A stretch of 43,005 nucleotides of DNA. Origin: a virus. Location of the stretch: positions 1 through 43,005 of IMG/VR virus record IMGVR_UViG_3300010401_000049; one strand, written 5' to 3'. Of this stretch, positions 1 to 43,005 are shown in pieces. The notes below the pieces were generated by a model. The model saw only the letters and a list, made by a program, of their open reading frames with translations, had not been told where the DNA came from and searched no databases. Position numbers and translations under genes: made by a program. Positions within the stretch are counted from its first letter, which is position 1; each line of letters begins with the position of its first letter.

Positions 1-10
1 AGGACTTAAT

Positions 11-250
11 ATGGCCTCTTTATTTAAAGGACCTCCGAAACCTGCCACCCCTTGGGATTTAGCTCCTATGGAGTCTGCAGGTTTGGCTCCTTATGCTCCA
101 ACAGCCACAGCACCACTGCCTTCAGTACCTCAAATTTCACAAACTCCTGGTGCTCAAGCCCAACAGATTCAATCTAATGTTGGCGGTGGCCAATCTAATG
201 CTCTCCCTGACTTTCTGAAAATGCTTCAATCGCAACAAGGAAATTTTTAA
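11..250 (+). CDS. Small Pro/Ala/Gln-rich protein of the ejection/tail module (79 aa)
   Basis: The protein is low-complexity, rich in Pro, Ala, Gln and Ser, with no transmembrane segment or recognisable domain. AGGAC lies just upstream of the ATG as a ribosome binding site. Its stop TAA is followed after one base by the ATG of the next gene, so the two are translated together. If the map is circular, the gene upstream is the 284-residue protein at the right end, which has a similar unstructured composition. By position, before the transglycosylase-bearing protein, it is probably a minor virion or ejection component. That role is inferred from context only; I do not recognise the family. Confidence 0.6.
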   Translation: MASLFKGPPKPATPWDLAPMESAGLAPYAPTATAPLPSVPQISQTPGAQAQQIQSNVGGGQSNALPDFLKMLQSQQGNF

Positions 251-251
251 T

Positions 252-1025
252 ATGGTTGCAACTTTTTTAGGTGGAATCCCTGCTGCCACAAACCCGTTAC
301 CAGGAACAACCACCTTTCTTAATGGGTTAACTTCTGTTTCTAGGCTTAATCCTCCCCCCTTGGATACTAACTTTGGTGGTCTAAAATATGGCGAGTCCCA
401 GGCGGGCGTTGGTTATCAAAATCCAACCAATGTGGTGAACGTACAACCCCAGCTAACTCAGGCACTACAGAATTATTCCAATTTTGCAAATAGTATCAAT
501 GGAAGACTAAATCTTGGACGAGTTAATCTAAACAATAACTTTCTTGGGCCACAAGCTTATCAGAATCAATTAAATAATGGTATTGACCAGTTTGGTCAAC
601 TTGGAATTTCTGAAGGTTTGCAGAACATCAATCTCCAAAGGGACACGGCCAATAACGCCCTCTCAAACTCCCTCTTAAGACAGGGGGGAGCAGGAAACCA
701 AAACCTCCTTGCAGTACTTCAGAACCAAAATCTCATGCGTTCCCAATTAGCTGCTAATCCTTTGATCTCTCAAGCTCAAAAAGATACAGCCCAAAGAATC
801 TTGGATCAAATTAATCTCCAAAATGCCAATACTCAGTTACAAAATCAAAATCAATTGCAACAACAAGGCTTTAATCAACAGTCTCAACTAGCAGAACTAC
901 AAGCTAGAATTGCTGCTGGTCAACCCCAACAGAATCTTGTGGATTTGCTTAGTAATCTCCAGGGCCAAGCAAGAGGAGTTACAACTGGTCAATCTCAAGT
1001 ACTTGGACGTAACTTTAAATCCTAA
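252..1025 (+). CDS. Gln/Asn-rich presumed ejection (internal virion) protein (257 aa)
   Basis: The protein is very rich in Asn, Gln and Leu, especially in the second half (residues about 150-235), and looks helical and coiled-coil-prone. It has no signal peptide or membrane segment. In P22-like phages, proteins of this kind (gp7, gp20, gp16) lie after the tail genes and are injected with the DNA. This gene has that position and composition, directly before a lytic transglycosylase-bearing protein. Its TAA overlaps the next ATG (TAATG). No direct sequence motif proves the role. Confidence 0.6.
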   Translation: MVATFLGGIPAATNPLPGTTTFLNGLTSVSRLNPPPLDTNFGGLKYGESQAGVGYQNPTNVVNVQPQLTQALQNYSNFANSINGRLNLGRVNLNNNFLGPQAYQNQLNNGIDQFGQLGISEGLQNINLQRDTANNALSNSLLRQGGAGNQNLLAVLQNQNLMRSQLAANPLISQAQKDTAQRILDQINLQNANTQLQNQNQLQQQGFNQQSQLAELQARIAAGQPQQNLVDLLSNLQGQARGVTTGQSQVLGRNFKS

Positions 1026-2659
1026 TGAATATTGCTGATTTAATAATTTCAGAGGCTCAAGCTCAGGGTGTTGATCCTAACATAGCGCTTAAACTGGCTC
1101 AACGAGAGTCAGGAAAGAATTTAAATATTCTAGCTGTCAGTCCCAAAGGTGCTCAAGGCGTTATGCAACTTATGCCCGATACTGCTAAGGGTCTTGGTGT
1201 TACCAATGCTTTTGATCCAACACAAAATGTAAAAGGTGGAATCAAATATCTAAAGCAAATGTTAGACCGTTATGGTGGCGATTATAATAAGGCAGTAATG
1301 GCTTACAATGCTGGTCCAGGAGCTGTTGATAAATATGGTACTAAAGTTCCTTATGCAGAAACTCAAGCCTATCATCAAGCTATTATGGGTGGTGACCAAA
1401 CTATGACCCCTCCACAACAACAGCAACAACAAGCCTCTCCAACCTTACAAGACTTAGTTGCTGCTCAGAATCAACCGCAACCCAATCTTACCGTTAATCC
1501 TCAAAGTCTTTTAGGTCCAAATCCTGGTCAAAGTAAAGGCATGAATACTTTACTCAGTGTCTTGGGGTCCATTGGATTACTTGGTGGCATAGGCGGAAAT
1601 ATTGTTGGTGGAATCAAAGGCAATGGTGCTGTTGGTAATGGTGCCATCGCTGCTGGCACTTCTTTGCTTGGTGAATTACAAAAGCAACGCGAGGCTCAAC
1701 AGGCTTATAGTCTTAAACAAAGTATTTTAGGGGATCCGGGTAATTCGGATTTAGCAAAGACGGCCTTGGTCAGCGGTAATTCTGGTGAATTAATTAAACA
1801 AATGCTTACTGGGAGTACCAGTAAAAAAGATATTACTCAAAAGACTATTGATGCTCAAAAAGCTTTAGATATTTTGAATCCACAACAGGCCACAGATAGA
1901 AAAGTTGCTGAACTCGGACAGATTGATGCGGCCAAAGAGTCCTTTAAGGATCAAAAAGCTCAAGCAGACTCCCAAGAACTTGCCGCTTTGATGCAAAAAC
2001 CTCCTGGCTCCTTGTCGGTAGAACAACAAGCAAGAAAGCAAGCTTTACTGACTGGGGCTAAAATGGACCCCAAAACAATGAGTGGCACATTAAAAACCAT
2101 GCTCATTGGTGACAACTCTCCTGGGGTCTTATATAAAAATGCTGTTGGATCTCTAAGTCAAATTCAAGATTTAAAAGATTCTTTGAGTCAAATTCCCACG
2201 GATGAGTGGGCAAGGTTTGAAGGCAAAGGAATTGAAGAGTTTCAAAAGGTTCACCCAGACGCCAACATTGCTGGAATTCAAGCCCTTCAATATATGATTA
2301 GTCGTCCATTAGTCAGAACCGCTTTAAAGGAAAAGGGCAAAATTCCACAGCAGGAATATGACAAGTTTAATTCTTCTGTTTTTAATTTGTTGTCTAAATC
2401 CCCAGCAGAACGAGAAAGACTCTTTGATCTAATCTCTCAAGGTGCTGAAGAAGATGCTCAGTACAATGCCAGCGCTTTAAAACAATTTAGTCAGCTTACG
2501 GGAGATTCTGACTATATTAAAAACCATCCTGAACAATTCCCACAAACCTTAGAAAGTTTAAAAGAAAAACAGACTAAAGCTTCTGTTGAACCCTTTCCAG
2601 GATTTAAAAACCTTTCTCCAGAAAAACAAAAACGAGCTTTGGAACTAATGAATAAATAA
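1025..2659 (+). CDS. Ejection protein with N-terminal SLT lytic transglycosylase domain (544 aa)
   Basis: Residues about 5-115 form a soluble lytic transglycosylase (SLT, goose-lysozyme-like) domain. The catalytic Glu28 lies in RESGKN, followed by the conserved GAQGVMQLMP (residues 42-51) and AYNAGPGAV (93-101). After it come a Gln-rich linker (about 125-165), a Gly-rich hydrophobic stretch (about 175-215) and a long helical C-terminal part. SLT domains in virion proteins open the peptidoglycan during DNA delivery, and the large non-catalytic part suggests an ejected internal protein rather than a free lysin. Start and stop overlap neighbouring genes by one base each (TAATG junctions). Domain assignment is firm; the exact virion location is inferred. 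Confidence 0.85.
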   Translation: MNIADLIISEAQAQGVDPNIALKLAQRESGKNLNILAVSPKGAQGVMQLMPDTAKGLGVTNAFDPTQNVKGGIKYLKQMLDRYGGDYNKAVMAYNAGPGAVDKYGTKVPYAETQAYHQAIMGGDQTMTPPQQQQQQASPTLQDLVAAQNQPQPNLTVNPQSLLGPNPGQSKGMNTLLSVLGSIGLLGGIGGNIVGGIKGNGAVGNGAIAAGTSLLGELQKQREAQQAYSLKQSILGDPGNSDLAKTALVSGNSGELIKQMLTGSTSKKDITQKTIDAQKALDILNPQQATDRKVAELGQIDAAKESFKDQKAQADSQELAALMQKPPGSLSVEQQARKQALLTGAKMDPKTMSGTLKTMLIGDNSPGVLYKNAVGSLSQIQDLKDSLSQIPTDEWARFEGKGIEEFQKVHPDANIAGIQALQYMISRPLVRTALKEKGKIPQQEYDKFNSSVFNLLSKSPAERERLFDLISQGAEEDAQYNASALKQFSQLTGDSDYIKNHPEQFPQTLESLKEKQTKASVEPFPGFKNLSPEKQKRALELMNK

Positions 2660-4146
2660 TGGCAACCGGAAACGAACAATTAGAACTACAGCAATTAATG
2701 GCAGAAGCCAAAGGCAGTTCCCCAGGTAATGATGCTTTAGAATTGGCTCAACTTAAGTCTGAAGCGGCTTCGGGTCTTAGAGAGTCCAGTCTCAATGGCA
2801 AAATTAAAGTTTTGCACAATAGCAATCAAAATACCTTGTTTGGCCCTGCTTCTGTTGATAGGCAACCAAGCTCAACTGGTAATGCTTTGCTTCACTTTGG
2901 CACTACCAATTTAGCTCCCATAGGGCCTTCAATTGTTGCAGGCAGTGATGCCCTTTTGCAGAAAATGGGCTTAGAGAACTATCCGGTTTCTTCCCAAGGT
3001 GACGAGTCTCTTGGACAACTTTTTAACCAAAACCTTGGTGGAGAAAATCAAAAGATAGCTGATTTATCTCGTGCCATGCCAGTAAGCTCTGGAATCGGCT
3101 CCTTGGGGGGAGCGCTGACAAGCCCAGTGAATAAGCTTTTTGCTGGGGTTAATAAACTTCCAATTGCGCAGAAATTAGCCGGTAATACCCTTCAAGGTTT
3201 CACAGGCGCAAGTCAAATGGCAGCAGGCTCAGATCCCAACATTTCTGTTAATGATTTGTTGAAACAGGGCGCTATTGGCGGTCTTGGTGGAGCAGTTTCT
3301 ACAGGTATCACTGAAGGTGTCAATAAACTCGGTGAAGCCTATCTTCAAAAGAAATTTGGTGCCCAAGCACTGCCTTATATTCAAGAGAATCTCGGGAATC
3401 CCCTTGGTGCCAACAAACTCAAAGCAAAGAATGCTGAGTCTTTGGATCAAGCTGGAGCAGTTATAAAACAACTAACTACACAAGATGATAGGCTCATGCA
3501 TCCACTGCCTCCTGGTGTTACTATTAATAAACTGGATAAATGGGCCAAATTAACAGAAATGAGCCCAGAAACTTCTCAACTCTTTGAACGTGCCAAAGTT
3601 GAAGCTGAGGCGAGTGGTGGAGCGGTGAGTTCGGAGACTGCTGAAGGTCTCTTAAAAAGATTTTATAACAAAGGTTTTACTAAAACTGCGGCGGAAGCAA
3701 GTGGAGATACTGCTGAAGGCTTTCGAGCTGCTGGAGATAATTTAAGAAAACAACTTGGAGACCGTTTTGGAGAGCCCTATAACCAAGCCAAAAATCTCTT
3801 AAAACTTGGTGGTAACTTTACTTACAAAGATGCCGAAGGAAAGTTTCAAGCTGGTATAGCTAAAGTTCTTAATACCAACCCTTCAAAACTATTCACCAAA
3901 GAAAACACTTTTAAATATGGAAGTCAAGCAGCTTTGGGCCTTGGAGGCTATGAAGCTTATACTCATGGGCACAAAAATTTAGCGGGCCTCTTGGGCCTTC
4001 TTTCTGCTCTTGGAACTGGAATCAATACCCCACTTGGAGCTTCTTTAGCCACCAGAACACCTCTGGCAACTAATGCTCTAACTCAAACTGGAAATGCTCT
4101 TATTCAAACTATTAGAAATACCAGAAACAAAGTTGTTGGTGAATAA
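2659..4146 (+). CDS. Presumed large ejection/internal virion protein (495 aa)
   Basis: No catalytic motif is visible. The protein is helical, with Ala/Gly-rich stretches that could insert into membranes (around residues 145-165, 195-220 and 420-450), separated by charged segments. Large proteins of this type after an SLT-bearing ejection protein resemble gp16-like pilot proteins of P22-type phages in position, though I cannot confirm homology. TAATG overlaps join it to the transglycosylase gene upstream and the endolysin gene downstream, so it is in the same late transcription and translation unit. Confidence 0.6.
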   Translation: MATGNEQLELQQLMAEAKGSSPGNDALELAQLKSEAASGLRESSLNGKIKVLHNSNQNTLFGPASVDRQPSSTGNALLHFGTTNLAPIGPSIVAGSDALLQKMGLENYPVSSQGDESLGQLFNQNLGGENQKIADLSRAMPVSSGIGSLGGALTSPVNKLFAGVNKLPIAQKLAGNTLQGFTGASQMAAGSDPNISVNDLLKQGAIGGLGGAVSTGITEGVNKLGEAYLQKKFGAQALPYIQENLGNPLGANKLKAKNAESLDQAGAVIKQLTTQDDRLMHPLPPGVTINKLDKWAKLTEMSPETSQLFERAKVEAEASGGAVSSETAEGLLKRFYNKGFTKTAAEASGDTAEGFRAAGDNLRKQLGDRFGEPYNQAKNLLKLGGNFTYKDAEGKFQAGIAKVLNTNPSKLFTKENTFKYGSQAALGLGGYEAYTHGHKNLAGLLGLLSALGTGINTPLGASLATRTPLATNALTQTGNALIQTIRNTRNKVVGE

Positions 4147-4589
4147 TGGAATGTATGGAAATTAACAAAAAAGGTTTAGATTTAATTAAGAAGTCTGAGG
4201 GCCTACGGCTACACTCTTATGCAGATGTTGCTGGAGTTTGGACAATTGGCTATGGTCACACTAAAGATGTCAGACCTTCTCAATTTATTACAGAACAAGA
4301 AGCCGAAAACTTTCTTAAAGCTGACATTGCTTGGGCAGAACAAGCAGTTGAGAATTTAGTCCAAGTTCCGCTTAATTCCAATGAATTTTCTGCCTTAGTT
4401 TCCCTTGTTTTCAACATTGGTGAACAACACTTTAAAACTTCAACACTACTTAGAAAACTCAACGATAACGACAGGGTTGCAGCTAGGAAACAATTTGAAC
4501 GCTGGTCTTATGCCGGTGGTGACTTTGTTCCAGGCTTAAAGGCTCGTCGTCTTAAAGAATTGGAGCTGTTTAACGATGTGGGACCTTAG
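4146..4589 (+). CDS. Endolysin, GH24 (T4-type) lysozyme (147 aa)
   Basis: This is a complete GH24 muramidase with the canonical triad Glu18 (in KKSEGL), Asp27 (in SYADVAG) and Thr39 (in GYGHT), at the usual spacing, and of normal family length. It hydrolyses peptidoglycan at the end of infection. It has no signal peptide or N-terminal signal-arrest anchor, so a holin is needed for export. The first ATG overlaps the upstream stop (TAATG); a second ATG nine bases on (4155) would give a start MEINKKG that fits the family equally well. The next gene starts 14 bases before its stop. Confidence 0.93.
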   Translation: MECMEINKKGLDLIKKSEGLRLHSYADVAGVWTIGYGHTKDVRPSQFITEQEAENFLKADIAWAEQAVENLVQVPLNSNEFSALVSLVFNIGEQHFKTSTLLRKLNDNDRVAARKQFERWSYAGGDFVPGLKARRLKELELFNDVGP

Positions 4590-4917
4590 TCAAATTGCTG
4601 CTATTGCTGGTTCTGGTCTTGGTAGTAGTGTTTTAACTGCTGTTATATCAGGACACTATAATCGAAGAACTAATGACGCAACCGCTAAAAAAACAGAGGC
4701 GGATGCAAAAACAGATTTAGCCGCTTCAACTCTCAAATGGGCAGAAGTTTTGGCCCATAGAATTGATGCCTTAGAGACTAAATTAGATGCTCTGCAAAAA
4801 GAGAACATAGAGCTAAAAATCAGTATGGTTGGTGTTCAGACAGAGCTAAAAATGTATAAAGAGGGAAAAATTACTTATACCCTCCCAACTCCTTTGGTTA
4901 CCACACCCCCAGCATGA
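4576..4917 (+). CDS. Membrane-associated coiled-coil protein of lysis cassette (113 aa)
   Basis: A short moderately hydrophobic Ala/Gly-rich N-terminal segment (residues about 5-25) is followed by a long charged coiled coil (about 35-100) and a Thr/Pro tail. The gene starts inside the endolysin gene (14-base overlap) and precedes the i-spanin, so it belongs to the lysis cassette. It could be a holin-related or accessory protein, but the hydrophobic segment is weak and the coiled coil is long, so I do not call it a holin. Confidence 0.6.
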   Translation: MWDLSQIAAIAGSGLGSSVLTAVISGHYNRRTNDATAKKTEADAKTDLAASTLKWAEVLAHRIDALETKLDALQKENIELKISMVGVQTELKMYKEGKITYTLPTPLVTTPPA

Positions 4918-4936
4918 TATAATAAAGGAAATAACA

Positions 4937-5221
4937 ATGTTGCTTTTTATACTTAAATATCTCCCTCAAATTGCTGCTGGTAGCGGAATTTTAGGCTTTT
5001 TATTCCTAATTTACTCTAAAGGCAAAACCGCCATTAAAGAAAAGATTCTACAACAAAATGCCACTCAGCACGAAAAAGCTAGAGAAGCCCAACAAACCAT
5101 AATTGAGAATTCCAATGAAATTAAGTCTGAAATCAATCAAAAGCGCGTCGCTCATGTCAATCTTGATGATCTCTATACCCGCCTGCTTAGCAACTCTACA
5201 GATAATAAAGAGACCAAATAG
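4937..5221 (+). CDS. Probable i-spanin, Rz-like (94 aa)
   Basis: One strong N-terminal transmembrane segment (about residues 2-25, rich in Leu/Ile/Phe, then YSKGK) is followed by a periplasmic coiled coil (about 30-80). This is the N-in, C-out design of inner-membrane spanins, which act with an outer-membrane lipoprotein to fuse the two membranes after endolysin action. AAAGGAAA precedes the ATG. A lipoprotein gene is embedded in the +1 frame from 5115, as in classical Rz/Rz1 arrangements, which strengthens the call. Stop codon is TAG. Confidence 0.7.
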   Translation: MLLFILKYLPQIAAGSGILGFLFLIYSKGKTAIKEKILQQNATQHEKAREAQQTIIENSNEIKSEINQKRVAHVNLDDLYTRLLSNSTDNKETK

Positions 5222-5354
5222 ACCAAAAGCCTTCCCAGTTAACGTGGTCAACGGTTGTGCCTGTGGGGCTGATTTAGACAATATGGTAGATAACTGGCAG
5301 GCCTTAAAATCTTATGCCGACCAACTCGAAGTTCTCGGTTGCTTTTCAAAATAA
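5115..5354 (+). CDS. Probable o-spanin lipoprotein, Rz1-like, overlapping the i-spanin gene (79 aa)
   Basis: The frame begins inside the i-spanin gene and runs past its end. With the ATG at 5115 the N-terminus has Lys2, Lys6 and Lys9, then a hydrophobic stretch ending in the lipobox-like I-P-A-C with Cys24 as acylation site. An ATG at 5154 would remove the basic part, so 5115 is preferred. The mature part (about 56 residues) contains Lys/Pro (IIKRPNRPKAFP) and a C-A-C pair. Partial embedding in the i-spanin gene is typical of Rz1. The lipobox is not perfect, since Pro at -2 is unusual, so the call is probable rather than certain. Confidence 0.6.
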   Translation: MKLSLKSIKSASLMSILMISIPACLATLQIIKRPNRPKAFPVNVVNGCACGADLDNMVDNWQALKSYADQLEVLGCFSK

Positions 5355-5454
5355 ATTAAACGTGGTTTTCGGAATAGTTCTGGTTACCTCTATTATAGCC
5401 TTTGAGGCTTGCATACTAGTAGCCTTCTTATACCGAAAACTCTTTGGAGGTTAA
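5314..5454 (+). CDS. Small single-span membrane protein, holin candidate (46 aa)
   Basis: ATG at 5314 opens a frame overlapping the o-spanin 3' end by 41 bases. The product has a polar, basic N-terminus (about 15 residues), one continuous hydrophobic segment (about residues 17-40, starting VVFGIVLVTSIIAF) and a short basic tail (YRKLFGG). Size, single span and location right after the spanins fit a small holin or antiholin, but this is inferred from topology alone. The coding end contains GGAGG, which serves as ribosome binding site for the tiny ORF that follows. Confidence 0.5.
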   Translation: MPTNSKFSVAFQNKLNVVFGIVLVTSIIAFEACILVAFLYRKLFGG

Positions 5455-5455
5455 T

Positions 5456-5494
5456 ATGGCTAAGAAAATGAAAAAGCCTAAAGGTAAATGTTAA
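5456..5494 (+). CDS. Tiny basic peptide ORF (12 aa)
   Basis: GGAGG stands six bases before an ATG that opens a 12-codon frame encoding MAKKMKKPKGKC. Seven of the twelve residues are Lys and the last is Cys. The start lies one base after the stop of the upstream membrane-protein ORF. The strong ribosome binding site argues for real translation, either as a peptide or as a coupling leader for the structural gene at 5527, which has its own AAAGGAAAA site. Function unknown. Confidence 0.35.
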   Translation: MAKKMKKPKGKC

Positions 5495-5526
5495 TACTAA
5501 ACTATGAACTATAAAGGAAAACAATA

Positions 5527-5877
5527 ATGTCTGCTGGATTTAAATATGAAGGCCCTAATGGTGCTTTTGGAGAGTTAGCGGGTACTGGAGCAGCAATCTC
5601 AGTCCTTTTGACCTTTAAGCCCATTAAAGTCAAAATTGTTAATCGTACCAGACTCGTCAATGGGGAATGGACTATTGCCATGCCCCAAGATTCTGCCTCC
5701 TTGTTAATTGACTCAGGAGCAGGAACCTCAGACTTAAGCTTTGTAACTTCTAATGCTATTACATCTGGAAGTTCTGGCTTTATTCTTGGTTCTAATGCTT
5801 CTTTGAATACGGCTTCTGATGTCATTTATTGGGAAGCTGAACGCGGTGCGTCTGCTACCATGACTCATAACACTTAA
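5527..5877 (+). CDS. Small beta-rich structural-type protein, paralogue of next gene (116 aa)
   Basis: AAAGGAAAA precedes the ATG. The protein has no signal peptide and is rich in Gly, Ser and Thr with alternating hydrophobics, suggesting an all-beta fold. Its layout matches the next protein: an early Gly-x-Gly turn, then a strand like TFKPIKVKIVN (FNPSYFKLVNIT in the neighbour), and a C-terminal strand of the type SDVIYWEAE (AKVYHYLAL there). Two tandem paralogues at the end of a late operon suggest small capsid-decoration or appendage proteins. I do not recognise a named family. Confidence 0.65.
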   Translation: MSAGFKYEGPNGAFGELAGTGAAISVLLTFKPIKVKIVNRTRLVNGEWTIAMPQDSASLLIDSGAGTSDLSFVTSNAITSGSSGFILGSNASLNTASDVIYWEAERGASATMTHNT

Positions 5878-5915
5878 TTTCAAAATTACTATTTTGAGAC
5901 AGAAGGAAGAAGAAA

Positions 5916-6203
5916 ATGAAACCTTATGAAAGCAAAGTTGCTAGTTATACCGGAGATGGCAATGCCAAAGTCCTCTCTCTCGGTTTTAATCCTAGCTACT
6001 TCAAATTGGTAAATATCACGGATCGTATTATTGAGGAAAAGTATAGTTCCATGGCCGCTGCAGACTATCTGCACACTGTGGCAGCCGGTACTAATACCAA
6101 CCCCGCCGACTCTGCTGTCACCTTTCCTGGTGATGGAACGGTCTCTATTGCTGCTGGTACTAATATCAATGCGAAAGTATACCACTACCTCGCTCTCTAT
6201 TAG
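5916..6203 (+). CDS. Small beta-rich structural-type protein, paralogue of preceding gene (95 aa)
   Basis: GAAGGAAG lies upstream of the ATG. The Gly/Thr/Ala-rich protein shares its strand pattern with the preceding gene, notably SYTGDGNAKVLSLGF then SYFKLVNIT, and a C-terminal beta strand. It is the last gene before a strong intrinsic terminator, so it closes the main late operon. The arrangement suggests an abundant small virion component. This is inference from composition and position. Confidence 0.65.
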   Translation: MKPYESKVASYTGDGNAKVLSLGFNPSYFKLVNITDRIIEEKYSSMAAADYLHTVAAGTNTNPADSAVTFPGDGTVSIAAGTNINAKVYHYLALY

Positions 6204-6231
6204 TCTTAGTCACAATTAAAGAACTATAGAG

Positions 6232-6258
6232 ACCCGGCCAACAAAGCCGGGTTTTTTA
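6232..6258 (+). terminator. Intrinsic terminator of the late operon
   Basis: ACCCGGC (6232-6238) pairs perfectly with GCCGGGT (6246-6252) across a 7-base loop, followed by a run of T. It lies directly after the structural genes on the + strand. Confidence 0.9.
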
Positions 6259-6274
6259 TTTTAGGAAGGTTTTT

Positions 6275-6748
6275 ATGAAAAGAATGTTGTTAGCCTTATT
6301 TTTTATTCTTTTGTGTCCATTAACCCTTCAAGCTAAACAAGAAATAATTAGATCCAGGGCAGATATTACTTTTGTATATCTAGGTGATTCTTTGAGCCCT
6401 GAGGGTAAAGAGACCGCCAGAAAGGCAATGCATCTATGGAATATTGCCATGGACGAAACTGTGATAGTAGAATCAGATTTTGAACATGCTAATGTATATG
6501 TCCAGGATGGTCCTGAAATGGTCTCTGTCTTCCCCCCAGGGAGAATTCTTGGGGTCACTTGGTTCCTACCGCATAATTTATCCGTTGTTGTCTTTGGGCC
6601 CAGAGACCAAAGCAAGCTCACTACGGTTATCCATGAATTTGGGCATTGTATGGGTCTAGGGCATTCGGACAAAAAAGATTCAATTATGTTTTGGAATGAG
6701 GGTAAGAATCAACACATTTTACCTGAGACGGTTCAGGCTCTAAAGTAA
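6275..6748 (+). CDS. Secreted matrixin-like zinc metalloprotease (157 aa)
   Basis: An N-terminal Sec signal peptide (residues about 1-20: basic MKR, hydrophobic core, LQA cleavage site) is followed by a compact metzincin catalytic domain. The zinc site is HEFGHCMGLGH (His120, Glu121, His124, His130) with a Met-turn at SIMFW (Met138), the matrixin/archaemetzincin-type arrangement. It probably cleaves a protein in the periplasm or outside the cell. The gene sits between two terminators with its own strong site AGGAAGG, so it is either read through at low level or has its own promoter. A second metalloprotease of the same superfamily is encoded in the early region at 22907-23488. Confidence 0.85.
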   Translation: MKRMLLALFFILLCPLTLQAKQEIIRSRADITFVYLGDSLSPEGKETARKAMHLWNIAMDETVIVESDFEHANVYVQDGPEMVSVFPPGRILGVTWFLPHNLSVVVFGPRDQSKLTTVIHEFGHCMGLGHSDKKDSIMFWNEGKNQHILPETVQALK

Positions 6749-6749
6749 T

Positions 6750-6787
6750 AAAAAGCCCCTTTAATCTAATCCTGACTAAAGGGGCTT
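6750..6787 (-). terminator. Intrinsic terminator between convergent operons
   Basis: AAGCCCCTTTA (6753-6763) pairs perfectly with TAAAGGGGCTT (6777-6787). Read on the - strand the hairpin is followed by five T, so it ends the long early transcript. It lies just past the + strand metalloprotease stop and may also slow + strand transcription. Confidence 0.85.
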
Positions 6788-6823
6788 GGACAGAGCGGCG
6801 GGTCGTTTTGGAATAGTTATTAA

Positions 6824-6955
6824 TTAAATCTGTTTTACCTCAAACATAAGCCTTCCCAATAGAAACCAACCAGCAAAAGTTATTTGCATACTTTGTTGAT
6901 GGTTAAACCTATAAACAAAGTTTACTGGCTCACAATAACCAAGACCAAGTCTCAT
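6824..6955 (-). CDS. Early-region microprotein (43 aa)
   Basis: ATG overlaps the stop of the preceding gene (ATGA). The product starts MRLGLGYCEP, is rich in Gly, Phe and Leu, and ends MFEVKQI. It is the last member of the chain of short coupled ORFs on the - strand and is followed by the operon terminator. Length, aromatic content and the FEV ending match the other microproteins. No known domain. Confidence 0.6.
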   Translation of the reverse strand: MRLGLGYCEPVNFVYRFNHQQSMQITFAGWFLLGRLMFEVKQI

Positions 6956-7239
6956 ATCTTTCCAACTCTCTTAAAGTGTTCGTCTCGGCTCTCATAAACA
7001 TACTGACCTTTGGGATCAAAGTCAAGGCATTCTCCACCTTCTTGAAGATTGTTTAAAACAATTTCTGGTCTAATACGAGCCTCACAATCCTTACAAAGGG
7101 AAAGATTGAAGGCCTTTTTATCCATAGAGAATAAAAAGCCTGTTGTATAGTTTTCTGCTGGCCTCATGGAATTACAAGTTGGACAGGTCTCAACTATTGA
7201 AACTCCACAGTCATAACAATTTCCAGGTTTAATCAACAC
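6952..7239 (-). CDS. Cys-rich zinc-ribbon protein (95 aa)
   Basis: Three C-x2-C pairs are visible: CYDC and CPTC near the N-terminus and CKDC around residue 50. The first two probably form one zinc ribbon; the third may be a partial second site. The start codon is GTG at 7239 or TTG one codon later, overlapping the stop of the upstream microprotein ORF. Its own stop overlaps the ATG of the microprotein downstream (ATGA). Likely binds nucleic acid or a protein partner, but no specific family is recognised. Confidence 0.7.
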   Translation of the reverse strand: MLIKPGNCYDCGVSIVETCPTCNSMRPAENYTTGFLFSMDKKAFNLSLCKDCEARIRPEIVLNNLQEGGECLDFDPKGQYVYESRDEHFKRVGKI

Positions 7240-7361
7240 AGTATAAGCCTCATTTCATATAACGTATTGCCATGAAAGATACTTGAAGATGTGGCTGGGA
7301 GTATGGATAATATTCCCACATACCTTATGCGTGGGTAGTGATTCCAAATTCTAATTAACAC
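7233..7361 (-). CDS. Early-region microprotein, GTG start (42 aa)
   Basis: GTG overlaps the stop of the microprotein ORF upstream, and the stop TGA overlaps the start of the zinc-ribbon gene downstream. The product begins MLIRIWNHYPRI, has a hydrophobic middle and ends YEMRLILC. The same frame stays open to a TTG at 7493, but that longer reading would run antisense-in-frame through the neighbouring microORFs, so the short, coupled version is preferred. Confidence 0.5.
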   Translation of the reverse strand: MLIRIWNHYPRIRYVGILSILPATSSSIFHGNTLYEMRLILC

Positions 7362-7489
7362 AAAAACCAATCTAAACCTTCTGGAACATAACCACAGTAA
7401 GGTCCAAAAAGTGGTGCAGAAAGGGGCTTGGATTGGTTTGTAAAATAAAAATTGGGGTTTCGAGCATCTGACCCTAAATATATTCTCAC
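7355..7489 (-). CDS. Early-region microprotein, GTG start (44 aa)
   Basis: A strong TGGAGG stands five bases before a GTG that directly follows the stop of the previous ORF. The product begins MRIYLGSDARNP and is rich in Pro, Gly, Phe and Tyr (PLFGPYCGYVPEG). Its stop overlaps the next GTG by several bases. The ribosome binding site is better than that of the competing TTG frame, which supports this frame. Confidence 0.6.
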   Translation of the reverse strand: MRIYLGSDARNPNFYFTNQSKPLSAPLFGPYCGYVPEGLDWFLC

Positions 7490-7606
7490 TCAAACCTCCA
7501 GCCAGTCAAAAGTAAATGACATAAGTACGAAGTCTTTAAAGGTTTTGGAGGTATTATAGTAAAAGTTTGGAAGAGCTGTCTTCTCCAAGATCCTTACACT
7601 TCGCAT
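7490..7606 (-). CDS. Early-region microprotein (38 aa)
   Basis: ATG lies inside the 3' end of the upstream microORF, eight bases after an AAGG site. The product begins MRSVRILEKT, is rich in Phe, Tyr, Thr and Asn, and ends FDWLEV. Codons for its last residues contain GGAGG, the ribosome binding site of the next GTG-started ORF, which begins immediately after this stop. Confidence 0.55.
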   Translation of the reverse strand: MRSVRILEKTALPNFYYNTSKTFKDFVLMSFTFDWLEV

Positions 7607-7710
7607 TTAATAACCTTCCAATATGCATCCGCCGTGGCCCCAAAATAGCAGAAATTATCGTATCCAAAATATTGCAATCTGCTAGAAAAATTAGCACTAA
7701 CCATCAGCAT
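7594..7710 (-). CDS. Early-region microprotein (38 aa)
   Basis: ATG at 7710 lies within the end of the preceding gene; a second in-frame ATG is at 7704. The product has YFGYDNFCYFG in the middle and ends WKVIKCEV, where the AAGG of the Lys-Val codons serves as ribosome binding site for the next ORF. First of four contiguous microORFs filling 7233-7710. Confidence 0.55.
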   Translation of the reverse strand: MLMVSANFSSRLQYFGYDNFCYFGATADAYWKVIKCEV

Positions 7711-7954
7711 TTTCAGTACTCTCTTTCAACTCAATTCTCTGTAAGACCCACCGTTTCGGTATTGCAATCCAACCTGCCACCGTCTCATCCTCAGCTAAAT
7801 CCCTTACAAGCACAATAACATCCTTGGTCTCTTGAAGCACAGCACCAACAGACCAAATTAGGTGTGTTTTAGCACTTCTAGCTAAAGCTTCTTCTTTGTC
7901 TTGCCAAGCATCATCAGACTTAGCATCAATCCATTGGATCTTTAGGATTTCCAT
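7697..7954 (-). CDS. Small conserved-type phage protein (85 aa)
   Basis: The sequence pattern (W-x-DA-x-S-D-x-AW near the N-terminus, LIWSVGAVLQETKDVIVLV in the middle, GWIAIPKRWV near the end) resembles a family of small beta-rich phage hypotheticals with no known function; this is from memory of the pattern and not a search. The ATG abuts the stop of the exonuclease gene. Stop is TAG, followed one codon later by TAA. Confidence 0.75.
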   Translation of the reverse strand: MEILKIQWIDAKSDDAWQDKEEALARSAKTHLIWSVGAVLQETKDVIVLVRDLAEDETVAGWIAIPKRWVLQRIELKESTENADG

Positions 7955-8697
7955 TACTTCTTCTTAACCCCCACAAACACTGAAGCCTGACAAGCCTTAC
8001 AGCGAAAACGGTCTTTGACTCTGCCACCGATAAAGGCTTTACCTCGACTATTAAAGCCCTTTTTACTTCCACAAGCCTGACATTGCTTAGGAACTTCAGC
8101 CCTAAAGTCCATTTCAACCCCTTTCATCCTGTAGATTGCAGGATGATTTTGGCAAACGGGCAGTAGTTTCTCATAAACCTTTTCAGTTAACCTAACATCA
8201 GATTTACAACGCTCTTTGATTAAAGCCATAGCACTTTTATCTCCTGCATGAGCCAACATCCAAGTGTCTTCTGTAATCTCCATTTTAGATTCTTTGAGTT
8301 TAAAGAAATAAGCTAGGTTTTTAAGACTATTACTCTTAAGGGAGAGATATTTAGATGCACACTTATGTGTATCGAAGGATGTTCTGGTATCGAGTAGTGG
8401 AAGTCCTGCCAGAAGTAGACGGGTTTGTAAGAACTTAAAATCACATTTATCTCCATATTGATAGATAAAAAGATCAACTGGTTTTAAGATTCTACTAATC
8501 TCTTTTACTAAATTACTATCATCTATAGCATTTTTACCTGGAAAATCTTCTAAGGTTATTGCTTTTACTTTGCCTTTGCCATATTCCTTATAGGCAAAAC
8601 AGAAGATAAACCCAGGAGCTACGCGTAAATCACCCCTAAAGGTTTGAGAAGCCTTAAACTCAAGGTCGAAAATAACTTTTAGTGGTTTATTTGAAAT
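7954..8697 (-). CDS. DEDD 3'-5' exonuclease-like protein with C-terminal zinc ribbon, non-ATG (ATT) start (247 aa)
   Basis: The open frame reaches from 8697 to 7954, far beyond the ATG at 8283. The N-terminal part has an RNase H-like exonuclease signature: Asp11 and Glu13 in VIFDLEF, Asp86 in YGDKCDFKFL, and Asp167 in CKSDVRLT. The C-terminus is a four-Cys zinc ribbon (Cys206, 209, 233, 236). No ATG, GTG or TTG exists before the first catalytic Asp after the upstream stop. ATT at 8697, eight bases after AAGTAGG, is the best start. Starting at 8283 would remove the whole nuclease core. Likely a single-strand DNA or RNA exonuclease used in early infection. Confidence 0.7.
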   Translation of the reverse strand: MSNKPLKVIFDLEFKASQTFRGDLRVAPGFIFCFAYKEYGKGKVKAITLEDFPGKNAIDDSNLVKEISRILKPVDLFIYQYGDKCDFKFLQTRLLLAGLPLLDTRTSFDTHKCASKYLSLKSNSLKNLAYFFKLKESKMEITEDTWMLAHAGDKSAMALIKERCKSDVRLTEKVYEKLLPVCQNHPAIYRMKGVEMDFRAEVPKQCQACGSKKGFNSRGKAFIGGRVKDRFRCKACQASVFVGVKKK

Positions 8698-8702
8698 AAA
8701 AC

Positions 8703-8990
8703 CTACTTTCTAGGCTTCTTAGGTTTAGAAAAAGGATCTTCAGACTCAAGTGGCTTGTTCGGAACAATATTAAAAGCCCAAGCAGTTATCTTAGAATAAT
8801 CAACACAAAACGGGCCTTCTTCAGTCTCGTTGGGGAAAGAAAGCCAACAATCCTTACCAGCAGATCGCTCCCAATCATTCTTGGATTCCACGATCTTAGA
8901 GACTATTTCTGCCATTGTGATCTTTGGCTTTAAAGTTCCCCCAAGAGTTGGGCCTTGAGTTAACCAGATTTGAAAGATTGTTTTAGACAT
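8703..8990 (-). CDS. Small hypothetical early protein (95 aa)
   Basis: Start is placed at the ATG at 8990 (MSKTIFQIWL), eight bases before the stop of the upstream microORF; the frame could also open at TTG 9008. The middle contains WERSAGKDCWLSFP and the C-terminus is rich in Lys and Pro (FSKPKKPRK). It may bind DNA, but there is no recognisable domain. It ends with TAG directly before the exonuclease ORF that has no standard start codon. Confidence 0.65.
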   Translation of the reverse strand: MSKTIFQIWLTQGPTLGGTLKPKITMAEIVSKIVESKNDWERSAGKDCWLSFPNETEEGPFCVDYSKITAWAFNIVPNKPLESEDPFSKPKKPRK

Positions 8991-9117
8991 AAATTTTATC
9001 CAATCCAAAAGTAGAAGAAAACTCAGTGTTATAGATACTCATAGAGCGCCCATTGACAATGTACCATAAACTTAAAGATCCATGACTAAATATGGACCAA
9101 TTACGAGCAACTTTCAT
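8983..9117 (-). CDS. Early-region microprotein (44 aa)
   Basis: ATG overlaps the preceding stop (ATGA). The product starts MKVARNWSIFSHG, is rich in Ser, Tyr, Phe and Trp, and ends FGLDKIYV. Its stop overlaps the next gene's start by eight bases. Same size, composition and coupling as the other microproteins. Confidence 0.6.
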   Translation of the reverse strand: MKVARNWSIFSHGSLSLWYIVNGRSMSIYNTEFSSTFGLDKIYV

Positions 9118-9377
9118 TTACACTCCAATTCTTGTCTTAGTCTTGTATAACCACAAGCATCTGTATAGTGGTCTCGTTCTCTTGGATTTCCCATTTCTCT
9201 AGCCATTTTTAGAGCTTGTAAAACCCTTGTTACAAAAACAGCATCAATCTCTACCCCTTCACCATACCAGGCATTAACTATATTGGCAGCTTTAGTGAAA
9301 TTGTCCCCAGCATCTCCGTGAGTTTTAGCACGTTCAGCAAAGAGTTCTTCAGCTTCTAAAAGAATGGATTTAGCCAT
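9114..9377 (-). CDS. DUF6378-like phage protein (87 aa)
   Basis: The pattern LLEAEELFAERAKTHGDAGDNF, then KAANIVNAWYG, VFVTRVLQALKMARE and RDHYTDACGY matches the small all-alpha phage family I know as DUF6378, whose members usually read R-x-x-x-YG-D-x-x-x-NF. The family looks MazG-like in its helices but has no proven function. The ATG at 9377 is preferred over the upstream TTG because GAGGG precedes it. It overlaps the upstream zinc-ribbon gene by eight bases. Confidence 0.75.
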   Translation of the reverse strand: MAKSILLEAEELFAERAKTHGDAGDNFTKAANIVNAWYGEGVEIDAVFVTRVLQALKMAREMGNPRERDHYTDACGYTRLRQELECK

Positions 9378-9498
9378 AAACCCTCTTATTCTCTTCCTCA
9401 ATCAAACAAGCTTCGCAAGCAAATTTTTCCCTATCAAATCTAAAGACTACTTTAGCTTGTTTGTGGCAGTAATCACAAGTGTGAAAAAGTAATTGCAT
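9370..9498 (-). CDS. Tiny four-Cys zinc-ribbon protein (42 aa)
   Basis: The ORF encodes a minimal treble-clef-like zinc ribbon: CDYC at residues 8-11 and CEAC at about 28-31, with basic and aromatic residues between. ATG overlaps the preceding stop (TAATG) and the 3' end contains GAGGG, the ribosome binding site for the DUF6378-like gene. Too short for usual gene-calling cut-offs. Confidence 0.7.
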   Translation of the reverse strand: MQLLFHTCDYCHKQAKVVFRFDREKFACEACLIEEENKRVYG

Positions 9499-9623
9499 TA
9501 AAGACCTATTACTTTAAAGTGCTTGTAAGCATAGCCTGTTCCGTAAAGATTACTGCCTTCATAGGTGAAACCAAAAAACCATGCGCCGCCTTCATTCCAA
9601 GACCTCCATCCTCTAATCCGCAT
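9498..9623 (-). CDS. Early-region microprotein, Gly/Trp/Tyr-rich (41 aa)
   Basis: Begins MRIRGWRSWNEGGAW and continues with FFGF, LYGTGYAY and a C-terminal HFKVIGL. ATG lies just upstream of the DNA polymerase stop, so the two genes overlap slightly. The stop overlaps the next ATG (TAATG). One of the clearest members of the microprotein set. Confidence 0.65.
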   Translation of the reverse strand: MRIRGWRSWNEGGAWFFGFTYEGSNLYGTGYAYKHFKVIGL

Positions 9624-9625
9624 AC

Positions 9626-11629
9626 TCAAACCCCACTAAAACTATTAGAAACTTTCATCTCAACTTCCAAGGGTACTCTTAGTTTCACAATAGTTTCCAA
9701 GACATTTTTTATAATTTGTTGATGTTTCTCAATATCAACTTTTTTAATCTGAAGAATAATCTCATCATGAACTTGATTAACATTATCATAACCTAAGGAA
9801 TCTAATTTAACCATAGCTCTTTTCATAATTGAGGCCGCCACAGATTGAATTGGGAAATTTAAACCTTGATTAATGGCATGAGAAACTTTCTTTTGAGCTT
9901 TTATGAAGGGGGTCAAGGGTTGCTTCTTTCCATCTCTAATGAAAAACCTATCTTTAGGATTCATACGATCAATTTCGTCTTGTAGTTGCCTATTAAGACT
10001 TTTATCACGAATTGTACGAGTGCGCCAGTCTAAAAGAGGTTTGATAGCAAGTTCTGGTAAACGTCTAAGACGACCAAAAGCAGATACAACCATGAGATTC
10101 TTCTCCATAAAGAGCTTTTGCTGCCTCAAATATTCTGCATAAACCTTATATAACTCAAAGAATCTTTGGTGATAAAGCTCTGCCTCCTCTATTGATATTT
10201 TTATTCCTGCATATTTAGGAGGCGGTTTACCCAATTCATCCATTAGCTTCCACGGACTCCCCCCGAAGATTAGGAGGAAGTTGCAGGTCTTGCCGATTGC
10301 TCTTTTTGGAGCTTTTAGAAATCCCATGGTTTTGGTGTGAAGGTCCTCCCCAGCTAAAATTGAATTTACCATCTCAGGATCATTGGACAAATGGGCAGCA
10401 ATTCTAAGCTCAACTTGGGAGTAATCTGCCTTTAAAAAGCAGTATTCATCAGAATCAGGAACAAATAGAGCCTTAGCAAACTCTTCTTGGTTTTGGAGAT
10501 TTGGGTCCGCCGAGCTTAGGCGTCCGGTAAGAGTTCCTTTAGCCTCATTGGTATCCTGGGGGGAGGTCTGTTTAAAACTTGAATGAATACGGCCATTCCA
10601 AAGTCTCTTTTCAAGTCCGCCTATGTCTGTACCGAGCCTTTTTTTGGTCTTGGAGTGAAGGATAATATCTTTGCAGGAATCAAGTATTCTTTGGTCAATG
10701 CCTGGGCTTTTGAGGACCGTTTTGAAAAAAGCGTCGTCACATTTCCATTGACCTTTGGCTGTTTTTGAGTTTGGAAATAATTTGGATAGGCCCAAAGTGT
10801 TGTAATATAAATCGCCAATCTGCTTAACAGAAGTCCATTCGAATTCTGGATATTTAGCATTAGCCTTTCCTCTTGGAGTTTTGAGATTATCGACCACAAT
10901 TCGGAATCGTTCATCTAAAATCTCCTTGATTTCAACTTCAAAGGTTTTACTAAGTCTTTGTAGAATTTCTTTTTGTTCTGCCTCAATCTCTTCCTTCTTT
11001 TGACCCAACAATATTTGGTCAATCTTGACTCCTCTTAGCTCCATTTTCCTTAAAACTTGATCGGTTGGAATAGACTCTTTTTCATAATAGTCTATTGGAT
11101 CTCGTTTGCACCAATCTCGCTCTTTTATAATTTTTCCCGTTTTTTGTAATCTATCTAAAAAAACATACTTGAGTTTTAAAGTATTATTAACATCTTCACA
11201 GGCATAAGCCGCAAGCAAGTCAATTGGAGCTTTATATAGGTCTTCTTTCTTAAGTTTATTTTGATCTAACCACTTCCAAATGGCCCTAGCGTGTTTAATT
11301 GAATCTGGCCCTAAATATTTATAAGCCAAGTCTTTTAACTTAAGGCTTTGATTTTCATTAACCAATTGGGCCAATAGAAGTGTGTCTTCTATGGGACCTT
11401 CAACTTCTATACTAGCTCGATGGAAAAACTTGAGATCGAAGTTGGCATTATGTAAAATTTTTGTTGTTCGCGGCTCAGACAGAATAGCCAAAATCTCTGG
11501 CTTGACCACCTCCAATTGATAATACTCAGCATTGTCTTCGCTCCAAGCTATAGCTATGCCATGAATGGAATCTGTTTTCCAATCAAGGCCAGATGTTTCG
11601 ATGTCTATAGCAATTTCGTTATACAACAT
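9626..11629 (-). CDS. DNA polymerase I-type (family A) replicative polymerase with 3'-5' exonuclease (667 aa)
   Basis: The N-terminal DEDD proofreading domain has Asp9 and Glu11 (IDIETSG), HNANFDLKF (about 60-68) and YACEDV (about 143-148). The polymerase domain has motif A KADYSQVELR (about 400), motif B KRAIGKTCNFLLIFGG (about 440-455) and motif C VHDEI (620-624). The length suits T7-like phage polymerases without a separate 5'-nuclease domain. It copies the phage genome with the helicase and ssDNA-binding protein encoded upstream in the same operon. ATG overlaps the stop of a microORF by 11 bases. All catalytic residues appear intact. Confidence 0.95.
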   Translation of the reverse strand: MLYNEIAIDIETSGLDWKTDSIHGIAIAWSEDNAEYYQLEVVKPEILAILSEPRTTKILHNANFDLKFFHRASIEVEGPIEDTLLLAQLVNENQSLKLKDLAYKYLGPDSIKHARAIWKWLDQNKLKKEDLYKAPIDLLAAYACEDVNNTLKLKYVFLDRLQKTGKIIKERDWCKRDPIDYYEKESIPTDQVLRKMELRGVKIDQILLGQKKEEIEAEQKEILQRLSKTFEVEIKEILDERFRIVVDNLKTPRGKANAKYPEFEWTSVKQIGDLYYNTLGLSKLFPNSKTAKGQWKCDDAFFKTVLKSPGIDQRILDSCKDIILHSKTKKRLGTDIGGLEKRLWNGRIHSSFKQTSPQDTNEAKGTLTGRLSSADPNLQNQEEFAKALFVPDSDEYCFLKADYSQVELRIAAHLSNDPEMVNSILAGEDLHTKTMGFLKAPKRAIGKTCNFLLIFGGSPWKLMDELGKPPPKYAGIKISIEEAELYHQRFFELYKVYAEYLRQQKLFMEKNLMVVSAFGRLRRLPELAIKPLLDWRTRTIRDKSLNRQLQDEIDRMNPKDRFFIRDGKKQPLTPFIKAQKKVSHAINQGLNFPIQSVAASIMKRAMVKLDSLGYDNVNQVHDEIILQIKKVDIEKHQQIIKNVLETIVKLRVPLEVEMKVSNSFSGV

Positions 11630-11729
11630 AAATATTAAAAAAACCAGGCTGATAAAAGGAAAAGGGAAAGATTAAGGTACTATTGATCCTATAATAATGA
11701 GATCTGTCATCAAAACACAAACTAAGCAT
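11619..11729 (-). CDS. Early-region microprotein (36 aa)
   Basis: GAGG stands six bases upstream of the ATG at 11729. The product starts MLSLCFDDRSHYY, is rich in Phe, Tyr, Ser and Asn, and ends FFNIYVV. The frame is open upstream to an ATG at 11822 (67 codons), but that part overlaps another better-looking microORF in a different frame and lacks a ribosome binding site. The stop lies inside the DNA polymerase start region. Confidence 0.5.
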   Translation of the reverse strand: MLSLCFDDRSHYYRINSTLIFPFSFYQPGFFNIYVV

Positions 11730-11844
11730 AATAAACCTCAAAACCAAAGCTCGGCTCATCGTCCCCCCAATCCCAACACAATAAAACATCCCGATGAAAG
11801 GAGTCCTACCAAAAAACATCATTTGTGTTGCTTTGTATTCTCAT
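11722..11844 (-). pseudogene. Microprotein ORF interrupted by an in-frame amber codon (40 codons plus stop)
   Basis: Reading from ATG 11844 gives MRIQSNTNDVFW, then TAG at 11808-11806, then DSFHRDVLLCWDWGDDEPSF and GFEVYYA before TAG at 11722. The segment after the amber has the Trp/Gly/Phe content and FEV ending of the other microproteins, and the full length (40 codons) is exactly typical. The terminal GAGG is the ribosome binding site for the next microORF. Either an amber mutation, readthrough, or a sequence error; an upstream in-frame ATG exists at 11889. Confidence 0.45.
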
Positions 11845-11891
11845 AATCTTTAAACCTCTAACACTTAGTATTTTTATTGGAACAGCCATAA

Positions 11892-12080
11892 TTATGAGCC
11901 CCCATGCTCATGATAACAAAATTTCTTCTGACAACTGGTGCATTCAAACCTATTGTATTGCTCTCTCTCTAAAGGCAAAAGTCTCAAAGGACTATAATAA
12001 CTATCCTGATTATTAGGATCAATCAAAACAATGCCACAATTGGGACAATACTTCGGTAAGGTTATATTACTTTTTGACAT
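11892..12080 (-). CDS. Small zinc-ribbon protein (62 aa)
   Basis: CPNC at residues 12-15 and CTSC at about 47-50 form a C4 zinc ribbon with about 31 residues between, followed by an aromatic/His tail (FCYHEH). Such small zinc ribbons are common as phage DNA- or RNA-polymerase-binding factors, but the target is unknown. ATG lies within the end of the upstream gene. Confidence 0.75.
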   Translation of the reverse strand: MSKSNITLPKYCPNCGIVLIDPNNQDSYYSPLRLLPLEREQYNRFECTSCQKKFCYHEHGGS

Positions 12081-12270
12081 GGTGCCTAATCTTTTCTGCT
12101 ATAATTTTACTACCTTCTGTCATGCCATACTTGATAAGTATGGGTTTTAAATTAAACCAAGTGATATTATCTAAAGTTTCCCCTACTTGCCACTTAGTCG
12201 GTTTTTTGTGACCAAATAAACATTTGAAGTATGAGATTTTTTTAATTGGTGTTTTGTCTTCTTCTGTCAT
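12067..12270 (-). CDS. Hypothetical early protein (67 aa)
   Basis: A basic small protein with no recognisable motif; Lys/Thr-rich N-terminus, central aromatic patch (TWFNLKPILIKYG) and a basic C-terminus ending HHVKK. It overlaps the zinc-ribbon gene downstream by 14 bases and starts three bases after the stop of the gene upstream. Confidence 0.65.
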   Translation of the reverse strand: MTEEDKTPIKKISYFKCLFGHKKPTKWQVGETLDNITWFNLKPILIKYGMTEGSKIIAEKIRHHVKK

Positions 12271-12273
12271 AAT

Positions 12274-12456
12274 TTATTCCTCACAATCATCCACAAACTC
12301 CAAATGCCCTTGAAAACTAAAACCACAACCCCTTAGAAATTCTTCAAAGTGTGGAATAATCTCTGTTAAACAATCTCTATCAAAGCTCATAGTAACTTTT
12401 GGACCTCTAATCTTATCATCTGAATAATAATAAATAAATTCAAAGTTACTTCCCAT
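12274..12456 (-). CDS. Small conserved-type phage protein (60 aa)
   Basis: The C-terminal pattern EFLRGCGFSFQGHLEFV resembles a small hypothetical protein I recall from many tailed phages, of unknown function. GGAGG lies seven bases before the ATG, inside the 3' end of the upstream 45-codon ORF, so translation is coupled. Strongly acidic C-terminus. Confidence 0.7.
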   Translation of the reverse strand: MGSNFEFIYYYSDDKIRGPKVTMSFDRDCLTEIIPHFEEFLRGCGFSFQGHLEFVDDCEE

Positions 12457-12583
12457 ATTTTGCCTCCTGCAATTCCAATATTTTCATACAAAAACCATGA
12501 GCCGCAATAGCATTATATTCATAAGTGTCATTTTTTCTAGCTAAAAACTTTAGAAACAAAATAAAGAGTCTTTCATACTTCAT
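12446..12583 (-). CDS. Small hypothetical early protein (45 aa)
   Basis: ATG overlaps the stop of the nuclease gene (ATGA). The product starts MKYERLFILFLKFLARK, looks helical, and ends LELQEAKYGK, the codons of which provide GGAGG for the next gene. Unlike the Gly/aromatic microproteins it is mainly helical and charged. Confidence 0.65.
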   Translation of the reverse strand: MKYERLFILFLKFLARKNDTYEYNAIAAHGFCMKILELQEAKYGK

Positions 12584-12903
12584 ATCAGTCCACTTTTTAT
12601 TAAGGTTATATACTCATCTGCCAACATAGTCACAAGCCAATCACCCCTATTAGTTTTATGAGCTACAATTCTAAACCTCTTATTAGGAGCATCTCTATGA
12701 GCTTGAGCTAAGGCTTTTCTTATGTTGAGGCTTTCAACACATTTAACTTCAAAATGGGTATCAGGAATGTTGTGAATAACATCAGGAGAGTCTTGGGAAC
12801 CAGAGAATTGCTGGCCTCTACGAGCTTCATAGCCTTTAGAGATTAGATAGTCTCTAAAGGCTCTTTCACCTCTGGCACCTTTATCACGGGAATTAATACT
12901 CAT
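12580..12903 (-). CDS. Hjc/PD-(D/E)XK-type nuclease, probable Holliday-junction-resolvase-like (107 aa)
   Basis: The sequence has the compact resolvase-like core: KGARGERAFRDYL with Glu13, then RRGQQFSGSQDSPDV with Asp41, and FEVKCVE with Glu52 and Lys54, followed by KALAQAHRDA and an IVAHKTNRGDWLVTM strand. This order (E, D, ExK, helix) is typical of a phage family related to archaeal Hjc. It probably resolves branched DNA during replication and recombination before packaging. ATG overlaps the upstream stop. Confidence 0.85.
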   Translation of the reverse strand: MSINSRDKGARGERAFRDYLISKGYEARRGQQFSGSQDSPDVIHNIPDTHFEVKCVESLNIRKALAQAHRDAPNKRFRIVAHKTNRGDWLVTMLADEYITLIKSGLI

Positions 12904-13103
12904 TTCTTTGCCTTAAACTTTTTAACGTACACCCAACTACCTGGTTTTATGTGGCGCCAACTTGGTGTAACTCCAAAATGATCTTCCAGAGCATGAAACA
13001 ATTCATAAAGCCTAGAAAACTCTACTCTCAGGTTTTTTAAATCACGGGATTGGGTATTAGCATCATGCTGCAACTCTTCAAATTTTTTTCTCAAACCAAA
13101 CAT
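12900..13103 (-). CDS. Hypothetical early protein (67 aa)
   Basis: The N-terminal half (residues 1-45) is amphipathic helix, probably coiled coil; the C-terminal part is basic and beta-like (GSWVYVKKFKAKK). Stop overlaps the start of the nuclease gene. No recognised family. Confidence 0.65.
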   Translation of the reverse strand: MFGLRKKFEELQHDANTQSRDLKNLRVEFSRLYELFHALEDHFGVTPSWRHIKPGSWVYVKKFKAKK

Positions 13104-13112
13104 ATTTTTCTC

Positions 13113-13373
13113 CTATGTTATATCCAAACTATTAATATACTTGTCTAGTCTCTCGATCTCCGCCCGAACTTCAGCGAGCTGTTTAAACAATCTATTATTT
13201 TCTTGGATGTGATTTTCAATATCCTTTTCCAAGTCCAGCTTGTCTTCAAAAAGCTCCTGATGACTTTCGATCAACCTATCCACATCTGCACGAATCTCCC
13301 CTGAACCTAAAGCCCAACCTTCTCGACGCTCTTGGATCTTATCAACCTCATCTTTGCTTAGGATTTTGGTCAT
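13113..13373 (-). CDS. Coiled-coil early protein (86 aa)
   Basis: Almost the whole protein is charged, heptad-like helix (residues about 28-82, rich in Glu, Leu, Lys and Asn), so it probably forms a dimeric coiled coil. ATG overlaps the stop of the 58-residue ORF upstream (TAATG). Function unknown. Confidence 0.7.
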   Translation of the reverse strand: MTKILSKDEVDKIQERREGWALGSGEIRADVDRLIESHQELFEDKLDLEKDIENHIQENNRLFKQLAEVRAEIERLDKYINSLDIT

Positions 13374-13549
13374 TACTCTTCCCCATAAATATCTTTGTAC
13401 GATTCATCGTCCCTATGGATAGGAAACCCTTCCCAATTATCCACACCGTTAGCCATAAGCTGAGCGAGTAGATCATAATCTTTTATGAGTTCCTGATAAC
13501 GACTAAGCGGTATTGTAATAGTTTTTAGTTCTGTGGTTTTTATGCTCAT
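13373..13549 (-). CDS. Small conserved-type phage protein (58 aa)
   Basis: Starts MSIKTTELKTITIPLSRYQE and has the pattern I-P-L-S-x-YQELI-x-D-x-x-LLAQLMANGVDNWEGF. This matches my recollection of a widespread small phage family ending VDNW-(E/D)-G-(Y/F), of unknown function. ATG directly follows the upstream stop (TAAATG) and the stop overlaps the next ATG. Confidence 0.7.
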   Translation of the reverse strand: MSIKTTELKTITIPLSRYQELIKDYDLLAQLMANGVDNWEGFPIHRDDESYKDIYGEE

Positions 13550-14194
13550 TTACTTCTGCTCCCGGATGATTTCGGATATTTGCTGCAGTAAACTCATTTC
13601 TTTCACAGAAATATCAGTCGTCATAAAAGATCGTATCTCTAAAAGAAAATGCTCCCGCTGCTCAGCTTGGGCCAAGTTAATAAGGGCTGTAAGTCTCCTT
13701 TCCAGGTCATCAACAACAGTAGGAGGACATTCTAGCCTTAGCGCGTTACAAATTATATTTAGCTCTGCATTCCATGGCCTTTTCAACGTAATCGACTCCG
13801 ACTTACCCGCCAACAGACCCTCCTGGTATGCGCCATGAATAATTGTTTTCAACAATGTTAAATCTAGTTGGTATTTCAACATATCAGAGACCACTTGCTG
13901 ATAAATCTCTTCTGGTGTCATTCCCCACGCTCCCTTTTTTCTCTTTTCTGCTATCATGACATCGGCAATAGTACCACTAGACTTTGCTAATTCCACCTCA
14001 TCAAATGAAACCCTTGACACTGTCCCAGCTAAAAGACCCGATAAGGCCTATGCTGCAAAGTAATCCCAGAGCGTCATCCCGCGATGGTAAGTCGTCTTTA
14101 CCCCCCCCCCCCCAAACTTATCTCGCTCAGCCCACTCTCCGGAAAAGGTCTCTCCACCATCATCAAATTGTTTCTCAGGTTTAATTAATCCCAT
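13550..14194 (-). pseudogene. MTLRDYFAAQAL-family phage protein interrupted by an in-frame amber codon (215 codons incl. stops)
   Basis: From ATG 14194 the frame encodes 48 residues ending GMTLWDYFAA, then TAG (14050-14048), then ALSGLLAG, ADVMIAEKRKK and a further 160 residues to TAA. Members of a widespread phage/prophage family carry GMTLRDYFAAQAL followed by an ADAMLAER-like helix, so the amber sits where Gln is conserved. A run of 13 G encodes four Gly at residues 28-31; the frame before and after it agrees, so the run length is probably correct. The second half could be translated separately from GTG 14020. The C-terminal part (about residues 95-215) is helical with no known domain. Confidence 0.65.
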
Positions 14195-14436
14195 AGGTAA
14201 GGCCTCCCTTTTATAATCTTACCTAAAGCATGCACAACGTCACAAGCATAGGTAACAAACTTACCATTCTTTGGGTCAATGCAACAAGTCTGTCCTCGAA
14301 GCTCCGTAACAAGAGCTTTATGATATTTTTTAGGCACAAACTTCATTATTGTTTTCCAGTACCAACCATCAATACCATCCACGAAATCATATTTGGGATA
14401 TTTGATTTCAACCTGTTTTTTAATAACTTTTTTCAC
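14185..14436 (-). CDS. Hypothetical basic early protein, GTG start (83 aa)
   Basis: GTG overlaps the stop of the small membrane protein upstream. The protein is rich in Lys, Tyr and Trp (DGIDGWYWKTIMKFVPKKYH) and contains CCIDPKNGKF. No transmembrane segment. It ends by overlapping the amber-containing gene by ten bases. Family not recognised. Confidence 0.65.
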   Translation of the reverse strand: MKKVIKKQVEIKYPKYDFVDGIDGWYWKTIMKFVPKKYHKALVTELRGQTCCIDPKNGKFVTYACDVVHALGKIIKGRPYLWD

Positions 14437-14573
14437 TTAGCCCCCATAAATGCAACAATGTTGCCAAGACCCCAAAGCACTGTTGCTGCAGCAAAACCAA
14501 CTTTACCGGCCTTAAAAGCAAAAAGAACTGGCAACACTTGCATACAAACATACATTAGGGTGGAATATCTCAT
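14433..14573 (-). CDS. Small two-span membrane protein (46 aa)
   Basis: ATG overlaps the preceding stop (ATGA). Two hydrophobic segments (about residues 5-20 and 25-44) are separated by a short FKAGK turn, giving a hairpin membrane protein. It stands beside another membrane-anchored protein (14570-14791), so both may act together at the inner membrane early in infection. Function unknown. Confidence 0.65.
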   Translation of the reverse strand: MRYSTLMYVCMQVLPVLFAFKAGKVGFAAATVLWGLGNIVAFMGAK

Positions 14574-14791
14574 TGAACCTTTATCCCTTCTAACCTACCA
14601 AGCCTATTCTCCAACTGTGCTATTTGGTTCTCAAGTTCTAAAATCTTTTGTTTGTGATTTAACAAAGCTTCAGCATAAAGCTCTGTGGCCTTCACAAAAA
14701 GACGATTAATCTTGTGTTGACCAAAAGAAGACAAGAACACATTCAAGGCCACCAGGAAAACAGCAATAGCTAAAGTTATTTGGTAATCCAT
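14570..14791 (-). CDS. Membrane-anchored coiled-coil protein (73 aa)
   Basis: The N-terminal transmembrane segment (about residues 4-23) is followed by a basic stretch and a coiled coil (about 45-70). Design resembles an i-spanin, but the gene lies in the early operon, so another membrane role such as superinfection exclusion or replication anchoring is equally possible. ATG overlaps the upstream stop by one base. Confidence 0.65.
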   Translation of the reverse strand: MDYQITLAIAVFLVALNVFLSSFGQHKINRLFVKATELYAEALLNHKQKILELENQIAQLENRLGRLEGIKVQ

Positions 14792-15117
14792 TAAAACACC
14801 GGCTTCTTAAAGATTTTTTCAAACAGATTAGACCAAGAATCCTTAGTCTTTATTTCTATAATGTTAGCACGTTGTAAAATTGATTCTGGAGTATCGTCCA
14901 CAATAAAGCGGGGCTTTTCGAGTACCAAAGAAAAAAAGCAGGAAACTCTGTTCTTGGATAGCATCTCAACACCATACTCCTTACCTCCAGCACTCCAACA
15001 AATCATTTCATACTTTTGAGCCAATAAAGGCAAAGTTTCTAAGACCCCAGGAAGAAGTCTACCTTGAATATCAATCAAAGTCAAATCTAAATCTATATAC
15101 ATAGGTGGTTTATACAT
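14791..15117 (-). CDS. HAD-superfamily phosphatase-like protein (108 aa)
   Basis: HAD motif I is YIDLDLTLID (nucleophile Asp9, acid/base Asp11), motif II CWSAGG (Ser42), motif III Lys68 and motif IV FIVDDT (Asp74-Asp75). No cap domain is present, so it is a minimal phosphatase fold of about 100 residues, as in several phage nucleotide or polynucleotide phosphatases. Substrate unknown. The gene is coupled to a microORF upstream. Confidence 0.8.
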   Translation of the reverse strand: MYKPPMYIDLDLTLIDIQGRLLPGVLETLPLLAQKYEMICWSAGGKEYGVEMLSKNRVSCFFSLVLEKPRFIVDDTPESILQRANIIEIKTKDSWSNLFEKIFKKPVF

Positions 15118-15238
15118 GTATTCCTTGAAAACCTAGAACTTCGAAGGCTGCGTAGTTATGAATCATAAATCTTCTCGCTATACCATATGACAGAAACCAA
15201 CACTCCGCATTCTTTTGATTAAAAAAATATACTGTCAA
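15110..15238 (-). CDS. Early-region microprotein, TTG start (42 aa)
   Basis: GGAGG, formed by the last codons of the helicase gene, stands four bases before a TTG overlapping the helicase stop. The product starts MTVYFFNQKNAE, contains CWFLSYGIARRF and ends FQGIHV. It fills the only gap between the helicase and the HAD-like gene, and its stop overlaps the next ATG. Confidence 0.55.
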   Translation of the reverse strand: MTVYFFNQKNAECWFLSYGIARRFMIHNYAAFEVLGFQGIHV

Positions 15239-16047
15239 ATATCCTCCACAGGCTTAAGCAGAAAATTAAAACTCCTAGGATTCATTGGATCAACTAGATC
15301 CTTTTGGAACTTAATTTCATACCCAGCCAGACCATCCCTATCTTTCTCAATGGCACAAATAATGTTTCCTGTTCTCCGCTCGATCCTCAGATCCAAAACT
15401 ATCTCTCCACGATAACCAGGACTTCTGGACTCTGCAGAACCAGTAGCACTAGCCGAATCTTCATCCCCCTTTTTCTTCTCTGCAGTTACAATAATATTAA
15501 GTAGTCCTTCATATTTTAGCTTCAAAGCATCTAATTTATTCATGTATTTTGTAATAAAGGTTCTTACTTCAGGTTCATCAACTGGAAGAGCGTGAATGGA
15601 ATCAACAACTAAAAGGATTCTTCTCCCCCCATAAGAGATTTTAAGCTCCTGAATGGCCTCTTCAATCTCTTCAACCGTTTTGTCCATAAAAAGAAAAAAA
15701 GGTCTGAGCCTAAAGGCGTTGAACATTTCGTTCTTTTTATCCTGACTTGCCAGAAGAACATCAACATCCGATAAATTGTGCCTCTGACAAAACGAGCGCA
15801 TTAAAACTCTATTTTTACCATTTTCTCTATCAAAGTATAAGACGGGCCCATACTTCTTTGCATGATAGTTCGAAATCTGTAAGGCAAGGGTAGATTTATT
15901 GGAACCCGTGCTCCCTTGTATGAGTGTGATACCATGCAAGCCAAGTAAAGCTTTGTCCAATGGAATAATTCCAGTTTCAATGCCATCTAAGCGCCTTTCA
16001 CAAAAAGTATTAAAGTCTGAGAGACTATTTGCTATGTGTTCTAGCAT
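15235..16047 (-). CDS. RecA-fold DnaB/RadA-like helicase (270 aa)
   Basis: Walker A is GSTGSNKS (residues 45-52) and Walker B is ILLVVDSIH (144-152); VLYFDREN after Walker A matches the strand-2 region of DnaB, RadA and KaiC-type ATPases. There is no primase or zinc-binding N-terminus, so it would be the motor only, smaller than T7 gp4. Placed between the ssDNA-binding protein and the DNA polymerase, it is most likely the replicative helicase; a RadA-like recombination role is the alternative. ATG lies inside the 3' end of the upstream gene. Confidence 0.8.
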   Translation of the reverse strand: MLEHIANSLSDFNTFCERRLDGIETGIIPLDKALLGLHGITLIQGSTGSNKSTLALQISNYHAKKYGPVLYFDRENGKNRVLMRSFCQRHNLSDVDVLLASQDKKNEMFNAFRLRPFFLFMDKTVEEIEEAIQELKISYGGRRILLVVDSIHALPVDEPEVRTFITKYMNKLDALKLKYEGLLNIIVTAEKKKGDEDSASATGSAESRSPGYRGEIVLDLRIERRTGNIICAIEKDRDGLAGYEIKFQKDLVDPMNPRSFNFLLKPVEDI

Positions 16048-16318
16048 TCTTTATGCGCTCCCAAGTTTCTTCATTCTTCGGAACTTCAATTTTCTTTCTT
16101 TCTGTCTTGTTAAATGCCAGAATCGTTGACTTTATAAATTCTAATGGTTCCCCTGTTTCTGCGTGAGCCAAAAGATACTCCAATACTGCGTCTTTACCAT
16201 ACATGTCGGATAATTTCTTTATATAGGCACAATTGGCCTTCCAGTTTGCCGGGTAAGGCTTATCCCAACAGGCTTGGTAGGCCTCAAGAAATCTTTTGTA
16301 TAAGTCAGGAGAAGTCAT
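16025..16318 (-). CDS. Hypothetical replication-module protein (97 aa)
   Basis: Start is placed at ATG 16318 (MTSPDLYKRFLEA), right after the upstream microORF stop; the frame is open further but that part belongs to another gene. The protein is helical and charged with no catalytic motif. It overlaps the helicase gene by 23 bases, so a helicase loader or partner role is possible by context only. Confidence 0.65.
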   Translation of the reverse strand: MTSPDLYKRFLEAYQACWDKPYPANWKANCAYIKKLSDMYGKDAVLEYLLAHAETGEPLEFIKSTILAFNKTERKKIEVPKNEETWERIKNARTHSK

Positions 16319-16319
16319 A

Positions 16320-16472
16320 TTAGACCCAAAAAACTTTGCTAATAACCCAAGGCTGCGAACCAAAGCACTCATAAGAAAAAAATCTAAAAAGGTCACTAAC
16401 TAAAAAAGGACCTGAAATAGCATAACCACCTTTTACCCTAGAGAAGACTTTAGGTTTAAAGAATATTTTCAT
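16320..16472 (-). CDS. Early-region microprotein (50 aa)
   Basis: Starts MKIFFKPKVFSRVKGGYAIS, is very rich in Phe, Ser, Val and Gly, and ends VISKVFWV. ATG lies inside the end of the previous microORF. The frame is open to an ATG at 16526, but that extension overlaps the neighbouring microORF. Third in a row of three microORFs placed after an internal terminator. Confidence 0.6.
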   Translation of the reverse strand: MKIFFKPKVFSRVKGGYAISGPFLVSDLFRFFSYECFGSQPWVISKVFWV

Positions 16473-16584
16473 ATGATTTGAAATCAAATTTAGAACAAAT
16501 ATCCTGAAAATAAAAAAGGGTTGCATACCTAAAATTAAACCATATTAATTTTTCGTGCCTAAAATCCCTAAGTCTAATTATCAT
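16456..16584 (-). CDS. Early-region microprotein (42 aa)
   Basis: ATG overlaps the preceding stop (ATGA). The product starts MIIRLRDFRHEKLIWFNF and is very rich in Phe, Tyr and basic residues. Its end overlaps the start of the next microORF by 17 bases. Confidence 0.55.
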   Translation of the reverse strand: MIIRLRDFRHEKLIWFNFRYATLFYFQDICSKFDFKSYENIL

Positions 16585-16718
16585 ATACAAAATATCTCAA
16601 AATTTTTATTATTTGGTGCTTGCGGATAAAAATAAAAAGCACTAAAAATCTCGTCGAAAAAGCTTTGATAACTAAAAAGATGTCCTTCTATCCAAGACTG
16701 TAAACAAACTTTTAGCAT
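16581..16718 (-). CDS. Early-region microprotein downstream of a terminator (45 aa)
   Basis: Starts MLKVCLQSWIEGHLF, has FFDEIFSAFYFYP and ends NFEIFCI. It begins eight bases past the T-run of the terminator, and I see no ribosome binding site before the ATG. The frame is open upstream to 16769, but that stretch is the terminator hairpin, so the shorter form is preferred. Weakest of this group of three. Confidence 0.4.
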   Translation of the reverse strand: MLKVCLQSWIEGHLFSYQSFFDEIFSAFYFYPQAPNNKNFEIFCI

Positions 16719-16719
16719 A

Positions 16720-16758
16720 AAAAGTAAAAGCCCCTTAGCCCATATAGAACTAAGGGGC
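16720..16758 (-). terminator. Intrinsic terminator within the early operon
   Basis: On the - strand GCCCCTTAG (16758-16750) pairs with CTAAGGGGC (16738-16730) and is followed by TTTTACTTTTT. It lies directly behind the probable ssDNA-binding protein gene, so it should limit transcription of the replication genes downstream relative to that gene. Confidence 0.85.
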
Positions 16759-16774
16759 ACTTTTTCCATGGGGG

Positions 16775-17215
16775 CTATAGTTCTTCTGCAAACTCTTGGG
16801 TCATTGGCTGTGCTGGTTGTGGTGGAATATACAGGAGCTTTTCGGCTTCTGCTTTTTCTGCCTCCGTAACAGTTCCAACAGACTTAATAGTATATTCAGT
16901 ATCTTTTTTACCGAGACCTGTCCGAGAGATTCGAATCACAGCGTTGTCGCCTTCGGACTTAGCAATTTCTTTAAGCTTGTTCTTAACTTCGGTACCAAAG
17001 CTATAATATTTATGCACAAAGCTTTTTCCATCACGGACAGCAATCTGCATATCATAACGAGTTCCAAGACCTTCCTGCCAAACTTGATGTCTAACCTTGT
17101 CACCAAACTTTTGGAAGTATTTATCCGGGGAGCCAAGAAAGACAACATCAACACTTTCTCCATCTCCTAATTTGAGATAGTCACGTTTTGTTCCTACTAG
17201 ATCTAAAAGTCCCAT
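16775..17215 (-). CDS. Probable single-stranded DNA-binding protein (146 aa)
   Basis: The N-terminal 110 residues are beta-rich with basic and aromatic residues (DKYFQKFGDKVRHQVW, FVHKYYSFGTE), consistent with an OB fold; the protein ends with a Pro/Gln-rich linker and an acidic tip (QEFAEEL), as in phage ssDNA-binding proteins that contact the replisome. The position in the replication block and the strong AAGGAG site, indicating high expression, agree. A terminator follows immediately, which would make its transcript abundant. No family motif is diagnostic, so the call stays probable. Confidence 0.6.
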   Translation of the reverse strand: MGLLDLVGTKRDYLKLGDGESVDVVFLGSPDKYFQKFGDKVRHQVWQEGLGTRYDMQIAVRDGKSFVHKYYSFGTEVKNKLKEIAKSEGDNAVIRISRTGLGKKDTEYTIKSVGTVTEAEKAEAEKLLYIPPQPAQPMTQEFAEEL

Positions 17216-17216
17216 T

Positions 17217-17405
17217 TTATTCTCCTTTGATTTGTGGGGATTTTGAATTAAATTTGTTTACAAGTTCTAAAAGCTTTTCGAAAGCGGCCATAAATAGTTT
17301 AGACTCTTCTTCGGAACGCAGCATCTTATAGTTATCTCCACTATGGAGTTCCTCAATGCTGCGTTCTAAAGCTCTTGTAAGGTGGGTTATGTGGACCATG
17401 CTCAT
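17217..17405 (-). CDS. Hypothetical small helical protein (62 aa)
   Basis: Helical, charged protein with LTRALERSIEELHSG and FEKLLELVNKF segments. ATG overlaps the upstream microORF stop (ATGA). Codons near its stop carry AAGGAG, the ribosome binding site of the ssDNA-binding protein gene. Function unknown. Confidence 0.65.
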   Translation of the reverse strand: MSMVHITHLTRALERSIEELHSGDNYKMLRSEEESKLFMAAFEKLLELVNKFNSKSPQIKGE

Positions 17406-17563
17406 ATTTTTATGACCTTAAAATATTTATTGGCAACTTTATTTATATATTCAACATCTATTTTACCACGATTAAAATTAAAATAACAAGGAAACCGTCT
17501 TATATACGCATACCTCGACTTTACCATATTTGCCATACTTGGCACACATACAGGGTTACACAC
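17402..17563 (-). CDS. Early-region microprotein, GTG start (53 aa)
   Basis: GAGG lies six bases before the GTG and is encoded by the FEV codons of the preceding microORF. The product contains RYAYIRRFPCYFNFNRGK and ends YFKVIKI; Cys-x2-Cys-like residues occur near the start but do not form a clear zinc site. Stop overlaps the next ATG. Confidence 0.55.
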   Translation of the reverse strand: MCNPVCVPSMANMVKSRYAYIRRFPCYFNFNRGKIDVEYINKVANKYFKVIKI

Positions 17564-17696
17564 TATAAACCTCAAAGTACCGACTAATTATTTTCCAGTT
17601 CCTCATACAAGAATCTTCACCAAAGTTATAAGGGTTTTTAAAATATAGCCACATACTCCCAATTACCTCGTCTAAATAAGCAGTCCGCACCCTCAT
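17556..17696 (-). CDS. Early-region microprotein (46 aa)
   Basis: ATG overlaps the nuclease gene stop (ATGA). The product starts MRVRTAYLDEVIGSMW, contains LYFKNPYNFG and ends SRYFEVYSV. The TTTGAGGTT stretch at the end encodes Phe-Glu-Val and is also the ribosome binding site of the next ORF. Confidence 0.65.
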   Translation of the reverse strand: MRVRTAYLDEVIGSMWLYFKNPYNFGEDSCMRNWKIISRYFEVYSV

Positions 17697-18637
17697 TTCC
17701 AAGCCCTCTTATGCTTTGGATGCCTTTTTGTATACGCCATCTGCAGCATTCTAATTTCTTCTTGACTATAGCCCTCTTTACTCCCCTGCAACTTTAAGTG
17801 CTTTTGTTTGTATTTGGAATACGCTATCTGCCAATCCCCTAAAACCTTATCACCATTGATTGCTGATAGCAACTGATTATCATTTGTTTTATCTAGCAAC
17901 TCCTGAGTCAAAGGATATTTATAAATAAAAGTTTGTTTTGGAAAAACATTGTTTCCAATATCAATTTTTAGAATTTCAAGTCTTTTTTCAACTGCTCCAA
18001 TAGAAACTTTTATATCCAAGTTTCTATCCAATCCATTAGTCCCAATAACTTTATAGCAAACTACTGAGTCTGTGGCAAGATCATATCGACAACAAAACTG
18101 CAACATAATCCCCATTACAGCTGCATTATCTGAAATCAAATAATATACCAAAACTCCTTCCATAGGAATCTTGGCCCTAAAATAATCTTTAAGATAAAGA
18201 CCTATTTGAATCAGATAATCCTCTGAGGGCTCTAACATGCCCATAAGCGTTTGGGAGCCTTTGCCCCACTTAGTCTTAAACTCTAGCACCATTGGCGCTA
18301 TAGAGCCGTCTGCCTTCTTATAACCTATAATTTGATCGGGCTTACCGCTCCAAAGCTCTGTTCCTACCGAAGCTTGAGAAGATAACAAATAAACTCCATA
18401 AGGACCCAAGCTTGTTATCCACTGGTCTCTAACAGCCTTTTCAATAGCATCCCCAAAAAGGAATCGGGACAACCCTACAAAATCTGTTGGGTCCGTTTCT
18501 GGCTCATTGGTAATCTTCCAATATAGATCTCTCGGATCTTTACCCCCATCCGTAGCCCAAAATTGAACTTTCTGTTTTACATTAAAATTAGGTAGTTGTG
18601 GTATCTTTTGTTTTAAAAGATTTACTAAATCAATCAT
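17693..18637 (-). CDS. RecB/Cas4-like PD-(D/E)XK exonuclease (314 aa)
   Basis: The active-site pattern is Glu66 in FGDAIEKAV, then GKPDQIIGY with Asp101, then MVLEFKTK with Glu119 and Lys121, as in RecB-like and lambda-type exonucleases. A long C-terminal helical region follows. It probably degrades DNA ends in recombination or digests host DNA. Located between replication genes and accessory genes of the same operon. No iron-sulfur Cys cluster is evident. Confidence 0.8.
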   Translation of the reverse strand: MIDLVNLLKQKIPQLPNFNVKQKVQFWATDGGKDPRDLYWKITNEPETDPTDFVGLSRFLFGDAIEKAVRDQWITSLGPYGVYLLSSQASVGTELWSGKPDQIIGYKKADGSIAPMVLEFKTKWGKGSQTLMGMLEPSEDYLIQIGLYLKDYFRAKIPMEGVLVYYLISDNAAVMGIMLQFCCRYDLATDSVVCYKVIGTNGLDRNLDIKVSIGAVEKRLEILKIDIGNNVFPKQTFIYKYPLTQELLDKTNDNQLLSAINGDKVLGDWQIAYSKYKQKHLKLQGSKEGYSQEEIRMLQMAYTKRHPKHKRAWK

Positions 18638-18695
18638 GTCTTGACTTTCTCAATAAAAAGAGTATCCTGGGGAAGCGAGCCGGGCGAGCTTGTAG

Positions 18696-18812
18696 CTATA
18701 TAGTAATAACAGAATAGTAGTTACCAAAACTACCATACATACCCCAACTACCCTGCCGTTCAGTATAGTATTCAATTGACTTGGGTCTAAAGTGGTGGAT
18801 AGACACTTTCAT
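18696..18812 (-). CDS. Early-region microprotein (38 aa)
   Basis: ATG overlaps the preceding stop (ATGA). The product starts MKVSIHHFRPKSIEYY, contains QGSWGMYGSFGNYY and ends SVITI with a TAG stop. The 58 bases to the next gene are the only true gap after a microORF here; an overlapping frame (18736-18650) would give a 28-residue hydrophobic peptide filling it, which I list only as a possibility. Confidence 0.6.
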   Translation of the reverse strand: MKVSIHHFRPKSIEYYTERQGSWGMYGSFGNYYSVITI

Positions 18813-19321
18813 TTTAATTCCATTTCAATTTCAAGTAGTAGCTCCCGCAACTCTGGCTTCAACAAAAGCAACCCTTCCTTTAAACCTTCTAAGTATTTTT
18901 CCTGCTTTTCTTTCTCTCGGCCTTTAAGGACCGAAGCTTTAGCAAGAAGTTTAGAATAGAGCAAAGTAACTTTATGAACTTCATTAGTTTGGGGATGGAA
19001 TTCAATTTGATTTGTAACTGGCATAGGCTCAACAGTATTTTGTTTTAAAAGTTCTGCTTGTTCTCTGGGTAAATATTTATCAACGTCTTCTTGGGTTATC
19101 TCATTGGTTTTTAAGTCATCATTCTTTGGTGGCCCCGTCCCCACAATCTTAAAGGTATGTCCGGGTAAACGGCCTTGAAGCTCTTGGATACTTAAAGCAC
19201 TAATGACTTGAGCAATTTCAAAGGGTTTAAAATTTTCGTCGGGAACAGAATAAAAGCCCTTTACCGGGTTTTTAAAAACCTTTAAGATGCCATCTTTCCC
19301 ATATAAAACGTCTATTTGCAT
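18809..19321 (-). CDS. Hypothetical early protein (170 aa)
   Basis: The N-terminal 60 residues are mixed alpha/beta (MQIDVLYGKDGILKVF), the middle is polar, and the C-terminal 60 residues form a Leu/Glu/Lys-rich coiled coil. GGAG stands eight bases upstream of the ATG, within the preceding microORF. No recognised domain; perhaps an accessory factor for the adjacent nuclease. Confidence 0.7.
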   Translation of the reverse strand: MQIDVLYGKDGILKVFKNPVKGFYSVPDENFKPFEIAQVISALSIQELQGRLPGHTFKIVGTGPPKNDDLKTNEITQEDVDKYLPREQAELLKQNTVEPMPVTNQIEFHPQTNEVHKVTLLYSKLLAKASVLKGREKEKQEKYLEGLKEGLLLLKPELRELLLEIEMELK

Positions 19322-19449
19322 TCAATTAACTCCAAAAATTCTATGAATTGTGGGATACACAGTACTTCAAAACTAAGATGCTCAAAGACATAAGAAAAAT
19401 AATTAGGTGTGCTTGTATATACTGCTTGATGGGGCCATATTATTTTCAT
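19312..19449 (-). CDS. Early-region microprotein (45 aa)
   Basis: AGGGA lies six bases before the ATG, which is inside the 3' end of the upstream gene. The product starts MKIIWPHQAVYTSTPNYF, is rich in Phe, Tyr and Ile, and ends FLELIECK. The codons near its end supply the ribosome binding site for the next gene. Confidence 0.6.
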   Translation of the reverse strand: MKIIWPHQAVYTSTPNYFSYVFEHLSFEVLCIPQFIEFLELIECK

Positions 19450-19717
19450 AGATTTCCCTAATCCTTGTCATCATAGCTCTATGGTTCATACCAAGATCCT
19501 TACAGTGCTTCTTAAAGACCCAATGATTAAAATAGAGCCAAGCACTATCACGATATTCTAGTCGATTTAGATCTTCAGTTGCCAGGATAATAACTTTTTG
19601 AAGTAACCATTTAATAAAACCAACTTCAAATTGTTCAAGATATTCAAGAGGTATTTTGTCTGAAGGACCACTAATGATCCATTCTATTAGGTACTTATTC
19701 AATAGGCACCACTTCAA
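19403..19717 (-). CDS. Hypothetical early protein, non-ATG start (104 aa or slightly shorter)
   Basis: The frame opens at TTG 19717 and a second TTG (LNKYLIEW) follows six codons later; no ATG occurs until Met76. The protein is Trp/Tyr-rich and helical (FNHWVFKKHCKDLGMNHRAM), with a basic helix that could contact DNA. The start is uncertain. It overlaps microORFs at both ends. Confidence 0.55.
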   Translation of the reverse strand: MKWCLLNKYLIEWIISGPSDKIPLEYLEQFEVGFIKWLLQKVIILATEDLNRLEYRDSAWLYFNHWVFKKHCKDLGMNHRAMMTRIREIYENNMAPSSSIYKHT

Positions 19718-19838
19718 ACCATAAAGTACTAGATGAAGGTGGATCTATAAATTGTGCCCCCATAACTACAAATTGCCAATTCGAACCAGAATATTCAATT
19801 TTTCTGATTAATTCCCTTTTTGTATAAAATATTTTCAT
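19695..19838 (-). CDS. Early-region microprotein (47 aa)
   Basis: ATG directly follows the stop of the VWA gene (TAAATG). The product starts MKIFYTKRELIRKIEYSG, contains NWQFVVMGAQF and ends LWFEVVPIE. Size and ending match the set. Confidence 0.6.
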   Translation of the reverse strand: MKIFYTKRELIRKIEYSGSNWQFVVMGAQFIDPPSSSTLWFEVVPIE

Positions 19839-20891
19839 TTACTTGTATTCTATAACATATTTTTGCGTTGGAAGTATAGACTTATTGTGACCCGTAAACA
19901 AGTATATGTATTGGACTCTATTAGACTTTTTAATCCATTCCCCTTCACCATCAGTGAACCACACGACAGCATCAAAATTACCTTTTTCAACTAAGACTTG
20001 AGGTTCTTTAAAGCTTGTCCCTCCCCCCCATTCTTTGCAGGTTGGCTTTTTACCTACGTGCCTAATTCCGTCATCAAACTCAATAACAGTAGCTTCATAT
20101 TCCTTGAGCATTCGGCGCACTAGACCATAATACTGCTTTTGCTGTTCTCCCGTGGTGCTTCCGGAGCAATCAATACAAAAAGCTAGCTTAGGCCCTTTGA
20201 TTCTCTTCCTTCCTGGGGTGCCATCATCTTTCCACCTATGAGGCTTTGAGAACGTTAAGGCCTTTTCAAAGCGATTGTGGCAGCTTTGTTGAATATTCCG
20301 TTCTAATGCCGCTGTAAGCCCTCTGGGAATTCTTTTTATCTCTTTAGGCTTGGTGTTTACGGGCTCTTTTTGACCTGTTCCAGCCCTAAAGCCTCTTTTC
20401 TCCATTTCTTCTTTAAGAACCCTGCTTAATTGTTTCTTTTCTTCTTCCGTAAGGCCCATAGAGCAAAGGCTTTGTTGCTGTTCAATGTCCTTTGGGAGCT
20501 TATCTAAGTACCAATTCCAGGTTTGCTTAGGGGGGAGTCCGAAGGCCTCAGGGAAAGCAAAGGGCTCTCGTTTTAGTGTCGGTATGAAAGAATTAATCTC
20601 ACAGTCACAAGCGATATTGAGTCTTTTAGGGTCTAATTCCTTATCTTTATTTAATTCTAAGTGATTAAAGAGGTAATGATAAAGCTCATGGATGCCAACA
20701 GTTTTAATATCTACACCCTGCTTTTCAACCTCCAGCAATTTAGGTTCGGAAAATAAAATTAATATCTTTCCGCAGCTTGTCACTGCCGAAGCTGCAGGCG
20801 CAGGAAGGTTTTCAATTTCTTGAATAATAACCCTTTTTCGCAAATGAATTGGAAAGGCCTTTAGAAGTTGTTCTTTTATGGGAGTATGCAT
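19839..20891 (-). CDS. DUF2201-like metallopeptidase / VWA protein, partner of MoxR ATPase (350 aa)
   Basis: The N-terminal part has a zinc-peptidase-like motif IHELYHYLFNH (His68, Glu69, His72) followed by NIACDCEIN (95-100), as in the DUF2201 putative metallopeptidase domain. The C-terminal part is a VWA-like domain with an intact MIDAS: DCSGS (Asp241, Ser243, Ser245), Thr292 in GGGTSF and Asp314 in FTDGEG. A Lys-rich helical linker (about 145-230) joins them. Bacterial homologues are encoded next to MoxR-type AAA+ ATPases and form remodelling complexes. Here the MoxR-like gene lies just upstream in the same operon. Confidence 0.85.
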   Translation of the reverse strand: MHTPIKEQLLKAFPIHLRKRVIIQEIENLPAPAASAVTSCGKILILFSEPKLLEVEKQGVDIKTVGIHELYHYLFNHLELNKDKELDPKRLNIACDCEINSFIPTLKREPFAFPEAFGLPPKQTWNWYLDKLPKDIEQQQSLCSMGLTEEEKKQLSRVLKEEMEKRGFRAGTGQKEPVNTKPKEIKRIPRGLTAALERNIQQSCHNRFEKALTFSKPHRWKDDGTPGRKRIKGPKLAFCIDCSGSTTGEQQKQYYGLVRRMLKEYEATVIEFDDGIRHVGKKPTCKEWGGGTSFKEPQVLVEKGNFDAVVWFTDGEGEWIKKSNRVQYIYLFTGHNKSILPTQKYVIEYK

Positions 20892-20912
20892 GGCTTAAAA
20901 AATCCTTTCATA

Positions 20913-21014
20913 TTAAAAACTCCGTTTACAAAGGCGTGGAAACCAAAAAGAGACCCCGCCATGAAGTGGTTTGATTTGTAGATATTGAAAAAGATTCCTA
21001 AGACTCTCTAGAAT
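20913..21014 (-). CDS. Possible microprotein with ATT start (33 aa)
   Basis: AAGGA stands six bases before an ATT that opens 33 codons ending GGVSFWFPRLCKRSF. Composition resembles the microproteins, and the ORF lies in the gap before the VWA gene. It overlaps a weak terminator-like hairpin and has no standard start, so this is a low-confidence call. Confidence 0.25.
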   Translation of the reverse strand: MLESLRNLFQYLQIKPLHGGVSFWFPRLCKRSF

Positions 21015-21018
21015 CTTT
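20986..21018 (-). terminator. Possible weak terminator between MoxR-like and VWA genes
   Basis: AAAGATTC (- strand 21018-21011) pairs with GAATCTTT (20997-20990), followed by T-rich sequence. The stem is only eight pairs and AT-rich, so termination would be partial at best. Confidence 0.35.
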
Positions 21019-21045
21019 TATCCTTATTTTGTCCAAGGTGCAGTC

Positions 21046-21171
21046 TTAGCATAAAATTATCTCTAGTTTTATTCTTTTCGTACGAAAACACGATCCCAAA
21101 CAAAAATAAAATTCAATTGGAGGACCGCGATAGCCAAACTGGGATACTGAAAGGTATGAATATATTATCAT
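21046..21171 (-). CDS. Early-region microprotein (41 aa)
   Basis: ATG overlaps the stop of the MoxR-like gene (ATGA). The product starts MIIYSYLSVSQFGYRGPP, has EFYFCLGSCF and ends KLEIILC. Encoded between the MoxR-like and VWA genes, with one further uncertain ORF. Confidence 0.6.
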   Translation of the reverse strand: MIIYSYLSVSQFGYRGPPIEFYFCLGSCFRTKRIKLEIILC

Positions 21172-21950
21172 TCCAAATACTTGTCCAAAAGACTAGCAAC
21201 ATGTTCGATCTTGATAGTCATTTCTTCAAAGATTTGTTGTTTCTCACCCTTCTTTCGCATGTAAGGTGCGGCGTGCTCTCCAAGAGCAAATTTCATAATT
21301 TCGTTGTGCTCAGTGTTGGGTAAGTTCACATCATAAACAAGTTGCAAATACTCTAAGAATCTTGGATCCGGTCTCTTAAGGTGCCAGGTCAATTCCTCAT
21401 TCAAAGTCTCTGGAAATTTTTGGATATAAGCCGCCATTTTATCATACTTTTTTTCATTAGCCCAACCAATCAATTGCTCTTGATCTGTCTCAACTGGAAT
21501 AGGAACAATACGAGTTTTGAAAGCCTTGTCACCTTCCAAGGTTTCATAGTTCTCACTTTCGTCATTCATTGTGAGAAGGATAATAGTGTCTTTATGAATT
21601 GGTTCACCCCCGACTGTACGTTCCCCAATAAGCTCCATGACTGCAGCTCTTGTATATCGTTCCATACGGTTAAACTCGTCTATATAAATAAGAGCTTTGG
21701 TCTTAATGGCCCTCCTAAGTCGCTCATGAGCCACAAACGATACTTCATCTCGTTTGGCATTAGGTAAGTTAAGTCCCATAGCATCTTCGGTCCTGAGAGG
21801 AAGGTAGATAAAATCATAATTTAATTCCTCATGAATCTTTTTAGCCATTGTAGTTTTTCCAATTCCAGAACCCCCGACCCAACAAATTGGAATTTTAGGT
21901 TTGGACTTGAAGATTTGAATTGTTACTTGTTTTGCTTTTTCAATATTCAT
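21168..21950 (-). CDS. MoxR-type AAA+ ATPase (260 aa)
   Basis: Walker A is GGSGIGKT (26-33), Walker B LIYIDEFNR (87-95), sensor 1 TMND (127-130) and a likely arginine finger in KTRIVP (Arg147). The FIYLPLRTEDAMGL segment and ERLRRAIKTKALIYIDEFNR are typical of MoxR/RavA-like ATPases, which act as chaperones with VWA-domain partners. The DUF2201/VWA gene is next but for one or two microORFs. Probably loads, activates or dismantles a protein complex early in infection. The start ATG follows a microORF with AAGGAAAAAC in between. Confidence 0.88.
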   Translation of the reverse strand: MNIEKAKQVTIQIFKSKPKIPICWVGGSGIGKTTMAKKIHEELNYDFIYLPLRTEDAMGLNLPNAKRDEVSFVAHERLRRAIKTKALIYIDEFNRMERYTRAAVMELIGERTVGGEPIHKDTIILLTMNDESENYETLEGDKAFKTRIVPIPVETDQEQLIGWANEKKYDKMAAYIQKFPETLNEELTWHLKRPDPRFLEYLQLVYDVNLPNTEHNEIMKFALGEHAAPYMRKKGEKQQIFEEMTIKIEHVASLLDKYLE

Positions 21951-21959
21951 TGTTTTTCC

Positions 21960-22106
21960 TTAAATAAAGATTTGTTGAAGTCTAATATATCCGCGACCAA
22001 ATTGGCCTATAAAAAAAGAATGCAAAAATTCAGCAATTAATGGATTTCTGGGGTATCCAAGTCCATATCCATATGGATCTTTATTCGTTTTAACTCGTAT
22101 TTTCAT
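21960..22106 (-). CDS. Early-region microprotein (48 aa)
   Basis: ATG overlaps the previous microORF stop (ATGA). The product starts MKIRVKTNKDPYGYGLGYPR, contains FFIGQFGRGYIRL and ends QQIFI. Strongly basic and Gly/Tyr-rich. The stop is ten bases before the MoxR-like ATG. Confidence 0.65.
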   Translation of the reverse strand: MKIRVKTNKDPYGYGLGYPRNPLIAEFLHSFFIGQFGRGYIRLQQIFI

Positions 22107-22237
22107 ATAAGCCTTATTTTAAACCCTTTGTTATAGTGTGGATTAAAATAATTTAAAACATGGAAGGAGTTTTTAATTCCGTTTATAGAGTATTCTTGTC
22201 TATAACCAAAACCTCGACGTCCAAAAGTTATTTGCAT
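22103..22237 (-). CDS. Early-region microprotein (44 aa)
   Basis: ATG overlaps the upstream stop (TGATG). The product starts MQITFGRRGFGYRQEYSING and ends GFKIRLI; basic, Gly/Tyr/Asn-rich. Shares MQITF with an internal segment of the microprotein at 6824-6955. Confidence 0.65.
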   Translation of the reverse strand: MQITFGRRGFGYRQEYSINGIKNSFHVLNYFNPHYNKGFKIRLI

Positions 22238-22593
22238 CAAACCTCCTTTGGAAAGTACAATTTATTTTCTTGAAGACTCTTAGGCCCATTAATATTTCTA
22301 AGGGCTGTTAAAATCTTTAATGCTTCTTTAAAAATTTCCTCTTGTTTGCCATCATACTCAATATTTGGAAGAGATTTCCAAAGTGAAATAATTTGTTCTG
22401 GCTCTGGGATTAAATGGCACATAAAAATACCAGTATACCAAGACTTTTCTTCTGGCTTACCTGATAATTCAGAAAAGCTTTTGAACTCCTCTACCAAATG
22501 CAGTCTTAGCAATTCTAAACAATAAGCTTGATTTTCAGCATTAGAAAGCTCTGCAAAGCTTTTGCCTTTTAGGTCTTTATTCTTCTTTATCAT
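22237..22593 (-). CDS. Hypothetical helical early protein (118 aa)
   Basis: Charged helical protein with no clear domain; contains WYTGIFMCHLIPEPEQI. ATG lies 17 bases inside the upstream 45-residue ORF. Function unknown. Confidence 0.7.
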   Translation of the reverse strand: MIKKNKDLKGKSFAELSNAENQAYCLELLRLHLVEEFKSFSELSGKPEEKSWYTGIFMCHLIPEPEQIISLWKSLPNIEYDGKQEEIFKEALKILTALRNINGPKSLQENKLYFPKEV

Positions 22594-22714
22594 TGTTTTC
22601 TTCCTTCGAAATTAAGTTTAAAAGTTTCTCATGTAATTCTTTAACTCTGCTAGTTTCTTCTGTTGATAAGTCTCGTGATTCCTCTTTATTAAATTTTATT
22701 TCTTTAACTACCAT
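22577..22714 (-). CDS. Small acidic/basic helical protein (45 aa)
   Basis: GGAGG lies nine bases before the ATG, inside the 3' end of the upstream gene. The product is almost entirely charged helix (MVVKEIKFNKEESRDL...) and ends NNDKEE. Not of the Gly/aromatic type. Confidence 0.65.
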   Translation of the reverse strand: MVVKEIKFNKEESRDLSTEETSRVKELHEKLLNLISKEENNDKEE

Positions 22715-22907
22715 TAATTAGCTCCTCCAATACTTTCATAACTTCAAATTTATTGATACTAGCCCAATTTTTACGTAAAGGCATATTTTTTTGATACCGA
22801 AGTAAAAGCTCCTTTTGTCCTAAGATTTTTCCATGTCTATAATTATCCTTATGAGTACCAAGACCCTTAAGGAATTCTATTTCTGTGTGCGTGGTCCAGT
22901 TGTCCAT
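22704..22907 (-). CDS. Small conserved-type phage protein (67 aa)
   Basis: The pattern W-T-x-H-T-E-IEFLKGLGTH, KELLLRYQKNM and LRKNWASI resembles a small phage hypothetical family I recall, of unknown function. ATG abuts the metalloprotease gene stop and it ends inside the next ORF. Confidence 0.75.
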   Translation of the reverse strand: MDNWTTHTEIEFLKGLGTHKDNYRHGKILGQKELLLRYQKNMPLRKNWASINKFEVMKVLEELINGS

Positions 22908-23488
22908 TAATCCTCCAAGTTTTCATTTACAAGTTGAATCATTTCATCAGTAATGTTTGAATTAGAATATGTGGGGACGTGCATAACTGATTTAATGTTC
23001 TCAGTATCATGCCAAAGCCCTAAGCAGTGTCCTTCCTCGTGTGCCCAAACCGCCCAAGAACCATCTACTCCTAGAACACTAAAAGGAATAGAGCCATCAT
23101 TATTTAAAGCATTTTTATCAATCAAAATGCTACAGCCGCAACTTCCATCTCTAGGTTTACTTGTGATGCCTGTTCCCCATTCTTCTAACCCTTCTGAATC
23201 TTCAGTAATAGAAAGATTTACTATATTTTCATCGCCCCCAATTTGAAAGATCCCAAAGCCCAGTGCACTATTCCATTGTTGGACAGAATAATCTAAGTCT
23301 CGATTGGCTTGATCTATCTCTTCCTGAGTAAAACTATCAGGATAGGTTGCAATAATACTTTGTACTCGACAAGCCTTTGCTCCTTCTAAGTAAGTTTGTG
23401 CCTCTAAGCCAACAGAACCACAACCATTCAAAGCAGCCAGAAACAAAAGAAAAATGTAAAGTATCAAGCCTAAAAAAAGTTTTTTCAT
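22907..23488 (-). CDS. Lipoprotein matrixin-like zinc metalloprotease (193 aa)
   Basis: A lipoprotein signal peptide (MKK, then about 18 hydrophobic residues, LNGC with Cys23 as acylation site) precedes a metzincin domain. The zinc site is HEEGHCLGLWH (His150, Glu151, His154, His160) with a Met-turn SVMHVP (Met169). It should be anchored in the cell envelope, facing the periplasm or exterior. Early expression suggests action on a host envelope protein, for instance to block superinfection, but that is inference. The late protease at 6275-6748 has the same fold without a lipid anchor. Confidence 0.85.
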   Translation of the reverse strand: MKKLFLGLILYIFLLFLAALNGCGSVGLEAQTYLEGAKACRVQSIIATYPDSFTQEEIDQANRDLDYSVQQWNSALGFGIFQIGGDENIVNLSITEDSEGLEEWGTGITSKPRDGSCGCSILIDKNALNNDGSIPFSVLGVDGSWAVWAHEEGHCLGLWHDTENIKSVMHVPTYSNSNITDEMIQLVNENLED

Positions 23489-23739
23489 TTCACCATCCTC
23501 CTTTCATTATTATAAAGTAAGACCCAAAGTTTATTGTTTCTGTTTTGTTTAGACCTTACTTCACAAAGCCTATAAGGTATTTTTCTGCGTTTGAATCTGT
23601 CCCTCCATTCTTGGACAGCGTGGGACTGAACAGGGCCGTCAAAGAAAATATTTTGATGGGCAATTTCTATTTCTTCTGTTTGCTCTAATGTCCTCCATTC
23701 AAAGAACTCAGGATTTAAGATGTTAAGTTTTCTTTTCAT
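23485..23739 (-). CDS. Hypothetical basic early protein (84 aa)
   Basis: Start is placed at ATG 23739 (MKRKLNILNPEFFEW), preceded by GGAAAAG; the frame opens further at a TTG. The C-terminal half is basic (RDRFKRRKIPYRL, RSKQNRNNKLWVLLYNNERR), suggesting nucleic-acid binding. No named family. Stop overlaps the metalloprotease ATG. Confidence 0.7.
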   Translation of the reverse strand: MKRKLNILNPEFFEWRTLEQTEEIEIAHQNIFFDGPVQSHAVQEWRDRFKRRKIPYRLCEVRSKQNRNNKLWVLLYNNERRMVK

Positions 23740-23864
23740 ATCTTTTCCAATATAAAGATATTTTTCAAAGCGCAAAAGCAGTAAGAGTAAAGTACTTGGT
23801 GATAAGAAGATGAAAGCATCCTAAAACCTTGATTACACTGCGGGAATTGCATTATCATTAGCAT
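23736..23864 (-). CDS. Early-region microprotein (42 aa; 38 from an internal ATG)
   Basis: AAGG stands eight bases before the ATG, inside the end of the upstream gene; an in-frame ATG four codons on is also possible. The product includes SSSYHQVLYSYCFC and ends ILEKI. Stop overlaps the next ATG (ATGA). Confidence 0.5.
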   Translation of the reverse strand: MLMIMQFPQCNQGFRMLSSSYHQVLYSYCFCALKNIFILEKI

Positions 23865-24148
23865 TGGATTACCTTCAAAGTCTCATAAGTTGTGGTTTTC
23901 TCGACTTGGCTTACTTTCTTACCTAAAATTTCTCTAACCTTAGCAGTGTCTAAGATTGTCCTAGAGCAAGCCTCTCTTTGTACTCTGTACTCGCCATCAA
24001 TGAAAAAACTTTCCTGACAAGTATCCAATAAAGCATTAAGCTCTTTTTTGATTGAATCCTTTTTAGCTGTAAGCTCTTTGATCTTGCGGTCTAGTTCGTA
24101 ATAGGTTTGAGCTAAAGCTGTTTTAGGTTTTGTTTGGTAAAGTTGCAT
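23858..24148 (-). CDS. Hypothetical early protein with N-terminal coiled coil (96 aa)
   Basis: Residues about 12-45 form a charged coiled coil; the rest reads FFIDGEYRVQREACSRTILD then VREILGKK and TYETLKV, a pattern seen in small phage proteins that may bind partners as dimers. Function unknown. ATG follows the HExxH gene stop after one base. Confidence 0.7.
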   Translation of the reverse strand: MQLYQTKPKTALAQTYYELDRKIKELTAKKDSIKKELNALLDTCQESFFIDGEYRVQREACSRTILDTAKVREILGKKVSQVEKTTTYETLKVIQC

Positions 24149-24149
24149 A

Positions 24150-24524
24150 TTATCTCCTCGTGACTCTATAGACTTCTTGGGTTAATTGCCCAACGGCTGT
24201 AGCCAAAGTTTCTTCTTGGTCTTTTTGTGGTAACTTCATTTCGTCAACAAGACACCAAGCCGCGTGGGTGCACTCATGTGAGACCGTCAGTACATCTTTA
24301 TTATATAAAGCAATCAGAAGGCTTACTCTTTGGTCTCCAACCATCATTCTGTGAGGAGCACAAAAGCCACCGGTGTTTTTTATATTGATTTTTTGTTTCT
24401 TTGTGCTCACCAATTGTTTCTTAATCTTTTTATGCATTTCTTCATATTCTTTAATGTCTTTGAAGTTGTAAAGAACACAAATTCGCTTTTTGACTCCATC
24501 AAGGTAAATGTATTTTGTTTGCAT
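24150..24524 (-). CDS. HExxH zincin-like metallopeptidase (124 aa)
   Basis: The motif HECTH (83-87) follows a hydrophobic strand (VSLLIALYNKDVLTVS), and Glu104/Glu105 about 20 residues later in QKDQEETLATA could be the third zinc ligand, as in gluzincin-like phage peptidases. The protein has no signal peptide, so it acts inside the cell. Substrate unknown. Overlaps the end of the amber-containing small ORF upstream. Confidence 0.6.
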   Translation of the reverse strand: MQTKYIYLDGVKKRICVLYNFKDIKEYEEMHKKIKKQLVSTKKQKINIKNTGGFCAPHRMMVGDQRVSLLIALYNKDVLTVSHECTHAAWCLVDEMKLPQKDQEETLATAVGQLTQEVYRVTRR

Positions 24525-24525
24525 G

Positions 24526-24681
24526 TTAAAATCCCACTAATTGTCTGTATTCTTGTTGATTAGTCCAGTTTTCAAGCCTAGAAGCTTCTTCTTCATCAAT
24601 CAAATGTTGAACAATGTTAGAACAAAGAAGTTGCTCATCTTCATTATAAGGCTAATTGCAGTATTCACAATTTATTTGCAT
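24526..24681 (-). pseudogene. Small zinc-binding-type ORF interrupted by an in-frame amber codon (51 codons plus stop)
   Basis: ATG 24681 (after AAAGGAGCC) gives MQINCEYCN, then TAG (24654-24652), then PYNEDEQLLCSNIVQHL and a further 25 residues to TAA. CEYC and LLCSN suggest a zinc site spanning the amber; CNQPY would be the natural reading, so TAG stands where CAG (Gln) is expected. The part after the amber has no start codon of its own in this frame with a usable ribosome binding site, so the ORF makes sense only as one unit. Confidence 0.55.
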
Positions 24682-24848
24682 TTTTCTGGCTCCTTTACTG
24701 TAGTCCCCATCCAAGGAATAGGACCTCTGGTTAATAGGTAAGTAGTTTCATTCTTTTCAATTGGCTTGACTGGCCTATTATTCAACCAGTAATCTAGGTC
24801 TAGTCTTAAAGCTCTTCGCCATTCTTTATAAGCCTGTTGGGGAGTCAT
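24672..24848 (-). CDS. Small hypothetical early protein (58 aa)
   Basis: Starts MTPQQAYKEWRRALRLDLDY and contains a TYLLTRGPIPWMG segment; basic and Pro-rich C-terminus. Overlaps the upstream gene by 23 bases and provides AAGGAG near its end for the next ORF. Just below common length cut-offs. Confidence 0.6.
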   Translation of the reverse strand: MTPQQAYKEWRRALRLDLDYWLNNRPVKPIEKNETTYLLTRGPIPWMGTTVKEPEKCK

Positions 24849-25020
24849 TGGCTTTCTCCAATAATTCTTGAAATTTATATTCTAGTTCAAAATATTTATC
24901 TTTTAAGGTTTTGTAAAATTCAGTCCATTGGTAGCCATTTTCTTGGGTTTTGTAATAATCAGCGGCGTCTTGATAAAACTCAATCTGGTCCTCGTCAGTA
25001 TAAGTCAAGCGAGCCTTCAT
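24826..25020 (-). CDS. Small hypothetical acidic early protein (64 aa)
   Basis: Acidic, Tyr-rich helical protein (QIEFYQDAADYYKTQENGYQ) with no recognised domain. ATG directly follows the stop of the HTPGPW-type gene (TAAATG). Confidence 0.65.
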   Translation of the reverse strand: MKARLTYTDEDQIEFYQDAADYYKTQENGYQWTEFYKTLKDKYFELEYKFQELLEKANDSPTGL

Positions 25021-25341
25021 TTATTCCCCTTTCGCTTTGGCAATCACCCGCTCAGCTAATTTAATTTCTTCGTGAGAATCTACATATTCAGCCTTTAATG
25101 TGCCATCCTCGACAAGACACTCAATTTCACACAATATGGCCTCTAAACTTCTAAGTAAATCAGGCGCAGCGACGACGAGATTAGCGCTCGCCAGATCGAA
25201 CACCCGAGCAATCCCCACAGACGGTAATTTGGGATCGTGCGGCGTCGTATTAACGTCACGTACAGGGGATCCGTACCCATTAGGGTTTTGAAATATTCCA
25301 GACAGTTTCCAAGGTCCTGGCGTGTGTTTATTTTTGTTCAT
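25021..25341 (-). CDS. HTPGPW-type conserved phage protein (106 aa)
   Basis: KHTPGPWKLSG at the start and ASANLVVAAPDLLRSLEAIL in the middle match a very widespread phage hypothetical family (HTPGPW ... ANARLIAAAPDLL). Function unknown. It is the first substantial gene of the early operon, with AGGAAAGGAAAA before its ATG, about 160 bases from the predicted promoter. Confidence 0.8.
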   Translation of the reverse strand: MNKNKHTPGPWKLSGIFQNPNGYGSPVRDVNTTPHDPKLPSVGIARVFDLASANLVVAAPDLLRSLEAILCEIECLVEDGTLKAEYVDSHEEIKLAERVIAKAKGE

Positions 25342-25356
25342 AAAGTTTTTCCTTTC

Positions 25357-25446
25357 CTAATATTTGTCAATTCTTTGCATAATCCCAATCTTGCAATTGA
25401 GTGTAGACCAGAACGCCTTTACAATACGTCGGTTAGTGTTAATCAA
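25357..25446 (-). CDS. Possible leader ORF of the early operon, TTG start (29 aa)
   Basis: CGGAGG stands six bases before TTG. The product MINTNRRIVKAFWSTLNCKI and nine more residues ends at TAG, in frame with the next gene. It occupies the leader between promoter and first large gene. Basic, no homology recognised. Confidence 0.35.
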   Translation of the reverse strand: MINTNRRIVKAFWSTLNCKIGIMQRIDKY

Positions 25447-25496
25447 GATTGAGCCTCCGAATTAGTTTATCTTGCTGTGTCCCTTATTCTTTTGAT

Positions 25497-25525
25497 ACAA
25501 TAGAATCAATTGATTCAATTGTAAA
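25497..25525 (-). promoter_or_regulatory. Candidate early promoter with operator palindrome in the spacer
   Basis: On the - strand TTTACA (25525-25520, five of six of the -35 consensus) and TATTGT (25502-25497, four of six of the -10) are 17 bases apart. The perfect palindrome GAATCAATTGATTC (25503-25516) fills the spacer, an ideal repressor site. Confidence 0.5.
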
Positions 25526-25575
25526 CAATTATTTTTAAAATAAATGAAATATTTTATAATCCATTGATTCTATTG
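25498..25575. repeat. Three copies of a 12-base operator-like motif
   Basis: TTGATTCTATTG occurs inverted at 25498-25509 and direct at 25564-25575, identical. A third copy TTGATTCAATTG with one change is at 25510-25521, abutting the first to make the palindrome. The copies flank both divergent promoters. Confidence 0.55.
25531..25560 (+). promoter_or_regulatory. Candidate late promoter ahead of the small terminase gene
   Basis: A perfect TATAAT lies at 25555-25560. The -35 region is only T/A-rich without a good TTGACA, which could mean dependence on an activator. An operator-like 12-mer begins four bases downstream. Confidence 0.4.
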
Positions 25576-25598
25576 GATTATTAGGATGGATTATTTTT

Positions 25599-26120
25599 GT
25601 GGTGAGGAAAGTTTCACAGCAAAGAATTGACAAAATAGCTGATAAGCACAGGCTTTCAAAGAAACAAAAGAGCCTATTGGTTGCCCAATTGGAGAATCCG
25701 GGTTTAGATGCCAAAAACACACTGATTGCCGCTGGTTATTCAGATATGACAGCAGCTAAAGCGTCTAAGGCGGTATTAGGTGCCACTAGGCTTAGGAGTG
25801 CTTTTGCTGAAATTGTTGATTCTGGTCAATATGTTGGTAAGATTACAGAGTTCTACGACGAAGTATTAGCCAAGCCCAATGAAGACATTGAAGTCATGAA
25901 AGTCAAACAAGCCGCAATAAAAGAGCTCCATAAGATCCAAGGCGACTATGCCCCGCAATCCTCTGAATCTAAAACCCTTAGCGCCCACATATTCCCACAG
26001 ATAGCCTTTGCTAAGGATTCAACCAATCCCAAAGAATCAATTGGCGCTAAAGAGCCTGAAGTATATGAAGGCACAATAGAGCCCATTGACCCCACCGATC
26101 CAATCACCCCCAAAGAATAA
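25599..26120 (+). CDS. Terminase small subunit (173 aa), GTG start
   Basis: LSKKQKSLLVAQLENPGLDA then LIAAGYSDMTAAKASKAVL is the helix-turn-helix pattern of phage small terminases (DNA recognition), followed by a helical oligomerisation region (about 60-110) and a Pro/Glu-rich tail that may contact the large subunit. AGGATGG precedes two consecutive GTG codons. It starts packaging by binding the pac/cos site; the large subunit lies 1 kb downstream, after a structured non-coding region. Confidence 0.8.
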   Translation: MVRKVSQQRIDKIADKHRLSKKQKSLLVAQLENPGLDAKNTLIAAGYSDMTAAKASKAVLGATRLRSAFAEIVDSGQYVGKITEFYDEVLAKPNEDIEVMKVKQAAIKELHKIQGDYAPQSSESKTLSAHIFPQIAFAKDSTNPKESIGAKEPEVYEGTIEPIDPTDPITPKE

Positions 26121-26138
26121 ATTTATCCAAATGGTCTA

Positions 26139-26318
26139 ATGGCTTTGTTAGGCCTAATGTCCACCATACACTACAATACACGTAGACCTATTGAACCTAT
26201 TTACCCTTTTGCACATTCTGAATATTTTGTAGCAATTGAATCAAAGGGGTGGGGGTTTGTGAAGGTGGGGTGGGGTCCACAGGTTCCATGGGGGTGTGTA
26301 TATTTATATAGGAACTAA
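26139..26318 (+). CDS. Microprotein-like ORF on the late strand with G-rich segment (59 aa; 53 from second ATG)
   Basis: The ORF encodes aromatic/Gly-rich sequence (EYFVAIESKGWGFVKVGWG, then PQVPWGCVYLYRN) resembling the early microproteins but on the + strand. ATG 26157 with TTAGG upstream is the better start. Codons for KGWG and KVGWG contain four G-runs (26246-26275). Function unknown. Confidence 0.45.
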   Translation: MALLGLMSTIHYNTRRPIEPIYPFAHSEYFVAIESKGWGFVKVGWGPQVPWGCVYLYRN

Positions 26319-26491
26319 CATCTTTCTAAGCCCGTGGGGACAAGCGACGGAACAAAACAGCACAGTCTGGCACAATTCTTGCGTCTCTTGATTCCCAAAC
26401 TATTTTTTAAATTTTTTACAAAAACAGGTACTTAAATCTATGATATCTTTAGGGAATAAAACACACCAGTTAACCCCATGGAATCATTAGA

Positions 26492-26550
26492 TTATAATCA
26501 CTCATTTTTCAACAGCCACTCCAATTTTGTCAACATAAAAGTGATTATAA
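26492..26550. repeat. Inverted repeat, 11-base perfect arms
   Basis: TTATAATCACT (26492-26502) and AGTGATTATAA (26540-26550) are exact complements separated by 37 bases. Confidence 0.6.
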
Positions 26551-26633
26551 AATTCTGTTATTTTTCAAAGACTTAAAAAATCCACACCATATTTTTAAAA
26601 CTTTCGCGAAAAAAGTATGCTACCTTCTTAATA

Positions 26634-26758
26634 GACTTGGTAATTGCTAAGACTAAAAATACTAAAACACTTTAGAACATTAAGACATAGCAGTGAATTA
26701 AATCTTAAGCGTCTTAAAGTTCCTAAGTGTTAAAGTATCGGAAGAACTACCAAGACCT
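26634..26758. repeat. Long imperfect inverted repeat (about 125 bases)
   Basis: Arm 26659-26686 and arm 26711-26738 are complementary at 23 of 28 positions around a 24-base loop. Outer arms (CTTGGTA at 26636-26642 and TACCAAG at 26748-26754) extend the stem after an asymmetric bulge. Confidence 0.6.
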
Positions 26759-26793
26759 GATGGGGGGAGTAAAGAGACCTAAAGAGATTCCAG

Positions 26794-26835
26794 AGACATA
26801 AGGTATGCTTATATATTCTTGCTTCTCTTATGTCT
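26794..26835. repeat. Inverted repeat, 9-base perfect arms, T-rich flank
   Basis: AGACATAAG (26794-26802) pairs with CTTATGTCT (26827-26835), followed by TTATTTAAT. May act as a weak terminator or RNA hairpin before the small gene at 26876. Confidence 0.5.
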
Positions 26836-26875
26836 TTATTTAATCATTGCATCTTAAGGTACTAAAGACTCTTAA

Positions 26876-27094
26876 ATGCCTCTAGACTTAAACAATCTCA
26901 AAGCAGCCATAATGAATAACTCCCTTAATCGTCACCTCATCGTTGCTTGGATTGAAGATATTTTAGCTTCTGGACTCTTGACAAAGTCAGAGCAAAAGCA
27001 GTATAAAAAACAACTAGCCCAAATTTTAGGGGAAGCTGGTGAGACCACCAGTGACCAAAAGTTAAAGCCCTTAGAGGTAGAGAAGTCTAAATAA
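26876..27094 (+). CDS. Small hypothetical protein between terminase genes (72 aa)
   Basis: A helical protein (LNNLKAAIMNNSLNRHLIV, then SEQKQYKKQLAQILGEAG) with a charged C-terminus; no recognised domain. It sits between small and large terminase genes. Its 3' end is one arm of a strong 12-base hairpin shared with the region before the large terminase start. Confidence 0.65.
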   Translation: MPLDLNNLKAAIMNNSLNRHLIVAWIEDILASGLLTKSEQKQYKKQLAQILGEAGETTSDQKLKPLEVEKSK

Positions 27095-27115
27095 CTCCCA
27101 AAGCCTCTAAGGGCT
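27066..27115. repeat. Perfect 12-base inverted repeat before the large terminase gene
   Basis: AGCCCTTAGAGG (27066-27077) and CCTCTAAGGGCT (27104-27115) are exact complements with a 26-base loop. No T-run follows (CTACTCCCCCC), so it is not a normal terminator; it may protect or regulate the mRNA. Confidence 0.65.
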
Positions 27116-27137
27116 ACTCCCCCCAATTCAATACATT

Positions 27138-28862
27138 TTGGAAGCTCTTACCTCATTTACCCCTGTATTTCAGGAGGTCTTGTTAAAAACTAAGGAATTG
27201 TTAGAAACAAAGGGTGAGGAGCCTGGTAGACAATTCTTCTTAGCCGAGATGCGTCGAATTGGCTACAAGGAAAGAATTAAGAATCTTTATAAGGTTCAGG
27301 GCAAAGGCACAGAGTTTGTTCGATTCAGGCCCAACAAAGAGCAGTGCCAATTCATCGAGGATCGCTCAGGACGAGACATAATACTAAAGTCGAGGCAGAT
27401 TGGCTTTACTACCTTTGCATGCATCTACGCCTACGATAGAGCCTTGTGGGACGGTTGGCGAACGGGCATCATGGCCCACATGCAAGAATCTGTCAAGGTC
27501 TTTTTTGATACCGTTAAGAATGCTAATGAGCACTTTAAGAAAGATTGGGGCTGGTTCTTTAGTCCCGAAGAAGCTCAAAGTAACACAACGCGTCTAAGTT
27601 GGGTGGATTCTAAAGCCTCCATTACAGTTGCTTTTAATTTTCAAGGCTATACCTTAAACTTCCTCCATATTTCTGAAGCTGCTTTTGTTCAACCGCCCTC
27701 CAGACTTACCTTCTCAATTCAAGCAGTACCAGAGGAAGGTGAGATTGTACTTGAAAGCACCCCCAATGGACCTGGAGGCTTCTACTACAATGTATACCAG
27801 GATTGGAAGAGGCTCAAAGGATCTGCACCGTTCCGGGGGCACTTTTTTCCCTGGTTTACTCACTATCCTGAAAATAAAGAAAACCCCAAGTGGCAAAAGC
27901 AGCCTGGAGTCCATTGGAACCAAGAAGAAGAAGAGTTAAAGGAATTATATAAACTTGAAGATTATCACTTGGCATGGCGTCGCTTCAAGATGGCTGAAAG
28001 TTGTGAAAACAATCCAGAGGTTTTTGAAATACAGTACCTATCTGATGACGTATCTTGTTTTCTTGCCGGTAAGAATTCTGTTTATCCTAGGGGCGTATTA
28101 AAGTTTCAAGAGCAGTTTGTAACAGAGCCTTCATTTGTTGGCTCACTCACAACTGTAGACAAGAATGTAGAGTTTCGTAAAGATCGAAAAGGATTACTCT
28201 CAATCTGGGATTTACCTAAGCCAAATGGCCTCTACTATGGGGGCGCAGACCCTTCTTCAGGACTTGGTGGAGATCCCGGATGCGCAATTGTCATTAACGC
28301 TCGTACCGGAGAACAGGTCGCTGAACTCCATGGGTTTATGGACCCGGACGTATTCGCCGATGAATTGTGGAAATTGGGTCATTTCTATAACCAATGCTTT
28401 TGGTGCATCGAAGCTAATAACCACGGTTCTGCTGTTATCCTTAAACTAAAGAGTCAGTATCCAAATCTCTATAAACGCCAGAATTTTGATTCCATTGCAA
28501 AAAGATTTTCGTATGAAGTTGGTTTTCTAACTACCAACAGTAGTAAGGTAACAATTACAGATAATCATGTAGCAGCATGTCGTGATGGTTCTTTTAAAGC
28601 CCGCTCTGCATCACTCCTTAGTGAACTCGGCACCTTTGACCAGCTTGCTGGTAAACAAGGCCGCACAATTAGACGCGAGGCTAGAACCGGATGTCACGAT
28701 GACCGTGTGATAGCTGCCTGTTTATCATTCGAGATGCTTCGCAGTCGTCCCGTGTCTGAATACAAGGAACTATCAAACCCTTTAGCAGACATGGGTATGA
28801 TTGTCGACCCAATCACCGGTTTTTATCAGGCCTCGGGAAATTCCTATCTTGGTTACGAATAA
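27138..28862 (+). CDS. Terminase large subunit (574 aa), non-ATG start
   Basis: ATPase domain: Walker A-like KSRQIGFTT (84-92), Walker B LHISEAAF (about 178-185) with catalytic Glu, and the coupling motif LESTPNG (about 205-211). RNase H-like nuclease domain: GGADPSSG (Asp near 370), WCIEANNHG (Glu near 425) and CHDDRVIAAC (Asp near 520). All key residues are present. It packages DNA into proheads using the small subunit. The frame opens at 27111 with no ATG before Met38, so TTG 27138 or a nearby ATT must start it. Confidence 0.92.
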   Translation: MEALTSFTPVFQEVLLKTKELLETKGEEPGRQFFLAEMRRIGYKERIKNLYKVQGKGTEFVRFRPNKEQCQFIEDRSGRDIILKSRQIGFTTFACIYAYDRALWDGWRTGIMAHMQESVKVFFDTVKNANEHFKKDWGWFFSPEEAQSNTTRLSWVDSKASITVAFNFQGYTLNFLHISEAAFVQPPSRLTFSIQAVPEEGEIVLESTPNGPGGFYYNVYQDWKRLKGSAPFRGHFFPWFTHYPENKENPKWQKQPGVHWNQEEEELKELYKLEDYHLAWRRFKMAESCENNPEVFEIQYLSDDVSCFLAGKNSVYPRGVLKFQEQFVTEPSFVGSLTTVDKNVEFRKDRKGLLSIWDLPKPNGLYYGGADPSSGLGGDPGCAIVINARTGEQVAELHGFMDPDVFADELWKLGHFYNQCFWCIEANNHGSAVILKLKSQYPNLYKRQNFDSIAKRFSYEVGFLTTNSSKVTITDNHVAACRDGSFKARSASLLSELGTFDQLAGKQGRTIRREARTGCHDDRVIAACLSFEMLRSRPVSEYKELSNPLADMGMIVDPITGFYQASGNSYLGYE

Positions 28863-28880
28863 CACAAAAATTTGTTCTAA

Positions 28881-30905
28881 ATGCAAAGTAAGTTTAGTAA
28901 AATAATGACATCAGTCTTTGAAAAACCAGAACAACAAGATTTTGACCCAAAAGAGGCCAGAGCATTAAGCCATTTAAAAAGCTTCATGAGTAATTCTCGT
29001 CGCTACTGCATGACTTATTTTGATAAGTTTGATCGTCTCTGGGGCGAGTATCTCAATACTCGGCAAACCAAATCGTCTCCACTGCAACGAGCAAATCTAA
29101 AGCTCCCTTATGCCTGGACGATTGTTGAACAATATGTCCCTCAAGTCTGTGATGCCTTTCTTCGTGAAAAGCCTTACATTGAATTCCAAGGTCGAATGCC
29201 TGAAGATATGCAATGGGAAGACACTCTTTCCCAGTTTGTTTCTTTCCAAATGGATCAAATGAGTTTCTATGAAAAGTTTGTAGTTTTCAATAAAGATCTT
29301 TCCGTCTTTGGAACCGCTGTTGCTAAGGTGCCTTGGAAGTACCAAGAAAAAACAGCAATTAAAAAAGAAGAAGTTATTGATGAAGCAACGGGCAAGTATA
29401 AGCGAGTTGCAAAAAAGACCTTAAACGTCTTGTATGATGGTCCTGATTTTGACCCCATTCCTATTTGGGATTTCTTCCCAGACTGGACAGCTTCTCAACC
29501 TGGCAATGTCCAGGCTATGCGTGGCTGTGTCTTAAGAGTCTGGCGTACCTTGCAAGAGCTAGATGAGAAAAGAAAAGTTACTGCCCCTGATGGTTCTGTA
29601 CAAGGTATTTATGTTAATCTTGATAAGCTTAGAATGTCTCTTAAAGACCGAGATTCTAATAAAGATGATTGGTCTGTACCCACTAAAAATTCTTCTAATG
29701 ACTTTCAAACACGAGATCAAACCCTAGGATTAGAGAATGGCATTAAACGTAAAGACAAAATGGAAGTTTGGGAATACTGGGGACTCTTTGATGCCACTGG
29801 CAATGGAGACTTCCAGGAATATGTCATTACGGTCGCCAATGGCTCTACGGTCATCCGTTGCGAAACTAATCCGTATGATAGCCAATTCAAACCGTTCGTG
29901 GCGTCTGTTAACTATCCGGTTAGCGGAGAGTTTTATGGTGTTGGAGACATTGAACCTGTTTTGTCGTTGATTCGAGAAGGCTCTGCGCTCCGTAATGCCC
30001 GCTTGGACAATGCTAATCTGGCGGTCAACAGGATGTGGCTGATCGATAGGTCTTGTGGCATCAATCCTAGGAGCTTATATAGTCGAGCTGGGGGAGCCAT
30101 CCTAACTAACGACATCAATGGTATTAAAGCATTGGATGTTGCTGAAGTTCCGGGTTCTTCCTACAACGAGCTTTCTCAGATTGATTATGATATTCAGAAT
30201 GCCACTGCTCAAATAAACTCTTCTCAAAATGCTTCTAATCTTGGTCGTGCCTTTGGACGCACGGCAACTGGAGTTTCATATCTCCAGAGTAATACAAATT
30301 CTCGCATTAATTTAAAAGTTAAATTGCTTGAGAACTTGCTAATGAAGCCTTTGGGTAAGATGTTCCTGATGCTCAATCGTCAATTCTTATCTAACGACCA
30401 ATTTATTCGTGTTATGAATGACACTCAAAACCCCTTCAAGGTTTTGCCCTCAGACTCGTTTTGGGGTGACTATGACTTTTCAGCAATGGGTGCGGTGGAT
30501 CGTCTCTCTGAGGAACAACAAGCCCAAAACTTTGGTCAGAACGTAGTTCCTTTCTTAGAGTCTGTAGAAAAGTTTAATCCGGGCACAATTAATTGGAACA
30601 ATCTTACTAAACAGTATCTTAAAGTTTTTAACTTTAGAGACCCTTATCAACTCATTAACCCCCCTCAAGTGCAACAGCAGATCCAACAACAGATGCAGCA
30701 AGCACAGATGCAACAGCAAATGCAACTCGCTGAGCATAATGCACAAACTCAGGCTCAAGCTCAAGCAATGCTATCTGACCATCAGCACCAAAATGACTTA
30801 GTTGCTCAAGGTCAAAGCGAAGATGCCAAGTTGCAAAATGAAGTTGTTAAGGGTGTTTTTAATTCTGTGAAAGAACATGCTAAACCCAAGTCAGTTCAAA
30901 AGTAA
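28881..30905 (+). CDS. Portal protein (674 aa)
   Basis: A large protein after the terminase with portal-like features: an N-terminal helical wing (KSFMSNSRRYCMTYFDKFDR), a mid region ending in a long helix containing QINSSQNASNLGRAFGRTATG (about 435-455), and a Gln-rich C-terminal coiled coil (about 585-640) resembling the barrel of P22-type portals. It forms the dodecameric DNA channel. The first ATG lacks a clear ribosome binding site; ATG 28905 is an alternative. The next gene overlaps its end. Confidence 0.85.
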   Translation: MQSKFSKIMTSVFEKPEQQDFDPKEARALSHLKSFMSNSRRYCMTYFDKFDRLWGEYLNTRQTKSSPLQRANLKLPYAWTIVEQYVPQVCDAFLREKPYIEFQGRMPEDMQWEDTLSQFVSFQMDQMSFYEKFVVFNKDLSVFGTAVAKVPWKYQEKTAIKKEEVIDEATGKYKRVAKKTLNVLYDGPDFDPIPIWDFFPDWTASQPGNVQAMRGCVLRVWRTLQELDEKRKVTAPDGSVQGIYVNLDKLRMSLKDRDSNKDDWSVPTKNSSNDFQTRDQTLGLENGIKRKDKMEVWEYWGLFDATGNGDFQEYVITVANGSTVIRCETNPYDSQFKPFVASVNYPVSGEFYGVGDIEPVLSLIREGSALRNARLDNANLAVNRMWLIDRSCGINPRSLYSRAGGAILTNDINGIKALDVAEVPGSSYNELSQIDYDIQNATAQINSSQNASNLGRAFGRTATGVSYLQSNTNSRINLKVKLLENLLMKPLGKMFLMLNRQFLSNDQFIRVMNDTQNPFKVLPSDSFWGDYDFSAMGAVDRLSEEQQAQNFGQNVVPFLESVEKFNPGTINWNNLTKQYLKVFNFRDPYQLINPPQVQQQIQQQMQQAQMQQQMQLAEHNAQTQAQAQAMLSDHQHQNDLVAQGQSEDAKLQNEVVKGVFNSVKEHAKPKSVQK

Positions 30906-31242
30906 TGAGGAGTTTGACAACACTACTGGTTTTCCTATTCAAGAATTTCAGGACCAAGTGGATGTTAATCAAGCAACGGAAAAGATTATTGAAGCTTCTA
31001 CGCTCAAAGAGATGCAAGCCACAAAAGGCTGGAAGATCTTAGAGCAATACCTTCTTGAACAATCCAAATATTTTACTAATCAATTAAAACTAGAAGAAGA
31101 CTTTAATAAAATCAAGAAACTCCAAGCTTTGGTTATAGCCTTTGAGTTCCTTCCTCTAGTGTTTGAAAAAGTTTTTATGGATGCTGAAAAAGCATCTGAA
31201 ATTATAACCCAATTCACTGAAGGTCAAGCCCTTCAAGGCTAA
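30877..31242 (+). CDS. Hypothetical head-morphogenesis protein (121 aa)
   Basis: Acidic, helical protein starting within the portal gene (29-base overlap) and lying before the scaffold gene. Contains KNLEQYLLEQSKYF-like helices and a C-terminal FTEGQ. A role in prohead assembly is inferred from position only. Confidence 0.65.
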   Translation: MLNPSQFKSNEEFDNTTGFPIQEFQDQVDVNQATEKIIEASTLKEMQATKGWKILEQYLLEQSKYFTNQLKLEEDFNKIKKLQALVIAFEFLPLVFEKVFMDAEKASEIITQFTEGQALQG

Positions 31243-31265
31243 CTTGGCTTTCTAGGAGAAATATA

Positions 31266-32057
31266 ATGAATCCCGAAGTGCTAACTCCCCAGGAAACGGA
31301 CCCGCAAGGTCAATCCGTTAGTGGAGCCGCAGAGGTAGAGAATCAACCAACAGCAGTAGTTGCAGAAGCCCCTGTTTCTGCTCCAACTGAGATTCCAACG
31401 AAGTTTGTTGGTAAATCCGTAGAAGAACTGATTCCAGCCTACGATAATCTTGAAAAAGAGCTTGGTAGGCTAAGGAATGAAGTTGGTGAGAAAAATAAAC
31501 GCTTGCAAGAATGGGAAGCTCGGCAGAACTTTGTTCAACCAATTGTTCAACAGCCCGTGGCTTCTCAACCAGTCAAAACTCTTGAAGATCAATATCTTGA
31601 AGAGTTTGATGTTAATCCAAAAGCTGCAATTCTAAAACTCAACAAAGCTGAAAAAGAACAGATGCGTCAAGAACTGACCGCTGCTCAACAGCAAGAGTTT
31701 TATAATCAGGCTAAATCAGGTTCTGTTAAAGGCTATGATAACTTTGCCGAACTTGAACCTGAGATGATTAATCTTACAGGTCAATTTGTTGATCTTATCC
31801 GACCAGATCGTCTTACGGACCCTAAGTTAGTAAAGGCATTGTATCTAATGGCTCGAGGCTCGACTTCGACTGACCAAATTGCTAAGGCAGAAAAAAAAGG
31901 CGCCCAGCGAGCAGAAGCCATACGCAAAGAAAAAGCGGCAAGTGCATCAGAGTCTCCAGGCTCTTCACTTACCAAAGATACAGTGAACTTTGAAGGATTA
32001 ACCCGTGAAGAACAGAGAAAGTTCTTGGGTGTCGCCGATAGGTCTGTCGTAGAATAG
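31266..32057 (+). CDS. Scaffolding protein (263 aa)
   Basis: Composition is typical of phage scaffolds: Gln/Pro/Val-rich N-terminus, long charged coiled coil (about 50-90), Ala/Lys/Glu-rich helical C-terminus with basic KAEKKGAQRAEAIRKEK. Placed directly before the coat protein gene with a strong AGGAG site. Expected to guide capsid assembly and leave before maturation. Confidence 0.8.
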   Translation: MNPEVLTPQETDPQGQSVSGAAEVENQPTAVVAEAPVSAPTEIPTKFVGKSVEELIPAYDNLEKELGRLRNEVGEKNKRLQEWEARQNFVQPIVQQPVASQPVKTLEDQYLEEFDVNPKAAILKLNKAEKEQMRQELTAAQQQEFYNQAKSGSVKGYDNFAELEPEMINLTGQFVDLIRPDRLTDPKLVKALYLMARGSTSTDQIAKAEKKGAQRAEAIRKEKAASASESPGSSLTKDTVNFEGLTREEQRKFLGVADRSVVE

Positions 32058-32076
32058 TCTCTTAGAATAGCTACTA

Positions 32077-33048
32077 ATGGCAAATCTAACTACTAGTACG
32101 CTGAGCGCTAACTTATATCTCTACTATCTCAAAACGCTTCTCGATACGTTAGGTAGAATTAAAGTTATTGAAAATCTCTCAGCTAAATCTGTAACTATCC
32201 CCAAGGGATATGGTGTCCAAGCTAAATGGCTGCGTTATGCAGAATTTAACGTCACCACCCCTTCAACCTACCAATTGACGGAAGGAGTTGTTCCTTCTGA
32301 GGCTTCTTTGACGACTGTCAACGTAACTGCCACTGTACAACAGTATGGTACCTATGTTGCTATGTCCGATAAGTTGATCTATTCGGCAATTGATCCAGTA
32401 ATTGAATCTGCTGCTGAACGTCTTGGAGAGCACTCTGGTCAATTGATCGAGTTACTCTGTAGGAACGAACTCGATTCCACTCTTCCCAACCAATTTGCAA
32501 ACAGTAAAGCCTCTTTGGCTGTTACTGGCGCAACCGATGTTATGACTAGCAAAGAAATTTTGAAAGCTGTTATTACGCTTCAAAAAGCTTCTGTGCCTAA
32601 ACATGAATCTGGTAGCTATGTCGCTGTTGTGTCTCCCGCTTCTAAGGGTGACTTGATGAATGACACTGCGGTTGGTTCTTGGGTCGATGTCAATAAGTAC
32701 ACCGATGGTGGTAATACTAAGATCCTAAACGGAGAAGCTGGAATGGTCTTTGGGACTAAGATTCTTATGAGCGATCTTATCTCTTCGACTACGTCTGGTA
32801 CTCTTGGTGGTGCAACCGTTTACTCAAATCTCTTTTTGGGTAAAGGTGCTTTCGGAACTGTGCAACTCGGTAAAGAGAACGTGCAAATGTTCACCAAGGA
32901 TCCTAGTTCTGGTGGTACTGCCGATCCCATCGAACAAATTAGCACTGTTGGTTATAAAGTGCTGGGATTCGTTGCGAAGTATCTTGGTGGATCTGGTAAC
33001 TCTACTTCGGATAGAGGTGTAAGGATCCGTGCAGGCAGTGCCTTCTAG
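32077..33048 (+). CDS. Major capsid protein, N4-gp56 family-like (323 aa)
   Basis: The N-terminal region LYYLKTLLDTLGRIKVIENL then SVTIPKGYGVQAKWLRYAEF and QLTEGVVPSEASLT, YGTYVAMSDKL, matches the N4 gp56-type HK97-fold coat protein family. Length fits. As the most abundant protein it is followed at once by a strong terminator, giving a monocistronic end to its transcript. Stop codon is TAG. Confidence 0.88.
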   Translation: MANLTTSTLSANLYLYYLKTLLDTLGRIKVIENLSAKSVTIPKGYGVQAKWLRYAEFNVTTPSTYQLTEGVVPSEASLTTVNVTATVQQYGTYVAMSDKLIYSAIDPVIESAAERLGEHSGQLIELLCRNELDSTLPNQFANSKASLAVTGATDVMTSKEILKAVITLQKASVPKHESGSYVAVVSPASKGDLMNDTAVGSWVDVNKYTDGGNTKILNGEAGMVFGTKILMSDLISSTTSGTLGGATVYSNLFLGKGAFGTVQLGKENVQMFTKDPSSGGTADPIEQISTVGYKVLGFVAKYLGGSGNSTSDRGVRIRAGSAF

Positions 33049-33073
33049 AACACCTATCGAAATCAATATGTTA

Positions 33074-33104
33074 ACCTGGGGAGACCCCAAATCCCCAGGT
33101 TTTA
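33074..33104 (+). terminator. Intrinsic terminator after the major capsid gene
   Basis: ACCTGGGGA (33074-33082) pairs perfectly with TCCCCAGGT (33092-33100), followed by TTTT. It reduces transcription of tail genes relative to the capsid gene. Confidence 0.88.
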
Positions 33105-33139
33105 TAAAACATATTAGAAAAAGTTTAAAGGAAAATTAA

Positions 33140-33895
33140 ATGGTCACTAATTATACTTATGATGCTTATGAGACCACGATTGCTCGTGTTGATACTAATG
33201 CAGACAACTCTGCTAGATTTTGGAACGGGTATTCTGATGGGCCTGGTAGAACCTCTTTTAGGAATTTTAGATGGGATGCTATTGCCAATGGTTGGGATGC
33301 AAACAACTTTACCATTACCGAAGTTGGGGCTTGTACACAAACCTTGTCGGATGCTGATGATGGCGGGGCAGTAATTTTCCTTAATTCGGCTGCTGATAAT
33401 GATGGCCAAAATATCCGTGTTGGCAAGGGTACTGATGGCACTGGTGGAGCGGCTATTACTCATAAATCAAATAAACTTATTTTTATGGAAGCCACCATTA
33501 AATTAAGTGAAGCCACTCAGAATGACTTTTATTTTGGAATTTATAATAAATCAACTGATGCTGTTGGAACAATTCCCACTTCAGGTTTCTTTTTTCGAAA
33601 AGATGATGGTGACACTCAGTTAGACATTGTTTGTGTTGCTACAGGTCCTGGTGACACGACTCAAACAGTAAACGTGAAAACGATGGACACTGGGTTTCAT
33701 AAATATGGCATCAAAATTACTGGTGGAGCCAAAGCTGAATTTTATGTGGATGATTTGTTAATTGGAACTATTAGTACTCTTACTTCCTTTCCGGCTTCTA
33801 CAGTTTTCATGGCTCCGCAATTTGCCCATCAAAATGGTGATGCCGTTGCAAGAACTATGACTATGAAAGATCTGTATGTGGCGGCTCAATTGTAA
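33140..33895 (+). CDS. Jelly-roll (LamG/concanavalin-like) capsid decoration or fibre protein (251 aa)
   Basis: Beta-rich protein whose second half has a lectin-like pattern: KLIFMEATIKLSEATQNDFY then FFRKDDGDTQLDIVC and HKYGIKITGGAKAEFYVDD, characteristic of laminin-G/concanavalin-type jelly rolls. AAAGGAAAA precedes the ATG. Placed right after the capsid gene, it is likely a head decoration protein that binds carbohydrate, or a fibre. The fold call is by pattern and not by a search. Confidence 0.65.
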   Translation: MVTNYTYDAYETTIARVDTNADNSARFWNGYSDGPGRTSFRNFRWDAIANGWDANNFTITEVGACTQTLSDADDGGAVIFLNSAADNDGQNIRVGKGTDGTGGAAITHKSNKLIFMEATIKLSEATQNDFYFGIYNKSTDAVGTIPTSGFFFRKDDGDTQLDIVCVATGPGDTTQTVNVKTMDTGFHKYGIKITGGAKAEFYVDDLLIGTISTLTSFPASTVFMAPQFAHQNGDAVARTMTMKDLYVAAQL

Positions 33896-34287
33896 TGAAC
33901 GCGTTTATACTTTCTGAAAATTTAAGATCCTTAGACCCAAATTTTCTTGTGGACACTAAGCACACTCACACTGATACCAATAAAGATCTTGGGTCCTGTG
34001 GTATCTATTATAAAGAAGAATATATAGCTTGGTGTACTGTTAAACATATTCCTCTTGGTACTCAACATAATAAAGATAGAACTATTAAAGCCCCAGGCCT
34101 GCGAGAGATCTTATCAATCTGTATTCGCAAAGCCTCTTTATCCCCTTATAAAGTAGCTGCTAAGTTTTCAATGGGCTTAATAGGTCAATCGGACTGGGAT
34201 AAAATAAATTCTGAAGAAAAGTACTTAACTCAGTTTCCCAAGAACAAAAAAGAAAAAATTGACCCTTCTAAATATATTGAGAATTAA
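33895..34287 (+). CDS. Hypothetical structural-module protein (130 aa)
   Basis: No recognised motif; contains His/Asp-rich TKHTHTDTNKDLG and a basic C-terminus. Overlaps the upstream stop by one base and directly abuts the adaptor gene. Perhaps an assembly factor. Confidence 0.65.
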   Translation: MNAFILSENLRSLDPNFLVDTKHTHTDTNKDLGSCGIYYKEEYIAWCTVKHIPLGTQHNKDRTIKAPGLREILSICIRKASLSPYKVAAKFSMGLIGQSDWDKINSEEKYLTQFPKNKKEKIDPSKYIEN

Positions 34288-35103
34288 ATGCCAAACAGTA
34301 CTCTAGGTTGGACAAGATTAGAGATTATAAATAAGATTCTTGATACTCTTGGTAGATCAACTGATGCCATTGTTTTGGCTCGTCTAAAAGAAGATATAAA
34401 CTTTGCTCAGTTAGCTTTTTGGAAAATGTTTGATTGGAAGTGGGGAAAAATGTTTGGGGGTTCCCAAAATGGGCTATATACCCCCATTGTGGATCAACAA
34501 AGTCAATATGAAACTACTACTGTAACTATTAATTTACCTCCTATTTTTACTTATACTTTTAGACCTCAGGATATAGATAAAGTTTATATATCTTATAATC
34601 CAACTAATCCTAGTGACACCACGTATCTAAAATATACCACAACTTTAATAAAGGTGGAGAGCAGGGAGCTTCGTATTGCTTCTCCAGGGTTTAATCAGTG
34701 TGGGGTTCCAACTCATTATGCTATTAATGATAATAAAACCATTGAAATTTTTCCAGTTCCAAACACTACTTTAGGAACGCCTTCAGATTTAATAGGACAA
34801 TATTTATGGTTTGATGCCAAACGCATGCCAACTTTTATGGTTAATGATACTGATTATCCTGATATCCCAATTGAGTATCAAGAAACCTTTATGCAATATT
34901 TTTTGTGTCGTTCATTGTCTAGAGAACGGGATCCTAGAATGGATCAAGAACTCTTAATTTTTAAAGATATGTTGAAACAAGATAAACAAACAGATTTAGC
35001 AGAAGTTGAAAGTAATTTGAGAATTAAATTTGCAGAAGAAGAATTAATACCCAGCACTCAAAATAATTTAACTTGGAATCTTTGGAACAACAATAACTTC
35101 TAA
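34288..35103 (+). CDS. Head-tail adaptor / head completion protein, P22 gp4-like position (271 aa)
   Basis: The N-terminal helical region (MPNSTLGWTRLEIINKILDTLGR ... FAQLAFWKMFDWKW) and the PIEYQETFMQYFLCRSLSRE segment are typical of podovirus tail adaptor proteins (gp4 of P22, tubular protein A-like in T7-type phages). Its place before the hub gene agrees. It closes the portal and nucleates the tail. TAATG overlap with the next gene. Confidence 0.7.
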   Translation: MPNSTLGWTRLEIINKILDTLGRSTDAIVLARLKEDINFAQLAFWKMFDWKWGKMFGGSQNGLYTPIVDQQSQYETTTVTINLPPIFTYTFRPQDIDKVYISYNPTNPSDTTYLKYTTTLIKVESRELRIASPGFNQCGVPTHYAINDNKTIEIFPVPNTTLGTPSDLIGQYLWFDAKRMPTFMVNDTDYPDIPIEYQETFMQYFLCRSLSRERDPRMDQELLIFKDMLKQDKQTDLAEVESNLRIKFAEEELIPSTQNNLTWNLWNNNNF

Positions 35104-37076
35104 TGTCACCATTACCAACAAATGTTGAGTTTTCTGCTAAAGACAGTCTTTTAAGAGCACGGTTTAGAGGGCCTTTTGTTGGTTTAGACACAACGTCTAG
35201 TATAACAGATATGGATTTTTTAGCTCTTCGTTTAGCTGATAACACGGATATTGAGGATAATGGAACTATAAAGAAAAGAAATGGTTATACTTCTCTACTA
35301 GGGGCAGACTGGACTGGAGAAATAATTCATCAAGGTCTAGAATTTAAATACGGAACAAATATTGCTTTAACTGTAGCCGGACACGCAGCTGGGGCCTCTT
35401 CTGGTAAGTTTGGAAAAGTTACCGCCGCCTTTGCTGGGATTTCTGACATAAAAACAGGCTTGGCAAACACAAGACCCTCTATCTTTTCCATGGATAACAG
35501 GCTTTTTTATTTTAATGGCACCGATGATTTCTTATATGATGGAACTAATACTAGACAAATAGGCATTACTGCTCCAACAAATGCTCCGACTCTAAATACC
35601 ACAATTAACGGTTCTTTGGTTCCCGGTGCAATTTATATCTATTCCTACACTTATTATAATTCAGTCACCGGAGCAGAGTCTTCGCCTAGTCCTTTATTTA
35701 TCAGTCCTGCGGTTTCAGCCGATCCTTTAGATGGCTTTCGACTTAATGTAACATCTGGAGACGCTACAACTGCGGATACCATTAGACTTTATAGAACAGT
35801 TGCTTCTGGAGTGGTTCCATCTTTAGATACTACTGCTGCTATTGGGGCAACTACCATTGATTCAACCAAAGGAGATGCGGGTCTTGGAAAAGCAATGGAA
35901 TTGGATAATTCAAGACACACGCTCTTTGGTAATTTTAAATATGGTTGGGGTTCAGAAAATAGAGTTTTTTTAACCGGAAACTCCACCAAGCCCAGTAGAG
36001 CTATAGTTTCTGCCATTTATTCCGAAGGGCCCCACCCAGAGTCTTTTCCCGCCAAGAACTTTATTGATTGCGAATCCTCCAGAGGAGCCTTTGACTATAA
36101 CCTGGGGGGAGGAATGGCTGGGGATACTGTTATTATTCAAAAAAAGAATTCTGTGGGGCGCATTGAAAAAATAGGTGCGGATTCTACAGACCCAACTCTT
36201 CAAGCAGACCCCGTTGTTTTTGTATATCGAGAAATATCAAGAGCCGTAACTGGAGTAAGTCATTTTAGTGCCTGTACGGTTTTTGGGGAATATATTTGGC
36301 TTGGCAGAGATAATGTTTATGCTACAGACGGCACGAATGTTAGAGCTATTGGAGACAAAATTAGGGCTACTATTTTAAGTTATAATTTTTTGACGGACGA
36401 TAAATTTTCGGCTTTTAATGATATCACAAATAAACGAATTTATATTTCTATAAAATCCTCTCAAGCACAAACTGAATGTGACTATGTGCTTGTTGGAAAA
36501 TATAATAATTATCCTGATTTTGCTTGGTCCATTTACAGACCTGGAATTAATGCTACGACACACCCAGGAATTTTATCGGGTTGTTTTTTTGAGGCTTTAG
36601 ATTTTGATAATACACGTCGAGTTTTGTTTGGTAACAATCAGTTCAATGGAAAATTATATTATCTAAATACCGGAACCAATGATGATGGTTTTCCAATATA
36701 TTTTAGAATTCGTTTTGCTCCAGTTTCTTTTGGTTTTGACGAAGAAGAAAAGCTTTTTATACAAGATATCGTGCAGTGTTTAGGTAATGGGCTTAATTAT
36801 AACTTAACAGCAAGATCTTTTTATAATTTTGGAGACGTTGACCAAGAATCACAGTTTTTAAATCTAAATACTAGTATTTCACTCTGGGGGTCCTTAATTT
36901 GGGGGGCAGGATTGTGGGGCTCGGGGACCTCTCCTATTATTAGAAATAATAATATCCACACCAAAGCTTTTTTTAAACAGCTTCAATTAGAAAATTTTAA
37001 TGCCGATCAACCAATAACAATTTTTAATTATCAAACAATGGCAAGAAGTATTCATTATCGAGGGGCTTCTGTCTAA
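35103..37076 (+). CDS. Tail hub / nozzle protein, P22 gp10-like position (657 aa)
   Basis: Starts with [20 protein letters not shown] and has [10 protein letters not shown], then long beta-rich repeats that look like a propeller. The start and size are typical of gp10-like stabilisation (hub) proteins of P22-type podoviruses. It would form the tail tube attached to the adaptor. No enzymatic motif. Confidence 0.75.
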
Positions 37077-37131
37077 TAAACCAAATTTTCAAACTCCAAA
37101 AGATCCAATATTAAAGCAACTCATTAATAAA

Positions 37132-38385
37132 TTGAATGCTTTTATTGCAAACCTTATTCCATTAAAGGTTATAGATGGAGGAACAGGAAATACTACTAAG
37201 CCCAAAGCTGGACAGTTGCTAATTGGTGATTATGATGGGCGCTATCAAGTCAATAATTTAATTGCTGGTGCTAACATTGTTATTACTAATGGTTCTGGAG
37301 TAGTTACTATAACTGCTACAGGTCCAGGATTAGTTGGGCCCGTGGGTCCTCCAATTTATTTGGTTGCAGAGGGGGAAGAGGGGCCTCAAGGACCTCCGGG
37401 TCCGCAGGGATTACAGGGAACTGTTGGGAGTGCTGGTAGCACAGGAGCACAGGGGCCAGTGGGACCACCGATATTTTTAGTGGCTGACGAAGAAGTGGGA
37501 GATCAAGGTCCACCAGGAATCCAAGGTCCTCAAGGGGTTGCCGGAACAAATGGTTCCATAGGTTCACAAGGTCCTATAGGTCCTCCAGTATTTTTAGTTG
37601 CGGATGCTGAGTATCCTGAGCCTGGTCCCTTGTCCCCTGGAGCCACGAATCTACCAAGTTTCACTACCGGCTCTGTAATTTTCGCAGGGCTCAGTGGTGC
37701 TCTTACCCAAGACAACGCAAATCTTTTTTGGGATGACCCCAATAATCGATTTGGTGTTGGCACCTCATCTCCTGCTGACACTCTTGATGTTCGTGGAGGA
37801 ATTATAACGGGATCTGCTACGGCAGCTACAGATGCTTACATTGAATTAGGTGGCAACGGATCTGGTGACAGAAATGCTTATATAGATCTTCATGGAGATA
37901 GTAGCACTTATGTGGATTTTGGGTGCAGACTAATTAGGAATAGTGGACCAAATGGTGGGACCACCATGTCTTCCAGAGGTACTGGGGCATTAAAACTAAA
38001 CTGTCAAGAAGCTGCTCCAATTACTTTCGAAACCTCAAATACTGAAAAGGTTCGAATTGATGATAATGAACTTAAATTTCAAAAGGGACTGAAGGGTTCC
38101 CGAACTAATGTTGCAGATATAGCCTACACCCAATTAGTAACGGACTTCATCATTTCGTATGGAACCCTAACGGCAGCTAGAACAGTAACTCTAGCTTCTG
38201 CGGCCACTAACGGTGACGGAAAAATAATCATCATCAAAGACGCTGCAGGTACAGCCGCAGCAAATAACATTACAGTGGATGGCAACGCTTCCGAGACGAT
38301 TGACGGGGCTCTAACCCAAAAAATCACAAACAATTATGGAGTTATGAGACTTTTTTGCAATGGAAGTAATTGGTTCACTTGGTAA
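37132..38385 (+). CDS. Collagen-like tail fibre (417 aa or longer)
   Basis: Residues about 64-170 contain collagen-type G-x-Y repeats arranged in three 39-residue units, each with [12 protein letters not shown]-like hydrophobic inserts (69, 108, 147). The C-terminal part is beta-rich and ends in a pattern of [16 protein letters not shown] found at trimeric fibre tips. The frame opens at TTG 37132; it is also open upstream to CTG 37069, adding [19 protein letters not shown], and that longer N-terminus looks real. Probably a trimeric receptor-binding fibre. Confidence 0.7.
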
Positions 38386-38388
38386 ACT

Positions 38389-38913
38389 ATGCCAGATTTT
38401 TTTAGATATAATCCAAGAGTATTAAGCCCATTAGGACAAGCTCCCGCAGCGGCAGCTGTTTGTACAGCAGTCTCAAATTCTTCTTACTTCGTTTATGTTG
38501 GCCCAGCCCCTTATACTTTTACCACATGCAACATCTTGGCAAAGGTCACAACTCTTGTCGCAACAATTACCTGGGCTGAAATCGGAGTCTTCACAGGAAC
38601 CTTTGTTGGAAACAGTGCTGCTATTCTTACTAGGGTTGGTTTCACTGATGTCTCTGCAATCTATAACACTACAGGGATTAAGAGAACGGCGGTTACTACT
38701 ACAGGTATTCTACCTGGGGACGACTTATGGATTGCATACGGATCACAAGCTACGACTCCTTTTGTCCTCAGGGGAAACGTTGCGGATGATACTCAATGTG
38801 GAGTTTTTCAAAGCAAGGCAGCAACTAGAATCTCAACTGTAGCAGCAAGCACATCTATGGGAGTGGAGGCCGCAGCCTCAATATCCGCCCAAATAAGATT
38901 GGAGTTACCTTAA
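38389..38913 (+). CDS. Fibre/appendage structural protein (174 aa)
   Basis: Ala/Thr-rich beta protein without catalytic motif; starts MPDFFRYNPRVLSPLG. One of six consecutive small appendage-type proteins between the collagen-like fibre and the acetyltransferase. TAATG overlap with next gene. Confidence 0.65.
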   Translation: MPDFFRYNPRVLSPLGQAPAAAAVCTAVSNSSYFVYVGPAPYTFTTCNILAKVTTLVATITWAEIGVFTGTFVGNSAAILTRVGFTDVSAIYNTTGIKRTAVTTTGILPGDDLWIAYGSQATTPFVLRGNVADDTQCGVFQSKAATRISTVAASTSMGVEAAASISAQIRLELP

Positions 38914-39284
38914 TGTATTTGTCACCTATTTCTTTTATTTCCGAAGATATTCCTATGAGTGGAATTGGAACTTATGATGTTGGAACCACAGAAGGCGACT
39001 GTGATTTTATCCCGACACAAATTATTTTCATTTGCACAGACTCTAATAGTGTTCTTGGTGCTGTGACTGCCTCCGTTGGTACCAATTCTTCCAGCTATAA
39101 TAATATTAATCCTGCTACAGCTTTAGTGGGTTTATTGAGTGGGAAGCAAATACCAATTACAATTAACCAAATTACAGACATTTTTGGACCTAGTTCCCAT
39201 ATTAAATGCAAAGTTTCTATTGGGCTTACACTTGGTACTGGAACCATAAAAGCTGTTGTGTCTGGATATAATGTTTTTTCTTAA
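38913..39284 (+). CDS. Fibre/appendage structural protein (123 aa)
   Basis: Beta-rich Ile/Thr/Gly-rich protein (FIPTQIIFICTDSNSVLG), of the same kind as its neighbours. Start overlaps the upstream stop. No named family. Confidence 0.65.
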   Translation: MYLSPISFISEDIPMSGIGTYDVGTTEGDCDFIPTQIIFICTDSNSVLGAVTASVGTNSSSYNNINPATALVGLLSGKQIPITINQITDIFGPSSHIKCKVSIGLTLGTGTIKAVVSGYNVFS

Positions 39285-39299
39285 AAAGGATAATATTTC

Positions 39300-39671
39300 A
39301 TGGCAGCAAACAAAATATTTAGATTAGGCCCAGTTGCCTTATCCAATACTCTTACTACCAATATTCTAAACCCTCCAGCAGCTAGTGGTGGTGTTGGAGC
39401 TGGATCTTCAGGAAACTACATTGTCCTAAGGCATATTAGGATTGTAAACAAAACTGCTGGTGCAGTTACCTTCTCTCTTTACCTAGGGGCTACTGGAGCT
39501 AATGCCGCAGGCACTGAAGTAATCGGAACAGCCTACTCTGTTGCTGCAAACTCTGCTTTTGATTGGTATGGCCAGTTAAGGCTAGACACTGCAGACTTCT
39601 TAGTCGGAGGCGCTAGCGCCGCAACTTCTTTGACCATTGAGGGTGAGGGAGAGATCGGCGTTGCTGGTTAA
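39300..39671 (+). CDS. Fibre/appendage structural protein (123 aa)
   Basis: The pattern NYIVLRHIRIVNKTAGAVTF then FSLYLGATGANAAGTEV and AANSAFDWYGQLRLDTADFL is typical of small beta-sandwich phage appendage proteins. AAGGATAAT upstream as ribosome binding site. Confidence 0.7.
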   Translation: MAANKIFRLGPVALSNTLTTNILNPPAASGGVGAGSSGNYIVLRHIRIVNKTAGAVTFSLYLGATGANAAGTEVIGTAYSVAANSAFDWYGQLRLDTADFLVGGASAATSLTIEGEGEIGVAG

Positions 39672-39676
39672 AAATT

Positions 39677-40822
39677 ATGACAACTCTTTCTTATTCGTAT
39701 ACTCTGACAAACGGTACTGTAGCAGACGCCACTCAAGTAATGAGTAATTTTACTGCTATCTCTTCTATTCTAAACGGTCAAATAGATTCCAGTAATATTA
39801 ATGCAGGAGCTTCCATTACTTGGACTGGAACAGAAACTTTTGCTGCTGGGCTTCTAAAGATTAAAGGCGCGGGTTCCGGAACTGTTTCCTTTCAAAATAT
39901 AAACACTTCAAACAGTAGAACGCTCACAATTCCTGACCCTCTAACTGATGATACCTTTGTGACGTTTACTCTTCAGTCTCAAGGCTCCTATAATCTTGGT
40001 TTCAATCAAGGTGCAGACTCCTCCCAATTAAAAATTACTTCGGCCAATGGAACAGCCCTCTCGGCATCTAATCCCGCTTATATAAGAATGCGAGGTTTCA
40101 GTACAGCAACTTTTCAGACTTTTAGTATGACAGCAGATGTAACTATTGACCTTACTGGGGCCCATTGGGGATTAGATACAAAAGGAGATGTTACGGCGGC
40201 TATTTTAAGAGTCTACGCAATCAATGATAATGGAACATTGAAATGGGGTGTCGGATATCAAGGTGGTTTTGAATTCATAAGGAATACACAAGATGATACT
40301 GTGGCAGCCAATATCGACTTACCAGAAGAATTTTTAGTGAATTCTAATGTTGCTACTGATGCATCCCCTGTAAGAGATGTTGGGTACATTTTTGCCAATT
40401 TCACAGATGCCACTAATGAATGGGCTATTAATGGATATTTTGCCAATCAATCCGCAGATGGTCTGTGGCAGGCTTGTAACACGTCTTTTACGGGTTTTTC
40501 TGCTAACCCAACAGCACTAGCTAATAAGTTTACCACAATTGGAAAAACCGTGTATTGGTGGCAATTAAATGGAACTGCTGGAACTTCTAACGCAGCTACT
40601 TATACTCAAACATTACCAATTAAATCAAAAAACGGTGGAACAGTCGGACTTTGTGCTGTCACAGATAACTCTGCAATACAAACAGCTCCAGGTCGATATG
40701 ATTTAAATTCTGCTTCGACCACCATAACATTTGGAAAAGCTTTAACGGCTGCCGCAGGTTTTACCGCAGTAGGCACAAAATTTGCCAATGTCTTTGTTAT
40801 GTATGAAGCTTATCAACCTTAA
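39677..40822 (+). CDS. Tail fibre-like protein (381 aa)
   Basis: N-terminus LSYSYTLTNGTVADATQVMSNF resembles the start of many phage tail proteins (TLTNGTVADATQVNANF). Contains NINTSNSRTLTIPDPLTDDTF, a C-terminal-repeat-like fibre segment. Long beta-rich body with no enzymatic motif. Likely part of the adsorption apparatus. Confidence 0.7.
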   Translation: MTTLSYSYTLTNGTVADATQVMSNFTAISSILNGQIDSSNINAGASITWTGTETFAAGLLKIKGAGSGTVSFQNINTSNSRTLTIPDPLTDDTFVTFTLQSQGSYNLGFNQGADSSQLKITSANGTALSASNPAYIRMRGFSTATFQTFSMTADVTIDLTGAHWGLDTKGDVTAAILRVYAINDNGTLKWGVGYQGGFEFIRNTQDDTVAANIDLPEEFLVNSNVATDASPVRDVGYIFANFTDATNEWAINGYFANQSADGLWQACNTSFTGFSANPTALANKFTTIGKTVYWWQLNGTAGTSNAATYTQTLPIKSKNGGTVGLCAVTDNSAIQTAPGRYDLNSASTTITFGKALTAAAGFTAVGTKFANVFVMYEAYQP

Positions 40823-40833
40823 AGGAAATATAG

Positions 40834-41193
40834 ATGTCTACTCTACAAAATCAAAATTTTATAGCTTATCAACAACCAGCATTAACTAATACTTTGGTTC
40901 TTCTTAGAGCAGGTGTTTCTAATCTTTGGGGTTGGAATTTAACAAATACCAACGCTGCTATTGCTTTTGTGCAATGCTTTAATGCGGCTTCAACTGGAGC
41001 AGTAACTCTTGGAACAACGGCACCAGATTTTATTATAGCAATTCCAACAGGTTCCGGTTCACAAGTTTTTAATATGAATAATGAAGAGAATATTCAGTGT
41101 TTTCCTTTAGGCCTAGTTGTAGCAGCTACGACTACAGCAACTGGTTCAACTGGTTTAGGAAGCGCCATTAATACAACTTTTTACGTAGATTAA
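40834..41193 (+). CDS. Fibre/appendage structural protein (119 aa)
   Basis: Small beta-rich protein with LWGWNLTNTNAAIAFVQCF and GSGSQVFNMNN, resembling the 123-residue protein at 39300-39671 in strand layout. AAAGGAAAT precedes the ATG. Confidence 0.65.
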   Translation: MSTLQNQNFIAYQQPALTNTLVLLRAGVSNLWGWNLTNTNAAIAFVQCFNAASTGAVTLGTTAPDFIIAIPTGSGSQVFNMNNEENIQCFPLGLVVAATTTATGSTGLGSAINTTFYVD

Positions 41194-41202
41194 AGGATTT
41201 TT

Positions 41203-41610
41203 ATGCCTGGTTATGTTGTTTCAAATGCAATTGCTGATACTAATATTGTTCAAGTAGGTCAGTTTACGGCCAATCTTGCTCAAGCAGCGGCTACTTATAC
41301 TCTTTGTACGGCCACTGGCGGTGACATTCTAATTACAAATTTTAGTTTTTATGTTCAAACTGCTGGATCTGTTTTTACTTCCGTCCAAATCAAAACCAAT
41401 CAAACCAATAGTACTGATTTAATGAGTGCTGCAGAAGGAGTGGTTGCAAACATACTGGCACAAAAACTTGTTAGTGTGGCGAGAACAGCTCCAATATTTT
41501 TGAAGTCGGGACAACTTCTTCAGTATGTCATTGTTGGAGCAACAGGCAGTGGAAGTCTAACCTGCAATTTTACATATCAACCCTTTACTGTTGGGGCACG
41601 CTTGATTTAA
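41203..41610 (+). CDS. Fibre/appendage structural protein (135 aa)
   Basis: Beta-rich small protein (GDILITNFSFYVQTAGSVF). AAGGA upstream; stop overlaps the acetyltransferase start (TAATG). Function by position only. Confidence 0.65.
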   Translation: MPGYVVSNAIADTNIVQVGQFTANLAQAAATYTLCTATGGDILITNFSFYVQTAGSVFTSVQIKTNQTNSTDLMSAAEGVVANILAQKLVSVARTAPIFLKSGQLLQYVIVGATGSGSLTCNFTYQPFTVGARLI

Positions 41611-42146
41611 TGAACTTTGAATTTGAAATTACTAGATATGAGCCTTCAATAGACTGGGAAGCTTTAAGAGACTTCTATCTTAATGAGGACTATAAAGAAT
41701 TCTTTCGTAGGGTCCCTTTTGGCTACAACTCTGCAGATCTTCAAAAGTTTGAGGAAAGATTTCAATGTACCTTATTCTCCATTACAGCCTATGGCCATAT
41801 TATAGGTTTTGCCCTTTTGTCTGACATAGACTCTTTTGGGTTTAATGCTCATTTTGGCCTCATGCTGCAAAAGGAGTTTCAAGACAGACAATTTGATAAT
41901 GGAACTCCGGCCTTTCTGATTACAAAACACTTTCTCAAACAAATCTTTAATTCCACAGTTTTAAATAAAATTTCAATGAGATTTTTGGCTAAAAGAGAAG
42001 ATTTAGTAAAGTCCTTGTCTCTTGGTGGCTTCAAACAAGAAGGTTACTTTAAATGCTCTTCTTACTTTAAAGGCCAAATGGAAGACGAGATTGAAATGGC
42101 AATACTGCACCAAGAATTCACAGAACTTTATGAGGGAAAGGATTAA
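41610..42146 (+). CDS. GNAT-fold acetyltransferase-like protein (178 aa)
   Basis: The pattern TAYGHIIGFALLSDID, then NAHFGLMLQKEFQDRQFDN and ISMRFLAKREDLVKSLSLGGFKQEG, matches GNAT N-acetyltransferases: beta4-beta5, acetyl-CoA region and the C-terminal SLxLGFxxEG motif. It lacks a canonical Q-x-x-G-x-G/A loop, so it may be a degenerate or structural derivative. Its place in the tail module suggests it modifies a virion or host-surface component. Confidence 0.7.
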   Translation: MNFEFEITRYEPSIDWEALRDFYLNEDYKEFFRRVPFGYNSADLQKFEERFQCTLFSITAYGHIIGFALLSDIDSFGFNAHFGLMLQKEFQDRQFDNGTPAFLITKHFLKQIFNSTVLNKISMRFLAKREDLVKSLSLGGFKQEGYFKCSSYFKGQMEDEIEMAILHQEFTELYEGKD

Positions 42147-43001
42147 ATGCCATTTCTTGCTGCTATACCCGCCTTACTAGGAGCTGCTGGCGTGGCCGTT
42201 CCTGCTGCCGTAACCACTGGACTGGCCGCAGCTTCAGGAGCATTGGGTCTTGCTTCTGGTATTGCCAGACACGACCCTTTAGGCGCTGTAATGGGCGCAG
42301 CTTCTGGAGTTACTGGTGGTTTGGGTGGCCTCCCTGCTCAAATTGGTAGTGGCATTACTTCGGGGATTGGAGCAGCCCAGAGTGCAAGACAGGGCGATTT
42401 ATTAGGCTTCTTACAAAATCTCGGTGGAGCAGCTTCTTCTGGTGTTGGTGCTGCAAAAATGGCCACTCCCAACGCCACCAGGTCTTTTCTTGGCGCTGAA
42501 TATCCCGATGCCAGTCAAAACTTAACTGGAAACTTTGGTCCTGGAACGGAGCAAGCTAAGGGCCTTCAACTTCCACAACCTGTGGACACTAGTAATATTG
42601 TTCATGCTGCTGCACAACCTGAAGGACCTGCTGATATTGGTGCAGACTCGGCACTCCATGCTGGAATAGCCGCCGAAATAGCAAAACACGATGCCAATCA
42701 TCCAGCAACTAAACTCCTTAGCACTATTGGAAATGGAATTGCTGGTGCCGCTACCGCTGCTCAAGGTGTGATGTCCTTGATTCAAGCCTTTAAAGGCCAA
42801 AAGGGCGGTGGCGCCCACGGTCTAGGACTTTCTGGAATGGATTCAGCTTCTTTGGGTCCTGCTGGTAGTGGCCATACCGCAGATTTATCTACCGTTCCAA
42901 AAATTGGCCCAGAACAAGCTGGACAAGTTGCTCAACTCCAGATGCCAGAAATTTCTACCAACCCACCCTTACTCCCACTCCTGCAAGCTTTTAGGACATA
43001 A
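42147..43001 (+). CDS. Ala/Gly-rich presumed ejection/tail protein (284 aa)
   Basis: The N-terminal 110 residues are strongly Ala/Gly-rich with hydrophobic stretches (LAAIPALLGAAGVAVPAAVT), suggesting membrane insertion; the rest is low-complexity with a central Ala-rich helix (about 180-215). This resembles pilot/ejection proteins. It ends three bases before the right end, and the next gene in a circular map would be the one at 11-250. Confidence 0.65.
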   Translation: MPFLAAIPALLGAAGVAVPAAVTTGLAAASGALGLASGIARHDPLGAVMGAASGVTGGLGGLPAQIGSGITSGIGAAQSARQGDLLGFLQNLGGAASSGVGAAKMATPNATRSFLGAEYPDASQNLTGNFGPGTEQAKGLQLPQPVDTSNIVHAAAQPEGPADIGADSALHAGIAAEIAKHDANHPATKLLSTIGNGIAGAATAAQGVMSLIQAFKGQKGGGAHGLGLSGMDSASLGPAGSGHTADLSTVPKIGPEQAGQVAQLQMPEISTNPPLLPLLQAFRT

Positions 43002-43005
43002 TATG

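Follow-up and report, generated by a model that had tools for sequence, protein, structure and literature searches.

Three bacterial systems, NorQ-NorD, CbbQ-CbbO and RavA-ViaA, pair a MoxR-clade ATPase with a VWA partner, as does the locus described here, and function in metal insertion or enzyme activation; to our knowledge, none of their VWA partners carries a zincin domain. In NorQD, the VWA domain inserts a finger into the ring pore and binds the ring with its C-terminus; ATP hydrolysis has been proposed to make the NorD linker twist and stretch (PMC13036017). Among phages, the N4-like group has 14 core genes, gp24 and gp25 among them (PMC4193335), and group 2.2 jumbo phages were reported in 2021 to have a MoxR/vWA pair that includes an N-terminal metallopeptidase (PMC7824862).

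The DNA analysed here (the window) comprises the 43,005 bases of the IMG/VR virus record IMGVR_UViG_3300010401_000049. A first-pass annotation had noticed in it a gene for a MoxR ATPase with a metallopeptidase-VWA partner gene and had not recognised the two as a characterised system. This last point needs correction, since N4-like phages have the pair among their core genes, phage AR9 carries it under a zincin-vWA annotation, and the jumbo-phage description of 2021 covered it. The window adds a divergent, compact new member to a phage gene pair that is already known and widespread.

The two window genes and their motifs

The ATPase gene comes first, and the partner gene lies 276 bp downstream on the same minus strand. 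Both ORFs are complete with the boundaries given in Table 1, each with a plausible Shine-Dalgarno sequence (aaggaaaaacaATG for the ATPase and aaaggattttttaagccATG for the partner). As the first-pass annotation had read them, both proteins proved intact in the ORFs and alignments, with Walker A, Walker B and sensor 1 in the one and HELYH plus a full MIDAS in the other.

Table 1. Positions in the window of the gene pair, its motifs and two micro-ORFs.
Feature	Position	Strand	Remark
MoxR-clade AAA+ ATPase	21168..21950	-	260 aa; N4 gp24 / PHROG 1297 family
ATPase Walker A, GGSGIGKT, residues 26-33	21852..21875	-	alignment, motif scan
ATPase helix-2 insert region (approximate; conserved GLP...F)	21726..21779	-	alignments
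ATPase Walker B, LIYIDE, residues 87-92	21675..21692	-	alignments
ATPase sensor 1, Asn129	21564..21566	-	alignments
ATPase arginine finger, Arg147	21510..21512	-	invariant in alignments A2 and A4
ATPase sensor 2, Arg197	21360..21362	-	invariant in alignments A2 and A4
DUF2201-type protein (partner)	19839..20891	-	350 aa; N4 gp25 / PHROG 1314 family
Partner HELYH, residues 68-72, zincin metal-binding/catalytic motif	20676..20690	-	alignments
Partner NIACDCEIN, residues 92-100	20592..20618	-	N92, D96 and N100 invariant in alignments A1 and A3
Partner MIDAS motif 1, DCSGS, residues 241-245 (D241, S243, S245)	20157..20171	-	alignments
Partner MIDAS Thr292 in GGT, residues 290-292	20016..20024	-	alignments
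Partner MIDAS Asp314 in FTD, residues 312-314	19950..19958	-	alignments
41-aa micro-ORF	21046..21171	-	overlaps ATPase stop (ATGA)
44-45-aa ORF	22103-22240	-	strong Shine-Dalgarno (aaaggaggt); glycine/aromatic-rich start

Judged by its motifs, the upstream protein belongs to the MoxR clade, with Walker A and B, sensor 1, arginine finger and sensor 2 all intact. It matched PHROG 1297 over residues 1-197 (E = 2e-25), and tblastn searches with it retrieved the ATPases of N4-like and AR9-like phages, Thermus phage phiFa and Roseobacter phage CRP-7. A profile built from the phage ATPases had Midasin as its best match and matched NorQ too. The motif set arose by chance in 5 of 200,000 composition-preserving shuffles. 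The protein is the shortest uninterrupted ATPase among those compared, the others measuring about 335-500 aa.

Structure models of both proteins were built as single chains from alignments of 10-11 rows. The ATPase model had a mean pLDDT of 65, with about 80-90 in the core, and among solved structures it retrieved the NorQ hexamer first, the complex of NorQ with the NorD VWA domain second and CbbQ close after; its TM-scores of 0.5-0.6 support the class and not the details. The conserved GLP...F stretch stands at the place expected for the helix-2 insert, and residues 54-73 of the model have pLDDT values below 50. By analogy with NorQ (PMC13036017), this region may form the contact to the VWA partner.

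The downstream protein is laid out as an N-terminal zincin-like domain, a linker and a C-terminal VWA domain. Its alignment contains 20 invariant columns, including H68, E69, H72, D96, D241, S243, S245, T292 and D314, and its motif set was reproduced in 0 of 200,000 composition-preserving shuffles. HELYH falls on a helix predicted, with low confidence, at residues 62-75. A conserved NxxxDxxxN follows 20 residues past HELYH, and D96 within it is a candidate third metal ligand, as suggested by its invariance and by the order of the helices, the next of which is predicted at residues 88-102. Peptidase activity is probable for this zincin-type head.

The partner matched PHROG 1314 over residues 61-338 (E = 4.5e-23), and PBS1/AR9 and N4 gp25-like proteins came first in tblastn searches (1e-5 to 2e-4). 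The Pfam models DUF2201_N and DUF2201 scored under their gathering cut-offs in the window protein (21.7 versus 23.2 and 22.5 versus 26.4 bits), so its DUF2201 homology rests on PHROG 1314 and on the alignment with N4 gp25, which itself matched the two models with E values of 3e-87 and 1e-46. The model of the partner was poor (mean pLDDT 50.6). Its VWA half is usable and matches VWA domains; the zincin fold was not assignable from it in the search of solved structures, and no NorD-like finger insertion was identified in the partner. In BFVD, the model matched phage metallopeptidase/VWA-like proteins, with ORF892 (p892) of Acidianus two-tailed virus (ATV) lower down.

PHROG 1314 and many RefSeq phage records (NC_008720, NC_013691, NC_049380 and others) carry a different description of the partner, namely an HNH endonuclease, and the label is attached to the whole zincin-VWA family, N4 gp25 (11164-12306 of its locus) included. 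We give this description next to no chance and rejected it: Pfam returns DUF2201_N, DUF2201 and related M48/VWA models for the family and no HNH domain, and the motifs present are those of a zincin and a MIDAS. The tag, widely copied through RefSeq and PHROG, is unsupported for this family.

Other metallopeptidase-like ORFs were seen in the window. Those at 6275-6748 (plus strand) and 22907-23488 (minus strand) encode small metzincin-type metallopeptidases with signal-peptide- or lipoprotein-like N-termini. The former contains HEFGHCMGLGH and matched Pfam M10 matrixin (E = 1.6e-7); the latter contains HEEGHCLGLWHD, gave weak M12/M10 matches and had no match among 50,697 phage records. For a 43-kb phage, secreted metzincins seem out of the ordinary; they may give a clue to the host, or to envelope cleavage. 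A zincin-like protein with HECTH (24150-24524, minus strand) belongs to PHROG 1365, of unknown function, and is encoded in the same minus-strand block as the pair.

The micro-ORFs placed between the two genes by the first-pass annotation are so placed in one case, that of 21046-21171; the other two, 21960-22106 and 22103-22240, lie upstream of the ATPase gene. The 21046-21171 ORF has a weak ribosome-binding site and a GC content by codon position of 0.31/0.38/0.26, compared with 0.49/0.31-0.36/0.36-0.38 in the two genes, and it showed no similarity to anything tested. The 22103-22240 ORF, with its start near 22237, may be translated into a real small protein. Similarity of the window micro-ORFs to one another was at chance level.

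Occurrence of the pair across phages

The identities and the pairing read from the window in the first pass were borne out by homology. N4 gp24 and gp25 match PHROG 1297 and PHROG 1314, the families of the window pair (E near 1e-136), and by sequence the window genes are a pair of the N4 gp24/gp25 type. Among the 50,697 phage records, N4 gp24 matched 821 and N4 gp25 matched 669.

Pairing was followed in 23 loci, the window and 22 phages, a hand-picked sample and no census. The set comprises Schitoviridae of many hosts, AR9/PBS1, MIJ3, Atu_ph07, a jumbo coliphage, the V5-like MaxTheCat, cyanophage S-TIM5, Thermus phage phiFa, CRP-7 and a 595-kb uncultured phage; pVa5, found via its ATPase, was kept outside the set, the flank fetched being too short to judge. 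The profiles used for finding ORFs had been built with the window and five or six of these phages included, so that the scores of those members are meaningless; the remaining phages are independent. Since the loci were picked through one partner, presence of the other counts as a test. Both genes were present in all 23 loci, from very different phages, which is the co-conservation that the first-pass annotation had put forward as its main test. They lay on the same strand in 22 of them, with MaxTheCat having the pair on opposite strands, and the gap was less than 600 bp in most; in VBP47 and Vibrio 1.152.O, the two genes are about 5-6 kb apart. The ATPase of JSF3 is interrupted by annotated homing-endonuclease genes and lacks its N-terminal columns on account of this split. 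Besides belonging to the core genes of a large phage family, the pair turns up again in jumbo, V5-like, cyano- and Thermus phages.

Searches of the viral-contig and genome-contig collections gave no close relatives of either window protein, and the terminase, used as bait in the viral-contig collection, gave none either. The nearest record by terminase was MW202801 (34% identical), and a profile search through its whole 40 kb found homologues of neither gene; the pair is thus accessory at that distance.

Some neighbouring genes of the pair have labels of their own. In Salmonella phage FSL SP-058, two genes just downstream of the pair (10843-13332 of its locus) bear ClpX-like and FtsH-like COG notes. 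In ZX86, the gene directly upstream of the pair (1124-1879 of its locus) is labelled a ClpP-like protease, and its sequence is AAA+ ATPase-like.

Genes situated between the pair in other phages showed no common family, except for one match between VBP47 and Vibrio 1.152.O, which have a homing-endonuclease-like gene in common at this place. When the window micro-ORFs were compared with these intervening genes, the best E was 0.03 over 19 residues. We rejected the micro-ORFs as a third component because the intervening genes of other phages have no family in common, and a role for them is not supported, no convincing similarity to genes between or beside the pair elsewhere having been found. The third gene also matters for a reading of the locus as a MoxR-vWA ternary conflict (defence-type) system, with which it has the MoxR-vWA core in common. 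This we regard as very improbable: VMAP, inactive STAND, FtsH and beta-propeller proteins were not seen among the neighbouring proteins scanned, PADLOC left the VWA protein unmatched and gave the ATPase weak AAA-domain matches only, and no conserved third gene stands between the pair. The PADLOC result and the missing third component led us to reject a defence system.

Conservation and loss of the catalytic residues

Loss of catalytic residues in relatives, a point raised in the first pass, was found for the zincin site and not for the MIDAS. The DxSxS, the Thr (GT) and the [TS]D of the MIDAS are kept in 23 of 23 loci, and HExxH is kept in 21 of 23. Atu_ph07 has HQILH, in which Glu is replaced by Gln while both His and the Asp are retained; its relative Phosso (49% identical) keeps HEVLH. 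In OLIVR1, both His, the Glu and the Asp of the zincin site are all gone, and its relative ZX86 (55%) has HMLWH, with both His and the Asp kept and the Glu lost. The ATPases of OLIVR1 and ZX86 have the Walker B Asp changed to Ser (LSEFN), and that of OLIVR1 also has sensor 2 Arg changed to Gly, the sole loss of this Arg among the 23 loci. The alignments thus place the loss of the zincin Glu at least twice, once alongside a Walker B change. That this change coincides with loss of the Glu in OLIVR1 and ZX86, with the MIDAS kept, makes theirs a natural dead or altered pair. The coincidence also gives a hint that the ATPase function and the zincin function go hand in hand, though a single clade is not enough for a claim of coupling. 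The natural losses of the Glu also point out the residues to separate.

Given the loss in two lineages, we consider cleavage of a target probable for the window pair and not needed in every phage. ATP-driven delivery of a target to a protease-like site, as the first-pass annotation had suggested, is weakened as a general mechanism by these two lineages, which keep the pair and the MIDAS without the zincin Glu. Such retention, with both His and the Asp still present in Atu_ph07 and ZX86, would also fit a non-proteolytic remodeller or metal-insertion factor. Here the zincin-like site would serve only for metal binding or for structure, and the pair would activate a complex or a metalloenzyme in the manner of NorQD, CoxDE and CbbQO. 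The reviewed MoxR/VWA pairs mostly do assembly, activation and metal insertion (PMC7159879), and NorQD does likewise (PMC13036017). However, every other aligned lineage, at about 20-25% identity to the window protein, retains the Glu together with the complete HExxH...D set; a need for the fold alone would hardly account for this. Nor is a phage metalloenzyme client evident. We therefore consider a purely non-proteolytic role unlikely.

Timing, proposed mechanism and comparison with known systems

The N4 gp24/gp25 transcripts are middle (PMC4193335), and the annotation of AR9 places an early promoter immediately before g028; this annotation alone was used, as g028/g029 are not named in the AR9 transcription paper. 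The window pair lies in a minus-strand block with genes for a DNA polymerase, a DnaB/RecA-like ATPase and a RusA-like resolvase, and the terminase, portal and capsid genes of the window are on the plus strand, opposite to the pair. These three lines argue for action before late assembly. They also count against a machine for virion assembly or maturation, in which a chaperone/co-chaperone pair would aid assembly and cleave structural proteins. Such a role was proposed for jumbo phages by Iyer and colleagues, who suggested that pairs of this architecture act in virion assembly with peptidolytic processing (PMC7824862). In ATV, the MoxR protein p618 is a virion protein, and p618 and its VWA partner p892 were assigned a chaperone role in tail development; RPP1 has a second virion gene set near its gp24/25 homologues (PMC4193335). 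One peptide from a related MoxR-like ATPase, detected in virions of the Staphylococcus phage DC4 by authors who ask for confirmation, likewise points to assembly or packaging and counts against early-to-middle action. In addition to the timing, however, virion proteins of AR9 come from late genes in 41 of 43 cases (PMC5312081) and the ATV system is without a peptidase domain (PMC7824862). On balance, an assembly or maturation machine appears rather unlikely.

A search of the literature found no biochemistry or function-revealing experiment for any phage member of the zincin-VWA architecture, and the CRISPRi-ART paper contained no N4 data. We propose that the pair consists of a MoxR ring and a VWA co-chaperone with a zincin head, which would work in a NorQD-like manner on an early-to-middle target; we put the probability of this whole proposal at roughly 0.5. 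The ATPase would form a ring, expected to be a hexamer. The VWA part would dock on this ring, with the MIDAS taking part in binding, as in NorQ-NorD. ATP hydrolysis by the ring might, by the same analogy, turn or stretch the linker to the head, and this movement would open the metallopeptidase site or load it on a bound target protein. The target would be remodelled and, in most lineages including the window, probably clipped; clipping would not be obligatory, considering the Glu losses in Atu_ph07, ZX86 and OLIVR1. Action would fall in the early-to-middle phase alongside the replication genes, and not solely in late virion assembly.

In a more specific form, the pair would be an ATP-gated metalloprotease, its MoxR ring driving the zincin carried by the VWA protein to cut a protein of the host or the phage in the early-to-middle phase; OLIVR1/ZX86 and Atu_ph07 would have non-cleaving versions. 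We offer this form tentatively, as a possibility somewhat short of even odds; we know of no MoxR/VWA system for which such action is known.

Compared with the closest known pair, N4 gp24/gp25, the window has the same order, with the ATPase upstream and the zincin-VWA protein downstream on one strand, the same motif set and the PHROGs in common. It differs in that the proteins are about 20% identical to those of N4, the ATPase is about 90 aa shorter than gp24, mostly at the C-terminus, and the 43-kb genome is podovirus-like, with no N4-type RNA polymerase gene noticed. AR9 g028/g029 and PBS1 213/214 resemble the window as adjoining genes for an AAA ATPase and a 'zincin-like protease fused to vWA domain', the PBS1/AR9 partners counting among the top tblastn hits for the window partner; these are jumbo phages, however, and both proteins are longer than those of the window (ATPase 399 aa, partner 474 aa). 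The pair of group 2.2 jumbo phages has the domain architecture of the window pair and was published for jumbo phages only, whereas the window genome is small. The ATV proteins p618 and p892 are likewise a viral MoxR ATPase and a VWA protein, and were shown to interact; unlike the window pair, they belong to an archaeal virus and are without a metallopeptidase domain. NorQD and the phage pair have their two engine parts in common, and in the phage pair a zincin-like head replaces the N-terminal part of NorD.
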